The notes under the pieces: model-generated
Seen by the model: only the letters and a program-made list of their open reading frames with translations
Told to the model about the DNA's origin: nothing
Databases searched by the model: none
Translations under genes and position numbers: made by a program
NCBI GenBank assembly: GCA_021229015.1
Contig: CM037795.1
Span: 18,378,212-18,442,211 of the forward strand
Direction of reading: 5' to 3'
DNA from: Solen grandis
Lineage: Eukaryota; Mollusca; Bivalvia; Adapedonta; Solenidae
DNA: 64,000 bases
Shown: one piece after another, positions 1 to 64,000 of the stretch
Position numbering within the stretch: the first letter of the stretch is position 1
Layout: each line of letters starts with the position of its first letter

Positions 1-1865
1 TTTTGCCTTCTGGCATCGCTCTTTAATTCTTTCTGTGTATTTCAAATTACCATCTTGCCGTATGCCCAGGTGGATTCGCGTGGTTTGTTTGTGAAATACG
101 TTTATCACCATACATAATTGCTAAATTTGGAACTGTGCGCTCCTTGCTGAAAACAACAACTTCTGATTTTTAACATTAATGTCAATTTGCCAATTCTTAC
201 AATAAAAAAAAACTATATCGACCATTTTTTTTTGTAGATTAAGGGGCGACAACGCTAACAAGGATATGTCATCTGCATATGCCGGGTTACCTGACCTTGT
301 TTGCCCAACACTACTGCCTAGGTTTGAATTCTCCAGTTCAACGAGAAGTGTATTAATGTAAAGTAAATAATAGAAAGTTGACAGAACACTCCCTTGCCTG
401 ACTTAATTGTCTTATAGGAACAGGTTTCGAATGATAACTATTGACTTTAACAATGCATTTCAGGTCCGTATAAGAAGAGTGCCTTTCCAGTTACTCCAAA
501 ACACCCCAATTTTATGAAAAGGCCCTTGTGCCAGACAGAGTCGAAAGCAGCCTTTTGGTCTAGCAAGGCTGCATAGACATTACTATCCTGCTCGATCTGG
601 TGAAAAATTGTTTCCTGAAGGTTAAAAGACGTGGTGATGCAGCTAAGGTATTTGTAGAAATCTTGCTGTTGCTTAGAGGGAAATTCTATACCCTTTTCGC
701 TAATGATGGCATTAACACGATTAAGTTTTTTTTTTTTTTTTTTTTTTTTTCAAATATCTTACTTAAACACGGACTAAGTGATATCGGTCTATAGCTACCA
801 GGGTCGGTGCTAGATTTCCCCTTGCCTTTATAAAGCGGTATGAGCAGGCTTGTAGATCATTGCGAAGGAGTACATTCACTAGAGATAATTGCATTAAAGA
901 GCATCGTTAATGCTTTAATCATGATTTCTCCACCGAATTTTACATGCTCATTGACAATATTATCTATTCCTGGAATTTTTTATTTTTAAGGTTACGTGCA
1001 ACGTTTCGGACTTCGTCTTCGCTGATTCTCTCGGTAAATCGAGTCGACAAATCGTTAATTATAGAGAGAAATGCGCTTAGTTCTGACTCTAGACGGAGTT
1101 ACTACAAGAGAAAACATTTTTAAAGTATAACCGTGTGCGACGTTCTCACTTTGGAATCGCATTTTGTTAAAATCAATATCACTGTAATTTTTATTAGATC
1201 GGCCGCTCTTTCCAAAAGAAACAGTAATCTAGTTCTGCTGCATTAACAAGATCGTCAATACATAGCTTTATTCTCATATTCGTATTGCTTCTGACGTTGC
1301 GGAAAGCTCTTTTCGCGCGTTTATACGAACTATAAGTATCGGATTTTGACTCCCTATGTTTACCAGCCTCTATCCATAACCTCCGAAATCTACGAGTAGT
1401 TTCATGTAACTCTTTTAGTTCGGGGCACCAATAGGGTTTCGCTTTATTTCTTTTTTTGGAAACGACAGACGGTAATACAGAACCTGACGAGTGAATGGCG
1501 GATATTATCATACTGTTAAGAAAGTCAGCACAGCAATTTGAACTGTCAGACATTATGCAATATAATTCATTTTCAAGAGCATGCTCGTATCGCTTAATAT
1601 GATTTAATGCATTTATTCCATGCTATATTGTTTTAGTATCTGTTTTCGGTAGCATTTTTGTTTCGGATTCAACGCTGAACATCATCGGTGTAATGGTCAG
1701 ATGTAAAAATATTTGCACTATCTTCTATCATAAAATGTCTGACACACACAATGCCTAGCCTAAATTGACTCACAATAGCAGAGGGTCTTGAAAGACGATC
1801 GCGACAGTTTCATCATTATTTTCAAAACATTCAGAATTTCTTGATTCTTTGTATATCGATAGTAT
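1..1865 (-). pseudogene. Decayed APE-type non-LTR retrotransposon (LINE), EN end to RT
   Basis: On the minus strand the fragments read in LINE order. Near 1690 is an endonuclease-end motif resembling SDHY. From 1553 to 1194 an open stretch of 119 codons contains KPYWCPELKELHETTRRF, typical of the linker between endonuclease and reverse transcriptase. From about 1000 to 800 are PGIDNI and IPLYKGKGKSSTDPGSYRPI, and near 580-530 is the RT motif A region ALLDQKAAFDSVWH. Near 290-260 is the motif C box YADDIS. Several frame changes and stops separate these pieces, so it is a dead copy. It is cut by the left edge of the window. The clade (Jockey, CR1 or a relative) cannot be settled by eye. Confidence 0.88.
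724..751. repeat. Poly(T) tract inside the LINE relic
   Basis: A homopolymer T run of about 28 bases lies in the middle of the RT relic and interrupts its reading frame on the minus strand. It is a simple repeat with no sign of other function. Confidence 0.9.
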
Positions 1866-3206
1866 ATTTACATTATATGATCTACTAAAAAAATGAGTGT
1901 TTTTTTATATTAATAATTAATTATACACTATGTAGCCGTAGTGTATGATGAAATTTTACCTATGAAAACAAAGTCTATTTTTCTTCAAATTGATCACAAT
2001 TTAACAGTAAATGTTATATTATAATGTTGGTGAAACATCAGTTTGGTTTGGTTTAGTTTGGTTTACTAAGTATCCATCTGTTATTAAATACCCTTACATA
2101 TGGCTAAAACAAACCTTTATTTTGAAACAAAAGTACAAACCAACAGTACCGATATATGTTTTAAACTTAATATTTTCTATTGTTCAAAAATTCAGATTTG
2201 TCTTACATTTTTTAATGAATACCATTTAGGTACTTATCTATAAGATAAACGCTTAAAAACAATAGGTCACCAGGCCAATTTATAAATAGAGACTGTGACG
2301 TCAATAGACCGGTGTTGACACATAGGTCACCAGGCTGTTCTTCTTTACCGTTTCAAACAATTTTCTTTTAATTGCGTATCGACAGTTGTGATAAATATGT
2401 GCAGTACAGTAGACAATTACGGCATTTTTTTATCCTTACTCCGATTCAAAATTTGCGTTTGATAACAGTTCTGAAAACTTTCTAGTTGAAATATAAGAGC
2501 AACCCGTTTTCGATCTTGACTTTTCAGTTATCTAGCGTTTTCATTGCGAACTCTGTTATATTGTATTACCGGTGATAGTGTAAAATTTACTGGTGTGTGA
2601 TAATAGACGCGATCGCCTTTAAATCTCTTAAATTATTTTAAATAATCAATCAATGACCACGAGACCAACCCATTTCTAACCAGCTCTCTGTCCACCGCTA
2701 CCTGTTGGAAATACAACAAACTTGCCAACTTGTACCCTTCAAGCGGCCCCTCTGCACCAAATGTTTTACTTTTGTTTGTTTAAACAACAGTAACGTCATT
2801 TCTTGCAACCGATGGTCTCGTTTAATGCACCAAACAGTAAAAATTATCATTATTTTGTACAATATCAATTAACTAGTATTTTGCAAAGAAATGTTTATTT
2901 CTTTGTCCACATGAATGGCCGTGTGTAACAGAATGGCAGATGTTGGAAACTCATTAATGTGAACACGTGCATGAAAATGACATGTCCTGAATATAATATA
3001 CCCACATTATTGACTGATTTTTACCTCGATTTAGAATAATATTCTAGATTTCAGAGTAATATTTCACTACTTTTACCCTCTATATTTACCTATGAGGCAT
3101 AATAATGATATATTCAATTGCAAAAGAACACATTTACTTAAACTTTCTATATTTCAATGCATCATTCTTTCCGAAAACATATGTTTGGCATAAATATTTG
3201 ACTATT
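1866..3206. other. AT-rich spacer without recognised gene
   Basis: I see no convincing coding exon here. The stretch is AT-rich with short (GGTTT)-like repeats near 2040-2065, which produce a short open frame of no recognisable family. Confidence 0.6.
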
Positions 3207-3483
3207 GTTTATTCATTTGTTGGTTTTAATGTCCAGCGACAGTATTTCAGTAAATGAAGACTATGCTACTTGAGACAGATATGATGTTGCCACACTACAA
3301 TATCACACTATAGAGTCGTATGGCTTGATACAACATCCAGTCACTTTATCCTGTCACCGGGTCAGCCAGTCCTGTAACTACCCTTATATACAGAGCGCCA
3401 AGCAAGGGAGCTTTACCGGTACAAGATTTACGACTTTGGTATGGCGCGGCCGGGGATCGAACAAACGACCTCTCGCTCCCGAC
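3207..3483 (-). repeat. tRNA-derived SINE (family B), diverged
   Basis: Minus-strand copy of the SINE seen intact at 18287-18595. It keeps the tail box (GTCCAGCGACAGTATTTCAG), the body (GAGCGCCAAGCAAGGGAGCT) and part of the head (GGGATCGAAC, the complement of an RNA polymerase III B box). The A-box end is lost. Confidence 0.8.
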
Positions 3484-4374
3484 GTTTGAGTATTGTATGG
3501 CGAATATGATGTGCATTTTCTTGTACATGTATATAAAAGTAATGATATATTAGATGATGGATCTCAGACCAGACATAACATATTAGAATTCGTACGAGTT
3601 ATAATATGATTATCTTTATGTATTTTTAATGAATTATGTGTAATAGTGAAATAGACTTGTTTACACATTAATATAGGAATGGTATTACTTTTTGCTATGC
3701 TGTGCATGCAAAATTGTACTTCTCTGTGATAGTGTACATAAAAGTACGAGTATAAATGGCGATTCACATTGCTTAAAAGGATGTTTGAAATAGCTTCAGT
3801 CTCAGATCGAAAAGAAAATATCTGAAAGATCTGAAAATTGTATAAGTAAGATCATTTTAATCGGGAGTTTGAATTTTCAAGACTGACTTTAATCGACATT
3901 CTAAGTTACCAAACTTTAACCTCCATGACACTCTCTTGCACTCGTTTTCCGCTCCATTCACGTTTTAGTGAGGGGCGAACGGTAACAACTCTTCCTGGAG
4001 AATGCCTCCGTGGTTGAGTGGAAACAGTCACAGACTTCATATCACTTAGTCTCTAATAGATGTAGGTTCGAGTTACGTTTGGAATTACGGCCTGTTTACT
4101 CGTAACTATTATGTAAGGAAGTCCTCCAGTTGGCCTTCGATAAACTGGATACCTAGATATGTTTCTGTTACATGTTAATTGTGAGTATGTGAGTATGTTT
4201 TTCTTTTCTTCAAATATAAGTGAATGTTAATCGGGTGTGATGTTTCTGGTTGCATTGATCTCTCCGCTTCATTTTGTTGATGCCCTGGTTTGCACTGTAT
4301 ATTGTTGAAAGTAGGTTAACATTACAAGAAGAACTAAGATAGTCATATGTTGAAGCATCGTTAACGTGCTTTAA

Positions 4375-4645
4375 AATAGAATCTCGTTATTACGATAAAA
4401 GATCTCGTAATAACGAGATACTGATGTTCTTATTACGAGAAAAGATGTCGTTATTACTACAAAATCTCGTAACGAGATAAACATCTCGTTATACCAAGAA
4501 AATATCTCGTATAAATGAGATAAGTATCTTACATATCTCGGTATGACGAGAAAAGATCTTGTTATAACGAAATATTATATGAAAATTACGACTTACGTAT
4601 CTCTTTATTGCGAGATATTATCTCCTAATTACCAGATACTTTCTC
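4375..4645. repeat. Array of short palindromes built on ATCTCGTTATTACGAGAT
   Basis: About a dozen degenerate copies of ATCTCGTTAT and its complement ATAACGAGAT alternate over roughly 270 bp, some with TAA or ATA variants. Each unit can fold on itself, and neighbouring units can pair with one another. No target site duplication or coding content is visible. It is a palindromic simple-repeat array of unknown origin. Confidence 0.8.
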
Positions 4646-5264
4646 TGTATTGTGCTGTATGCACATTTTTCCAAATGAAAATGCATAAAATGCAAACATA
4701 TATATAATGAAAAAATAATGAAACTAAATAAAAAAGGGCATGATGTTTGTGCCCCTTACCATTTCTTTATATATAGATCTACCTTCATCTATTATAATGC
4801 TGCTTTATCCGCAATTTCAAACCCGGCGACATTGGTTCCGAAATCAGAACCAAATGTTACTAGATGCAAAGAAATTTGCATTAAAGTAATAAAACATCAT
4901 TTTCTCGAGTGCCGATATATGCCATTTTAAATCTACAGAAATCCACAAACCACGCTGACACATTCAATTCATGACTTTAAACCACAAAACCTTTATAACA
5001 GGTATAATTCATCTATCATTTAAAGATGATAATAAAAAAACAACTTATTTGTCGGAAAATGTAGGAGCTATATACATGCTAGACCCTGAAAAGGGAAAAA
5101 GAATGACACAAATGCAAAAAAAAAAAAACAACAAAAAAAAACCGCTTGATATGTGTATAATTCGCTATTAATTATTCATAGTTTCAATGCAAACCTAGAG
5201 CGTGTTATATGCCCATATACCGTTGGAAATATATGATTGGAAAATCAGTTAGTCGCGCAAACAC

Positions 5265-5400
5265 CCTTACAATATATATACCCTTGATTGGCGCTCAGCA
5301 TATAAAGGTAGTTCAAAGACTGGTTGAACCGTGGACTGGGCGTGATAGCACTATATCTGTCTCAAGCAGACAAAGTCTCAAAAGAACTGAAGTTCTTTCG
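5265..5400 (+). repeat. SINE family B body fragment
   Basis: Shares the CTTGATTGGCGCTCAGCATA body and the following AGGTAGTT/ACTGGTTG stretch with the intact SINE at 18287-18595, but has no head. It lies immediately upstream of an inverted copy at 5408-5720, so the pair forms a large imperfect inverted repeat. Confidence 0.75.
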
Positions 5401-5407
5401 AAGGGAC

Positions 5408-5720
5408 AGTATGTTTGTTTGTTGGGTTTAACGTCCCGCCGACAGTATTCTAGTCATTTGGAGACGATTTCTACTTGAGACAGATATAGTGCTGCCACAC
5501 TGCTGTATCACGCCGTAGACATGTGATATGATACCACACCTAGTCACATTATCCTGACACCAGGCCAAACTGTCCTGCAACTAACCTTATAAGCTGAGCG
5601 CCAAGCAAGGGAGCTATAACAGTACCATTTTTACGACTTTGGTATCTCGCGGCCGGGGATCGAACCCACGACCTCCCGCTCCCGAGGCGGACGCCCTAAC
5701 CACTCGGCCATCTGGGACGT
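5408..5720 (-). repeat. tRNA-derived SINE (family B), near full length
   Basis: Minus-strand copy. The complement of the B box (GGGATCGAACCCACGACC) and of the A box (CCACTCGGCCA) lie at the right end. The tail TTTAACGTCCCGCCGACAGT lies at the left end next to a TTTG-rich tract. The tRNA-like head with the 200-bp body is the same family as 18287-18595 and 45262-45566. Confidence 0.85.
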
Positions 5721-6305
5721 TAAACCTAACAAACAAACAATATATGCAATACAATAATCAATCATACAGAAACGTCATTTGCAAGAATATAGCTGAGCCC
5801 CCCCCCCCACACACATGTACGTTCATACGCACATAATATAATATATATATTCATACGAAGACCTAATCCATTTAGTGTTTTGCAATGCGAGATAAAGTCC
5901 TTTGCCCAGGGGTATCAAAGCATTACACACAAATTGGTTGTTGTTCATTGAGACGTAACGAGGTTATTTTAGTCAGATACAAGTTTACACATATACTCGT
6001 ATGTATCCAATATATCGTCATTACCCATGTCGACATTTCAGGAGGATTTGTGATTTTAGGGAAAATATACTTTCGTCAAAAATTGAGTATTTCGAACCGG
6101 TAAGACATTACTTATCTAACTTATGATTAACTCGTAATATCAACAAATATAGATATGTGTTTCATATTCAGTTGTACATAATCATATTTCAATTCGACCG
6201 CACCTTAAAAACACAAAATTAGTAATAAAGTATTTATTAAAGTCAAATGTTTCTCGGGTCAGTTCAAAATACAAACTGCAGTTGTATTTGCTTGTTGGAT
6301 TTTTA

Positions 6306-6332
6306 TCTCTCTCTCTCTCTCTCTCTCTCTCT
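6306..6332. repeat. (CT)n microsatellite
   Basis: Perfect CT dinucleotide run. About 40 bases downstream is GGGATTCGAACTCGG, resembling a pol III B-box complement, an association also seen at 7540-7615. Confidence 0.9.
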
Positions 6333-6560
6333 ACCATCGGCTCTTTAGTCATAGTATCTGAATGGAATTTAGCGGGATTCGAACTCGGATACATCCTTAA
6401 AAGTTTTTTTTGTACAGCAACGTCGCTAAATGCTCTTCTCTGTGTGTCCCGTGTCTGGAGGATATTGCAGATAGGTTTGTATACATTATCGCAAATGGAC
6501 ACAGTCCCTACAGAAAGAGGATGCTGTTCATAAGACGTTTAACTAAGCATACAACGGGTC

Positions 6561-6759
6561 TTAAGGTATTCCATCATTAAATTACAATCCTGGTCGTTTA
6601 AATGCTTAATAACACTAGCATCCATTGACTTGAAGTTATTTTACTCAGGGTCTATAAAGGCTTACATTTGCAATAAAATCCCACGATCACTTGTTGAACA
6701 ATGATCGCAATTTAATAATGGATGGATGGATTGATGGATAAATGGATGGATTACCTTAA
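6561..6759. mobile_element. MITE with TTAA target sites, copy A
   Basis: About 200 bp bounded by TTAA on both sides. The left end reads TTAAGGTATTCCATC and the right end, reverse complemented, reads TTAAGGTAATCCATC. The interior shares GTCTA..AAGGCTT..CATTT..ATAAAAT with copy B at 12937-13117. TTAA duplications are characteristic of piggyBac-type transposition; no transposase is present. Confidence 0.75.
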
Positions 6760-7031
6760 AGACTCCAAAATAATACAGCATTGTTTACTACCACTACTAC
6801 TCTCAAAATGCCAGTGAACACCTTTCAGATCCCAAAGCTAGGATGATGGGTAGAGAAATTATGAGACTCATTAGAGAGAATAATACTTTATGCAAAGGCC
6901 AACTGCTATTCTTCCTGAAGGAGGTTTCGTTATATAGTGTGTTTTTTTCTTCTTCTTCTTTTTTCCGAGTTTTATGTTTGTACAACTTCACAAAATAACC
7001 CTCATGAAACTGAAAAAAAACTATGCTCCCT

Positions 7032-7055
7032 CCCCCCCCCCCCCCCCCCCCCCCC
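7032..7055. repeat. Poly(C) tract
   Basis: Uninterrupted run of about 24 C, a likely sequencing and assembly weak point. Confidence 0.9.
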
Positions 7056-7147
7056 TTAACCTATGTTTACAACAGAGATCCACGGAGGATGGTCGTGTTG
7101 GCTTTATATTTTCGTTAAAGTCAATGTAATTTGACTTGACTTGACTA

Positions 7148-7282
7148 TTTGAGTTTACCGTCGCTTCGACAGTATTTCAGTCATATAGAGACGTCCAGCT
7201 AATTACAGGTTAAGGAAGACCCCGAATGCACGGAGACATCCGGGTAGAACCACCGACCTACCGCAAGCCAGCTGGAAGGTAG
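7148..7282 (-). repeat. tRNA-derived SINE (family A), truncated
   Basis: Minus-strand tail and body of the family seen intact at 20917-21172. It contains GACAGTATTTCAGTCATATA, GACGTCCAGCTAATTACAGG and GACCTACCGCAAGCCAGCTG, then ends before the tRNA-like head. Confidence 0.85.
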
Positions 7283-7537
7283 TCAATAATCAAACAATAG
7301 AATCCACGTTGATTTCTTACTAAAAGTGCGTCCTCTCATTCACGTTCCGTGTGTACTGATTTATACACTCGTGCAAAACATTAAGGCTTTAAATAGAACA
7401 GGATATCATGTTTTCATGGTCTATATTGTACTCGTGAATTATCGAACTACCCGGGTCTGGTGCAATACTAATTGCTATTTTATGTAGAGCTTTTAAAAGA
7501 GGTGTAGGACTAAATACGTGTTTGAAAGTTTAAGGTA

Positions 7538-7539
<2 letters not shown>

Positions 7540-7570
<31 letters not shown>
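7540..7570. repeat. (CT)n microsatellite
   Basis: Perfect CT run, followed about 30 bases later by GGGATTCGAACTCGGG, again resembling a pol III B-box complement. Confidence 0.9.
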
Positions 7571-7572
<2 letters not shown>

Positions 7573-8414
7573 TCGCACAGTGGTCATGCAGTTTGTATTG
7601 AAGACGGGATTCGAACTCGGGACTGCGACATACCAAATCCATTAAAAGGTTCAATGGCAGACTCCCACTAGTTCTAGTTATATATGTATTATCTGTCGCA
7701 AATTATCAAAGATGGGGTATTTTCTTTTTCAAAAACTAGTATCGGTGTAGGAAGGGACATCAGTATTCGAAAGAGAATTATACTTTTTGCAACGATCTAT
7801 ACAATGTATGTCCTTTTTTTCTTTTCTCTCCGTAGAGAGATTTAGTTGTATGTTGTTCTTTCCTTTCGTTTGTACGTTAAAGTTATCATTAAACTGGCAA
7901 AATTATTACACCCCTTTATAACAGACTGGCTGTTTTACCAGTCCACACAGGGTGGTCATGTCGGCTTTATATTTTTGTTTTAATCATTGTGATGTAACAA
8001 ATTAAAACAGATGCAGTTATATGTTGCTTTCTCTCTAAAATTAAATCCGCGTTTAAAGACCACACCCAATATAATATACAATGTCATGTTTTCTCTCGAA
8101 ATAAAATGAGCTTTTGAGTCCTAAGGAAGTATATGCAAAACATTGTTCGAGCTTTTTGGGGTAATATAAGTGTTTATTTAACACGTTTGTGAAAGGATAA
8201 CCTCTCTCTCTCCTTTAGCCAGGTGGGAGAGGTCGAAGGTTTGAGTCTCCAATAGAAACTTAATAGAACCTGGTTGGTAAGCCGCTAGCTAGTACCGTAT
8301 ATAATGACATAACTTACTTCAGGACAAAGGATTATCAGAATCAGAATATATTTTATTGACCTATACCAGAACAAGTATCTCGTCATACATTACACATATG
8401 TAACATATAGAAAG

Positions 8415-8628
8415 GGGCCGCCGTGGCCGAGCGGTTACAGTCGTGGACTACAAATCTCTCAGCCTCTCACCGCTGTGGGTTCGAATCCCGGTAGGGACTT
8501 CGGATTTTTCATGTGAGGAAGCCTTCCAGCTGGCTTGCAGTAGGTCGGTGGTTCTACCCGGGTACCTCTGTGTACTATTGAAATACTATCGCAGCGACGG
8601 TAAACCCCAATACAACAACAACACATAA
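8415..8628 (+). repeat. tRNA-derived SINE (family A), internally shortened
   Basis: The head has an A box (TGGCCGAGCGGTTACAG) and a B box (GGTTCGAATCC) typical of a Leu/Ser-type tRNA ancestor. The body has CTTCCAGCTGGCTTGCAGTA and the tail CAGCGACGGTAAACCCC. Compared with 20917-21172 a stretch between CTCTGTGTACT and ATTGAAATACTATC is missing. Confidence 0.9.
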
Positions 8629-9369
8629 AGAAATACAACTATAACTTGAATGAATATAAAAATAAAAATTAAAAATCCGATTTTCTTAAAAATATTCCCA
8701 CATGTCATATGGAAAGTGGATGCTGCAGGCTTTAGGATTATCGGGAAAATATAGTATCGTTCGTGAGGGCGAGTATCTGAACAAATAGGGGTGACAGCTT
8801 AATAAAGAGATTACTTTTACATTACATTACAAATTCAGCGTGACTCTACTTGTTTATATTATTCTCCCTATATCTGTGTTGGGCTTTAGGGCGCAGACTG
8901 TGTATACCCCCATATAAAGGGAACTACTGAAGTGTGACAGGAGCCTTCGTGGTTTTGTTCAATTCACTCCGGATTGAAAACGTGAAATTTATGATAGATA
9001 TAACTTATTCAAACGCCTAAGCAATCCTGACTTTAATTGATAACACACATATTTTTTCTCAATCCCATAGAGAATAAAACCGTCAGACACACCCATCGTA
9101 ATGTGAAACGTCTCACTGCCTCCTTAATGTAGAAGGTGTAGAGTCAAAATATGTTTGTACCTATATATGTAAATGATACCCAAAAATTGAAGCTCATATT
9201 TAAATAAAGTGTATCAAATGATCACCCAATGTTCGCTGTTCATACTTTTCATGTCAAGCTCGAGTGGATTTAATAAAAGTTTGTTTATTAGGTAATTTTA
9301 CATGTGTATTTTGATTGAATGCTGATAATAAGAACTTGTAAGTTTCCCCGACTCATCATCGACATCGTC

Positions 9370-9612
9370 TCTCCGTTAAGGAGCTCCCGGGCCTCACATC
9401 AGACCGTCCCGGGTGTGCGAATTATTGTAGCGTCCGCCTCGGGAGCAAGATGTCCTGGGTTCAATCATCTGCCGCAACATACCAAAGTCGTCGCTCAGAA
9501 TATAAGGGTAGTTCGAGGACTAGTTGGCCCGGTGTCAGTATAATGTGACTGGGTGTGGTATTATGCCACATGTCTACGGCGTGTACTGTAGTGTGACAAC
9601 ACTATATATATA
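9370..9612 (+). repeat. tRNA-derived SINE (family B), diverged
   Basis: Contains AGCGTCCGCCTCGGGAGCAA, the B-box relic GGGTTCAATC, ACATACCAAAGTCG and the downstream body. The segment between the tRNA-like head and TCGCTCAGAATATAAGGGTA is deleted relative to 18287-18595. Confidence 0.8.
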
Positions 9613-12360
9613 TCTCAAGTAGACATCGTCTCCAAACACTATATATACTATCGTCTCTAACACTATATATTACATATCACTATTATAATGAAAAAAAAAA
9701 TTGTAATTTATTTCATTGTAAAACGTATCGTGTATTGTTTTCTTTGTATCGCAATACGTATTGCCTTTCCGGCAATACCCGGTCAGTCCTAACAATTACA
9801 TATACATGTGTTTCACTTAGTGGTGGAAAACAAGCCAGGGAAGAATTATTTCTAATAAAATATCAAATATTTTTCCAGAAACCCCTCTTATCATTGCAAT
9901 AAAGATCAGTTAAATTATTTTCTAAATTTTTAAAAAAAGATTCTTTTGCATGTTTTTTTCATGTTATTCACTTTATTTCTAAGATTCTTATACTTAAACC
10001 AATCATTAAATTTACCTGACGATTTAGCAATGTTTTTCGCTCTCTCGATACGAGAGGATTTCCTTACACAATACCTGGCGGTCAAGGATCGAATAATACA
10101 CAGGATCATCGTTGATAAAAAGAATGAACTGGTAAATGTTCACGATATGAACACAACAAAATAATGTTCTTGATTCTGCATTTTATAAACAAAAATATTC
10201 TTTTTTATAAAGAATTGTTTTTACCAAGCAATTGGATGTTTATAAAGAAACATATATAAATGACACTCGAGTACTTATTTTTTGAAGTAATGATAAAGAT
10301 CACAAATTGCATTAGTGGTTAGCAATGGTTATCAAGTAATAGCGGTTTTTGGTAGTAGATAAAACATTTTATGGTCATATCATGAATCTTTAAATTAGAA
10401 ATGAGTGTTAATAATTCCATTAAATCTCCTATATACAATGTTATTAGATATTGTAAGGCTGCTCAAGATTTACTATATTTTAAAGAAGGATACACTGCTG
10501 TTTGGATATAAATAACATGTTACATGTTACTAAAGTTTTACATAGATTCATCCACGTGACTAATAGCAACTGTTTCTCTGTTAGTACGTTCCCTCCAGTT
10601 GGTCACTGTATGGTTCAAGAACTGGTATTACAATTCATTAATATTGATTATGTCTCTAAAGTATATAAATCAGAAATATTATGTAATTATGTGGACTATT
10701 TCTAATTATACATGAGTATGATAAAGAAAGACTTTCTACTTTTGATGTTATTCAATCCAGCTTCAGGTCAAATTTAATTCAAAGTGTGCATATTTTCTGC
10801 ATATTGCATTATGAATGTAGATAATTCTTAATATATGATTAGTAAATGTTAATACTGACAAATTATTCGAAAGATGTCCGTTGTTGACAACCTGAATACG
10901 AGATCAGTTACTATGAATAGAGTAAATGCTCTATGTGGGAGAAACAGTATAGTTCCAAGTGCTGGAATATCACCAGGCTGAATCATGAAGGGACACATGA
11001 TCACACTAAAGAAGGACGACTTTTAATCAATGAAAGTGACAAGAATAGAAACAATACTGTATACGCTTTAAATCTTAAATTTACAAAAAATGTATTTTCA
11101 TGTATAAGTTTAGTAATTAACCATTAGTTACGAAATCATTATCACACATTGACATTTTGACATTAATACATACAGTAATATAATTTAAATATATTATTCA
11201 TTACATATTATGACATTTCATTATATGAAATTACTCTAATATCAGTAATCATTGAAGTCCTAGAAAATAGTACCAACTTACGTATAAGGTACATTGACGC
11301 CTTCGTGATGATAAATGGACTTACACGATATACTGCGTTTAACATAAAAAATATCGTTGTTTTTTGGATTTCGGCATTGGGTAAACTCTCCACCATAATT
11401 AGCTGACGTCGCTATTGTGAATACTGTACAGCGACGGTTAACCAAAAAATCATTAATTATCCCGTCTTTTGCAATAGACTCTGTTCGTGGCTATTTCTCG
11501 GCTGCCATGCGTTATTAGCATCGTTTGGGTATTATACATTTAATACGAGAAAGATGAAAAAGCTTTTAACAACAATATATGTAGGATATATAATACATAA
11601 ATAACTAAGTCAAACTAATCATAAGGCTCATAACATATAAATCGCTGATCGGGCTAACAATCAATAAATCATCGTGAAGATTCACTATACATTTTAAAAC
11701 ATCACTTAACATAAAAAGATAAATAATATAACACCAGTATAAAATATGTGAATCAAATATTCAAAATTCTGAGAAATCACACCGCAACATAATCTGTCTA
11801 CAGGTGTTACCTGTTGAATCACTATAATAAATCACTGAGCACTAATGACTCCATTCAACCACAGTTAATGATTGAAAGGAGCTTGCATCAAAATATATGC
11901 CGCCTTCTAAAGCATGATTGGATATCTCATTGAAGTGACACCCGCATGTTAGGAAGAACGTGCGCCCACGAAACAGAATGCAGGAACTCCTGAATACGCG
12001 GGTAAGATCAGCCAAAACTCAACACATGATATCTCCTTGCAAAAAATAATATGACCGTCACAAATGTACGTGAGATGGTACTACAAAATGGGACCTCCGT
12101 CTGCTGTACAAATACAAAAATTTTTTTAAAGATTTTTTTTTACCACAGCATATTGTGTTAACAAGAAACATAATAGGAAATGACCAACAGTAAAACTAGT
12201 TTTTTTTTTTAACAATAAGAAACATAGCTAAATATGTTAATTTTTACTTGTGGTGGCAGTGGTTATCTACAACTGTAAGGGGAGGTAACTACTGCGTGGA
12301 GTTTGGGATCGAGCGACACGGTCTATTGCCCATGCTGCGCTTATTGCTCGCATGTTTAAA
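9613..12360. other. AT-rich spacer without recognised gene
   Basis: Only short open frames are visible, around 9946-10164, 10400-10705 and 10874-11127. None carries a family signature I recognise, and the base composition is that of intergenic DNA. Relics of a small gene or element around 10.4-11.1 kb cannot be excluded. Confidence 0.5.
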
Positions 12361-12419
12361 TGGAATTAAGAAACTTTAATAATTCTACTTATATTTATTC
12401 CACAGAGAATTTAGCCGAC

Positions 12420-15400
12420 ATGTCACGTGACTGGTTCGGTCCTTTGATCGCAGGGCTTGTGAGCCTTTCTATGTTTATCTCGCCAACGGAGTCAGTTTTG
12501 GTGAGTATACTACACATGCTTTCTGTATACTACACATGCTTTCTGTATACTACACATGCTTTCACACATACTTTCTGTATACTACACATGTTTTCTGTAT
12601 ACTACACATGTTTCTGTATACTACACATTATGTATACTACACATTCTGTATACTACACACGCTTTCTGTATAGTATTTCCAATAACCCTTGTAAACCCTG
12701 GTGGCTGGTGTCGAGTTAGAGCGACTGATTCTGAAGCTGGACGTCAAGGCTCCGATCCAAGCAGTGAAACAACAAAGCCATAAAGATATGCTGTTACTTA
12801 TTTACCTTGCTTGATGGTAGTTCCAATGCCATGTGCCAGGATGAAATAATTGGGTTCGATATCGTTAACTTGAGGGCGTGATATCGCAGTGATGTAATTT
12901 ATACATATCTTCTGTAAACAAAGAGAAGTTAATAGATTAAGGTAAGCCATCCATACATGGTGCTTCAAATCCTTATAAAGACTTCAGTGCAGATGAAAGA
13001 ACCCATTGACTTAGAGTTATAGACTATTTTTATCAAAGTCTACAGAGGCTTGCATTTACCATAAAATTCCAATGATTACTTCCATGATAATGATAAATGA
13101 TGGATGGATTACCTTAAATCTAGAAACCAAATGGAAAGAAAAAGCTATTTCTCTTTCATTGCTTTTAATTGTTTGTGTGCACGAAGGATTGGGCGGGTAG
13201 ATTTAGCTGGAAAGTATAATGTAATAATGTTTCAACTGGAAGGTGTATCTTTGAATTAGCATATATGCGAGTGTAACTTTTAATGTTATCTAGAGGCATG
13301 TCTCGTGAAGCATTGAGAGTTATATCAAAATCAAGAATAATAAATTCATAAATAATTTGTGAGCTGCGTAGCGTGACATGCTATATTTGTACTGGTTTTC
13401 ATGAGATAATCGACCATCCAAATGTAAAACATCGTTTATATTATGGAATGTACCGCAAGCGACGCGGGGCGCTGCGATTAAGTCATAAGATTTAAAATGT
13501 AAATGATAACATATTTACAGTTTGTCACGTTCGTCATGCAGCTTTGCATTGGAACCGACTCGAGTTTGGTTGACAGTTTCGCGTGATGTTTTACCACCAT
13601 TGACTTGTAGATATAAGACCAGTGTATACATGGAGTTCCAGCTATTAGAAAATATTTTTATTTTCATTTATTATCTAGCTCGCCAGCGTTTGCCCTTAGT
13701 TCATCAAAAAGTTTTTTCTGCTAAACTGATTTTTCATGTTTACAAATAATGATATAGATGGATGCAGGAAGCCAAGAATTATATACCTCAGCTACACATA
13801 AACTCACGTATACTATAATTATGCTCAAAATGATTTTTTTTACTTAAGGTATTCCCATCCTAATAGCGATCAATTTCATCAAAGCCATGCATATAACTTA
13901 ACAATACACATGTATATAAGTTTTTAAAGTGACAAACAATGGTAATCTTAGGGGCAAATTAACATGTAATGATAAGTGACAGAAGTTCTTTTATTACCTC
14001 CCCTCAATTATTTTGTTGCCATGAGTTATCTCCCCTGAAAACTAAAAAAAAAGTGTTTTTCTCCATTTTTTTGTGGTAAAGTTTAGATTTTTTTTCATGG
14101 AAATTGATACAAAATCATAAAATGCATCTTTCTACCATGAGTTTTTCTCATAAATCAAATTCAGATTTTTATATTCATAGAAAATACATATTTTCCATAG
14201 GCTTCAATGTTCACTTATATGCGGATTATCTCCCCCAAATTAGATAAAACTTGAAAAAACTCTTGGTGAAATATTTTTATTTTTGAATGTCTTCAAAGTG
14301 ACAAAATTTCATAGAAATATAACCATCTAGTGGCAAGATATGAAATATGGCTATTAGGATGGGAATACCTTAAAAGGTTTGTTTCTGTCATTAACGTTTT
14401 GAAATATTTTGTCGGGATGATATAATGTAAATGCGTATCTACATAACTAGCATATTTATCATAACTCAAGGAACACTGTATCCAATAACAACAAACAAAA
14501 AACATCAAGTTCAGTCAGGCGTTTTACTTCACAATATACAATTGTTTGGCCTGGTGTCGTCGAAAACAAATACTGTATTTATGTATGATTTTCATGCTCA
14601 GTCTTAAACCATGACCATTAGGTTCTACGAGGTCTTTTAATACTAGATACCCTAGGTTCAATTAGGAGGGTTTTAGCCGGAAATCGAACCGATTTTGTTT
14701 ATTGTTGTTTATTCATTTATTTTTTCGCGAGAACTTGTTGAGTACCCAAATCACATATTAAACGGTCAAAAATGCAATAAGATAAAAATAATAGACATTG
14801 TTCTTTTGATTAAATCCTAGTGATGTATTCCTGCTGTGATTTCAGACCAAACCAGGCGGATGTGGTTCAAGTGTCGGTTGCTACAGCAACTGTGATGGCA
14901 CGTGTGACTTTGTGGTCACGTGGTCAGCCACAGGAAGTGCCGTAGATTTTACTCTGGCGCTGACGCTTCAGGCAGGTTCACAGGACCAGTGGATAGCACT
15001 TGGCTTGTCGAGTGATTCAGTTATGGTAAGAAGGTAGTAGACGGATAAGTAGTAGTAGCTGTTGTTGTTTTTGTTGCACTGGGTTGTTTGTGGGACTTAT
15101 TGTAGCGGTTGCTGTTAAAGAAGTAGTAGGCGTGAGATTTCTTTTTAGTACCTGAATGAAATCATCAACTTATCAAAAATTATGTTATTTAGTTATGTCA
15201 TCAGCTGAAATATTTTGTGAGTGAAAATCTTAAACATAATTTATATACATGTATACTGTAATATTGCATTACTGTAAAATCATTATATTTTATTGACATT
15301 AAATTTTGTTGATATTTTGCCAAAGGGAATTTCGTGGGTAGATTTATTATTGGATTCATGTTCTAAAATACTCATTGTTATTTAAATGATTTTTCTTTCG

Positions 15401-15871
15401 TGGGGGATAATATTCGTTGATAAACCACTCCACGAAATCAACGAAAATAGATGCCCAACGAAAATTAATGATTTCACAATAGTCCGATGAGTGATTTTCC
15501 TTGCACCCCTGCTTATTCCGAGTCCCTATCACTTTATGAAATTGACCCACATGATCATTATAACTAGAACCTCGATTGTATACTATTCCCCTTGATTTTT
15601 TTAGCTCGACTGTTTTTCAAAGAAAAAAGGTTTGTCATCACTCTGGTGTCGTCGTCGTGAAAATCTTTAACCTTTGCCATAACATTTAAACTATTTAACC
15701 GTCTATCATCAAACTTCAAATATTTGTTTACTATTACAAGAACTACATTCTCATCAAGGGCCATAACTCTTATGTCCATTTCGACCTAGTCGAGCGTTGG
15801 CATCCGCATGTGGTGCTCTTGTTTGTTTTCCTTTTTCGCTAGCCTGTCATATTGTAAAAAAGCCTATTCTG

Positions 15872-15912
<41 letters not shown>

Positions 15913-18900
15913 ATATACATACATGTTTATGAGCTTCATTTATAGGGAAGTGACAGCGTCACTGAGTGTGCGGTGTTCGGTGGAAGCGCCCAGGTCTACA
16001 AGTCCTATAATGTTGATGGTGGAAAGTTTAACGAGAGACTGGCTAACCAGGTAATCACCAGTGTAAATTCTGACTTATTTTTTCAGTCTGTCTTGTCAAA
16101 ATATATCAAAAAATTCAGAAATAGTTTGTATTGTAAAAAGTTTTACCACCATAAAAGGCCAGTATTTAGGCGTATATATTAACAGCTGAAACTGTATGTT
16201 TATTGTGTAAGAGGTTCCGTTTCAAGTGCATTTTTATTTACAAAAGAACAACCAAGTTCTAAAATCAGTCATATCTGATTCCCAATATAAACTGGTCATA
16301 CGGATGTTGACTATTTGAGTTTTGCCGTCGCCTCGACAGTATTTCAGTCATATAGCGACGTCCAGCTAATTACAGGTGGAGGAAGACCCCGAATACACGG
16401 AAACATCCGGGTAGAACCACCGACCTACCGCAAGCCAGCTGGAAGGTTTCCTGACATGAAAATTCGAATGATCCTGCCGGGATTCGAACCCACGCGGTGA
16501 GGGGCTGAGTGAGTGTAAAAGTCAGCGACTTTATCCTCTCGGCCACGGAGGCCCACATACGGATGTTGTTTCCTGATGTTTGATTCTATGTTGAGCAATA
16601 TTAACCGTTTTTGAATGATATATTGACCTTTGTTGACCTATGCTAACCCATATTGACTGTTACTGACCGATGGTAAACTATGGTGACTGTCACTGACCGA
16701 TGGTAAACTATGGTGACTGTTACTGACCGATGATAAACTATGGTGACTGTTACTGACCGATGGTAAACTATGGTGACTGTTACTGACCGATGATAAACTA
16801 TGGTACAGTTACTGACCGATGGTAAACTATGGTGACTGTTACTGACCGATGGTAAACTATGGTGACTGTTTCTGACCGATGGTAAACCAAGGCGACTGCT
16901 ATTGTCCGATGTTGATTGATATGGACCGATTTTGAATGATGTTGGGTCTGAACGCTGACTGATATTGAACAATGTTGCTTGATGGTGACCAATGTTGACT
17001 GATGTTTACCGATGTCTTCCTATGTTGACAAATATTGATCTTAAGTCTACTGATGATAACCGATACTAATGCATATTAATGTTGACTGCTTCCCGATGTT
17101 GACCAATTTTGACTTACATGAATACTGATACTTTGGTTAAAAGTTAGATTGGAATAATACGATAATGATAACTTATATTGACTAATAATGAACGATGTTC
17201 AAATATGTTGACTAATGCTGACCGATGGTGATCGATATTGAAGTTTTGACATTTGACATGCCCTCCCTTATACTTCTCCAGCAGGAAGGCATCAGCGCTA
17301 TCACCACCGGTATCAGTGACGGAGTCCTCACCTGCAGCTATACACAGACCTTGACCTCAGGCAACAACAAAATATTCGACCTCAACAGCGACTGGACCCT
17401 ACTGGTAGCTAACGGCGCAGTTCAGAACGGTTAGTGGTCGGTTGTCATGACAGTCATTCTGCTCTTCCAACCTGTCTCGAAAATTAGCGGTTGTGAACAT
17501 CCTATCCCCTGCGGCGACATACCAAAGTCGATAAAAAATTGTGCTAGTAAAGCCCTCTTGCTTGGCATTTAACATATAAGGGTACTTCCAGGACTTGTTG
17601 GCCGGGTGTCAGGATAATGTGACTAGGTGTGGTATCATGCCACATGTCTACTGCGTGATACTGCAGTGTGGCAGCAAACAAACATAGTGTTGCATTTTTA
17701 ATTGTCATAAAGTTATTTATAAACGATTTGGAATCTCCTCAAATGATATATGACACATGCAAAAGTAAAATTGCTACTGGCACAGCTTCTATCCAAGGCA
17801 CTCAGCGTAAGATGATACTTCTAGTACTAGTTTAACCCGTTGACAGGGTATCATAACGGCTTTATCATGAAATGTGTCTATAAAGCGTGAAAGTGCAGTA
17901 AGGCAATATATATATCTTGTGTAGTCTTTAAAAAGCTTGACATAATGTCTTCGTGCGTTCATGCCATCTAGCCAATAAACTGAACACTTTTAATCCTCTA
18001 CAGACGAAAAAAGACAACACAATGTTGACCCGCTGCCGTTCATTTCAAGCGAAGAAGTCGACTTCCAGTCTAACTCGGACATCAGTGGCAGCGCCGTGAA
18101 CTACATGGTCAAGATTCACGGTATGTTATTGTTGACTTGACCCTTGACCTCGTCAATATTCGCACACATGGTCAAATCTTTGACTAGATGAATAATAATT
18201 GACTGCATTTAAAATGGTGTATCAAATAAATATTTTTTTCTTTCCCATGCAGACTGCATAAATGTATATAATATTGTATGGGTCCAGTCCCGGTGGCCGA
18301 GTGGTAAGAGCGTCCTTCCCGGAATCAGAAGATCGTAGGTTCGATGCCCCGGCTGCGACGTACCAAAGTCGTAATATAGTACTGGTATAGCTCCCTTACT
18401 TGGCGCTCAGCATATAAGGGTAGTTCCAGGACTGGTTGGTCCGGTGTGAAAATAATGTGGCGGCATGGTATTATGCCACATGTCTACGGCGTGATACTGC
18501 AGTGTGGCAGCACTATATCTGTCTTATGAAGCATCTCCAAATGACTTACTGTCGGTGGGACGTTAAGCCAAATAAACAAACTCACAGTATTGTATGCGAA
18601 AAAAAAAAGATGTTTGCAAATGCGTCAAAATGAGTCTATATGACGTAAAAGATTAATAGAATATCATAATAAGAAATGAAATAATTGTCGAGTAGAGACG
18701 CCCCGCATTTAACAAGTAACCTTATGATTACGGGGAGATACAAAAGAGTCATACAGTCAAGACACGTTCTCTCTTCCACTTGAGTTGTCGCTTTGTGCAG
18801 GTATGACTGACCCATCATCACATTTATGTTCAATGGATGTCTCCCCTATTTGTAGGATCGTTCATGATGTTCGCCTGGATATTCTGTGCCAGTATCGGGA

Positions 18901-20254
18901 TTGTGCTGGCTAGATTCTTCAAAAGGGTGTGGCCTAACGACCGCCTGTGCACGGAGAAAGTCTGGTTCACTGTACGTACATACGCACGAACGCACAGACA
19001 GACACACACTTATTGTCATAACGTTGATATGTACATATTTAGATGTTTATATATAAATTATCATTTATTGACCCTTCAACAAATGATACTGACTTCAATA
19101 TGTATATCAATATCTGTTAAATACTTCCATATTAATAATGCTTGTCAAAAAGCAAGGCTTGTTCATCTTGTTCACAATACAAACACTTCTGCGTTGTCTG
19201 AGTTTAAATTTAGATCATTTAACAATAACGATAAAGGAGGTTTAAAAAACTTTATTTATTTTACATCGATTACGAAACAAGTTCTCACAACTTGTTTTAA
19301 TCATTCTCGATGGCTCTGGTGGCGGCGTATGTGGTTATTATTGTGGAAAGAAACCGAAAAGCCCGGAGAAAGCCCACGTGCTTGGACGGGCGACCGCTAC
19401 GCTATCCAGGCACCCAAAGGAGAAAGGAGGTGATAAAAGGACTGAGCTGCTGGCGGCGGGACGTTTAAACACGATTAACAAACAAACAAAACATATAATG
19501 CAAATACAGCCAAACCTGTTTTAAGCGGTCAGTCAATGCAACAAGAGAAAGTGACCGCTTAAAAGAGGTGATCGCTAAATGAAGGTGAAATATATAACAC
19601 AATGCTATTTAAGCAATATTCAAAAAGACCGCTAAATGCAGATTGACCGCTTAATACAGGTGGCCGCTAATGCAGGTTCAACTGTATTCAGTTGGTACTA
19701 TTGATTGTTCGATGGTGATCAACGTTACCTATATGTTCAAATGGATGTCCGAATACCCTTATATTCAAAACATCAGACCGACCGGGAATCGAATCTCTTT
19801 TGTTTCCTGTGACGCTGTCCGTATGCTCAGTCAGACAAATGCGTTTGTTTTATGCTTAGAAGGTAGTTCAGGACTGGCTGGCCCTTTGTCAGGATAATTT
19901 GACTTGGTGTGGTATCATGCCATATGTCTAAGACGTGATACTGCAGTGTGGTAAAAAGTAGAAATCGTCTCTAAATAACTGAAATACCGTTGGTTGGACG
20001 TTCAACCAAAAAGCATTCTTTTATCGTGTTGTTGATTGTGACATTTCAGTGCCACCGGGCGGCCATGGTGATGGCCTTCCTGTTCTGTATCGCTGCCTTC
20101 ATCATCATTTTTGTAGAGGTGAAGGACTGGTCCTATGTAAGTATCAACCAGCCGAGGCTGCCTGTACGATCGAACCCTGCTGGGGCGGATTTCTTAATAT
20201 ATACAAAACTTAATATTCATATTAACTCTACAAAAGTGCAAAACGGAGACACAA

Positions 20255-20286
<32 letters not shown>

Positions 20287-23006
20287 GGGGCGCAATCATT
20301 CTCAGTCAATCTCAATTATTCTCTGTTTATTGTTCAAATTCATACTGAAGAATACATACAGCGATTAAGAGGAAAATGAGTGATAGTTATTTTTTAAACA
20401 CGTTATATTATTTTTTCGAGATGCAATGAATTTATTTCCATGTTGGTCTGTTACTGTACTGTAAAGTGTTTCATGAAGAGATTGTATGACTGTCCGTCTG
20501 TTTGTCCTCAGCTGAAAGGTTCAACCGTCTGGCAGAGGGCACATCCCTACCTGGGCGTTATCGTCACCTTCTTCGTGATCTTGAACGTGAGTAGTTTCCT
20601 TGGAGAAATGGGGTCAGAGGTCACTGGAGCTCAAATACAAATAAAATAAATAATATGACCATGTGTGGCCGGATGTCATTGAAATAAATCTTAGTCGCAT
20701 TTTTTTTTTTTTTTTTTTTTTACACTGTACTATTTTTTTTGTCACCTACTGGTAAGCAAAGATGACACATAGGGATCAACATCACACTTCAGCAGGCGAC
20801 ACACGTGTTCCAGAGACACACTTGTTACTTATTGAATTATCATTTTTATATCAAATCTTCAAGTGTATGACAAGGAATTGTGAAGAGAATAATAAAGATG
20901 CGTACACATTTACAAGGGCCGCCGTGCCCGAGCGGTTACAGTCATGGACTACAAATCATTCAGCCCCTCACCGCTGTGGGTTCGAATCCCGGTAGGGACT
21001 TCGGATTTTTCATGTGAGGAAGCCTTCCAGCTGGCTTGCGGTAGGTTAGTGGTTCTACCCGGGTACCTCTGTGTACTCGGGGTCTTCCTCCACCTGTAAG
21101 TAGCTGGATGTCGCTATATGATTGAAATACTATCGCAGCGACGGTAAACCCCGATACAACAACAAAACAACACATTTACACGACATTTAGCCTGATTTAG
21201 GTGATATTGGGAAGACAAAGGCAGCTCCACATTGGAAATATTATGATACCTTTCAAAAACTATAAAATTCAGAAAAGGTAAAAAATACAAATTATTAAAT
21301 AATAATAACCTAGATTCATTAATTGTCTCTATATTACTGACATTAAATTGGCCATATCATTTCTTAAATGATAACGGATAAATTTGTCTTAACATGGAGT
21401 CATTTGCACTAAAGAAAGTAGCTTATAGGCCAAATGACTTGTAACTTAAGTAAGGAACACGCACATAATAAAAGTTGTTTAAGTTCAGAAAATTTAATCT
21501 TATTTGGCTGCTTATTGCAGGTGATAGTAAATACAGGTGGATAATTGAATATAGGCATATAAATTTAAATACATATTTGTGTGAATGACCTTCAGCCCCT
21601 GATGGCCCTGATCCGACCCCACCCTGATTCCGACAACAGATTCCTCTTCGACTGGGCCCACTGGTTCGTCGGCACTGTGGCGCACATCCTGTCAGGTAAG
21701 AGGTCGTGTGTGTCTTAATTGGCCTTTGAAATTTAAGTTGTATTTAGATGGATGAGAAACGTTATCTCCTATAGTACCTAAAAGGATAATTAAGAAAAAG
21801 AAAGCAATTAAAAGGAATGAAAATGATGTAACATTTGTTGAATTTTCTTTTCTTGTAAGATTGTATTTCTTTACTTTTCTATGTTGTAGATTCAAGATTT
21901 TTCTTTGACCACTTTACATTCAAGCACCATTATTTTCTCCCTTACAGTGATCACATTGATCATCGGAGTGACCCTGGCCAAAGCCTCGGTACCGTTCTAC
22001 TGTGTGTGGGTGCTAGTTGCCTGGGCCGCCTACCAGGTTCTCGTGGAACTCTTCCTAGAACTCCATGAGTGCTTCATCGCTGGACAAGGTATGTAACTCT
22101 GTTTGTTCAGTGTCTAAATATGTTAATTGTGACCTTCTGGTATCCAGAATCTAAATATAATGGCGATACCTGTGTAACTATGCTACTGGTACCCATTATC
22201 TAAATATAATGGTGATACCTGTGTAACTATGTTACTGGTACCCATTATCTAAATATAATGGCGATACCTGTGTAACTATGCTACTGGTACCCATTATCTA
22301 AATATAATGGCGATACCTGTGTAACTATGTTACTGGTACCCATTATCTAAATATAATGGCGATACCTGTGTAACTATGCTACTGGTACCCATTATATAAA
22401 TATAATGGCGATACCTGTGTAACTATGCTACTGGTACCCATTATCTATGTTTAATGGTGATACCTGTGTAACTATGCTACTGGTACCCATTATCTATGTT
22501 TAATGGTGATACCTGTATAACTATGCCCAGGGTATGTTGTATGTAATTTTGCTCCTGGTGCTTATTTCCTAACGTGTGTAAGTAGGGTTTTGTTTCACAT
22601 TAATATTTCATATACATGTAATTATAATGCTAATATGAGTATATAGATTTTAAAAATATTTTATGTGGGATTAATGTTCGTGTTATGTGGATTAATTTTT
22701 ATACATTGTATTAATATATCATCCACGAATACTCAGTTTTCTTTCACTTAGATCCACGAATACAGGTATCCACGGAATGCAATTTATACACAATCAGCGG
22801 AGTCAAATATCAACGAAACTTAACGATTTCACAGTATGGTTAATTGCATTTTGTAACTCTTTCTGTTTTCAGGAGACCGATACCTGCAAGACGGATCCCT
22901 GAAGGAACCCCGTGGCAGCTGGCTCAAGAAGGCAGTCCTGTGTGTACACGTGATCATCATTTCCGGTTTCACCATAGCTTGCATCGTCATCGTGGCCATA
23001 AACTAA
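12420..23006 (+). CDS. DOMON + cytochrome b561 protein (ferric-chelate reductase 1-like)
   Basis: Eleven exons with consensus junctions and matching phases: 12420-12500, 14846-15025, 15946-16050, 17282-17429, 18004-18120, 18856-18971, 20050-20136, 20512-20586, 21596-21695, 21948-22088 and 22873-23006. Together they give 427 residues. Exon 1 encodes a signal peptide (LIAGLVSLSMFIS). Exons 2-5 form a DOMON domain (ALTLQAGSQDQWIALGLSSD, DWTLLVANG). Exons 6-11 encode the cytochrome b561 core, with membrane helices such as MFAWIFCASIGIVLA, MVMAFLFCIAAFIIIF and YLGVIVTFFVIL. Candidate haem histidines are in CHRAAM, AHPYLG, DWAHW and AHIL. This family moves electrons across membranes to ferric iron or other acceptors. 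Vertebrate FRRS1 also has a Reeler domain, which is absent here. The start is chosen because the signal peptide follows it directly. Introns carry SINEs, MITEs and minisatellites. Confidence 0.92.
12501..12672. repeat. Minisatellite of ~21 bp, TATACTACACATGCTTTCTG type
   Basis: About seven to eight imperfect copies begin at the splice donor of exon 1 of the DOMON-b561 gene. The repeat makes an open frame continuing from the exon, but that frame is intronic: the next exon joins in phase from the GTGAGT donor at 12501. Confidence 0.85.
12937..13117. mobile_element. MITE with TTAA target sites, copy B
   Basis: About 180 bp bounded by TTAA. The left end reads TTAAGGTAAGCCATCCAT and the right end, reverse complemented, reads TTAAGGTAATCCATCCAT. 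The interior is homologous to 6561-6759. It lies in intron 1 of the DOMON-b561 gene. Confidence 0.75.
13844..14373. mobile_element. MITE with 24-bp perfect TIRs including TTAA, copy C
   Basis: The left end TTAAGGTATTCCCATCCTAA (continuing TAGC) is perfectly repeated in inverse orientation at 14350-14373. The outermost four bases are TTAA, as expected for a piggyBac-type duplication. The 480-bp interior is non-coding, with repeated ATCTCCCC motifs. It shares only the terminal GGTATTCC with copies A and B. Confidence 0.8.
15875..15910. repeat. (CT)n microsatellite in intron 2
   Basis: Perfect CT run ending 35 bases upstream of the exon 3 acceptor of the DOMON-b561 gene. It could serve as an extended polypyrimidine tract. 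Confidence 0.9.
16313..16555 (-). repeat. tRNA-derived SINE (family A)
   Basis: Full-length minus copy in intron 3 of the DOMON-b561 gene. The right end has the complements of the A box (CTCGGCCACGGAGGC) and B box (GGGATTCGAACCC), and the left end has the tail TTGCCGTCGCCTCGACAGTA. Confidence 0.88.
16640..16905. repeat. 30-bp minisatellite, CCGATGGTAAACTATGGTGA type
   Basis: About eight to nine copies of a 30-bp unit (CCGATGGTAAACTATGGTGA then CTGTTACTGA). The unit length is a multiple of three, so long frames stay open on the minus strand without being genes. More decayed GTTGACCGAT-type units continue to about 17235, just before exon 4 of the DOMON-b561 gene. Confidence 0.9.
17495..17690 (+). 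repeat. SINE family B, 5'-truncated
   Basis: Shares CGACATACCAAAGTCG, AACATATAAGGGTA, GATAATGTGACTAGGTGTGG and ACTGCAGTGTGGCAGCA with 18287-18595 but lacks the A box. It lies in intron 4 of the DOMON-b561 gene. Confidence 0.85.
18287..18595 (+). repeat. tRNA-derived SINE (family B), reference copy
   Basis: The head GGTGGCCGAGTGGTAAGAGC (A box) and GGTTCGATGCC (B box) matches a tRNA of Leu/Ser type. A ~200-bp body follows, containing CTTACTTGGCGCTCAGCATA and ATGCCACATGTCTACGGCGT. The tail is GTCGGTGGGACGTTAAGCC plus AAATAAACAAA. It lies in intron 5 of the DOMON-b561 gene and is the most complete plus-strand copy. Confidence 0.9.
19505..19686. mobile_element. Small TIR element (MITE) flanked by TA
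   Basis: Terminal inverted repeats: left TACAGCCAAACCTG, and right CAGGTTCAACTGTA at 19673-19686. Subterminal AAGCGGTCA and TGACCGCTTAA motifs recur in both orientations. A TA dinucleotide at each edge would fit a Tc1/mariner-type target. The 180-bp body has no coding content and lies in intron 6 of the DOMON-b561 gene. Confidence 0.7.
19860..20015 (+). repeat. SINE family B tail fragment
   Basis: Contains AGGTAGTTCAGGACTGGCTG, TTGGTGTGGTATCATGCCAT, ATACTGCAGTGTGG and TTGGTTGGACGTTCAACC, the 3' body of the family at 18287-18595. It ends about 35 bases before the acceptor of exon 7 of the DOMON-b561 gene. Confidence 0.8.
20255..20281. repeat. (GA)n microsatellite
   Basis: GA run followed by a G-rich tract, in intron 7 of the DOMON-b561 gene. 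Confidence 0.9.
20917..21172 (+). repeat. tRNA-derived SINE (family A), reference copy
   Basis: The head GGGCCGCCGTGCCCGAGCGG and GGTTCGAATCCCGGTAGGGA is followed by GAAGCCTTCCAGCTGGCTTG, the GGGGTCTTCCTCCACCTGTA segment and the tail CAGCGACGGTAAACCCCGAT plus AACAACAAAACAAC. It is the longest plus-strand member of the family and lies in intron 8 of the DOMON-b561 gene. Confidence 0.9.
22135..22530. repeat. 49-bp minisatellite in intron 10
   Basis: About eight tandem copies of a 49-bp unit containing CTGGTACCCATTATCTAAAT and ATAATGGCGATACCTGTGTA. Copies are highly similar, and late units replace CTAAATATAA with CTATGTTTAA. Confidence 0.92.
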
Positions 23007-23700
23007 ACTCCGCCCACTTGCATTAACGCCCATTTACAACGACTGACAGTCTTTTCAAACGCATTTAAGATTTTCTCGATACACACGTACAATGTTTGTC
23101 ACTTTTACATGCAAAACTAAATGTCGTAGTCGCCTTAATAATTCATTAGCTATAAAATCTAAAAGCATTAAAAAAGAAATTTCGAAACCAAAATATAGGC
23201 TGATTTATGATTACCCGGTACATATGGAAAAGATGCGAAGATCCGCTTTTGTGCAATGAAGTGCGTGGTTTTGAAACATCAGTTGAACTTGAATAGAACC
23301 ACTTAAGGGATGGTTGTACATATCACAGGCATTGTTTATATTCTAATCAGATTTTACTTTCATGAATTATGTGTGTATACTATTTGCAATAATTAATTAA
23401 GATAATTTCGGTTTCGTTTTCCTTTTTGTTGACATTTTATCGTGTTCTGTCAAATATGACATCGATATGGGGCTATTTTTAATTACCAAATAATTACATG
23501 TTTATCTATCCAAGATTATATATTAAATGCACTTATGCTTTAATTCGTAGTTGTCTTCCCTTTTTTTCAAACCATTGTATAGATATATGTCTTAGGTAAA
23601 TAACACCATTATAATTATGCATAGTGTGTCTATGAAGACCATAAACATGACAGACACATCAAAACCGAATTTGCATACATTAAAATTTTAAACAGCACCA
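23007..23700 (+). other. 3' flank / probable 3' UTR of the DOMON-b561 gene
   Basis: AT-rich sequence after the TAA stop, without further coding signal. It contains AATTAATTAAG and ATTAAA-like elements that could serve in polyadenylation, but no cleavage site can be assigned. It ends at an assembly gap. Confidence 0.5.
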
Positions 23701-23800
23701 NNNNNNNNNNNNNNNNNNNNNNNNNNNNNNNNNNNNNNNNNNNNNNNNNNNNNNNNNNNNNNNNNNNNNNNNNNNNNNNNNNNNNNNNNNNNNNNNNNNN
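23701..23800. other. Assembly gap (100 N)
   Basis: Exactly 100 N, the conventional length for a gap of unknown size, so spacing and order across it are not guaranteed. Confidence 0.98.
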
Positions 23801-23819
23801 AAATAATGTAAAAATTAGA

Positions 23820-24047
23820 ATCTTTTCAAATCTTGGTCAATGTCATAAACTATAATGTGCGATGTGCATGAAGTGGCGATTTTTCCGGTTCATTGATTTT
23901 TACAAGATTTGTGTCCCTTGAAACTTAGTCTCTGTAGCTGATTGATATTGCAGCCTTGTGAACGCAACTCCTACATTTCAAAACTTGGTCAATGTTTTTA
24001 CTATAATGATGTGCATGAAGTGGCGATTTTCCGGATCATTGATTTTT
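23820..24047. repeat. Tandem ~155-bp repeat flanking the pearl-like element
   Basis: The block CTTGGTCAATGT...ATGTGCATGAAGTGGCGATT...TTCCGG.TCATTGATTTTTA occurs twice. The second copy is interrupted right after GATTTTT by the element at 24048, giving an independent view of the insertion site on its left side. Confidence 0.8.
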
Positions 24048-24996
24048 AGCTCACCTGAGCACTTGTGCTCGGGTGAGCTTTTGTGATCACCTTTTGTTCG
24101 TCGTGCGTCGTCCATAATTGCTTGTGAAAACTCTAAAGGCCATTGTTTTAGCCCAAATATTTGATCAGGGTGTTAGTCTACATGATATCTCGGATGAGTT
24201 CGAAAATGGGTCATGTGGGGGCCATAAAATTAGGTCACCAGGTCAAATCTTTGAAAAACCCTGTCTACATGATATCTCATCCGAGTTCGAAATTGGGTCA
24301 CGTGGGGTCAAAAACTAGGTCACTTGGTCAAATCTTAGAAACACCTTGTGAACACGCTAGAGGCCAAAGTTTTAACTCAATCTTCAATAGATTTGGTCAG
24401 GATGTTTGTCTATATGCTATCTTGGATGGGATCGAAAATGGGTCATGTGGGGTCAAAAACTAGGTCACCAGGTCAAATCTTAGAAAAACCTTAACACTCT
24501 AGAGGCAACAGTTTTGGCCCAGTCTTCATGAAATTTCGTCAGGATGTTCGTCTACATATCTTGGATGATTTCGAAATTGGGTCACTTAGGGTCCAAAACA
24601 AGGTCACCAGGTCAACCCTTAGAAAAACCTTGTGAACACTTTAGAGACCACAGTTTTAGACTAACCTTAATGCAACTTGGTCAGAATGTTTGTTTACATC
24701 AAATCTCAGATGAATTCAGAACTGTGCAACATTGGGTCAAAAAGTAGGTCACCAGGGCAAATTTTAAAATAATCTTGTGAACACTCTAGAGGTCTACATT
24801 TTTGTCCCAGTGTTCATTAAACTTGATATGAATGTGACTGCATGAATTCCCATGTTGAGTGCAAAATCAGGTAGTATCAAATGTAGGTCATTTAGTCAAA
24901 TGTTAGAAAAACAATTTAGATATCAGATTTTTTGTCATTATGCATAAACAGCCATCTTACTCAGGTGAGCGAACAGGGCCATCAATTGCCCTCTTG
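24048..24996 (+). mobile_element. Pearl/Helentron-like non-autonomous element with ~145-bp core repeats
   Basis: The 5' end AGCTCACCTGAGCAC is immediately followed by its own complement GTGCTCGGGTGAGCT. The 3' end is ACTCAGGTGAGCGA, then the hairpin GGGCCATCAATTGCCC and CTCTTG. The interior has about five imperfect ~145-bp units (CTCTAGAGG.C..AGTTTT, AAATGGGTCA, AGGTCACCAGGTCAAATCTT). The same ends occur at 28903-30604. Paired subterminal inverted repeats with a 3' hairpin and insertion in a T run fit Helentron-associated (HINE/pearl) elements known from bivalves. The class is inferred; no Rep/helicase is present. Confidence 0.75.
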
Positions 24997-25203
24997 TTCG
25001 TGACGCGCCTTTGTCTAAAACGAAAATTTAGTTGTTTTTTTTTTTTTACCTGGAAAAGGCATATGGAAACATGGTATTATGGAAGATTTGCATGGATTTT
25101 GGTCTAAGGGCCATTTTCCGATATTTATAGAATTTTTTTTTATCAAACAGACAAATTTTAAAGTCAAATGTGATTGTCAAATGTGATTCGATTTTATCCA
25201 ATT

Positions 25204-26590
25204 GTTTTAGTCAAGAGCAGGAGTTCCACAGGGAAGGATTCTCTCTGTTACCTTTTTAGTGATAAAATTTATAGTATTTTGAAATGTTTAAATTCTGGTG
25301 TTGATTGCTCTCTACGTTGACGACTTATAAATTTGCTACAGATCCAAAAATATGATTACTATTAAAAGGCAGCTTCAACAATTTCTTTAAATGGGCATCT
25401 GAAAACGGATTTAAATTTTCTTAAATCAAGACACAGTGTGTGCATTTTTTTCAAACTAAAGATTCATCATCGTTGACGCATATTTAACGCTGGATGGTAC
25501 TCCTATTCCTGTCGTTGACGAATGTAAATTTCTTGGAGTGATATTCGAAAATTTTTTTTTTTTATTTCCAATTGAAATACCTCAAGAATCAATGTCTAAA
25601 GGCACTGAACATAATGAGAGTAGTCGCCATACCGATTGGGGGCAGACCGGTCCTTTTGAATTTATACGTTCTCTTATTCGTTCAAAACTGACTATGGCTG
25701 TATCGTTTATTGGTTCAGCCAGAAAATCATATTTACCAGTTACTGGACAAAATTCTCATCAAGGACTTCGCTTGGCACTTGTCGCATTTAAAACATCTTC
25801 CTGTTGAAAGCCTTTATGTAGCTGCAAATGACCATCCTTATTTCTACGTACAGTAAAATTGCCTTTACAGTATATTACAAAACTCAAATTCAAACCCAGT
25901 AATCCAGCTTATGATAGCGTATTTCAACCTAAATATAAAACATTTATGAGAGAGCAAACCTAAGGTTATCAAACCTTTGGGTTTGCGTGCTCAGAATCTG
26001 ATTTCAGGTTTAGAATTGACATAAAAGTCATTAAAACAAAAACACTGCCACAAATTCCACATTGGACACTTAAAAGACCTGATGTTAATCTTAGGCTTCA
26101 CAATTCTAAAAAATCCATCACTGATCCAATTTAATTTCAGTCAAAGTTCAACGAAATTAGGTTACTTATGGAGACCATTATGACATTTATACAGATGGCT
26201 CTAAAGATGGCAATACGATCACATTGGCAGTCATAAGCTTTACACATTAATTATATCGTTTACCGGATGGCGCTTCGGATTTTTTCTGCAGAGCAAAAGC
26301 TATTGAGTTAGCTTTACATGCGGTATCGTCTATCCGGTCCGATACATTTATCATATTATTTGATTCCTTGTCTGTTCTATACAAGATTTTTTAATTAAAC
26401 ATCATCACCTATCTGTTTCGATATATCCTGTTGAGTTCCCATTCATATGGGAATTCGAGGTAATGTTAAAAGCTGATCGTAAAGCAGCCTCCGATTTAGA
26501 CGAAGCAGATATAAAAATTTCATCATGAAACTTTTAGGATTCGATTCTCATTATTATACACATAACTGTATTCATTTCTTCCTGTTCCTT
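25204..26590 (+). pseudogene. Relic of an RNase H-bearing non-LTR retrotransposon
   Basis: Reverse transcriptase fragments appear in order: SRAGVPQGR (motif B region) near 25210, LYVDDL (motif C) near 25315, and LDGTPIPVVDECKFLGVIF near 25500-25545. Thumb-like stretches follow (HTDWG, KSYLPVTGQNSHQGLRLAL) near 25630-25780. RNase H motifs then appear as YIYTDGSKDGN-like near 26185-26215 and a second acidic segment (LFDSLSVL) near 26355-26375. Many stops and frame changes are present, so it is dead. The RNase H points to the I/Ingi/R1-like side of LINEs; the clade is not resolved. Confidence 0.85.
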
Positions 26591-26610
26591 AACGTATACA
26601 TTGGCAAAGT

Positions 26611-26826
26611 TTAGGACTCCTCATCCGCGGTGTTCATGGAGCCACCCAAATGCCGTAATATGATATTCATTTCTTCTTTCGACGAAGTCATGTCATACTC
26701 TCTGTTTCTAAGTTGAAATAACCAAAATCGTACGCTTGGGTCATCCTGTATACCAAAGGTCGCAGAAAAATCCATAAGTTCGTCCGCGTCATTAAAAAAT
26801 ATTATCTCTTCGAACAAGTGCTCCAT
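26611..26826 (-). CDS. Hypothetical small acidic protein
   Basis: A 71-codon ATG-initiated frame between the LINE relic and a duplicated block. The product is acidic (MEHLFEEIIFFNDADELMDF at the start, NTADEES at the end) with no signal peptide or membrane helix. I recognise no family. It may be the last exon of a split gene or a chance frame. Its proximity to the segmental duplication at 26917 suggests shared origin, but the second copy of the block does not include it. Confidence 0.25.
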   Translation of the reverse strand: MEHLFEEIIFFNDADELMDFSATFGIQDDPSVRFWLFQLRNREYDMTSSKEEMNIILRHLGGSMNTADEES

Positions 26827-26916
26827 ATTTAAAGATAGAATTCTGAAGTAATTCAGTCAAATTTCAAAAAAAATCTTATTGCCTGTAACCGTTGCTCGTA
26901 AGATACGTAATTTTCT

Positions 26917-27353
26917 TTTTCGGCGTAGCTGTATAAAATCGATTTCGATGTTTATTTTTAGACCAAAATCCCCCCTGCAAATCTGCAGAAGTGGACTCGC
27001 CCACTTTAACCTGTTGATCATGTAGTATGCGGAGGAGGCGGAAGTTAACCCATATATTATAATTAACACATACTTTCCTATCAATTAGGGGGTCTTACTT
27101 TATCAATACGGATCTAACCAACAAACATTATGAATCTTACATATACAATAACATACCTTTGACCCCTTTTTGTAATAAGTAAACTTAACCATGTCAGTGT
27201 GTACAGAATGTATATAAATAGACTGCAAGATCACTATTTTAAGAATACATCTGAGTTCCCGGAAATACAGTCTATTATTAGATTGTAGGAGTTCAGTTTG
27301 TTTTCCATTTTACGCCGAATATCTTTTTTTAAAGATATTTCTTGTATAACAAT
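26917..27353. repeat. Segmental duplication, copy 1 (uninterrupted)
   Basis: About 435 bp nearly identical to 28505-28902 plus 30605-30622. Shared landmarks are TCGGCGTAGCTGTATAAAAT, TAGGGGGTCTTACTTTATCA, ATACATCTGAGTTCCCGGAA and CATTTTACGCCGAATATC. Differences are a handful of substitutions and a short indel. This copy shows the uninterrupted T run where copy 2 carries the pearl-like insertion. No confident coding exon lies within it. Confidence 0.93.
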
Positions 27354-28031
27354 AACCCTGATTAATTTGAAATGTATGTAAGCAAAATCACTATCATAGA
27401 AAAATAATGCTATGTCAGTAAAACATCCATTCGCTCGGATTGCATTCTTAGCATCTAAGGGCTCCTTCTGGTTTCTGATGATCAGAATTATCAGTACATA
27501 AATATCATGGAGAGTAGTATACCGGTCGGTTTGGGTGTAAACAAAGATGACGTAATAGGCGGCCATTTTGTTTCTATTTATAGTAACTCATTTGCATATA
27601 AGCGTTTAAGGTTGTGCGCATGGCGGATTTGGGGGCCTTAGTGGTCATTTGCTTGGTTGTTTAGGGTTATTCATTGGATCTCAGTTGGTATCTTTTAATA
27701 GTAATAATTAATTTACTTAACAACAATAAATAATAATAACAATAATATTAATTTTAAAAATCACATCAATAATAATAATAATAATAATTAAATATATAGA
27801 ACATTCATAAAAATAGGATGATAATATATATCAACTAGGTCTAAATACTAATGCTCACCTTTTACGATGTTGACTCCTCGGCGTCCTTTGCTCAAATGAA
27901 ACTCGAGCTAAGCGACAGCTATTTTTAGAAACTATTTTTAGAAATGACATTTCTCAACTTTTGCACTCGTTTCTCAAGCCACCCGCGTTAACAATAGACG
28001 GTCTATTTTTAGCGATGGAACAATAGCGATA

Positions 28032-28245
28032 TTGATTTAGGGACGGAAATGCGAACAATGACTATACAAGTGTCCAAAGTTAATCCTTTTAAAGTCGCCA
28101 CTCTGTCTGGCGTGTGTTGATTTAGGGACGGAAATGCGAACAATGGCCTATTCAAGTGTCCCAAGTTAATACCTTTAAAGTCGCCCAAGTGACTGGCGTG
28201 TGTTGATTTAGGGACGGAAACGGGTACAATGACCGACTGCATTGT
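28032..28245. repeat. Tandem repeat of ~86 bp
   Basis: Two full units and a partial third begin with TTGATTTAGGGACGGAAA and include AAGTGTCC.AAGTTAAT and CTGGCGTGTG. The repeat lies between the two copies of the segmental duplication. Confidence 0.88.
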
Positions 28246-28504
28246 ATGAAACACAAAGTGAAGGTGTGTTAATAACGATTTCATTTATTCCAGAGTTAAA
28301 CTCAGTCTATTAATGTAAAGTGAGAGATAAAAAAAAATAAAAAAATGTCTGGTAAGTTGATAAATACATTATTTTTTTTCACATTTCACTTTGTATACAT
28401 ATAATCACAAGCTTGTACAATATTCATACAATTTATTTTATTAATTAAATTGAGTTACTTTGAATGTTACTGAATTTTATTAATATTTGCCAAAAGGAAG
28501 AAAT

Positions 28505-28902
28505 TTTTTCGGCGTAGCTGTATAAAATCGATTTCGATGTTTATTTTTAGACCAAAATCCCCCTGCAAATCTGCAGAAGTGGACTCGCCCACTTTAACCT
28601 GTTGATCATGTAGTATGCGGAGGAGGTGGAAGTTAACCCATATATTATAATTAACACATACTTTCCTATCAATTAGGGGGTCTTACTTTATCAATACGGA
28701 TCTAACCAACAACATTATGAATCTTACATATACAATAACATACCTTTGACCCCTTTTTGTAATAAATAAACTTAACCATGTCAGTGTGTACAGAATGTAT
28801 ATAAATAGACTGCATGATCACTATTTTAAGAATACATCTGAGTTCCCGGAAATACAGTCTATTAGTTCAGTTTGTTTTCCATTTTACGCCGAATATCTTT
28901 TT
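28505..28902. repeat. Segmental duplication, copy 2 (left part, interrupted)
   Basis: Matches 26917-27315 and stops inside the T run after GCCGAATATC. The missing right end (AAAGATATTTCTTG) resumes at 30609 after the inserted element. Confidence 0.93.
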
Positions 28903-30604
28903 AGCTCACATGAGCACAACGTGCTCAAGGTGAGCTTTTCTGATCGCCTTTTGTCCGGCGTCCGTCGTCCGTGCGTCCGTCCGTGCGTCCGGCGTCAACA
29001 ATTGCTTCAAACAACATCTCCTCCTAAACGGCTTGGCCAATTTGAAAAATATTTTGCAGGAATGTTCCTTGGATGAAGCTCTACTAAAGTTGTATAAATG
29101 GTTCTGGTCCATCGCATAATTAGGTCACAGGAGCTAAAAATAGATTTTAAAAATGAAAATTTAAAAAATCTTCTTCTCTGAAACCACAAGGCCTAGCCTT
29201 TTGATTTTTGGTATGTAGCATGATCTTATGACTGTCTACCAAGATTGTACAAATCATAGCCCTATGGTGATAAATGACCCCGCACCAGGGTCACTTGTTT
29301 TACATAGAGTTATATAGAAAAATCTATAAAAATCTTCTACTATGAATCCATAAGGCCTAGAGCTTAGATATTTGGTATGTAGCATCATCTTATGGGCCAC
29401 TACCAAGATTGTACAAATCATAGCCCTATGGTGATAAATGACCCCGCACCAGGGGTCACTTGTTTTACATAGAGTTATATAGGAAAATCTTAAAAAATCT
29501 TCTTCTATGAATCCATAAGGCCTAGAGCTTAGATATTTGGTATGTAGCATCATCTTATGGGCCACTACCAAGATTGTACAAATCATAGCTTATGGTGATA
29601 AATGACCCCGCACCAGGGGTCACTTGTTTTACACAGAGTTATATAGGAAAATCTTAAAAAATCTTCTTCATGAATCCATAAGGCCTAGAGCTTAGATATT
29701 TGTATGTAGCATCATCTTATGGGCCACTACCAAGATTGTACAAATCATAGCTATGGTGATAAATGACCCCGCACCAGGGGTCACTTGTTTTACACAGAGT
29801 TATATAGGAAAATCTTAAAAAATCTTCTTCTTTGAATCCATAAGGCCTAGAGCTTAGATATTTGGTATGTAGCATCATCTTATGGGCCACTACCAAGATT
29901 GTACAAATCATAGCCCTATGGTGATAAATGACCCCGCACCAGGGGTCACTTGTTTTACAAGAGTTATATAGGAAAATCTTAAAAAATCTTCTTCTGAATC
30001 ATAAGCCTAGAGCTTAGATATTTGGTATGAAGCATCATCTTATGGGCCACTACCAAGATTGTACAAATCATAGCCCTATGGTGATAAATGACCCCCCACC
30101 AGGGGTCACTTGTTTTACACAGAGTTATATAGGAAAATCTTAAAAAATCTTCTTCCATGAATGCATAAGGCCTAGAGCTTAGATATTTGGTATGAAGCAT
30201 CATCTTATGGGCCACTACCAAGATTGTACAAATCATAGCCCTGTGGTGATAAATGACCCCACACCAGGGGTCACTTGTTTTACATAGAGTTAAATAGGAA
30301 AATCTTAAAAAATCTTCTTCTATGAATCAATAAGGCCTAGAGCTAAGATTTTTGGTATGTAGTAGCATCTAATGGTTCATTACAAAGATTTTCAAAGTCT
30401 TGGCCCTACGGTGATAAATGACCCTGCGCCCAAGTCTTCTCTGAAACCATATGGCCCATTGCTTAGATATTTGGTGTGTAGTATTGTCAGGGGTAAAATG
30501 TTTTAGATTAACTTATATCAGAATCCTTGTCTGTTTAAAAACCTTGACATCAGTTGAAGCAATGGTACTCAGGTGAGCGATTCAGGGCCATCATGGCCCT
30601 CTTG
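28903..30604 (+). mobile_element. Pearl/Helentron-like element with seven ~165-bp core repeats
   Basis: The 5' end AGCTCACATGAGCAC is followed by the complement GTGCTCAAGGTGAGCTTTTC. A GTCCG/CGTCC-rich segment leads into about seven ~165-bp units starting at 29255, 29419, 29584, 29746, 29909, 30069 and 30234, each with CCCCGCACCAGGGGTCACTT. The 3' end is ACTCAGGTGAGCGA, then GGGCCATCATGGCCC and CTCTTG. The uninterrupted duplicate at 26917-27353 proves the boundaries to within the T run: 7 T in the empty site, 5 + 4 T around the element. The repeat length fits the ~160-bp cores reported for bivalve pearl elements. Confidence 0.85.
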
Positions 30605-30672
30605 TTTTAAAGATATTTCTTGTTTTTTATGAGAACATATATGTAAAAGTAATTAACTTCATAAAATTCAAA

Positions 30673-30673
<1 letters not shown>

Positions 30674-30712
<39 letters not shown>
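30674..30712. repeat. (CA)n microsatellite
   Basis: CA run directly against the stop codon of the SprT-like gene. Confidence 0.9.
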
Positions 30713-30714
<2 letters not shown>

Positions 30715-31478
30715 CCTTTCAACTAAATTCACCCCACACTCTCTCGAACACATTTTATACATATTTTGATCACTTATTTTTAAATTAGAAATTTGACTAG
30801 TTATTGTCATTAGTTTGGCAGTTATAAAGTACCAATTGTCCGTGTGTCCACCATTTTCTGTTTCGTCCACCAGAGCGTGACCTAATTCATGGGTTAATGT
30901 CGAAATAAGATGCATCTCACTCTGGTGGTTTTTCAGAAACAGAAAAACTTCCGGCTCTTCTACACCGTCGTCATACGTAGTAGTATATCCATAACAGGTG
31001 GGATGTTCGGTGTCAATTAATCGGATGGTCAGAGTCATAAAATTGACCATACCCCCACCAATTATGGTCTGTAGTGCCGCAAGTATCTGTGAAAGGAAAA
31101 AAAAATCTGAAAATAACCATCTAAGAAATTAAAGAATGTTTTAGATGGCAGTCTTCATTCTGTTTACATATTTTGTGACAAATTGATATTGTAATAGAAA
31201 AGATGACTAACCTGGTGGACAAGATCCGCTGCTCTTGTAGGACAGATCGCACTTTTCTCCGAAAATACAGGGTCGCCTCCTGTCCCTTTACTGTACATTA
31301 CAGGAACAAATGTCTCTGGAACACTTTCCATCATGACACAGTTATTTGGAACGACAACTGATGTCTTCTCCCCCATCACTATAATTTTCACATCTTTATA
31401 AAACAATTTTCCTTTTAAAAACGTAACAACGTAACAAATCACATCTTCTAAAAACATAAAAATGGTAACAGGAAGCAT
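30712..31478 (-). CDS. SprT-like zinc metallopeptidase, two exons
   Basis: Exon 1 is 31478-31212 and exon 2 is 31086-30712, joined in phase 0 by CACCAG/GTTAGT and CTTTCACAG, giving 213 residues. Exon 2 carries LISTLTHELGHALVDE, an HExxH zinc-binding motif at about residues 155-159. A third candidate ligand His follows in ENGGHTDNW about 11 residues later, as in the SprT/Spartan fold, where H-E-x-x-H is followed by a GH. Spartan-type proteases degrade DNA-protein crosslinks; smaller relatives have unknown substrates. Exon 1 has no recognised domain and no signal peptide. Further 5' exons are possible. The gene lies about 1 kb from the Polinton and points away from it, so it may be host DNA or captured cargo. 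Confidence 0.62.
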
Positions 31479-31479
31479 T

Positions 31480-32440
31480 TTTTTGTTTTTTTTTGTTGAG
31501 ATTTTCCAAAATGTTTAAGTCACAATGACAGAAGCAAAACTGGACAGAAATAGACATGAATGGTCAAGTTTATACACGACACCAGTTCCTTTTTAGGGTC
31601 CAGTACCATTTATAAGAAAATATTGGTTGACTTGAGATCGGTTTAAGATAGCCCCATAAAGGGAGCTGGCCAATGTTTACGTTAATCCTTAGCTTTACCT
31701 TTACCTAGGTAAAGGATTAAATTTTGTCAAATTGCACGGTTTTTAGAGGGAGTTAGAATTAGGGATATGAAGCGAAATATACATCGATATGTTCTGTGTA
31801 TTGGTAACGTATCAAAAAGGTAGAAGTTATTCAAATTTTGTGACAATTGGAAACGCATCATAAAGGTAGGTTTTATTCAAATTTTCAAATAATAATCTAA
31901 TAATTTTGTTTGAAAAAGCTTTAAATCAGTTTTTTCCTGTCTAGTGCAACCGTTTACGATATCGATTTCTGTTTTTATGTCACCAAATGTTAGAATATGT
32001 AAAAACCTTTCGTTTGAACCTAGGGTTATCGATTCGATTTTCAACCGTTATCGAGTTATGACGTAACAGCGATTTTTAAACCCAATTTTCAACTTTCTCA
32101 AAAGATGTGTCATGCGATTTCGAAAATGTATACGTTTATGGGACTATCTTTATTCGTTCTCGAGATATTTAAGTTTTAAAAAAGTCACGTGACCAGAAAA
32201 TGGCGCCAAATTCAAATTTTCTCCAAAAAATCATATTTTAGGTTATATTTCAGTCATTTCTTGACCGATTTGCATAATCCTGGTATCGATAGAAAGGTCT
32301 CATGTCAAGCTATATGATGAACATAATAAATTGGAAGTTCAATGATTCCACAACCGGAAATGACATCATTTTGAAATTTCTTCACTCCATAGTAACCATT
32401 TAAACTTGTTTATAGCACACACACACACACACACACAAAG
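31480..32440. other. Non-coding spacer, left flank of the Polinton
   Basis: No coding signal. A palindromic TTTACCTTTACCTAGGTAAA lies near 31694-31713 and a (CA)n run at 32418-32438. The Polinton terminal inverted repeat, expected somewhere on this side, could not be identified by eye. Confidence 0.5.
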
Positions 32441-32446
32441 ATATGT

Positions 32447-32544
32447 GATTGGCTAATTTATTCTTGAATTTGATTGGTTAAACTCAAAAGCACACCTGAT
32501 TTGTTAATCTGATATGACGTCACTAAACAATTCGTATTTAAAAG
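32447..32544 (+). promoter_or_regulatory. Inverted CCAAT module and TATA-like box upstream of a small ORF
   Basis: GATTGGCTAATTTATTCTTG (to TTTGATTGGTT at 32479) is the reverse complement of the modules at 32888 and 32946. A TGACGTCA site (CRE-like) follows at 32514-32521 and TATTTAAAAG at 32535-32544. The ATG of the small ORF is at 32575. The function is inferred from this arrangement. Confidence 0.5.
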
Positions 32545-32574
32545 ACATTTTTAGGAATTTTGTTCATTCATTTT

Positions 32575-32826
32575 ATGAACGACTTGACCATGAAATCAAC
32601 GTTTAAACTTTCGACACATACCGTCGAAAAGCACTTGTATGCCAATGTCTCATGTTTTTTAGTGAACGTGTCATGTACAGAACTATTCAGATGTGAAGTG
32701 ACAAAAACGTTTAATGACCCTATTGGACTTTTGGGATATACAAATACACCAAGCAAGAAAATCAAAGTCGTATTTACCAGGACCAAAAGGGTGATTTTTA
32801 TTATAACTGCTTTCCCCGTTGCCTAG
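32575..32826 (+). CDS. Hypothetical 83-aa protein at the left end of the Polinton
   Basis: ATG-initiated open frame about 30 bp after a TATA-like box and a CCAAT module that also precede the PC4-like gene. The product begins MNDLTMKSTFKLSTHTVEKH, has several Cys in the middle (SCFLVNVSCTELFRC) and a hydrophobic C-terminus (VIFIITAFPVA). It resembles no family I know. Support is positional only: shared promoter grammar and same strand as the following genes. Confidence 0.35.
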   Translation: MNDLTMKSTFKLSTHTVEKHLYANVSCFLVNVSCTELFRCEVTKTFNDPIGLLGYTNTPSKKIKVVFTRTKRVIFIITAFPVA

Positions 32827-32887
32827 CGGAATAACTGGCTTGTCTGGACACGTCTTTCTATTCTTAGAGTTGACGGAGGTGTAGCAG

Positions 32888-33000
32888 CCAATCAGATTCA
32901 AGAATAAATTGGCCAATCAGAGAAGGCTTTGAAGGTGAGCATCAGCCAATCAAATTCAAGAATAAATTGACCAATCAAAGGAGACTTTGATCTATAAAAG
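32888..33000 (+). promoter_or_regulatory. Two CCAAT modules and TATA box of the PC4-like gene
   Basis: Two near-identical 32-bp modules at 32888-32919 and 32946-32977 each have CCAATCA at one end and CCAATCA again at the other, separated by ATTCAAGAATAAATTG. TCTATAAAAG follows at 32991-33000, about 53 bp before the ATG at 33053. This is the layout of a strong polymerase II promoter. Confidence 0.65.
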
Positions 33001-33052
33001 ACGGTGACGAGATCACGTATGTCATTAGAGTTCTGACACTCGAACAAGAAAC

Positions 33053-33466
33053 ATGGCAAACTACAGATGTAAGTACAGTCTCGAGAATAATCGTTATGTA
33101 CAAGTATGCGAATGGAGAGGAGAACTTAGGGTGGACATCAGAGAATGGCAAGACGGTAAACCGACAAAGAAGGGTATCAGTTTACCCCTGATGCGATATA
33201 AGAATCTGGTGGACCGGTTAGAGTATGTGGACAAAGCGTTGGAAGACAAACAGACGTATGAAAGTCACCTCGGTGGCAATGTTTATTGTAATATCACCGA
33301 AAACAGCGTCTATGTGTACATTCGTCAATATTGGAAGCCTCAGGAAGAAGTGGTTCCCACCAAAAAGGGTATATGTTTAAGACCTACTGAATATATACAA
33401 TTGAAAAAATGGTTACCAGAAATCGGGAGAAATCTACCAGAACTGGCCCCCAAAGATACCACATGA
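33053..33466 (+). CDS. PC4/p15-like single-stranded DNA-binding transcription cofactor, two PC4 repeats
   Basis: 137 residues. Residues about 13-60 (EWRGELRVDIREWQDG then TKKGISLPLMRYKNL) and about 75-128 (VYVYIRQYWKPQEE then TKKGICLRPTEYIQL) each match the PC4 core. That core is a beta sheet with xIDIRxY, a basic KKGISL turn and a helix ending near the LPEI motif. Cellular PC4 has one such domain, dimerises, binds ssDNA and stimulates TBP/TFIIA-dependent transcription. Here the two domains are fused and might make an intramolecular dimer. The start ATG lies behind a CCAAT/TATA promoter. The same element encodes a TBP homologue at 35907-36437, so a role in element transcription is a reasonable inference. 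Confidence 0.85.
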   Translation: MANYRCKYSLENNRYVQVCEWRGELRVDIREWQDGKPTKKGISLPLMRYKNLVDRLEYVDKALEDKQTYESHLGGNVYCNITENSVYVYIRQYWKPQEEVVPTKKGICLRPTEYIQLKKWLPEIGRNLPELAPKDTT

Positions 33467-33561
33467 ATATGTTGGGATTTTTAACGTGCTATGAATGTAA
33501 CCCTAACGATTTCATGAATTGGTGAAGTAAAATTAGCAACCAATGACGATCCATTTCTAAA

Positions 33562-33582
33562 AAAAAAAAAAAAAAAAAAAAT
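33562..33582. repeat. Poly(A) tract
   Basis: About 20 A between the PC4-like gene and the next ORF. Confidence 0.85.
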
Positions 33583-33642
33583 AGACATAAGAGACTATTT
33601 AATTACGTGAAGGGTCTAATACATTGCACGTTGTTAATAGTG

Positions 33643-34056
33643 ATGGACGTTTTACCAGAGGACATCTGTAATTTGATTTACCATCACATGGTAGAAGAGC
33701 CATACATATCTTTGAAATATATAGTTGATTATGAGTTGTTTAAAGCAGCCTTATACGATTCATGTAGGAAAATGAATTTGAAAACTAAAGTGTGTATTCA
33801 GCAGTGGCTATGCAAAGAAGACACGCTTGAAACATTTAAAGAGTCTTTAAAGAAGTTATCTAGCAAGTACCATGTACGTATTAGTATTAAAGTATTCACC
33901 ATAGCAGAGTGGTATAGATACGTCATAAATAACGTAAGAGTAGTGAACCTCATACATGATTGGAAAAATGGAGGATGTATATCATTTCATTTAGGACCTG
34001 AAGATCCCTACATAGAACAACATTTCCAGTTGTCAATATTAGATGTTAACTTTTAG
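33643..34056 (+). CDS. Hypothetical Polinton protein, N-terminal F-box-like stretch
   Basis: 137 residues from the ATG at 33643. An in-frame GTG at 33607 is less likely as a start. The N-terminus MDVLPEDICNLIYHHMVEE resembles the opening of F-box-like motifs (LP.di...I...). The middle is Lys- and Trp-containing (CIQQWLCKEDTLETFKESL), and no membrane helix is seen. Function is unknown. It lies on the same strand between PC4 and the BIR segment, so it is element cargo. The F-box resemblance is weak and rests on a short match. Confidence 0.5.
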   Translation: MDVLPEDICNLIYHHMVEEPYISLKYIVDYELFKAALYDSCRKMNLKTKVCIQQWLCKEDTLETFKESLKKLSSKYHVRISIKVFTIAEWYRYVINNVRVVNLIHDWKNGGCISFHLGPEDPYIEQHFQLSILDVNF

Positions 34057-34202
34057 GCAGACAAGAGTAAGACATTTACGAATTATATAAGAAGATTTCT
34101 ACACGTTAGCTTCACTTCAATAAAAGACACCAAGGACCAGAGCAATTCTATAATCGTCAACAGATTCACAAAGCCTAATTTGATGTATTATAAATCATAA
34201 CA

Positions 34203-34401
34203 CGTTTGAATATTGGTCAAAACAAATAAACCGACCAAAGAAGCACTGGCTAAAGCCGGTTTTTACTATACTGGCACTGCGGACAAAGTGACTTGCTTTT
34301 CATGGGGGTAAATTAGGGAACCCTCAGACGAACTTTGGACCGAACACGAAAAATGGTCACCTCATTGTGTCTATATCCGAATGGTATGCATACCTTCTAA
34401 G
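34203..34401 (+). pseudogene. Broken BIR (inhibitor-of-apoptosis repeat) segment
   Basis: Translation shows TFEYW in one frame, then KEALAKAGFYYTGTADKVTC and WTEHEKWSPHCVYI in another, the sequence order of a BIR zinc-binding repeat. It has a frame change near 34220 and an in-frame TAA at 34309-34311. A Trp (34303-34305) stands where the second zinc Cys is expected, so it cannot make an intact BIR fold as sequenced. BIR proteins block caspases and are carried by several insect DNA viruses. A RING ORF follows at 34459, the domain order of IAP proteins. Confidence 0.72.
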
Positions 34402-34411
34402 AGTGTCGATG

Positions 34412-34437
34412 TGATTGGCTGAGGACGTCTATTTAAG
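34412..34437 (+). promoter_or_regulatory. ATTGGCT + TATTTAA module before the RING ORF
   Basis: GATTGGCTGAGG followed by TCTATTTAAG, with the ATG of the RING ORF at 34459. It repeats the inverted-CCAAT plus TATA arrangement seen at 32447 and 32888 on a smaller scale. It suggests that the RING ORF may have its own start rather than being only the tail of an IAP gene. Confidence 0.4.
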
Positions 34438-34458
34438 TACCGAATCAGATATTCAGAT

Positions 34459-34704
34459 ATGTTTGGACTCTTGTTTATGATGGGTGCTTTGATTGATGAT
34501 TTACGTAGGTGGTGGACTGAGCAAAAAGTGACCCTAGATGAAGTAGAAATAATGTGTACTATATGTACAATTGAGACAAAATCGATTGCACTTATACCTT
34601 GCGGACACACGTTATGCTCATGTTGTGGGAATCGATTTCGTGAAGAAGGAAAATGTTGTTTTTGTAAACAGAGAATTACAAATGTACTGCGTATATACAT
34701 TTAA
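34459..34704 (+). CDS. RING-finger protein (IAP-type C-terminal RING)
   Basis: 81 residues. Cys/His spacing CTIC, then CGHTLCSCC and CCFCKQR, gives a compact C3HC4 RING of the type at the C-terminus of IAP ubiquitin ligases (IPCGH and CCFC-like ends). The 30 residues before it are hydrophobic then acidic (MFGLLFMMGALIDDLRRWW). The RING would recruit an E2 ubiquitin-conjugating enzyme. Either it is the 3' part of a broken BIR-RING gene with the segment at 34203-34401, or a stand-alone small RING protein. A TTTGTAAATAAAAACAAA poly(A) module follows the stop by 26 bp. Confidence 0.7.
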   Translation: MFGLLFMMGALIDDLRRWWTEQKVTLDEVEIMCTICTIETKSIALIPCGHTLCSCCGNRFREEGKCCFCKQRITNVLRIYI

Positions 34705-34730
34705 ATGTCATTTTGTAAATTTTACTCTAT

Positions 34731-34748
34731 TTTGTAAATAAAAACAAA
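34731..34748 (+). terminator. Poly(A) module TTTGTAAATAAAAACAAA
   Basis: Identical 18-mer at 38582-38599 after the major capsid gene. It contains AATAAA. Here it lies after the RING ORF and touches the ATG of the integrase. Confidence 0.6.
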
Positions 34749-35826
34749 ATGTCAGACTGGAAACAGTATTTGTCTTCTTTATACTTTAACCCTAAGTCCC
34801 CAGCTAGTTTTCTGGGTCCCGAAAAGTATCAGTTGGTCAAGACAGAGGGAAAATTTAAAATCGGTAGACACCGTATTAGAAAATTGTTGCAAGATCAAGA
34901 ATCTTATTCACTGACACGAGGCGTAAGACGGAAGTTTCCGCGCTCAAGGGTGATTGTAAATGGTATGGACAGTCAATGGGATATAGACCTGATGGACATG
35001 GTTGATTTGTCAAAAGACAATGACGATCGCAAGTACGTTTTGGTGACAATAGACATTTTCTCACGTTTTGCTAGCGCTCGTCCAATAAAAAGTAAAAAAG
35101 GTGTAGATGTAACTCGTGCGCTTCAACACATATTATCAGGATCAAGGAGACCGAACACAGTTCGGAGCGACTTGGGTATGGAATTTAGATCAAAGGATGT
35201 CAATAAATATTTAACTAGTCTAAATATTCATCACTTTTATGCGTATAATACAGAGACAAAAGCCAATTACGCCGAACGATTTATCAAAACCTTGAAACAC
35301 AAGATATTCCGGTACCTGTTAAAGAAAAGGACAAAGAGGTATATCGACGTCCTAGAAGATATGGTCCATAGCTACAATGCAACAGTACATCGTAGTTTAG
35401 GCGTTGTGCCTAACAGTATTACCCTAGAGAATGAAGGCGAAAGCCGGCTGCAACAATATTTACTGAGAAATAAAAGAAATCTTAAATCGACAAAGAAGTA
35501 CAAATTCAAAATAGGCCAAACCGTTCGTCTTTCCCACATTCGAGGCATATTTGATCGCGAATATTCGCAAAAATGGACCGGTGAAATTTTCAAGGTGGAT
35601 ACACGTTTCAAAGTTAAAAGATTGGGACGGACAAGCTGTCAAAGGCACATTTAATAATCAAGAGCTCCAAGCTGTGACTGTGGACGCTACAACCGAGTAC
35701 CACATTGAAAAAATTCTAAAGAAAAGGGTGAGAAATAAACAGAAAAAAGTTTTTGTACGTTGGTTGCACTGGCCTAAACAGTACGATAGCTGGATCCCGG
35801 AAAATGACGTCATCAACTATTCATAG
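34749..35826 (+). CDS. Polinton integrase, DD35E core plus chromodomain, frame switch between them
   Basis: The core is in one frame from 34749 to about 35610: QWDIDLMDM (candidate first Asp, residue 80), VRSDLGMEF (Asp 141) and NYAERFIKTLKHK (Glu 176). This gives exactly 35 residues between the last two acids, a D,D35E retroviral-type integrase. An SH3-like stretch follows (KIGQTVRLSHIRG). The C-terminal chromodomain (EYHIEKILKK, KKVFVRWLHWPKQYDSWIP) is in another frame, open from 35551 to 35826, so a shift occurs near 35610-35620. No zinc HHCC region is evident in the short N-terminus. The enzyme would integrate element DNA, with the chromodomain steering it to chromatin. The copy is probably inactive unless the shift is a sequencing error. 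Confidence 0.93.
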
Positions 35827-35906
35827 TCACGTGACCCTCTCACTATATTAACCTGACTTTCCTCAGTTTTTCACATTTGTGCTATAGACTTCGAGTGGAC
35901 AACACC

Positions 35907-36437
35907 ATGTATATCACTAATATCGTGTTTAGCGCCAATATCGGATGCTCTATTGACTTGAAAAAACTATGCTACCGTATAACCAATGTAAGATTTGACC
36001 CAAAGACATTTCCAGGTCTGATATGGCAACACAAAACGATCGGTGGCAACTGTTTGATTTTTGCCAACGGAGTTATCAACTGCAACGGAAAAGTGACATG
36101 TCCGGCAGAAGGACGTCAGCGATTGAGACAATATGCGAGATGTTTACAGCGAATGGGGTACCCAGTACACCTCACAAAGGTGAGATGGATCACTCTTTCA
36201 GCAACATACACCTTGAGCGAACGTCTGGACTTGGAACAATTGGTAAAAGAGAGAGTTTCGATCGTTTACGAACCTGAACTCTTTCCTGCCGCCAATTTCA
36301 AAGTAAAAAATGTCAATTTCTGCTGTTTTCATAGTGGGAAAGTGGTCATTACGGGAGTGACATCGATGAAACAAATCGATGATATCGTCTACCCTACAAT
36401 GATTGAGTTGGAACTGTATACGCGTAAGAAAGACTGA
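35907..36437 (+). CDS. TATA-box-binding protein (TBP) homologue encoded by the Polinton
   Basis: 176 residues from the ATG at 35907, the size of the TBP core alone. Two direct repeats are visible. Repeat 1 has YITNIVFSANIGCSIDLKKL, RFDPKTFPGLIW, CLIFANGVINCNG and RQYARCLQRMGYP. Repeat 2 has a LEQLV stretch, YEPELFPAANF, FHSGKVVITG and VYPTMIELELY. The four Phe positions that kink TATA DNA in cellular TBP have counterparts at F35, F52, F126 and F141; spacing is 17 as in cellular TBP for the first pair and 15 for the second. It is open from end to end despite decay nearby. It lies 80 bp after the integrase and 27 bp before the minor capsid gene. Some giant DNA viruses carry TBP-like genes; I do not recall one described from Polintons. 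Confidence 0.86.
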   Translation: MYITNIVFSANIGCSIDLKKLCYRITNVRFDPKTFPGLIWQHKTIGGNCLIFANGVINCNGKVTCPAEGRQRLRQYARCLQRMGYPVHLTKVRWITLSATYTLSERLDLEQLVKERVSIVYEPELFPAANFKVKNVNFCCFHSGKVVITGVTSMKQIDDIVYPTMIELELYTRKKD

Positions 36438-36464
36438 AGAGACAAAGAAAAGAACATTAAAATT

Positions 36465-37265
36465 ATGGACAGCTTCTACCTCTATCTCAATAGTCAAGAT
36501 TCTCTCGACATACGTAAGAATAACAACCCATCTGAGTGTTGGATTCAACTACCGAAATCGTATCATTTGGATGGACAGTGGTCTTGCTCCTTAACAGAAA
36601 TCACACTAAACTGTGATTTTACACCAAAGTCAAAACGATTGTACCTGTGCTGCGATTTGATTGAAGAATCTTACGTAAGAAATTCTCTCATACCAGTGCT
36701 TAGAAACGTAGAGGTCAATTCGAGATATAAGAAGTTGCTGACTACAGAGTATAATCAACTTATTTATAAGCCAGTGACTGTGTCTCAGCTGACAACAATA
36801 CGACTGTTTTTAAGAGACGAACATTTGAATTTAGTCACATTCACGACCAACGAACTGCATTGCCTCCCTACATTTCAAGAAATCATGGGCTCGATAGAAG
36901 TATATGACCATCACCAACAAAAATGGGTTCCCTATAACCCTGACCCCGAGGAGTTGTATCAACACTTGAAGGATTTGAGGGACGGGTACGTTCAACCCGA
37001 CCACCTTGGACGGTATTTTATAGGGAGCGGTAGATTTAATAGACAAATAGCCGAAATGAACAAACAAAAAGAAACCCCTACCGTGAACTTAGTGACACCC
37101 GTAGCACAGGCCAATGCAATAGCGCAATCGGAGATTGATCGTGAGCGTAAGAATAGCACTGACAAAACGCGTAAGAATAGCGCCGGCAAAAAACGCAAGA
37201 ACACATCTCAAACTATCGCACCAAAACAGCCAAGATTGGTCTATCCCCTAGACAACGCCTTTTAA
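36465..37265 (+). CDS. Penton-like minor capsid protein
   Basis: 266 residues, lying directly before the major capsid gene (2 bp between stop and ATG), the usual place of the Polinton minor capsid (penton) gene. The N-terminal half opens MDSFYLYLNSQDSLDIRKNN, then has the LDGQWSCSLTEITL turn and KRLYLCCDLIEESYV, the pattern of the single jelly-roll penton of Polintons. The C-terminal 60 residues are basic and repetitive (KNSTDKTRKNSAGKKRKN), likely a DNA-interacting or nuclear-localising tail. No disruption is seen. Confidence 0.78.
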   Translation: MDSFYLYLNSQDSLDIRKNNNPSECWIQLPKSYHLDGQWSCSLTEITLNCDFTPKSKRLYLCCDLIEESYVRNSLIPVLRNVEVNSRYKKLLTTEYNQLIYKPVTVSQLTTIRLFLRDEHLNLVTFTTNELHCLPTFQEIMGSIEVYDHHQQKWVPYNPDPEELYQHLKDLRDGYVQPDHLGRYFIGSGRFNRQIAEMNKQKETPTVNLVTPVAQANAIAQSEIDRERKNSTDKTRKNSAGKKRKNTSQTIAPKQPRLVYPLDNAF

Positions 37266-37267
37266 AC

Positions 37268-38527
37268 ATGTATCGTCAAGATTATCATCAAGAACATGTG
37301 TCATTGTTTGTCCCGTCCCCTACTGACCCGTCTATCGTCTCGAGAGAATGGATCGACTTTCGACCCGTGAATCAAGTCGCGGATACGTCGGTGCTAGAAT
37401 TTAACATACCGGGCCAATCTGCATATTATGTCGATCTTAGAAGGAGCGTATTGAGCGTAAAAGCAAAGGTCGTTAAGGGAGATAAATCAAACCCTACAGA
37501 TACTGAAGTGTTTGCTCCAGTGAACCTTTTCCTAAGTTCGATCTTTCGCCAGGTGGACGTGACCTTTCAACAAACACCTTTGCCACATACGGGCACTAAC
37601 TACCCGTATAAAGCCTATATCGACACTATATTGAACTCTAACGAAAACGAACAGAAGGGGTCATTGACCACTCAGTTCTTTTACAAAGATAATGGTAATG
37701 TAGACACTACTGATGGCAAATCTGGAACCAATGAAGGGTTAAAAACAAGATTCAATAAGGCCATGGGCGGTGCAATCATTGATATGGAAGGACCATTACA
37801 TGTGGACATATTTCAACAACCTCGACTGCTCATGAATGGCGTATCTATAGGATTAAAACTGTGGCAAGGACACGGTTCATTTGGAATTATTAGCGATGCG
37901 CTGAACCCCGATTACAAAGTCCAAATAGTTGATGCACGTTTCAAATTATGCGTAATAAAACCTTCGAGCGCCATTTTACTTGCCAATGAGAAAATGATCC
38001 GGGATGTACCTGCCAAATATCCCTACCTTCGATCGGATATAAAAACAGTGTCTGTAGCCGCGGGGCAATATAGTTTCAATGCGGATGACATGTTTCAATG
38101 TCTCTTACCCAGTAAACTGATTGTTGGACTGGTGTCTAGTGCCGCGTACAACGGGGACTATGCCAAGAACCCTTTTCATTTTCAACATTACGACCTCAAC
38201 TCATTGGGTCTATACATTGACGGTCAAGCCATCCCCACACAGCCCCTGCAACCCAACTACGCTTCGGACCAGTATATCGATTGTTATAGTACGCTCACCC
38301 AGCACAGAAGAGACATTAATATCACCTCGGAAGAATATAAGAAAGGATTTTGCTTCTACTTATTGAATATTGATCCTTTCTACACGTTTAACAGTAAGAG
38401 ACGAGGACACCTCCGCCTAGAATTGAAGTTTACCACCGCCCTACCAGAAAGCGTCACGTTGATCATGTATGCCACTTTTCCGGAAATTCTCAACATTAAC
38501 GAAGCCAGGGCCATATTTGTGAAATGA
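37268..38527 (+). CDS. Double jelly-roll major capsid protein
   Basis: 419 uninterrupted residues. It opens MYRQDYHQEHVSLFVPSP and has WIDFRPVNQVADTSVLEFNI, YVDLRRSVLSVKAKV, IFRQVDVTFQQTPL and, near the C-terminus, RRGHLRLELKFTTALPESV. These are hallmarks of the Polinton major capsid protein, often annotated in invertebrate genomes as F54H12.2-like. The family forms hexon-type trimers with two jelly-roll folds building an icosahedral shell. Position after the penton gene and convergence with the ATPase operon agree. The intact frame suggests recent insertion or a selected function. Confidence 0.92.
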   Translation: MYRQDYHQEHVSLFVPSPTDPSIVSREWIDFRPVNQVADTSVLEFNIPGQSAYYVDLRRSVLSVKAKVVKGDKSNPTDTEVFAPVNLFLSSIFRQVDVTFQQTPLPHTGTNYPYKAYIDTILNSNENEQKGSLTTQFFYKDNGNVDTTDGKSGTNEGLKTRFNKAMGGAIIDMEGPLHVDIFQQPRLLMNGVSIGLKLWQGHGSFGIISDALNPDYKVQIVDARFKLCVIKPSSAILLANEKMIRDVPAKYPYLRSDIKTVSVAAGQYSFNADDMFQCLLPSKLIVGLVSSAAYNGDYAKNPFHFQHYDLNSLGLYIDGQAIPTQPLQPNYASDQYIDCYSTLTQHRRDINITSEEYKKGFCFYLLNIDPFYTFNSKRRGHLRLELKFTTALPESVTLIMYATFPEILNINEARAIFVK

Positions 38528-38581
38528 ATAATCGAGAAAGTGACAGCGAGATGTACACAGTGACTGTATAGTAATTGTGAC

Positions 38582-38599
38582 TTTGTAAATAAAAACAAA
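38582..38599 (+). terminator. Poly(A) module TTTGTAAATAAAAACAAA
   Basis: Exact 18-base repeat of 34731-34748, here 55 bp after the capsid stop codon, with AATAAA inside and a second AATAAA just after. It sits at the convergence point of the two gene groups. Confidence 0.65.
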
Positions 38600-38683
38600 C
38601 AATAAATGTATACTTATTTGTATTTTATTTGAAGATATATAGACATAATAAAATTGAAATAAAAAAGAAAAATGTCTCTGTTT

Positions 38684-38941
38684 TTAATACGAAATCCAGT
38701 CAATTGAACGTTTCTCCTTCTTTTTTTGAACACGTATTCCAGGGGGAGGGTGAGCTACCCTGTGTCTTTTCTTCATTTGTAATCTAGAGGGTGAAAGAGG
38801 TCTGTTTGAGGACGGCTTTGGTTCTTCGCTTACGGGCATGTGTGTCCTTTTTTCGTCACTCGTGGATTGCTCACCAAATCCTTCTATAGTTCTCTGTAGT
38901 CTCTGATATTTTTCGTAAGGAATAAGCACGAGCTTTTCCAT
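38684..38941 (-). CDS. Small Polinton late protein with LIPYEKYQRL start
   Basis: 85 residues, N-terminus MEKLVLIPYEKYQRLQRTIE, a Pro/Ser-rich middle and a basic tail (QMKKRHRVAHPPPG, KKKEKR). Polintons often carry such a short protein with a conserved vPyeky-like start next to the ATPase group; its role is unproven. The start codon lies two bases after the stop of the next upstream gene, so both are probably co-transcribed. Confidence 0.62.
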   Translation of the reverse strand: MEKLVLIPYEKYQRLQRTIEGFGEQSTSDEKRTHMPVSEEPKPSSNRPLSPSRLQMKKRHRVAHPPPGIRVQKKKEKRSIDWISY

Positions 38942-38943
38942 GA

Positions 38944-39267
38944 CTACTGAAGCACAGAGTCTAAATAGACTGACGCTATTTTTACCAACGTAAACACCAG
39001 TTTCTGTTTGTCTCGTATCGCTATCTTCTTCTCTTCAAATCCGATCTTTTTATCCACCAACGAGTATACAAAACGGCGTTGACGCTTGAGACTCTTCTTC
39101 TCTGACTGAGTCAATGGTATTTTAAACTTGAGTATATTGTTGGCAATCTGACTTAACGCTCTCAATTGTTGTTTGGTAATAGTATGCAATAAAGCTTTAC
39201 TTTGTGCTGACGTAGTCTGTGTTAATAGATGAAGAAAATGACGTTGCTGTTTTATCAATTCTACCAT
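38944..39267 (-). CDS. Small helical Polinton protein
   Basis: 107 residues, Lys/Arg-rich and predicted helical: LLTQTTSAQSKALLHTITKQ, NNILKFKIPLT, KKSLKRQRRFVYSLVDKKIG. Proteins with this pattern recur in Polintons of many animals without known function; they may bind DNA or the capsid interior. It lies between the small late protein (2 bp) and the ATPase (8 bp), in a compact minus-strand operon-like block. Confidence 0.65.
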   Translation of the reverse strand: MVELIKQQRHFLHLLTQTTSAQSKALLHTITKQQLRALSQIANNILKFKIPLTQSEKKSLKRQRRFVYSLVDKKIGFEEKKIAIRDKQKLVFTLVKIASVYLDSVLQ

Positions 39268-39275
39268 AGTTATTC

Positions 39276-39923
39276 TTACGTTAGTCGATAGATAATAGGA
39301 TATTCTCCCGGAAAGATATCCGTTCTTAGTCGGTATTTGTCTTTGGCATGAGGACTAGTGTCGACCAATAAGTAACCGTATGTCAGGGCATCTTCATACG
39401 CTTTCAAAAATCCTTTGGATTTTCCGGGGTAGAGTTGTCGACCTAGAATGCCTACTTGCGATATATCCCTTACATTTTTCATCAGCACCATATACCAAGT
39501 ATTAAGGGCTATGGTTCTTGCGTGTTTCCCGCCCGGGTATAGATTCTGAGTTATTAGTATTACTGATATCTTTCTGTGATGGCATCCCTGGGTGAATAAC
39601 AATTCCATGTCCTTGTTTCGCATGACTTGATGCATTAAATCGTCAATGATAATCAGTTTATGACGTCGGTCATGGGTAAACTCGTTCAGTTCTTCTGTTG
39701 ATGGCAGCCCTTCTTTGCTGTAAAAGTTGGGAATGGTCCGTTCCATATGATCAAACACATCTTGATGTATCCCATAGCAGTACAGTATTTGAGAAGGCGG
39801 GTCATTAGTATACATATCCGGCAAATGTTTTAAAAACTTGTACACCCATTGCGTTTTTCCGCTTCCAGTTTGACCACTGATACAAATACTTGAGCAGGGT
39901 TCAAAAGGTACTAGAGCTTTCAT
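39276..39923 (-). CDS. FtsK/HerA-type DNA packaging ATPase
   Basis: 215 residues. Walker A GQTGSGKTQ is at residues 17-25 and Walker B KLIIIDDLM at about 89-97. A polar sensor-like segment SVILITQNLYPGG follows at about 120-132. This is the A32-like packaging ATPase of Polintons, adenovirus-like and giant viruses, which drives genome DNA into the preformed shell. Length matches the family. The frame is intact. The ATG overlaps the stop of the membrane protein gene by one base. Confidence 0.95.
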   Translation of the reverse strand: MKALVPFEPCSSICISGQTGSGKTQWVYKFLKHLPDMYTNDPPSQILYCYGIHQDVFDHMERTIPNFYSKEGLPSTEELNEFTHDRRHKLIIIDDLMHQVMRNKDMELLFTQGCHHRKISVILITQNLYPGGKHARTIALNTWYMVLMKNVRDISQVGILGRQLYPGKSKGFLKAYEDALTYGYLLVDTSPHAKDKYRLRTDIFPGEYPIIYRLT

Positions 39924-40198
39924 TATTTCTTAAGTTTAGGACTGGGGAGGGCGTATCCTATACAGCTACTTAACAAGCTGATCCACAGTTCGCTACTTCC
40001 GTTTTGTAGGGACAAATTAACGTTGGAAACGATGATTATAATGTAGACAATAATCATCTGACAGAAGTAGACAATTTCGGCTTGAGGTACTCGGGTACCT
40101 AACAAATGCCACTTTTCCCCGTTAGATCGAATCTCTTCGTCATGGGGTAAATAAATAAACGTTTCCCTTTCGGGTGTAATATCTTCGTTTGTATTCAT
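39923..40198 (-). CDS. Small Polinton membrane protein
   Basis: 91 residues. A polar N-terminus is followed by VPQAEIVYFCQMIIVYIIII (helix about 42-60) and ELWISLLSSCIGYALPSP (helix about 70-84). The two-helix pattern with this LWISLLSSCIGY end is common in Polintons. It could be a virion membrane or assembly factor; function is unknown. It is the first gene of the compact late block, and the CCAATGACAAAAAA array lies just upstream. Confidence 0.68.
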   Translation of the reverse strand: MNTNEDITPERETFIYLPHDEEIRSNGEKWHLLGTRVPQAEIVYFCQMIIVYIIIIVSNVNLSLQNGSSELWISLLSSCIGYALPSPKLKK

Positions 40199-40370
40199 AT
40201 TCTTACGTATATCTGGGTAGTATAGATAAAAAAAGAGCTTTTATTCTTACAATTTTATTCACATAGATGAGACATATTTAAATTTAACTAAAATCAAGTC
40301 ATGACGTAAAGCAAACATACAAAAAAATTAATCTATATGAAATTACACTTAAACCTTACAAAAAATCAAT

Positions 40371-40622
40371 CAACCAATGACAAAAAATGGATCAGACAAT
40401 GACAAAAAATCAATCAGACAATGACAAAAAACTGACCAATGACAAAAAAACTAATCATCTATTGACAAAAAATTGATTTTCCAATGACAAATAATTGACC
40501 ATCTAGTGACAAAAAATGAATAACCAATGACAAAAAATGGATCAGAAACAAAAAAAACAGACTTTGACAAAAAATTGATCAATGACAAAAAAAAAACTAA
40601 TCATCTATTGACAAATATACAA
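40371..40622 (-). promoter_or_regulatory. Degenerate array of CCAATGACAAAAAA units
   Basis: About fifteen units of the form (C)CAATGACAAAAAA or CTATTGACAAAAAA, spaced 14-20 bp with ATCA/GATC spacers, fill the gap between the polymerase gene and the late block. The units hold CCAAT cores and lie 5' of the minus-strand late genes, so enhancer or promoter use is possible. A simple AT-rich minisatellite is the alternative. Confidence 0.6.
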
Positions 40623-40634
40623 TACATCAATATT

Positions 40635-42212
40635 TTATATACAATGTTCAAAATCCGTATGGTACAGTATCAAAATTGTCATCTTCTTCGTTTGGTATAA
40701 CCATTTGATATTTTTGTTTTCTTCTCTGTTGTACAATTTTCGTTTTCGTTTATCTCTACATATTTTTCTAGGATTAGTTATCGTTATACTTGGATTACTT
40801 TTGGGATCTGTCACTATCTGTTTCACACTGTTAAAGTTTATCAGTTGACTATTTGTGTAATTCAATGTGAAACCTCTCACCTTACATGTTTCATTGTTTT
40901 TATTGGTTTTGTATGCGTAGTTTTTAGGGCCACCAGACACAAACTCTACAATGTGCTCTCCTCCCCCTAACTCGTCCGTCAATTCACCCAAGTAGTCCCC
41001 AAGAGGTGGATCATATTCCCGGGTCTACTTACGTAAATGACACTGTCTGTATCGTAATAGAGTACGCGTCTGTCGATTTGTTCTAGCACACTGTACAGTT
41101 TGAGTCTGGCCCAACATGTCGTAAAGGTGGCCAAATAGATATTGGTCTTATTGTCTTCGGGCTGGCAGTCCTGTTTGTATATCCATTCAATCTGTATTGT
41201 TTCATTAGATAATATGTGAAAGTCAAGAGGTGTTTTCATTGGATCGGAAAATAATTGAAAGAACAAATTGGGTTTTTCGCAATTTTCTTCCGATCCAATG
41301 AAACTCCCTCTTTCTCAAAGTACTGTTTGATATAAGTCATAACATCCTCTTTCGTTTTAATCCAGTCAGGGGGGCCACTCGCTTCCTGTTTAAACTTTAA
41401 AAACGTGTCTATGTATTTGGCAAATAGCCCCCCTTCTCTGGTTTTCGGGTCATATTGAGTCGATTCCTCCCAGTGGTATACTTCGTATATTTTCTGAATT
41501 GTGTAACCTAACCTAACCGCCGTCTGAATCTCCGGTGTACACCAAGTACCGGTCAACACCCTTTCGTCATCGGAACACGTACATGAGTCACGATTCTCGG
41601 TATCCGCACAGGTTCTACATAAAGGAAATTTCAGTTTACCATTGGATCTATACGGGAGGACTGGATGATACAGTCCTCGGGGTGGTAAGATCTTGACTTT
41701 GGCAATACCGAAATAATCATTTATGTCTCCGAAATCTTTGGTTATCATTTCAGGATGACCAATGGGATACCGACAATACTTGTTGACCCACGGATACAAG
41801 CTCGTGAAATCCACGTACTTGATTTCTTCGTGTTCTTTTGTTTGATAGTAGAGTTGACTGGCATTGGTGCGACCGCCGAAGAAACTCTCTCTTGGGTCTA
41901 GTCTGTCTGTCAAGTCCAATTGTCCAATGAACGCTTGAAGATCAGGGTTTTGTTTTTTCTCTTTTAAAAATTCATGGTCCCAAATACAAACGTACTTCAT
42001 TCCTAAACTTTCTAGGTGAGTTTTCTTTTTATAGTCAAGGCATACAACTCGCTCAGAGATTGGTGTGTGAGTGGATGACGCGTCTCTTCACGATCCTCTG
42101 GGAAACAAATAGGGCAACCATGAAACACAAATCCGTGATATTCATAGACCGTATTTGTTTCTTCATGTGTATGATACAGTCTGAAACTGTTGCGAGTCCC
42201 ATGTGGACTCAA
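40635..42212 (-). pseudogene. Protein-primed family B DNA polymerase, fragmented, motif B missing
   Basis: Four overlapping open pieces in different frames: 42212-42012 (VYEYHGFVFHGCPICF, the usual N-terminal part of the polymerase region), 42000-41236, 41266-40979 and 40991-40635. Motif A is KYVDFTSLYPWVN near 41810, and motif C is YYDTDSV near 41050. The motif B helix with its invariant Lys and Asn-Ser is absent between them; there the frame breaks at a 24-bp inverted repeat (41234-41257 and 41280-41303). The C-terminal FVSGGPKNYAYK motif is typical of protein-primed enzymes. The N-terminal exonuclease and terminal-protein portion is cut off by the R2-like insertion. It is certainly non-functional. 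Confidence 0.95.
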
Positions 42213-44663
42213 GCATGGTCGTTTCAGATTGCTGATCGACGTTCTCTTCAGTATGGTGTCCCTCCGTCATCGATGTTTCGCCCCTGAACCATAGACATCT
42301 GATGGAGGGTGGGGCCCACCGCAACACGGTGTGAACGTCGATAGCTTACTTCTTCCAGCTTGTCTCCTCTCGTCGTAGCCACAGCCAGCTAGACGAACGC
42401 TCTGCAGCTTGGCTCAGTTTCTGGATAAGCCGCCGTCTGTCTCTGCCAGTAGTCCCAATCGCTGTCATCAGTCGACACATAGACTGAGCGAAAAACCCTC
42501 TGACGCCTACTTCTATCGGGAACAGCCATGTACGCCAACTTAGTTGCTTACAGCCGTTCAGAAGCTCTGTGTACTTGGCGTTCTTTCTTTCATAGGCCTC
42601 CTCGCATCTGGTCTCCCATGGTACTGTCAACTCAATCACGATGAGTCGCTTTCCTGTCTCAGACCACAGTACTATGTCGGGTCTTAGGTTTGTGTGCACT
42701 ATGTCTGGGAACACCAGCTTCTTATCTAGGTCGACCCTCATGTTCCACTCACTTGTGCCATCCAGGATTGATGATTTCTGTGGGAACTTAGCGCTTGCAG
42801 TTTCACCCTGCTTCACAAAATTGATGTGCTGTCTCTGGGAGTTACTCCTGCGTTCCTTTTTTCTCTCTTGTTCAAGCCAGTCAGCCACCTCTCTGAGGAC
42901 GTAGTCATGACGCCATCTGTATCTTCCTTGAGATAGTGCTGTGGAACAGGAAGAATCAAATTGCTCTAGGGTGCCTGGACGTTCACAGAGGTGGCATTTT
43001 GGATCATCTGTGAGTCCCATCGGCAAAGATTAGCTGGGATGGCAGAAGGTCATGAACTGACCTGAGTAGGAAGGAAAGTCTTAATGGTTCATATTTCCAT
43101 ATGTCCTCCCAGGTCAGCTTCCTGTCCATGGAGATCACTCTCCGCCTGGCCGACCGTCTCTGTGACTGCCCATTTCCTGCCCGTACGTGTAACAATACCA
43201 GCATCTCGAATCTGCTCATCTGGGGAGTCTCTTAGAGTAAGTACCAGTCTCGTTTTGGCTGTCTTGAATTCCTCGACCAGTGATGAAAGCGGGAGTTGAA
43301 GCTTATTGCTCTTTCCATATAGCCCTACACTGGAAAAGCTTGGTGGAATTCCTAGCCACTTTCTTAGATGACGACTGGTGATCCTCTCCAAGGCTTCTAT
43401 TGTTGAGCTTGGGATGTCGTACAGCATCATGGGCCAGATCAGCCTAGGTAGTAAGGCATGCTGGTACATCCAGGCTTTGAACTTTCCAGGTAGGTTGCTT
43501 AGGTCTATCTTCTTCAGTCCCTCTTCTACCTGGGTCTCTAGTTTTTTGACATCTCTGTCTTCAAGGCTTGCATCAAACCATTTCCCTAGGCATTTGATTG
43601 GACTGTTGGTAATTGATGGGATCTCCTCATTCTGTACACGAAGAGAGAATCTGTCTGTTGGTTTGCCCTTCCTGATGATGAGAGATCTGGACTTTGCGGC
43701 CTTGAATTTCATTCTAGCCCATGACGCGACGTCTGTCAGAGCTGTTAGCATCCATCTTGCCTGTACATGTGTAGCTGTTGTTAGAGTGAGGTCGTCCATG
43801 AAACCTCTACCAGATGGAAGATATATCCCTGATTCCGTCTTTGGTCCGCGTGTCTCTCTGAGGGCTGCATTGATCAATAGGTTCATGCCCATGATGAAAA
43901 GTACCACAGAAACTGTACATCCTGTGACAATTCCTTTCTCCAACTTCTGCCAGTCTGTCAGCTGGTCACCAACAGAGAACCTGAGTCTTATCCCGTCAAG
44001 GTAGCTGGTGAGGATTTTCTGTACATGCTGCGGTATGTGGTAGTGCTGGAGAGCTGTGTAGATCAGCTGGTGAGGAATGGAGCCATATGCGTTGGCTAGA
44101 TCGAGCCAAACCACTGTAAGGCCTCTCGTATTAGTTGATTTATGGCACTTGTGTGTTCTACACAGCCGGAGAATCCTGGAACTCCTCCCTTTTGGACCGA
44201 GGTATTGATGTACTTGTTGGCTGTGAGGTAGGTCGTACACCTTATGGCTAGTTCAGCAAAGAATATCTTCCCTTCTACATTTAGCATAGAGATGGTCCGG
44301 AACTGGTTGATAGTTGTAGAGTTCCTTTCCTTGGGAGTGAATATTCCCTCTGCTTCCTTCCAGGCCTCTGGTATTTCCCCTTTCCTCCAAACCACCTTAA
44401 AGATCCTCCATAACCGTTTAAGTATGAGAGGGCACATCTTGTAAACTTTATACGGGATGGCATTGGGTCCAGGAGCAGAACCATATCTAGCTTTCTTGAC
44501 AATATCCTTTATGTCACTCAGAGTTGGTTCTGATGTCGGGAACTCAACTTCTGGAGGAGGTGCTGGTTCAATCCTTTCACAGTCCCCTAGTGCGTCGTTT
44601 CTTATGGCGTCGGAGTGTGTCTCGTGAAGGTGTCTCTGGACCTCTTCAACTGGTGATTCTAAA
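42213..44663 (-). mobile_element. R2-superfamily non-LTR retrotransposon with restriction-like endonuclease, frameshifted
   Basis: On minus, from the gap leftwards: ARYGSAPGPNAIPYKVYK and the IPEAW region (RT palm start); NQFRTISMLNVEGKIFF; QKGGVPGFSGCVEHT; VVWLDLANAYGSIPHQL (motif A); EKGIVTGCTVSV (motif B); and GFMDDLTL (motif C). A CxxC knuckle follows (CHLCERPGTLEQ), in which the expected His reads Gln. The endonuclease is RPDIVLW...VIELTVPWE, a PD-(D/E)xK pattern. Coding shifts through four frame segments (to about 44100, 43090, 43010 and 42346), so it is dead. The 3' UTR extends to about 42210 inside the Polinton polymerase. The 5' part is lost or hidden in the N gap. Confidence 0.88.
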
Positions 44664-44763
44664 NNNNNNNNNNNNNNNNNNNNNNNNNNNNNNNNNNNNN
44701 NNNNNNNNNNNNNNNNNNNNNNNNNNNNNNNNNNNNNNNNNNNNNNNNNNNNNNNNNNNNNNN
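44664..44763. other. Assembly gap (100 N)
   Basis: Exactly 100 N inside the R2-like element. The sequence beyond it (44764 on) shows no R2 or Polinton similarity I recognise. The join may hide kilobases, including polymerase N-terminus, element ends or host exons. Confidence 0.98.
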
Positions 44764-45261
44764 TGTGATCCTTTAACATTAAAAAATCAAGAATAATGCC
44801 CCCCCTTTTTTTTACTCTTTTATAAAATTTCTCAATTTGCATTGCACACTCAAGATCAATGTTCATCACAAGATTATGTCTGATATAGGATATTATTTGT
44901 TGTTTTAGGACTAATAAAATATCAACGAATCTCTTTTGTCTGTTTGTCATAATGTCGCTTTGAAAAGTGTTTGACGCTATTTCCAAAAAGCACTGGTTCG
45001 CAGGTGAGTTAAATAGATAATAGGACCAATTTGGTCCTGCAACAGTATGGGCAATAATTTTGTGCAAGTAAATTGCTGTCTTTGTGTTTCAAGGATCGTT
45101 TAGATAATTTTCACCAAGGCCTAATTGAGAATTTTATCAGGTGTAAAATACGGCATCTGATATCCGTGCATATTACTAGGATTGGACGTGGAACGAATTA
45201 AAATTGTTTTTGCTAACCAAGTAATTTTAATGCAGCTTTAATTTAATTTCAAAATGAAATT
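44764..45261. other. Spacer without recognised gene
   Basis: On minus there is a readable stretch at 45067-44764 (QKRFVDILLVLKQQIISYI and ECAMQIEKFYKRVKK) that resembles coding sequence but matches no family I know. It could be a relic of the Polinton polymerase N-terminus or chance. Confidence 0.4.
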
Positions 45262-45566
45262 TTTTTGTTGGATTTAACGTCCCACCGACAGTATTTCAGT
45301 CATTTGGAGACGATGTCTACTTGAGACAGATATAGTGCTGCCACACTGCAGTATCACGCCGTAGACATGTGGCATGATACCACACCCAGTCATATTATCC
45401 TGACAACAAGCCAACCAGTCCTGCAACTACCATTATATGCTGAGCGCCAAGCAAGGGAGCTATAACAGTACCATTTTTTACGACTTTGGTATGTCGCGGC
45501 CGGGGATTGAACCCACGACCCCCCGCTCCCGAGGTGGACGCTCTAACCACTCGGCCACCGGGGACG
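45262..45566 (-). repeat. tRNA-derived SINE (family B), near full length
   Basis: Minus copy: tail TTTAACGTCCCACCGACAGT at left, body GAGCGCCAAGCAAGGGAGCT, and B-box complement GGGGATTGAACCCACGACC plus A-box complement CCACTCGGCCACCGGGGACG at right. Its head ends about 20 bp before the splice acceptor of the first visible ApeC exon. Confidence 0.9.
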
Positions 45567-45587
45567 GTAATTTTTTTTTTTATATAG

Positions 45588-48500
45588 ATCATGAGTCAAC
45601 TTGTGGCGAGGAACACGTGTCCAGGTCGCCTGGATAACCATACACTAGCGATCATACGGACAAATCTGGAAACAGCCCTGACACAATATACCGATTACCG
45701 GAATCAGCAGTCGGGATATAAACATGTCCCGCTCAAGGGTAGAGAATTATATTTTCAAAACAAAATATAATAATTATAATAAATATAATAAATAAATAAA
45801 ACAATTAAGAAATGGTGCTGGTGTTTTCTCCATTCTCGAATTTTAATGCAGTTGTTGGTTACTTTAAAGCAACCTTTACACTTAAAAGCTGTTTACAACA
45901 AAGATATTTTCGTCTCTTCATAATTCGTTCAAAAGTTAAAAAATAAATACAATAACCAAAACAACTCAAGTATTATGTAATTGAGCAACCCGTCTCTCTC
46001 CCAAGACTCCCTCCTTCAACTACCGGTAACGTGGCCATATGGGACGTACACCTTGATGCAGCCAGTTTCCGGATGTCCAGGGTCTGGCGCCACCTGGCGG
46101 ACGGGATCTCGATATTATGATACTGAAGATTCGGACTCGCATAACTATTATTCTGGGGGTATAGCACAGGCACTGAAAGGTACTATTTATACATTTGTCT
46201 TTTTTTTCTTCTCAAAATGAATAAATTAAATAAACAAAGGTCCTTCTAGTGCATTTCACAACTTTAAATAGGAAAGCAAAATTGCAAATGTCATACGTTG
46301 ATTCATTTTTTTTTGTTTGTTTCAAATGTCTTGAAATTTCGAGGTAATGCGGCAAAAGATACACTTAAGTCAACAATATTCAAAAACTGACATGAGCAAT
46401 CGATAAATCGCGTAAATATGATATCTATTAGGATATTTTTATTCTATTCTAAATAATATTAATTAATTTTTTTATTAATCCACTAACCCCACTGATCATC
46501 ACTCACCGTTGATAATTGTATAACAGTACTTATTGTTTTATGTTCAATCCACATGTTGTTACATCTTGTAATCTGTGGTTGCAAATAAAAAAAATATGTT
46601 CTGTTCTGTTCTGTTCTGAACATCAGGTGAGATAAATAGAGCTACTTCACTGCGGGCATTCTAAAAGGGGACCCGCTATATTTAAAACAGGGTGTTGATG
46701 CGGTTTATGGATAATTTGTAAATCTTTCTTCGCAGTTAAAACGACGTTCTTCTAACAGACAGTTTATTTTTGTTACAGTCTAACAGACAGTTTATTTTTG
46801 TTAAATGTTTGGCTTTGTCTAACAGAAAGTCTATTTTTGGTTACAGTCAACCATTTTTTTTTTTTTAATTTATTATATTATTTGCGCGAAACAATATTCC
46901 GCAAATGTAATTATAGGCGTCGGACTAAATATAAGGTCATAGTTCGAATCCAACAGATCAATTTTTTATTTCGTTTTTCATCTGGTAGCATATTTATAGC
47001 TTCTGAAGTAGTAAGAAAGTTTTCTAGAATTGCTTTTAAACAGCAGAGCAAGTGATATTTTAAACACAGATAACTGCTTTCTGTGTCGCTGTAATCTTAC
47101 ATTTGGCAGTCATGTGTTCGAGCTATAACTTTACAATTTGACGCCTGCATATCGCACGTTAAATTTTGTTACATATTTATTATTTTACTGTAGTCAGTCA
47201 TATGCCTTATTAGCCTCTCTATTCAAATTAATTTAATCGGCCTACCTTCTAAAGACATATCGCGCGTGCTAAATTCGCGCATTTCCATTTCAAAAAAAAA
47301 AAAAATAGTCAAAAATAATGATGAATAAATAATAAAAAATATCCATTTCTTCTGAATGACTGATTTGGTGTCGCGATATCGCATGCTAATAATTTACCGA
47401 CGGATATTTCGCGATAACCCTACCCACCAGGTAAGTGACGTCATAGGGGGGGTACGGGTTAAGGTTACTGGTAAGTTGTTAATTAGCACCGTCTCTAATT
47501 GCTGGGGCCAAACTGTCGAAAGATGGCCTTTCTTTTGTTATCGACTACAGCACTTCCGGCGATCAGACAAACTATTCTCCGGGACCTTTTTGTTTTACAG
47601 GTCTCACCTTGATTGTTGTATAAACAAACTGTCAACTTAGAAGGTGGGAAATGTCAGTACACACGATCTGCAACTACAGTTAGTAGTAATGTTTGTTCGA
47701 AATCTGTATTTATTTTGGACCACTTTCCTAATCTTCTTGGCAAAAAGAGTAAACATTACGCAAGCGTAAATTCAATGCACGGTTCAACACCGTAAAAGGC
47801 AAGTTAAATTACAAAAAAATCTTATTTTAAAAGGAATAACGCAGATTAATTGATTGATATTAGTCTCAAATAGTACACGAGTGTAAAACCCCTTGGGAAA
47901 CTGTTGGTTTTATTGATCTAAGATGGTACTGATTATAAAACAATGCATGAAATTTAGTTGTCAAAATCGGCGTCAAACAAAAAAATACCATATATATTCT
48001 TTGATTATACAGACTTTATATCGCGCGGTCCTAAATTCGCGGAAGGCCCATTGCGCGAACATCGCGAAAATTAGACCAGCGCGAACAATACTGATACTAT
48101 ATATTTATTGGTTAATTTTTGTAATGACTTGAGCGGGTAATTTTTTTAAACTCTCGATTACAAATATTAACCCACTTAATGTATGTTTTGACGATACCGT
48201 TCATATCCGCCTCTACACGCATGCGCACAAATGTTGATCACAGGTGCAAAACGTATACTAGGTTACCCATAAAACCTAGTGGTTTTAATGTCAGGTTAAA
48301 CAGGTCAAAAAGTTGTAAAAATACTGCAATCCCATTGGTCAATATATGATTCCATACATTAAGTATGTATAGATAGCATCGATCTTTTAAAGGCTCATTA
48401 TTCTTCCAAAAGCAGTGTATATGTTTCAGACAGGCAAGCAATGTGTATGTATGTGTGCTAAAGACGGTTACAATGTGCAATCTGTACATACACGTTGACA

Positions 48501-50743
48501 CCAACGTTGTTACAATGCATAAATATGAAAAACTCTTTTACTGGTACTTACGTTGTTTGCAAAATAATTATTTTGCACATTCCGTATGTCTTCGTCAATT
48601 TGCTGACGATATCCATAAACTTTCCGTATGTCGCCGGTAACAAATCACGAGTGCATAAATTGATGACGTAAAACAGGTAAACAAATTGCGATTCGACATC
48701 GGTTAACTGTTTTTCAAATTCAAATTATTTCCAATGTTACAGGCCGTCTTGGGGAATACTCACCAGTGCAAAATGTAAACAATGATAGTATTTTGACATC
48801 CACCCCAAACACTAAATTGCGTAATTTGATCAACATTTTCAATGCATTTCACTGTTATTTCACAGCAGATATTTGCACATAATTTACCATCATGATGAAA
48901 TACAATTAGCTTTTAAAGAGCATGACTTGTTTTGTTTTTTTTCACATTGGCTTTCAATACCATTTAGGCTTGTAGAAAGAAATAGATGGTTAACAGTTTT
49001 TGTGACATCCAGAGTTTAAAAGGAAAGTCGGAAATATATACATTTGCTAGCTACACCCTTAAAATATTTAATTATCGGCTTTTTTTGTGGGCCCGTCGTG
49101 GTACCTTATATAACAGTTCTTCTTTATTCTTACTGTTACTTAGCCCATTCATAAATAGAATCACGAGTTAAGGTCATGACCCAGTGGACATACTGAATCT
49201 TACTTAAGGTAAAATGTTTAAAAACGAATTTCATGAATGGCTGGAATCAATATCATGACCCGATGGATCTAGAAACTTCCTCTGTTATTGTAAGTGATTG
49301 GGGGACTTGACTTTACGAGACTCCACGCTGGCTCCAACTTTTTCAGATCACACAAAATTGAGAGGGCGAACATTTTTAAGGTGTTACTTTTGCATCCGCC
49401 AAGTAGCCAAGTATAACTATAGATGTTCTTATCCTGAGGAATATGTACTGTGGTACAGACGTTAACAAAAAAAATAAAAATAAATAAATTGTTGTTAGTA
49501 TCATCCACTTTCAGGCATGTTTACCTCAAACAATATGGAGACGTATTTTTGTACCAAGACCGCTGCATCGACAACATCAACGGATGAACACTGGCCCCGA
49601 GGAAACTTCTGCATCTTGATGTACGGGGGAAACTGCCCAGCAGGTGAGGGAATAGAACCTTGGTATTTATAATGTGACAGTGTAGCCATCAGTTTGTATT
49701 GTATCCTTATCGTTATCATATCTCATGAAACATTCCTGTGTGTAAAAATACATGTATATACATGTGTATAGAAGCAATGTTACCGTGTGACATTTTTACT
49801 GTTACCATCGTGTGCTGTCGTTTTCTGCCATCTGTTTCGCTCAAACGCAAATTTTAAATGCATTAAAATCGGTGTATTCAGACGCTTGTCAATGTACGAG
49901 CGCATTAGACGAAAAGTCGCTAACGTTAGTGTTTGTATCTCTGTTATAACTCAGCGTATGGAATGTAAGTAGGGAGTCAACTCCCTTACAGCTGCGAACA
50001 TTAACCTAAACTGAACGCAGGGCAAATGTAATTACAGGTTTCTCAAGCGGCTACATGTTTTGGGACGATGAGGATTCAGACAACCATAACAAGGTCAGTG
50101 GTACACTCCCTACAGGAAGTTATGACGCAAACACCAAAATATACTACTGCTGCAGGTACAGCTTTTTTGTACACTAAGTGAACAATCTGAAAATTGATAA
50201 AGTGTAAGGACTAGCAAACACTCTTCTGCAAAATTGCTCTTATTTTTCATTATTTTAAATATACACAGAAATGTATAATATTACAGTTCCCTTTTCTTAT
50301 ATGTTTTTTACCGCAAACGCAGTACTTCATGCCTTAAATGTTGAAACATCGGTTACCTTGTAATTTATCTTGATTGATCCACCGCCTCCTTCTTCGTGTA
50401 AAATTTAATGCAGTTTGTGAGTCTTACAGCATCTATCAGTAAGCAGTAAGATTACTATCATGGGTATTTTGTTATCCTCAAAAGGGATGATGGTCCGGTC
50501 TCTACTGCCATCCTCTTACCACGTGATCGACCGTTCGTGCTTCTCCGGTTCAGAAGCACGTGCCAGAGCGTGCTGGGTATGCACAGTAGGGAGGTGACCA
50601 TCCGCTGGGATGACGAGGACTCGTCAAACAAGGACTCGAGCGTTGGTGCCCATCCACTTGACAGCGGAGGCTCAAAAGATCACTTGTTACACTTCTGTTA
50701 CTACACACCATCGGGTTCTGGTCTGCCGCCAATTATAGGGTAA
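45588..50743 (+). CDS. ApeC (apextrin C-terminal) domain protein, N-terminal exons missing
   Basis: Exons 45588-45738, 46006-46179, 49515-49643, 50038-50155 and 50485-50743 join with matching phases into 276 residues ending at TAA. Residues 1-55 are a linker (LAIIRTNLETALTQYTDY). The ApeC module then runs WPYGTYTLMQPVSGCP, RYYDTEDSDSHNYYSG, a WPRGNFCILMYGGNCPAG stretch, GYMFWDDEDSDNHNKVSGTL, IYYCCRDDG, CQSVLGMHSREVTIRWDDED and HFCYYTPSGSG. Apextrin-type proteins are secreted or vesicle-stored and bind bacterial cell wall components such as peptidoglycan in amphioxus; a role in development was proposed in sea urchin. In bivalves ApeC often follows a MACPF domain. The first exon has a clear acceptor (T11-ATATAG), so upstream exons are expected, yet none is visible. 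Confidence 0.86.
46596..46618. repeat. (GTTCT)n pentanucleotide microsatellite
   Basis: Four to five units in the second visible intron of the ApeC gene. Confidence 0.85.
46755..46852. repeat. Short tandem repeat TCTAACAGACAGTTTATTTT
   Basis: Three units of 36-45 bp sharing TCTAACAGA(C/A)AGT(T/C)TATTTTTG, in the second visible intron of the ApeC gene. Confidence 0.8.
46853..49514. other. Long intron of the ApeC gene
   Basis: About 2.7 kb between the repeat block and the third visible exon. It contains scattered CGCG-containing stretches near 47270 and 48020 but no exon, RNA gene or mobile element I can name. Confidence 0.6.
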
Positions 50744-52430
50744 TCACTGGGTGGAGATATCGTTGTGTTCTATGTTATATTGTTAACTAGACCCATTTTA
50801 TAAGAAACCAATAAAATACGTAAAACTAATTTCTAATTTTGTTTTGATACTAAGCACCGAACCATTCTAGAGGAAGATTTTAAAGAATTATATCGTGGGT
50901 TCGGTCGTCGTTGAAAGTATGACGTCAGTTCCGGTCAGTAATGTGTATATATCACTATAACCATCGTATGATACTACGCCGTGCGATTGACTTTGACTTT
51001 TCTCCACTTTACACTTCAACAAAAAAAAAATAGAACGTCGCATATAAACCACGCCTCCTTAGCGAGAGGAATCAAGTGCGCAGTTTTATAACTCGCGGAA
51101 TTGACTGCAGGTACTTGTCACATTGTGTAATCTGTTTCATCACGTTTTGCGAGGAACTAATGAAAGAGTTTAAATAAACAATTACGTAGTTTCAAACGAA
51201 ATAGGTGGCACTTAAACTCGGGGTGTTTTAGCAAGAGTGATTTTGAGTCTTGAATTAATATAACACAGCAAAAGCAGTGTGGCGTAGTTACTGTCAAACA
51301 GAGTGTGATATTTGTCCTTGTCATCATGGTCTACGAACGTGTTGCTTTTAACAACATCTAGCCATTTTAATTGCGGTACTCCGTGTAGGAATTATATAAA
51401 ATCCTCGGTTGTCATTTCAACACTTTTCCAAAACACACCGCCTTATAGGGATAATGATTTTTTTAAAGTCCGTCTCGGCCGACACTTTCATCACGAAAGT
51501 TAACTGATAAATAACCAGGTGAAGCCAAGGGGCGGAGCTACGTTCTGATTGGCATACACAATGCCTTCTGTTTCTACAGCAAGAGGGAAAGCGACCGCAG
51601 TTTTATCGGTGTAAAATTATTGGAAAATTTCAAAGTCAATTGCACGGCGTAGTAACGATGTATTAACTTTTATCATATGACATATACACAAACACTATTA
51701 TGAGTATTATTGATACATTTACTGTTTTATGGACAATATTGTTTAAACGTGTAGATTTCCACAGATGAAAAGACAAGAAAAGAAATAGATATAATCATTC
51801 TGCATCTGGAATTTGTTGTTATTATTGCACAGCTCCCTATAAACTATTACCATCACAGTTTGACTTCTTACAATCTGCAGAACAAATAAATCAGTACGGA
51901 CCTGAATCTATTTTCTCCCATGTTCAGCATACGAAGATAGGGATTTCCCTCATGGAAGATAACTCTATCTTCCATGTCACGTGATCAGCTTTCTTCCATG
52001 TCACGTAAATAAACAATGATGACTGTAAGTTATAACAAAACTAACTTGTTGTAATTCATGTGAATAGATATATGTTTGAAAATATTATATAAATCTAGTT
52101 AGTTATCCCTTTGTAAACATTTATTTCTACGAATGTGAAATAAGGCTTAATATTTGGGGGGAATATTACGTACCGTCAAGGACTGGTATTATTTTAAGCA
52201 AATGGTAATTCCCAGTTGAACGAACATCAGAATTTAGGTATATACTTGCGTGTGAACTTTAAAATGCCGATTTCTTTCATGTTGTTATTGTTTTAATTTG
52301 TAAAGCGGCAAGAAAAAAAGTGCAAAAAAAAAAAAAAAAAAAAATGAAATCGCGATATGTTTATTAAATCGAGACTGACGGTCTGTGGCAAGTAATAATC
52401 GTTCATGGGAAAAAAAATCCATCATTTGTA
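50744..52430 (+). other. 3' flank of the ApeC gene, no further gene seen
   Basis: An AATAAA signal lies about 65 bp after the stop (ACCAATAAAATACG near 50807), a plausible poly(A) signal. The rest is AT-rich with a repeated ATCTTCCATGTCACGTGATC / CTTCCATGTCACGT pair near 51968-52005. No coding exons were recognised. Confidence 0.55.
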
Positions 52431-52431
52431 A

Positions 52432-52532
52432 ATTCATGAAGGATTGGGATATCTCACCCTCGGGATCAGAGCCTCGTCCCTGCCTGAAATTTCTGACCCT
52501 CGGGTAAGATATCCCTATCCTACATGAATACT
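52432..52532. repeat. Imperfect inverted repeat around TTCATGAAGGATTGGGATAT
   Basis: TTCATGAAGGATTGGGATATCTCACCCTCGGG at the left pairs with CCCTCGGGTAAGATATCCCTATCCTACATGAA at the right in inverse order over most positions, leaving a ~35-bp loop. It is a small foldback or MITE relic. Confidence 0.6.
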
Positions 52533-52599
52533 CATGATGGATTCTTATAATCTTTACCGGGTCAACAGAAACACAGAGAATAAATCATGCAAGCAGTAT

Positions 52600-53030
52600 A
52601 CATTGATAGAGACACAGACAATAATAATTTGTTGGGCAGTGCCAGTATACATTGATAGAGACACAGACAATAAATAATTTGTCGGGCAGTGCCAGTATAC
52701 ATTGATAGAGACACAGACAATAAATAATTTGTCGAACAGTGCCAGTATACATTGATAGAGTCACAGTCTATCAATAAGTCAGATGTCGGACAGTGTCAGT
52801 ATATATTGATAGAGACACAGTCAACCCATAAACCTAGTGTCGGCAGTGCCAGTATAATTGGGTTGATATAGTCAATAAGTAATTGAGGTGCCGGAAGTGC
52901 CAGTAACATTGATAGAGACACAGTCCATCAATAAACCAGGTGCCGGAAAGTGTCAGTATACATTGATAGAGACACAGTCCATCAATAAACCAGGTGCCGG
53001 AATGTGCCAGTATACAATAAAAGTAAATGC
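52600..53030. repeat. Satellite-like tandem repeat, AGTATACATTGATAGAGACA type
   Basis: About eight units of roughly 49-61 bp contain GTGCCAGTATACATTGATAGAGACACAG and a GTCGG linker. Related units reappear at 54380-54560 after about 1.35 kb of unrelated sequence, so the array looks split by an insertion. Confidence 0.88.
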
Positions 53031-53084
53031 AGCAGTAAAAAGTTTCATGCCGTGGGCACGTTCACCGACTTGACAGCATTTACC

Positions 53085-53950
53085 CCTTTCATTATATCTC
53101 CTTCCATATTTATATGGGGGAGACATATTGTTTTTGTCAGAGTTGTCGCCTGTCTGTCCGTCTGTCTGTCTGTCCGTCTGTCTGTCACACTTTTTTGTCC
53201 GGAGCATAACTCTGAAAGTATCAAAGCTATTAATTTGAAATTTCATTGGTGGATAGATCACATGGAGGAGAAGTGTCATGCAAAAGAAACGAAACTCTGC
53301 GCATCATATATTTGGAGTTATTACCCTTTGTTAAATATCAAATTAATTTTTGTCTGGAACACACTTAAAAAGTATCAAAGCTTTTAACTTGACACTTCAC
53401 AAGTGGATAGATCTCATGGAGAAGAAGTGTCATGCACAAGAACCGCAACTCTGTGTATCATATTTTTGTTCAATCTCATAATTAATTTTTGTCCGGAGCA
53501 TAACTCAAAATGTATTGAAGCTATTAACTTGATACTTTACAGGTGGATAGATCTAATGAAATGATGGAGAGTTTATGCACAAGAACCGTAACTCTGCACA
53601 TCATATTTTAGAGTTGTTGCCCTTTTTTTTTTTAAGCATTACTCACGCACTATGAGACATATAGCTTTGAAACTTCGTAGGTGGATAGACCACATGGAGA
53701 AAAAGTGCAGTACACAAGAACAGTAACTCTGCACATCATATTTTTGTGGAGTTACTGCCCTTTGTTAAATTTCATACTATTTTTTGAAATACATATGAGA
53801 CATATAACATTGAAACTTCATAAGTCAGTAGCTGTTACGGACGAGAATTGCAGTACACAAGAGCATAATCCATTTCCAAGGTTCCTTGTTGGAGTTTCCC
53901 CCCTTTTATACAATTTTGTGTCCTTAAGATAACTCAAGTTCGACTCATGC
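53085..53950 (+). repeat. Dispersed repeat with (GTCT)n head and ~170-bp internal units
   Basis: It starts with TCCTTCCATATTTATATGGG, then CTGTCTGTCCGTCTGTCTGT. Four decayed ~170-bp units follow, sharing GTCCGGAGCATAACTC, TAGGTGGATAGA.CACATGGA, TGCACATCATATTT and GAGTTATTGCCCTTTGTTAA. It resembles interspersed repeats common in marine invertebrates. It sits inside the satellite described at 52600-53030 and 54380-54560. Confidence 0.75.
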
Positions 53951-54379
53951 TTTTTAACTTAAATTGCATATATTTCATCCTAATTATTCTTTTACATGTG
54001 AAAAATAATAATGTATTCCTATTTTAAAGTCATTGTTTGCAAAAGTGAACTAATGTTTTGGTAACCGAAATCATGGTAGATCTACTTTTTCAAAGCAAAT
54101 AAAGCGTATGTCACTGTGTGTCTCAGTGTATGTGTGTATGTGAGGGGATGGGGGTGAGGGAAGACACCAGTTTTCTTCGAAAACAAATCTCTAGTTTGGC
54201 TACTAGTTTCCATCTATCAGTCTCTCTGTGGAGTCTTTCAACCATTCTTTTGGCAGTCCAAATTACGCCACAGAATTATATCGCCCTTTCAGGTTCTCAT
54301 TTACACATGGGTGTAGTGAAAAAATGCAGGGTAAATGTCTTGCTCAAGGAAACGGGACCTCTTAATGCCTAAGTCAATC

Positions 54380-54565
54380 ACAGTGCAAGTATTCACTGAT
54401 ATAGGCACGGTCTTTCACTAAACAAGGTGTCGGGCAGTGCCAGTATACTTAACACAGTCATTCAATTAATCAGGTGTCGGACAGTGCCAGTCTATATTGA
54501 CAGGTGTCGGATAGCGCAACAATACATTGATAGAGACACAGTCATCGATAAACCACGTTCTAGAC
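54380..54565. repeat. Second part of the AGTATACATTGATAGAGACA satellite
   Basis: Three to four diverged units: GTGTCGGGCAGTGCCAGTAT, GTGTCGGACAGTGCCAGTCT and ACATTGATAGAGACACAGTC. Homologous to 52600-53030. Confidence 0.82.
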
Positions 54566-55354
54566 ACAGTCAGGCCAGGATTCCAAGTCCTTGTGTACGT
54601 CGTCTGTATCCGTCACTCTTATCCGTCTAAAACGAACGCTTACAACAACCAGTTGATTGTTAGAAATATTTTAAAAACTAGGATTGTCTGTGTATATGGT
54701 AGACTGTTTATGCACAATATAAGTATAAAAAGGCACAGATTTAGGGGACTGACGTGCTTTACGACACCTCATACGAGAGTCATTTTAGTGTTCTATTTCC
54801 TTCACTAAATTTGTATGTTCCAAAAGTAAGGCAGTTCTATGATGCTAGTTCGCACTCACCACCGGTGTTGTCTGTTTACAAACAGATGTCACACCCATCA
54901 TTAAAAAGGCACGCACTTAATAAAGAGTTCAGTTGTATACAGTGTGCAACGTTAACAACTGCCTTATAACCATTGCCTCTCAAATTTACCTTCTACTACC
55001 ATGAATATATAATGTCTTAACGCTTATGGGGAATGTAAAACAAGGGAATTTATCAAGAGAAAATGTTCGGGTGATGAAATGGTATATCATTACTAACATA
55101 TTAACCGTATTTTTTCTTGCTTATAAATTTGAGAGATTCCCATCAACCCATCGTCTTCGGATTGTTATACCTAACTTACTTTTTATATTCTTTTTTATAA
55201 ATACATAATATATTTTAACTTTAACCAGGGGAATTAAAAATTGATTGAAGTTCTTTGAAAGTGTTCGAAGTTGTGAGAAAAGAAAGAAATCCTATACGGA
55301 CAGGCACAAAGCGAAAATATGGAATGCGGTATTCGCGTCCAAATACGGACACGG

Positions 55355-56370
55355 AGACATGGAATGCCGGCCTTAATTGATAAACTATGGACACAGAGAC
55401 ATGGAATACCGCTCTTAATTGATAAACTATGGACACGGAGACATAGAATACCGGCATTAATTGATAAATTATGGACACGGAGACATGGAATAACAGCCTT
55501 AATTGATAAACTATGGACACGGAGACATGGAATGCCGGTCTTAATTGATAAACTATGGACACGGAGACATGGAATGCCGGTCTTAATTGATAAACTATGG
55601 ACACGGAGACATGGAATGCCGGTCTTAATTGATAAACTATGGACACGGAGACATGGAATGCCGGCCTTAATTGATAAACTATGGACACGGAGACATGGAA
55701 TGCCGGCCTTAATTGATAAACTATGGACACGGAGACATGGAATAACACCTTAATTGATAAACTATGGACACGGAGACATGGAATGCCTGCCTTAATTGAT
55801 AAACTATGGACACAGAGACATGGAATGCCGGCCTTAATTGATAAACTATGGACACAGAGACATGGAATACCGTCCTTAATTGATAAACTATTGACACGGA
55901 GACATGGAATACTAGCCTTAATTGATAAACTATGGACATGGAGACATTGGATATCGGCCTTAATTGATTGATTATGGACACGGACACATGGAATACCGGC
56001 CTTAATTGATAAACTATGGACACGGAGACATGAAATGCCGGCCTTAATTGATAAACTATGGACACGGAGACATGGAATACCAGCCTTAATTGATAAACTA
56101 TGGACACGGAGACATGAAATGCCGGCCTTAATTGATAAACTATGGACATGAAGACATTGGATACCGGCCTTTATTGATAAACTTTGGACACGGTGACATG
56201 GAATACCGGCCTTAATTGATAAACTATGGACACGGAGACATGGAATACCGGCCTTAATTGATAAACTATGGACACGGACACATGGAATACCGGCCTTTAT
56301 TGGTAAACTATGAACACGATGACATTGAATACCGGCTTTAATTGATAAACTATGGACACAGTTACATTGA
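55355..56370. repeat. 42-bp satellite, ~24 tandem copies
   Basis: The unit is 42 bp (CTTAATTGATAAACTATGGA then CACGGAGACATGGAATGCCGGC) with variants GCCGG, ACCGG and AACAGC. Because 42 is a multiple of three and the unit lacks stops in some frames, frames of 140-175 codons stay open on both strands; these are shadows of the repeat, not genes. Homogeneity is highest at 55480-55740. Confidence 0.95.
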
Positions 56371-56399
56371 TACAGATACTGTTATTAGAGATAACGTGG

Positions 56400-57606
56400 A
56401 AGAAAAATATATTATGAAATATTCTATGTGACATGTATAATACCAAACTGGTTTATTCGTAGGTTGATCAAATCATATATGGCGTCTTATTTCGTTAAGA
56501 AATAGAACATTTTCAGACGTTTTACCTCGTTCAGTCTTGCTGGCCTAACACTACGTAAAATGGGATAACTAAAGTAACGAAGAAACACACACACATATAT
56601 ACACACACACACATACCCACAGATAGATAGAGACACACTTAGATATGTACCAGGACGTGGTCCCCGTGTCAGGGTCAAATGCATGGTTTCGCGGGAATCC
56701 GTACGTCGGTTAACAGTCCCAGGATTCCATGGCCATACGTGGTATTTGTACGAATAGGAATTCAATTGCTTTGAAGAAATATGGTAAGTTATCAAATATA
56801 TAACTCTACATGCATATTATAACAATGTTAACATTAAATGTGACGACTACCTGTTTAGATATCAATGCACAGTAAAAAATGCAAGAAGTAAAATAGATCA
56901 ATTTCTTTAAAGATTTATGATTTATTTAGTGTTAATATATTCTATTCGTGCTAATGTGTACATATGAGGACCTTTTAATGACTAAGAATAAGCTCATAAA
57001 TTAATTAATTGACCAAACAGCATTTAAAATCTCACAAAAATTGTTATAATTGCAAACTCCCTTCAGTTTAGACTTACGTATAAAAAATAAATAAATAATA
57101 ATAATAATAATAACATTTTACCACTCACTCTGTCTTCACACCTATGTTTTGTCAAAAATGAATGATAAAAGCTTTATTTCATTTTACTTTAAGTGAAAAT
57201 ATTAAATAAACTTTTCCTACACAAAACAAACACTATATCACTACGTATGTCAGAACTGTGTTAATTATGAATTAAGGTCTTATTTTTTCGGGGCTAGAAG
57301 CAATTCTTCAAGGTAAAACGCATTGTGTAAACACCATATTTTCTATATAACTTATTGTGTATGTTAACATTATTATTATTTAAACCAATCAAAATGACGT
57401 GAACATTGTGGACACTCTCCAAGTGGAGGTATTACAAAAGGCAATCTTCCTTTGAGAATTCAATTTTTAATTGTGATTAACTTTTATCCATATGTTTTTT
57501 CTTGGCTGCAATAAATATTGCTGACATACCATATGAAACAAGAATGAACCTTGATCAGAATTAGAGAAATATCATATTTGATTGCACATACATGTTTGTA
57601 TCGCAG
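56400..57606. other. Spacer before the MACPF exons
   Basis: Contains CA-rich and GATA-type simple repeats near 56585-56635 and an ATA/ATT-rich stretch. The signal-peptide exon of the MACPF gene must lie upstream of 57607 but was not identified here. Confidence 0.5.
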
Positions 57607-60600
57607 AGATCCATCCGGACAGCTGTCCAATACGTTGCGATTGTGCTGGTTACGTGGATGAACGGGATCGAGGCAGACTACCAATGTTTGTGCAACTATG
57701 ACGTAGAAAAGGCGGTTTACCCCACTCCCAACGCCCAAGGGACGCCCATAGGCTATCTGTACGAATTCGATTGTAAACCGGATATTACAGAGCATAGTAA
57801 CCATAACAACCATTTTGCAGAAATAATGTTTGAGAAACAGGTACTTAACAAGGACCCCAGTCTACCATATATTTGCTTCCATTTACACAAACAAACTGTC
57901 TGACATATTACTCTTTACAATATTTCTACAAAAAGTTTCATCAATATGTTCAAATCACCAAAAATATTTTCATGGCAGCGGAGGTTTACAATAGTATATA
58001 AATTTGAATTTCGTCATTCTCTCATGTTGAAACTTATTTATAAGAGTTTAGAATTAATGATTTTTCTATTAAAAATTAAACGCGGTGTTAACATATGTCA
58101 AAACAAACAGAAATTAAAGTAGTTATAAGAATCGTATTCGTTTATTTATTTATTTATTTATTTATTTATTTTACAAAACCGTAACTTTGGGTTCAGTATG
58201 AAAATAGTATATGTAAAGATTTTGTTGCAATATTCGTTGTTTATATTTAAATAAATTGTGTAACAAGGGTAGTAACCATGTTAGATGAGTACAGTTTACA
58301 TTTACAAGCAAGCAATAAGACGAGGAAAACAAACATATAACTGTACTTCCTTGACACCATAAAGCAGTGGGAGCTTAATTAACGTTAGTATAGATTTTAA
58401 AGAATAGGACAGAAATACCAATATAAAAAAACAATAATGATAATAAAACGGTGAAGAGAAGGCGCGAGGATAAAGATAAAAATGAACAATGACACATCAG
58501 TATATATGGGCAGCAGCTATATTGTTTTAAAAGCAGTATCCAAAGGACTAATATATCACTTTGTGAACTGTGCTATATGGCATAGCGTTATCTCATTCTG
58601 TTAACTATATAACAGTACAGTCAAATATAAATCCGTCTGATCCGTAGATAGTGTATTTGTTACTTCAAAAACCCATATACATGTATTCGTTTACCATTTC
58701 ATAGTAACACAATTATGACATTTTGATAAGTCTGTTACACACACATAAGTACACATATTACATGTTTTATCAGAGCTTTCTTATTCTCACCCCGAACAAG
58801 GTAAATCAGGTGATACCTTCTATTTAATCTTAGTTTATCGCCATGTAAATATATCGTGAAAAAGTCGACCATATATAGTTATGCCATCATCCACATTCTT
58901 CATTAACACTTCCTTGTGGTACTGCAATCCAGGGGTATTATTACCAAGTGGTATCAACAAGAGTTAGTACGATATTGTTGTGTGCAATATTATAGTATTA
59001 CTTACTGATTGTAAAGTAGCATGTGTAGAACCAAGCCTGCGGTCCAACCTATTATTTAAAATAAGGCATCACATGCAATTAATAATAAAGCATAGACTAG
59101 ATCAATATCTTGATACACTCTTATAATACAACATTGGCAAAATCAAGCTTATGGTATCATCTACAATTTATAATATAACATTGGCAGAACCAAGATTGTG
59201 GTATCATCTACAATCTATAATATAACATTGGCAGAATCAAACTTGTGGTATCATCTACAATCTATAATATAACATTGGCAGAACCAAGATTGTGGTATCA
59301 TCTACAATCTATAATATAGCATTTGCAGAACCAAGCTTGTGGTATAATCTACAATCTATAATATAGCATTTGCAGAACCAAACTTGTGGTATCATCTACA
59401 ATCTATAATATAACATTGGCAGAATCAAACTTGTGGTATCATCTACAATCTATAATATAGCATTGGCAGAATCAAACTTGTGGTATCATCTACAATCTAT
59501 AATATAGCATTGGCAGAATCAAACTTGTGGTATCATCTACAATCTATAATAAAGCATTGGCAGAACCAAGATTGTGGTATCATCTACAATCTACAACATA
59601 GCATTGGCAGAATCAAGCTGTGGTATCACCTACACTTTAAAATATATCATTGGCAGAATCAAGCTTGTGGTATCTGGTGTTTGTAACGCTTCACTTGCCA
59701 GTAACATCTTCACGCGGTGCTTTGTCGTAGTGCTGTTTGTTTTACATTTATCTGTTTGGAGTCATGTTAAAGTTATATCTCTTTGTAGCACATCGCTGAG
59801 TATGTTTTCATGATGACGAAACAGATTGTGTTTTTCAGCTTGGTTACATTGAGCTGGAAATCAATCAGCAGATACAGACCTGTCCGGGGGAACCCTCGAA
59901 AGACGACCGTAGTAAGTCTTTATTTCACATACAATATTAAACTGGTGTAGTGATTTATATACAAATAGAGTTTTGTCCTTTCTTGTATAGGCTTTATGCT
60001 TCTCGCATTATTAGAAGCTTTTAGAGTCATTTATTATAATGGACCCTTGGTATTATAAGATTACCATTATGTATTTATGTTATATTTTCCACAGTCACAA
60101 CCACTGTGAAACACGAGAACCATAAAATAACAAAGCCTACGACCACAACGCAACCTACGATAACAACGCAACCTACAACGACACCACAGTCTACGACGCC
60201 AACACAACCAACGACAACAACACAACCTACGACAACAACACAACCTACGACGACTACACAGCCTACGACGACAACGCAGCCAACGATCAAAGGTAAGAAA
60301 TGTTGAATGATGAAATAAAAGTTCAGTCATTGAAAGACATTGCAATTTTTTAATATTGTGAAAATATTGTCGAGTTAAATATCTGTTACCTTGCTGGCAG
60401 ACCACCGCTTGAGTGCACGGGCTTATTACAGTAGTAGGATATACTATCAGGGATCTAACTTTCATCAGATTTAAAAGAGAATAAAAATATGCGTGTTAAA
60501 TGGAAAATAACATCATAATATGTCTGCACAATCGATTGTAATAGGATTTTGGTCAGCAATATAAAGGTATTGTTCAACGTCACAGCTATTATTCCTATTC

Positions 60601-63512
60601 GGTTCAGGCCGGAGATTGCCGAGTAGGTACGACTGGTTATGTGTTTCAGCGAACGTGACGGGCACCCCGCTACAGTATGTGGGTATTGGATACAGTCTGC
60701 TCGACGGTAACCCGGATGGAAGTACGACAGTTCCCCATCAGGACCCCGGGCTGTTGCTGAACCAGAGAATATTCGAGGTGCCTAGCAACTTGTTTGACTG
60801 CACTTCCTTACAGACACGATATTGCTTTTATCTTTTTTATCATTATTAAAAATATTTTTGATTAAAGTAACGTAGATGAACAGTCTAACATCTTACGATG
60901 CCAAGCTAAAGGATTTTAATTACACGAAATATCGAGAATTTTATTTTAATAGTTGAGCATTTTCCTCTCCGCACAAGCTGACAGAAGGAACAAATCACCG
61001 TGCTCTAGAAGCTACATACAATCTAACCACTTCCTGCGTGACAAACAATCAAGTTGCGTTGCTCAACACCGGATATGCCTACCAGCGCCACCTTCTGGAC
61101 TCCATTACAGACACAGGTAAGAACAGATTACTTTCAGACTTATTCTAAATGAGGAATAAACATGACAAGACCAACGGATACAAAAGAAACATAATTCTAA
61201 ACTACAAACTTACTGTTTTTTCTGCTAACCATAATCTAAAGCCTTAACGAAATATACAACGTTAACTACGAATTTACTTTAGGAGAAGTATCCATGTTCA
61301 TGTTTCGTTGAAATACATGAGTGATATGGACATTTATACAGACTTAACTATGATGTATCTAGACTATATAGACTGTATAGGGGTTTACCGTCGCTGCGAT
61401 AGTATTTCAATCATATAGCGACGTCCAGCTAATTACAGGTGGAGGAAGACCCCGAGTACACAGAGGTACTTGGGTAGAATCACCGACCTACCGCAAGCCA
61501 GCTGGAAGGCTTCCTCACATGAAAAATCCGAAGTCCCTACCGGGATTCGAACCCACAGCGGTGAGGGGCTGAGAGATTTGTAGTCAATGACTGTAACCGC
61601 TCGGCCACGGCGGCCCCCTCGAAAATAAGAATGGAACTTCAGTATGATATTCATACTCAAACTCCAACTATGCTAATTAGTTATTCAATAGGTGTTTGAG
61701 TATGATACTCAAATTTGAGTCTGATATCGTACTTAAGTATTTTCGAGAACACGGGGCTAGAATACAATAATTATTTGATGCTATATTTCAGGCCTCACTC
61801 AAGACCTCCTTTCTAATGCATTTGTCTACAATAAAGGTATGCATCTTCTTTTCACTTCCTATTGTACAAGTATAGTTTTCAATAAAAAGATCTAGTTTTT
61901 AAACATGAAATTTACATTGATCTACGTTTAATCTTTTCAACCTTTTCTGTAGTATTTTGGGTATCACAAAGCTATTTTCGTTCAATAGACCATTTCTTAG
62001 GTCAATATCATATTTGATATTGTTTATCCAACTTTCCAGATTTCATGACACTTCGGCAGTCCGTGGAGTCCTCCACACATCCGGTGTATAGAGACACATT
62101 TGCCACGTGCAAACTGGGTACAGCTCGGATAAACTTCGATAATGGCAATCCCATCAGTGTCACGCAAGAATTTGCAGCGGCAGTTTGCAAACTTCCACCG
62201 ACTTTCCAGGATCCAATACCCTTCTTGCAGTTTATCGATCAGTGGGGAATGGTAATTGTTTGACCATCTTAAAATTAGTTCCTTGCTATCAAATTATGAT
62301 TAAAATTAAACAAAACAATCTAATCATAAAAATTCGATATGATTTAAGATATCTAAATCTACAACCAAATCGCTAGATCCACTCAAAGTTGGCACACATT
62401 TGTTGAGATCTAGATTTATATGGAAATTGCGTTGATAGGTATTGTTTAATTAATTTCTTTTCAATTAACATGTTAGTTGTTGATTGAAAAAAAAACATGA
62501 TTTAATGATAAGCCATTTCTTTTCTTTTAGGGAATTATAACGGAAGTGACCTTGGGAACACTGTCGCACAAAAGATATCGGACCAGCGTCAAGGAGGTGT
62601 TCAACGTTGCAAAGCAACAGGTACATTCACATTCTCTTACACATCGGCTTACATTACATTCACCTCTGTGGTAGGCTCAGAAAGTTGTTCAAAATATATG
62701 ACATCATCCAGACCGTTGTTCAAATATATAATTTGAAGGAGACTAGATAGGCCCCTTAAACTGAGAAATATATATAAATAGCACCACTGATCCTGATCGA
62801 AATGATCATTAAAATTACAAATTATGAAAATAAAAAGATGGCTTTAAATTACGATATCCGGCTGAACCTGTAAATATTTACATTTGCAGACGAGCGTTTG
62901 CGGATTGTTCCCATTGACGAAATAAGGCAGAAAATAGTTCCGATAATAACAATTAAAATTAATATTTTATATACGTTTTATGATGATTCAAAAAGTATTT
63001 GTTCAATGTTTCTATGCTTTAGATCCGTAAAATACACTTAAAATCCGCGTTAAATGAGTGTTTTCTGTTTTGGCAAGATTCTTGTTATTGAGCCCATTGC
63101 AGAGATGTTATGTGAGGAACGAACGACAACTCTGCAGGGAGATTGGAAATTATAACATTTATGCCGAGATACGATAATCGCTGCCTTGTTCATTTTTGTT
63201 TTTCACTCATTTCCGTAAATCATTTTTCTTTTTTAAATAAAGCGGTTGCAGACTCTTTAAACATTCTTTTACCTTAATATGTTAACGTAAATATATAAAA
63301 TATTTTATTAGAATCCAGGGATAATCCAACATGGTGGTACTTACAACGGCTTCCCATCCTCTATAACAATCAATGCGACACAGTTTGGTATCAACACAAA
63401 CTTAGGAACTTTCACTTCCGCTTACACGGTTGGTTTCCAAACTGATCCCCAGCCAGTAAACCTTCAGCTGATGCCCGTCAGCGCAGCTCTAGACTTTAAG
63501 TATTGGAGTCAA
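57607..63512 (+). CDS. MACPF (perforin-like) domain protein, 5' and 3' ends outside the visible exons
   Basis: Nine exons with consistent phases: 57607-57840, 59839-59911, 60095-60292, 60650-60777, 60978-61116, 61792-61836, 62040-62251, 62531-62620 and 63312-63512, 440 codons in total. The first two encode a Cys-containing SH3-like module (WMNGIEADYQCLCNYD, GTPIGYLYEFDCKP, LGYIELEI). Exon 3 encodes a TTTQP-type Thr/Pro/Gln-rich linker, probably O-glycosylated. MACPF starts with TPLQYVGIGYSLLDGNPDG and DPGLLLNQRIFE. The family signature region is FIDQWGMGIITEVTLGTLSH, and the last exon holds the second membrane-inserting segment region. MACPF proteins oligomerise into membrane pores. Bivalve members are often MACPF-ApeC fusions, so ApeC exons may follow beyond the window. 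The first visible exon starts in phase 0 after an acceptor; the initiator exon is not seen. Confidence 0.87.
58139..58172. repeat. (TTTA)n microsatellite
   Basis: About eight TTTA units in the first visible intron of the MACPF gene. Confidence 0.9.
59130..59700. repeat. 47-bp minisatellite in the first visible MACPF intron
   Basis: About twelve copies of a 47-bp unit containing AATATAACATTGGCAGAATC and TTGTGGTATCATCTACAATC, ending about 140 bp before the acceptor at 59838. Confidence 0.92.
60130..60292 (+). repeat. Coding 15/30-bp minisatellite for the Thr-rich linker
   Basis: Repeats of CAACCTACGACAACAAC encode TTTQP units within exon 3 of the MACPF gene. Third-position variation (ACG, ACA, ACT, ACC) preserves Thr, suggesting the protein repeat is maintained. 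Confidence 0.85.
61379..61617 (-). repeat. tRNA-derived SINE (family A)
   Basis: Full-length minus copy in a MACPF intron. Tail GGTTTACCGTCGCTGCGATA is at left; B-box complement GGGATTCGAACCCACAGCGG and A-box complement CCGCTCGGCCACGGCGGCCC are at right. Confidence 0.9.
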
Positions 63513-64000
63513 GTAAGTGATACATATTATATGATAATGTGTGGCATAATGACCAAGTGTTGACAATTTTCCAAGGTAGAATAAATTACCAAGCCGTTTT
63601 CTTACAAAACTTAATTTATAAAATAAAATTCAAATAAACAATATTTACAAAATGAAAATATTACTAATATCAATAAATAATTCAAAATATGCCGGCTTTA
63701 CACAGTCCTTTTTCAAGCTTCTTTAAATTCACTGAAATCTGCTACATATGAACAAATCACAATACTGCATCCACATCAGGAATACATGTAACTGTGTCAC
63801 AATTGACCCTTCTGGCGATGGCTGTATATAATAGGTTAAATTCTTTTTGCTCTGCGTCGTCCTGAGCACCGTCGATCGCAGTGTATCCGAATCTCCCTTG
63901 TCGTTGTAACGATTACGTAGAGCGCTGTCCGGATCAGTTTTTCATATGGAACTGTCCTGTCGTTCATATGACGAATATATGGCGAACACACTCATATAAA
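63513..64000. other. Intron or flank at the right edge
   Basis: Starts with a GTAAGT donor, so the MACPF gene continues to the right. A Cys-rich open stretch on plus near 63890-63990 (NLPCRCNDYVERCPDQFF) and an alternative minus-strand frame are visible; neither could be assigned. Confidence 0.4.

Follow-up and report, generated by a model that had tools for sequence, protein, structure and literature searches.

A lineage of Polintons, known in this analysis from bivalves, encodes its own TATA-box-binding protein (TBP), as shown by the protein family, the predicted fold and the linkage of the gene to other genes of the element. The copy described below lies in the 64-kb stretch of Solen grandis DNA that was analysed (the window), in which it is the only TBP. 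The initial annotation had read this locus as a Polinton with its own TBP. The observation has been confirmed and the interpretation supported, and the best inference from the sequence is that the element would bring its own promoter recognition factor.

The TBP gene and the surrounding Polinton

The open reading frame translates to 176 aa, ends at a stop codon and contains all the TBP-like motifs initially listed for it (FPGLIW, LIFANG, YEPELFP, SGKVVITG and YARCLQRMGYP). Residues F35, F52, F126 and F141, put forward as counterparts of the DNA-kinking phenylalanines, do align with F197, F214, F288 and F305 of human TBP, which we take to be the kinking residues in the 339-aa numbering of that protein. 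The window protein matches the Pfam TBP family (PF00352) over two stretches with E=7.5e-28 and 96.7 bits (cut-off 22.9), and TBPs in the PDB from 2e-20, or 8e-44 when a family profile is used. The structure predicted for it is the TBP saddle, and TBP-core structural matches cover residues 1–174. The comparison with human TBP reaches TM 0.89 and the best viral match TM 0.79 at 23% identity; viral models thus resemble the window protein less than cellular TBP does in the structure search. An N-terminal Pol II-binding domain of the herpesvirus type is absent, the 176 residues forming the TBP core alone.

The element carries the hallmarks of a Polinton/Maverick: an rve integrase (PF00665), a DNA polymerase B (PF03175) and an A32-type ATPase (PF04665), all above Pfam cut-offs, together with a double-jelly-roll major capsid protein (MCP; Table 1). 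The MCP model (pLDDT 87.5) has capsids of iridovirus, PBCV-1, Sputnik and mavirus as its top Foldseek matches, with E about 1e-13 and TM 0.55–0.67. TBP sits between the rve integrase piece and the capsid cluster, as had been described, and the breaks reported for the integrase and polymerase were seen again: the chromodomain is found in a frame other than that of the rve piece, and the polymerase is in pieces adjoining a reverse-transcriptase element. The element with the TBP gene is a degraded Polinton. No terminal inverted repeats of at least 40 bp with a 14-base exact seed were found in 22000–52000, and one shared 13-mer only was seen; the ends of the broken element may have been lost or have diverged.

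Table 1. Genes and candidate promoter motifs of the Solen grandis Polinton (positions within the window).
Feature	Position	Strand	Evidence
TATAAAA box, 60 bp upstream of PC4 ATG	32993..32999	+	
Tandem PC4/p15 coactivator-domain protein, 137 aa	33053..33466	+	Pfam PF02229 6.9e-22, two stretches
ORF, first ATG of 33547-34056 open frame	33643..34056	+	No Pfam family above cut-off
TATTTAAG box (TATTTAA), 29 bp upstream of RING ORF ATG	34430..34437	+	
RING-finger ORF, 81 aa	34459..34704	+	PF13920 1.6e-8
rve integrase piece, 301 aa	34749..35654	+	PF00665 3.4e-11
Chromodomain piece of broken integrase gene, other frame	35515..35826	+	PF00385 1e-7
TATATTAA box, 63 bp upstream of TBP ATG	35844..35851	+	
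TBP, Polinton-encoded, 176 aa, two repeats	35907..36437	+	Translation, Pfam, PDB, predicted structure
CGTAAGAA motif, 42 bp upstream of 36465 ORF	36423..36430	+	
ORF directly upstream of MCP, 266 aa	36465..37265	+	Open frame
Two CGTAAGAA motifs, 122 and 98 bp upstream of MCP, inside 24-bp tandem repeat	37146..37177	+	
Double-jelly-roll MCP, 419 aa	37268..38527	+	Model and Foldseek
ORF, 107 aa	38944..39267	-	No family above Pfam cut-off
CGTAAGAA motif, 13 bp upstream of 107-aa ORF	39273..39280	-	
Packaging-type ATPase, Pox_A32 family	39276..39923	-	PF04665 1e-5, 25.6 bits, cut-off 22.8
ORF	39923..40198	-	No Pfam family
CGTAAGAA motif, 9 bp upstream of ORF starting at 40198	40200..40207	-	
DNA polymerase B piece	41236..42087	-	PF03175 9.1e-20 over 41236-42000

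A companion gene, absent from the initial annotation, was found in the same element. It encodes the tandem-PC4 protein, for which the PDB search returned a human PC4 structure (3.9e-5), and its 137 residues compare with mostly 160 or more in the top homologues. The 266-aa ORF begins 28 bases downstream of TBP and has neither a Pfam family nor a convincing PDB match; a minor-capsid role is a guess from its position. No family match to an adenovirus-type protease was obtained among the ORFs scanned in the window, and a PHROGs scan gave no useful match. Other features of the region include the reverse-transcriptase element beside the polymerase pieces (42346–45067, minus strand, RVT_1 3.5e-13), within which lies a 100-N gap at 44664–44763, and an ORF with a HELGHALV motif (30715–31128, minus strand), whose SprT-like match is weak and falls under the Pfam cut-off. 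A 165-bp unit is tandemly arrayed in about 7.8 copies at 29155–30424, and a 22-bp minisatellite (ACAAAAAATCAATCAACCAATG) is located to the right of the ATPase gene at 40358–40538.

The TBP frame was initially singled out as intact in an element with broken genes. It is indeed intact, but as a sign of selection this was rejected: the 36465 ORF and the MCP, ATPase and PC4 genes are equally unbroken open frames, so that intactness is weak evidence. The real evidence for the gene is, in our reading, its conservation across the family.

A TBP family linked to capsid and PC4 genes

The gene is not confined to the window locus. A protein search returned 132 homologues, and in the best 120 of these, on which the family counts are based, at least 110 further homologues (P0002–P0111) group with the window TBP at 38–77% identity, the next match among those listed standing at 34%. 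An IGGN motif is typical of this clade. Identity to human TBP is 26–37% with a median of 32% (85 near-full-length rows). The named high-identity animal relatives of the PC4, MCP and TBP proteins are bivalves. Among the matches listed, the TBP group includes two members with Mercenaria mercenaria gene names and three labelled as Sedimenticola or Thiodiazotropha MAGs, the latter presumably representing host contamination. Four records of the group (P0026, P0049, P0070 and P0074) either are annotated as TBPL1 in Mercenaria or lie in bacterial symbiont MAGs.

A tree was built from 41 rows, of which 30 were sampled from the group (the other 81 being outside the tree). A 100/100 branch with a length of 0.96 changes per column sets these 30 apart from the remaining 11. 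Four rows of the tree, three labelled 'cell' and one 'virus-like', are metagenome proteins whose labels were given by eye. AU tests reject none of the three groupings examined, namely the Polinton clade with animals (p 0.136), with nematodes (0.074) or with a giant-virus-like pair (0.32); neither a giant-virus nor an animal origin is claimed, as neither is rejected.

Scans of viral contigs (P0001, profile A1, MCP and profiles A2, A3 and A4, where A2 is an MCP profile, A3 is built from seven TBP rows outside the clade and A4 is a divergent profile) and of genome contigs (P0001 and profile A1) found no clade or MCP locus. The A3 scan of viral contigs matched only one locus (IMGVR_UViG_3300018428_005369, 4944–5633), on a contig that looks giant-virus-like from its ORFs. 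In the tree its TBP pairs with P0119, a metagenome protein, and the two fall towards the cellular TBPs, apart from the Polinton clade.

Because the contig scans found no such locus, linkage was assessed by contigs of exactly equal size in bases across the TBP, MCP and PC4 protein searches, using the best 120 of 132, 279 and 158 homologues, respectively, and length-shifted controls. At least 7 of 20 TBP-group contigs of 3–25 kb match the exact size of a contig with a Polinton-type MCP homologue; the shifted-length controls have a mean of 0.11 and a maximum of 2. The seven matches are a lower bound, since the best 120 of 279 MCP homologues were used. Matches were also obtained for two contigs of megabase scale, but these are hardly informative on closeness. 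A 1729-base TBP–MCP match was dropped as two whole genes cannot both fit, and a 1188-base PC4–TBP match was dropped as contigs below 3 kb match at chance level (0.85 expected). On a Sedimenticola-labelled contig, presumably host sequence within a symbiont MAG, the locus tags of TBP (ABW072_02025) and MCP (ABW072_02035) fit one intervening gene, as in the window; on a Thiodiazotropha taylori contig the tags (N0E59_22775 and N0E59_22760) are separated by three steps, one more than in the former.

For the PC4 protein 158 homologues were found, and those named among the best 120 are from bivalves, including Ruditapes, Mercenaria, Mactra and Mytilus. Among the matches listed, a contig size of 9321 bases is common to PC4, TBP and MCP, and three more sizes (13, 201 and 238 kb) are common to PC4 and MCP. 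The distances of TBP and MCP are correlated over eight pairs, one from the window and seven from short contigs (r 0.56, a value reached in 112 of 20000 permutations); inclusion of the two megabase-scale pairs abolishes the correlation (r 0.11, 5680 of 20000). When the 34 listed MCP contigs of 3–25 kb are divided by identity to the window MCP, a listed TBP is present on 7 of the 24 with an MCP at 52% or above and on none of the 10 below, with the caveat that MCP contigs near 3–4 kb may be too short to show TBP as well. The named oyster and pearl-oyster MCPs among the matches listed fall in the lower identity band (45–49%). TBP may be a trait of a single bivalve Polinton lineage, or evade detection elsewhere.

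Contact residues and candidate promoters

Residue counts are given out of those of the 111 family rows that have any residue at the column, in human TBP numbering; the residue roles (kinking, minor-groove, TFIIB and TFIIA contacts) and the list of minor-groove positions are those we take to apply. The four kinking phenylalanines are kept in 96/99, 100/106, 107/109 and 94/105 rows, and 78 of the 92 clade rows that cover all four columns have the full set. The TFIIB contacts are likewise kept (E284 in 102/109, E286 in 105/109 and L287 in 94/109), and the minor-groove residues N167, V169, L212, V311 and T313 are mostly retained. Other minor-groove positions are replaced: V220 by Asn in 83/106 rows, T222 by Asn in 84/105, N257 by Thr and V259 by Ser in 104/110 each, and L303 by Cys in 68/105 or Ser in 26/105. 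In 101 of 104 rows none of the positions V220, T222, N257 and V259 has the human residue. At the TFIIA contact E191, 83 of 96 rows have Arg, which reverses the charge. In the window protein, five of the ten minor-groove contacts are replaced (V220N, T222N, N257T, V259S and L303C) and five kept, and a profile alignment to Arabidopsis TBP pairs the same residue columns. We infer from this family pattern a protein that would still bend DNA and dock TFIIB while reading DNA differently, as opposed to a decaying copy.

A TATWWA sequence is present within 120 bp upstream of all five left-arm genes (PC4, the 33643 ORF, RING, integrase and TBP), 29–61 bp before the gene starts, and upstream of none of the five morphogenesis genes within either 120 or 200 bp. 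Given that 27–33% of 120-bp stretches contain TATWWA, five of five corresponds to p about 0.001–0.004, while none of five is unremarkable (p 0.14–0.21). The morphogenesis block has a motif of its own: CGTAAGAA occurs seven times in 36400–40300, on the coding strand in every case, and is absent from the rest of the window. Among 8-mers of that region it is the most frequent (shuffled sequences average 0.145 copies, with at most 2 in 1000 shuffles), and in a control for any 8-mer six copies were reached in 1 of 200 shuffles. Copies lie 9–122 bp before four of the five morphogenesis genes, the ATPase gene having none. The motif resembles a splice donor, is partly in coding sequence and owes two of its seven copies to one tandem repeat; it is a candidate late promoter or splice donor. 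No consistent TATT box shared by the capsid genes was seen by eye in this element. The split between TATA and CGTAAGAA gene blocks is suggestive, though post hoc and drawn from one element.

Alternative readings and relation to known TBPs

The explanation we find best overall, and somewhat probable, is that the Polinton TBP bends element promoters and recruits host TFIIB and RNA polymerase II with an altered preference. As judged from the kept residues, the four-Phe saddle most likely binds and sharply bends element promoter DNA, and the conserved YEPELF stirrup would recruit host TFIIB and RNA polymerase II. Given the altered minor-groove and TFIIA-facing residues, element promoters would probably be preferred over host TATA boxes, with looser dependence on TFIIA. 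TBP and the neighbouring tandem-PC4 protein could then form a small element-encoded initiation kit. Speculatively, host TBP would fire the left-arm genes (PC4, RING, integrase and TBP) via their TATA-like boxes, and the element TBP would then activate the TATA-less morphogenesis genes, similar to the beta- and gamma-herpesvirus TBP mimics that serve late genes. That the rewritten TBP and the tandem PC4 make up an orthogonal kit, switching host Pol II from TATA early genes to motif-marked late promoters, is a tentative proposal that we would sooner doubt than adopt.

An ordinary TBP replica, which would merely raise the TBP dose on standard TATA boxes, including those of the element, with unchanged specificity, appears rather unlikely to us. 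The kinking phenylalanines, N167, V169, L212, V311, T313 and the TFIIB motif, all of them mostly retained, agree with it, as do the TATA-like boxes at five element genes, but neither the four minor-groove positions that are non-human in nearly all rows nor the arginine at E191 would be expected if host specificity were retained. The combination of kept TFIIB contacts and a reversed TFIIA-facing charge could also describe an anti-host protein, holding TFIIB or host promoters in non-productive complexes and so damping host transcription or antiviral genes, and the nearby RING-finger ORF could be another host-directed gene. The retained DNA-bending phenylalanines and the linkage to PC4 and capsid genes, however, are no less compatible with a positive role on the promoters of the element, and we hold an anti-host function to be improbable.

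The location between integrase and capsid genes, and the fact that the TBP fold bends DNA, would suit an architectural protein acting in replication, integration or packaging instead of transcription. Such a protein has no need of TFIIB-contact residues, yet these are kept in 94–105 of 109 rows, and the PC4 coactivator gene in the same elements would be left unexplained; we therefore rate an architectural role as very unlikely. Against a host gene, or a recent processed copy of host TBP that landed in a Polinton, the evidence is already strong. This possibility draws on the single TBP copy in the window and on the AU test, which does not reject an ancient origin beside the animal TBPs (p 0.136). 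It is opposed by the at least 110 further homologues with their low identity to human TBP, by the 100/100 branch uniting the 30 sampled rows and by the contigs shared with capsid homologues, and we give it hardly any weight. The concern that the gene might be a recent host-derived pseudogene is thus answered by the size, divergence and isolation of the family.

In comparison to cellular TBP (PF00352; human, yeast and Arabidopsis), to which the distance is as given above for the human protein, the window protein is the core only, is borne by a mobile element and has the IGGN motif and the V220N, T222N, N257T, V259S and E191R changes. With half of its minor-groove contacts replaced, it departs from the contact set of a canonical TATA-reading TBP. 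TBPL1 has lost the kinking phenylalanines and TATA binding. NCBI names one Mercenaria family member (P0026) 'TATA-box-binding protein-like 1', but the four phenylalanines, which most of the Polinton clade keeps, argue against this label.

The herpesvirus late TBP mimics (BcRF1, ORF24, UL87 and U58) are likewise virus-encoded proteins with a TBP fold. Portions of two papers (PMC4893493, PMC7498053) describe these mimics as proposed for structural genes with non-TATA core promoters, with BcRF1, ORF24 and UL87 serving late genes that have a TATT box. In vitro, BcRF1 on its own does not discriminate between TATA and TATT in binding, according to a section of the former (PMC4893493), and the abstract of the latter (PMC7498053) states that the mimics need five further viral proteins and that ORF24 recruits Pol II via its N-terminal domain. 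In contrast, the Polinton protein is a bare TBP core that keeps its TFIIB contacts.

Giant viruses and mirusviruses are far larger than Polintons, and their TBPs are among the named viral structural matches to the window protein. Both are described as TBP carriers in portions of PMC10132985 and PMC11464507. Excerpts of two further papers report that an algal virus is proposed to redirect host Pol II with its TBP and TFIIBs (PMC12085832) and that mirusvirus-like elements of a green alga sporadically carry TBP (PMC10675990). The Polinton TBP appears conceptually most like the viral TBPs and structurally closest to cellular TBP.

We know of no Polinton gene list that includes TBP or a tandem PC4. 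The largely open-access literature searched yielded no report of either in a Polinton, Maverick or adintovirus. In the available text of the Mercenaria genome paper, a table gives Maverick as 1.69 (7091 entries) and the word TATA does not occur.

The viral TBPs met in this work belong to large-genome viruses, namely herpesviruses, giant viruses and mirusviruses. If our reading is correct, a general transcription factor is placed in a small virus-like transposon, and a natural TBP with altered DNA reading is on offer. The Mercenaria 'TBPL1' gene label would be explained as a probable Polinton gene. To our knowledge, the expression programme of Polintons has hardly been studied, and they would gain a promoter-recognition factor that is directly testable. 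Should the orthogonal-kit proposal hold, it would be the equivalent, in a small virus, of the late-promoter system of herpesviruses. The occurrence of TBP with an adjacent PC4 transcription gene suggests that the element may govern the transcription of its own genes.
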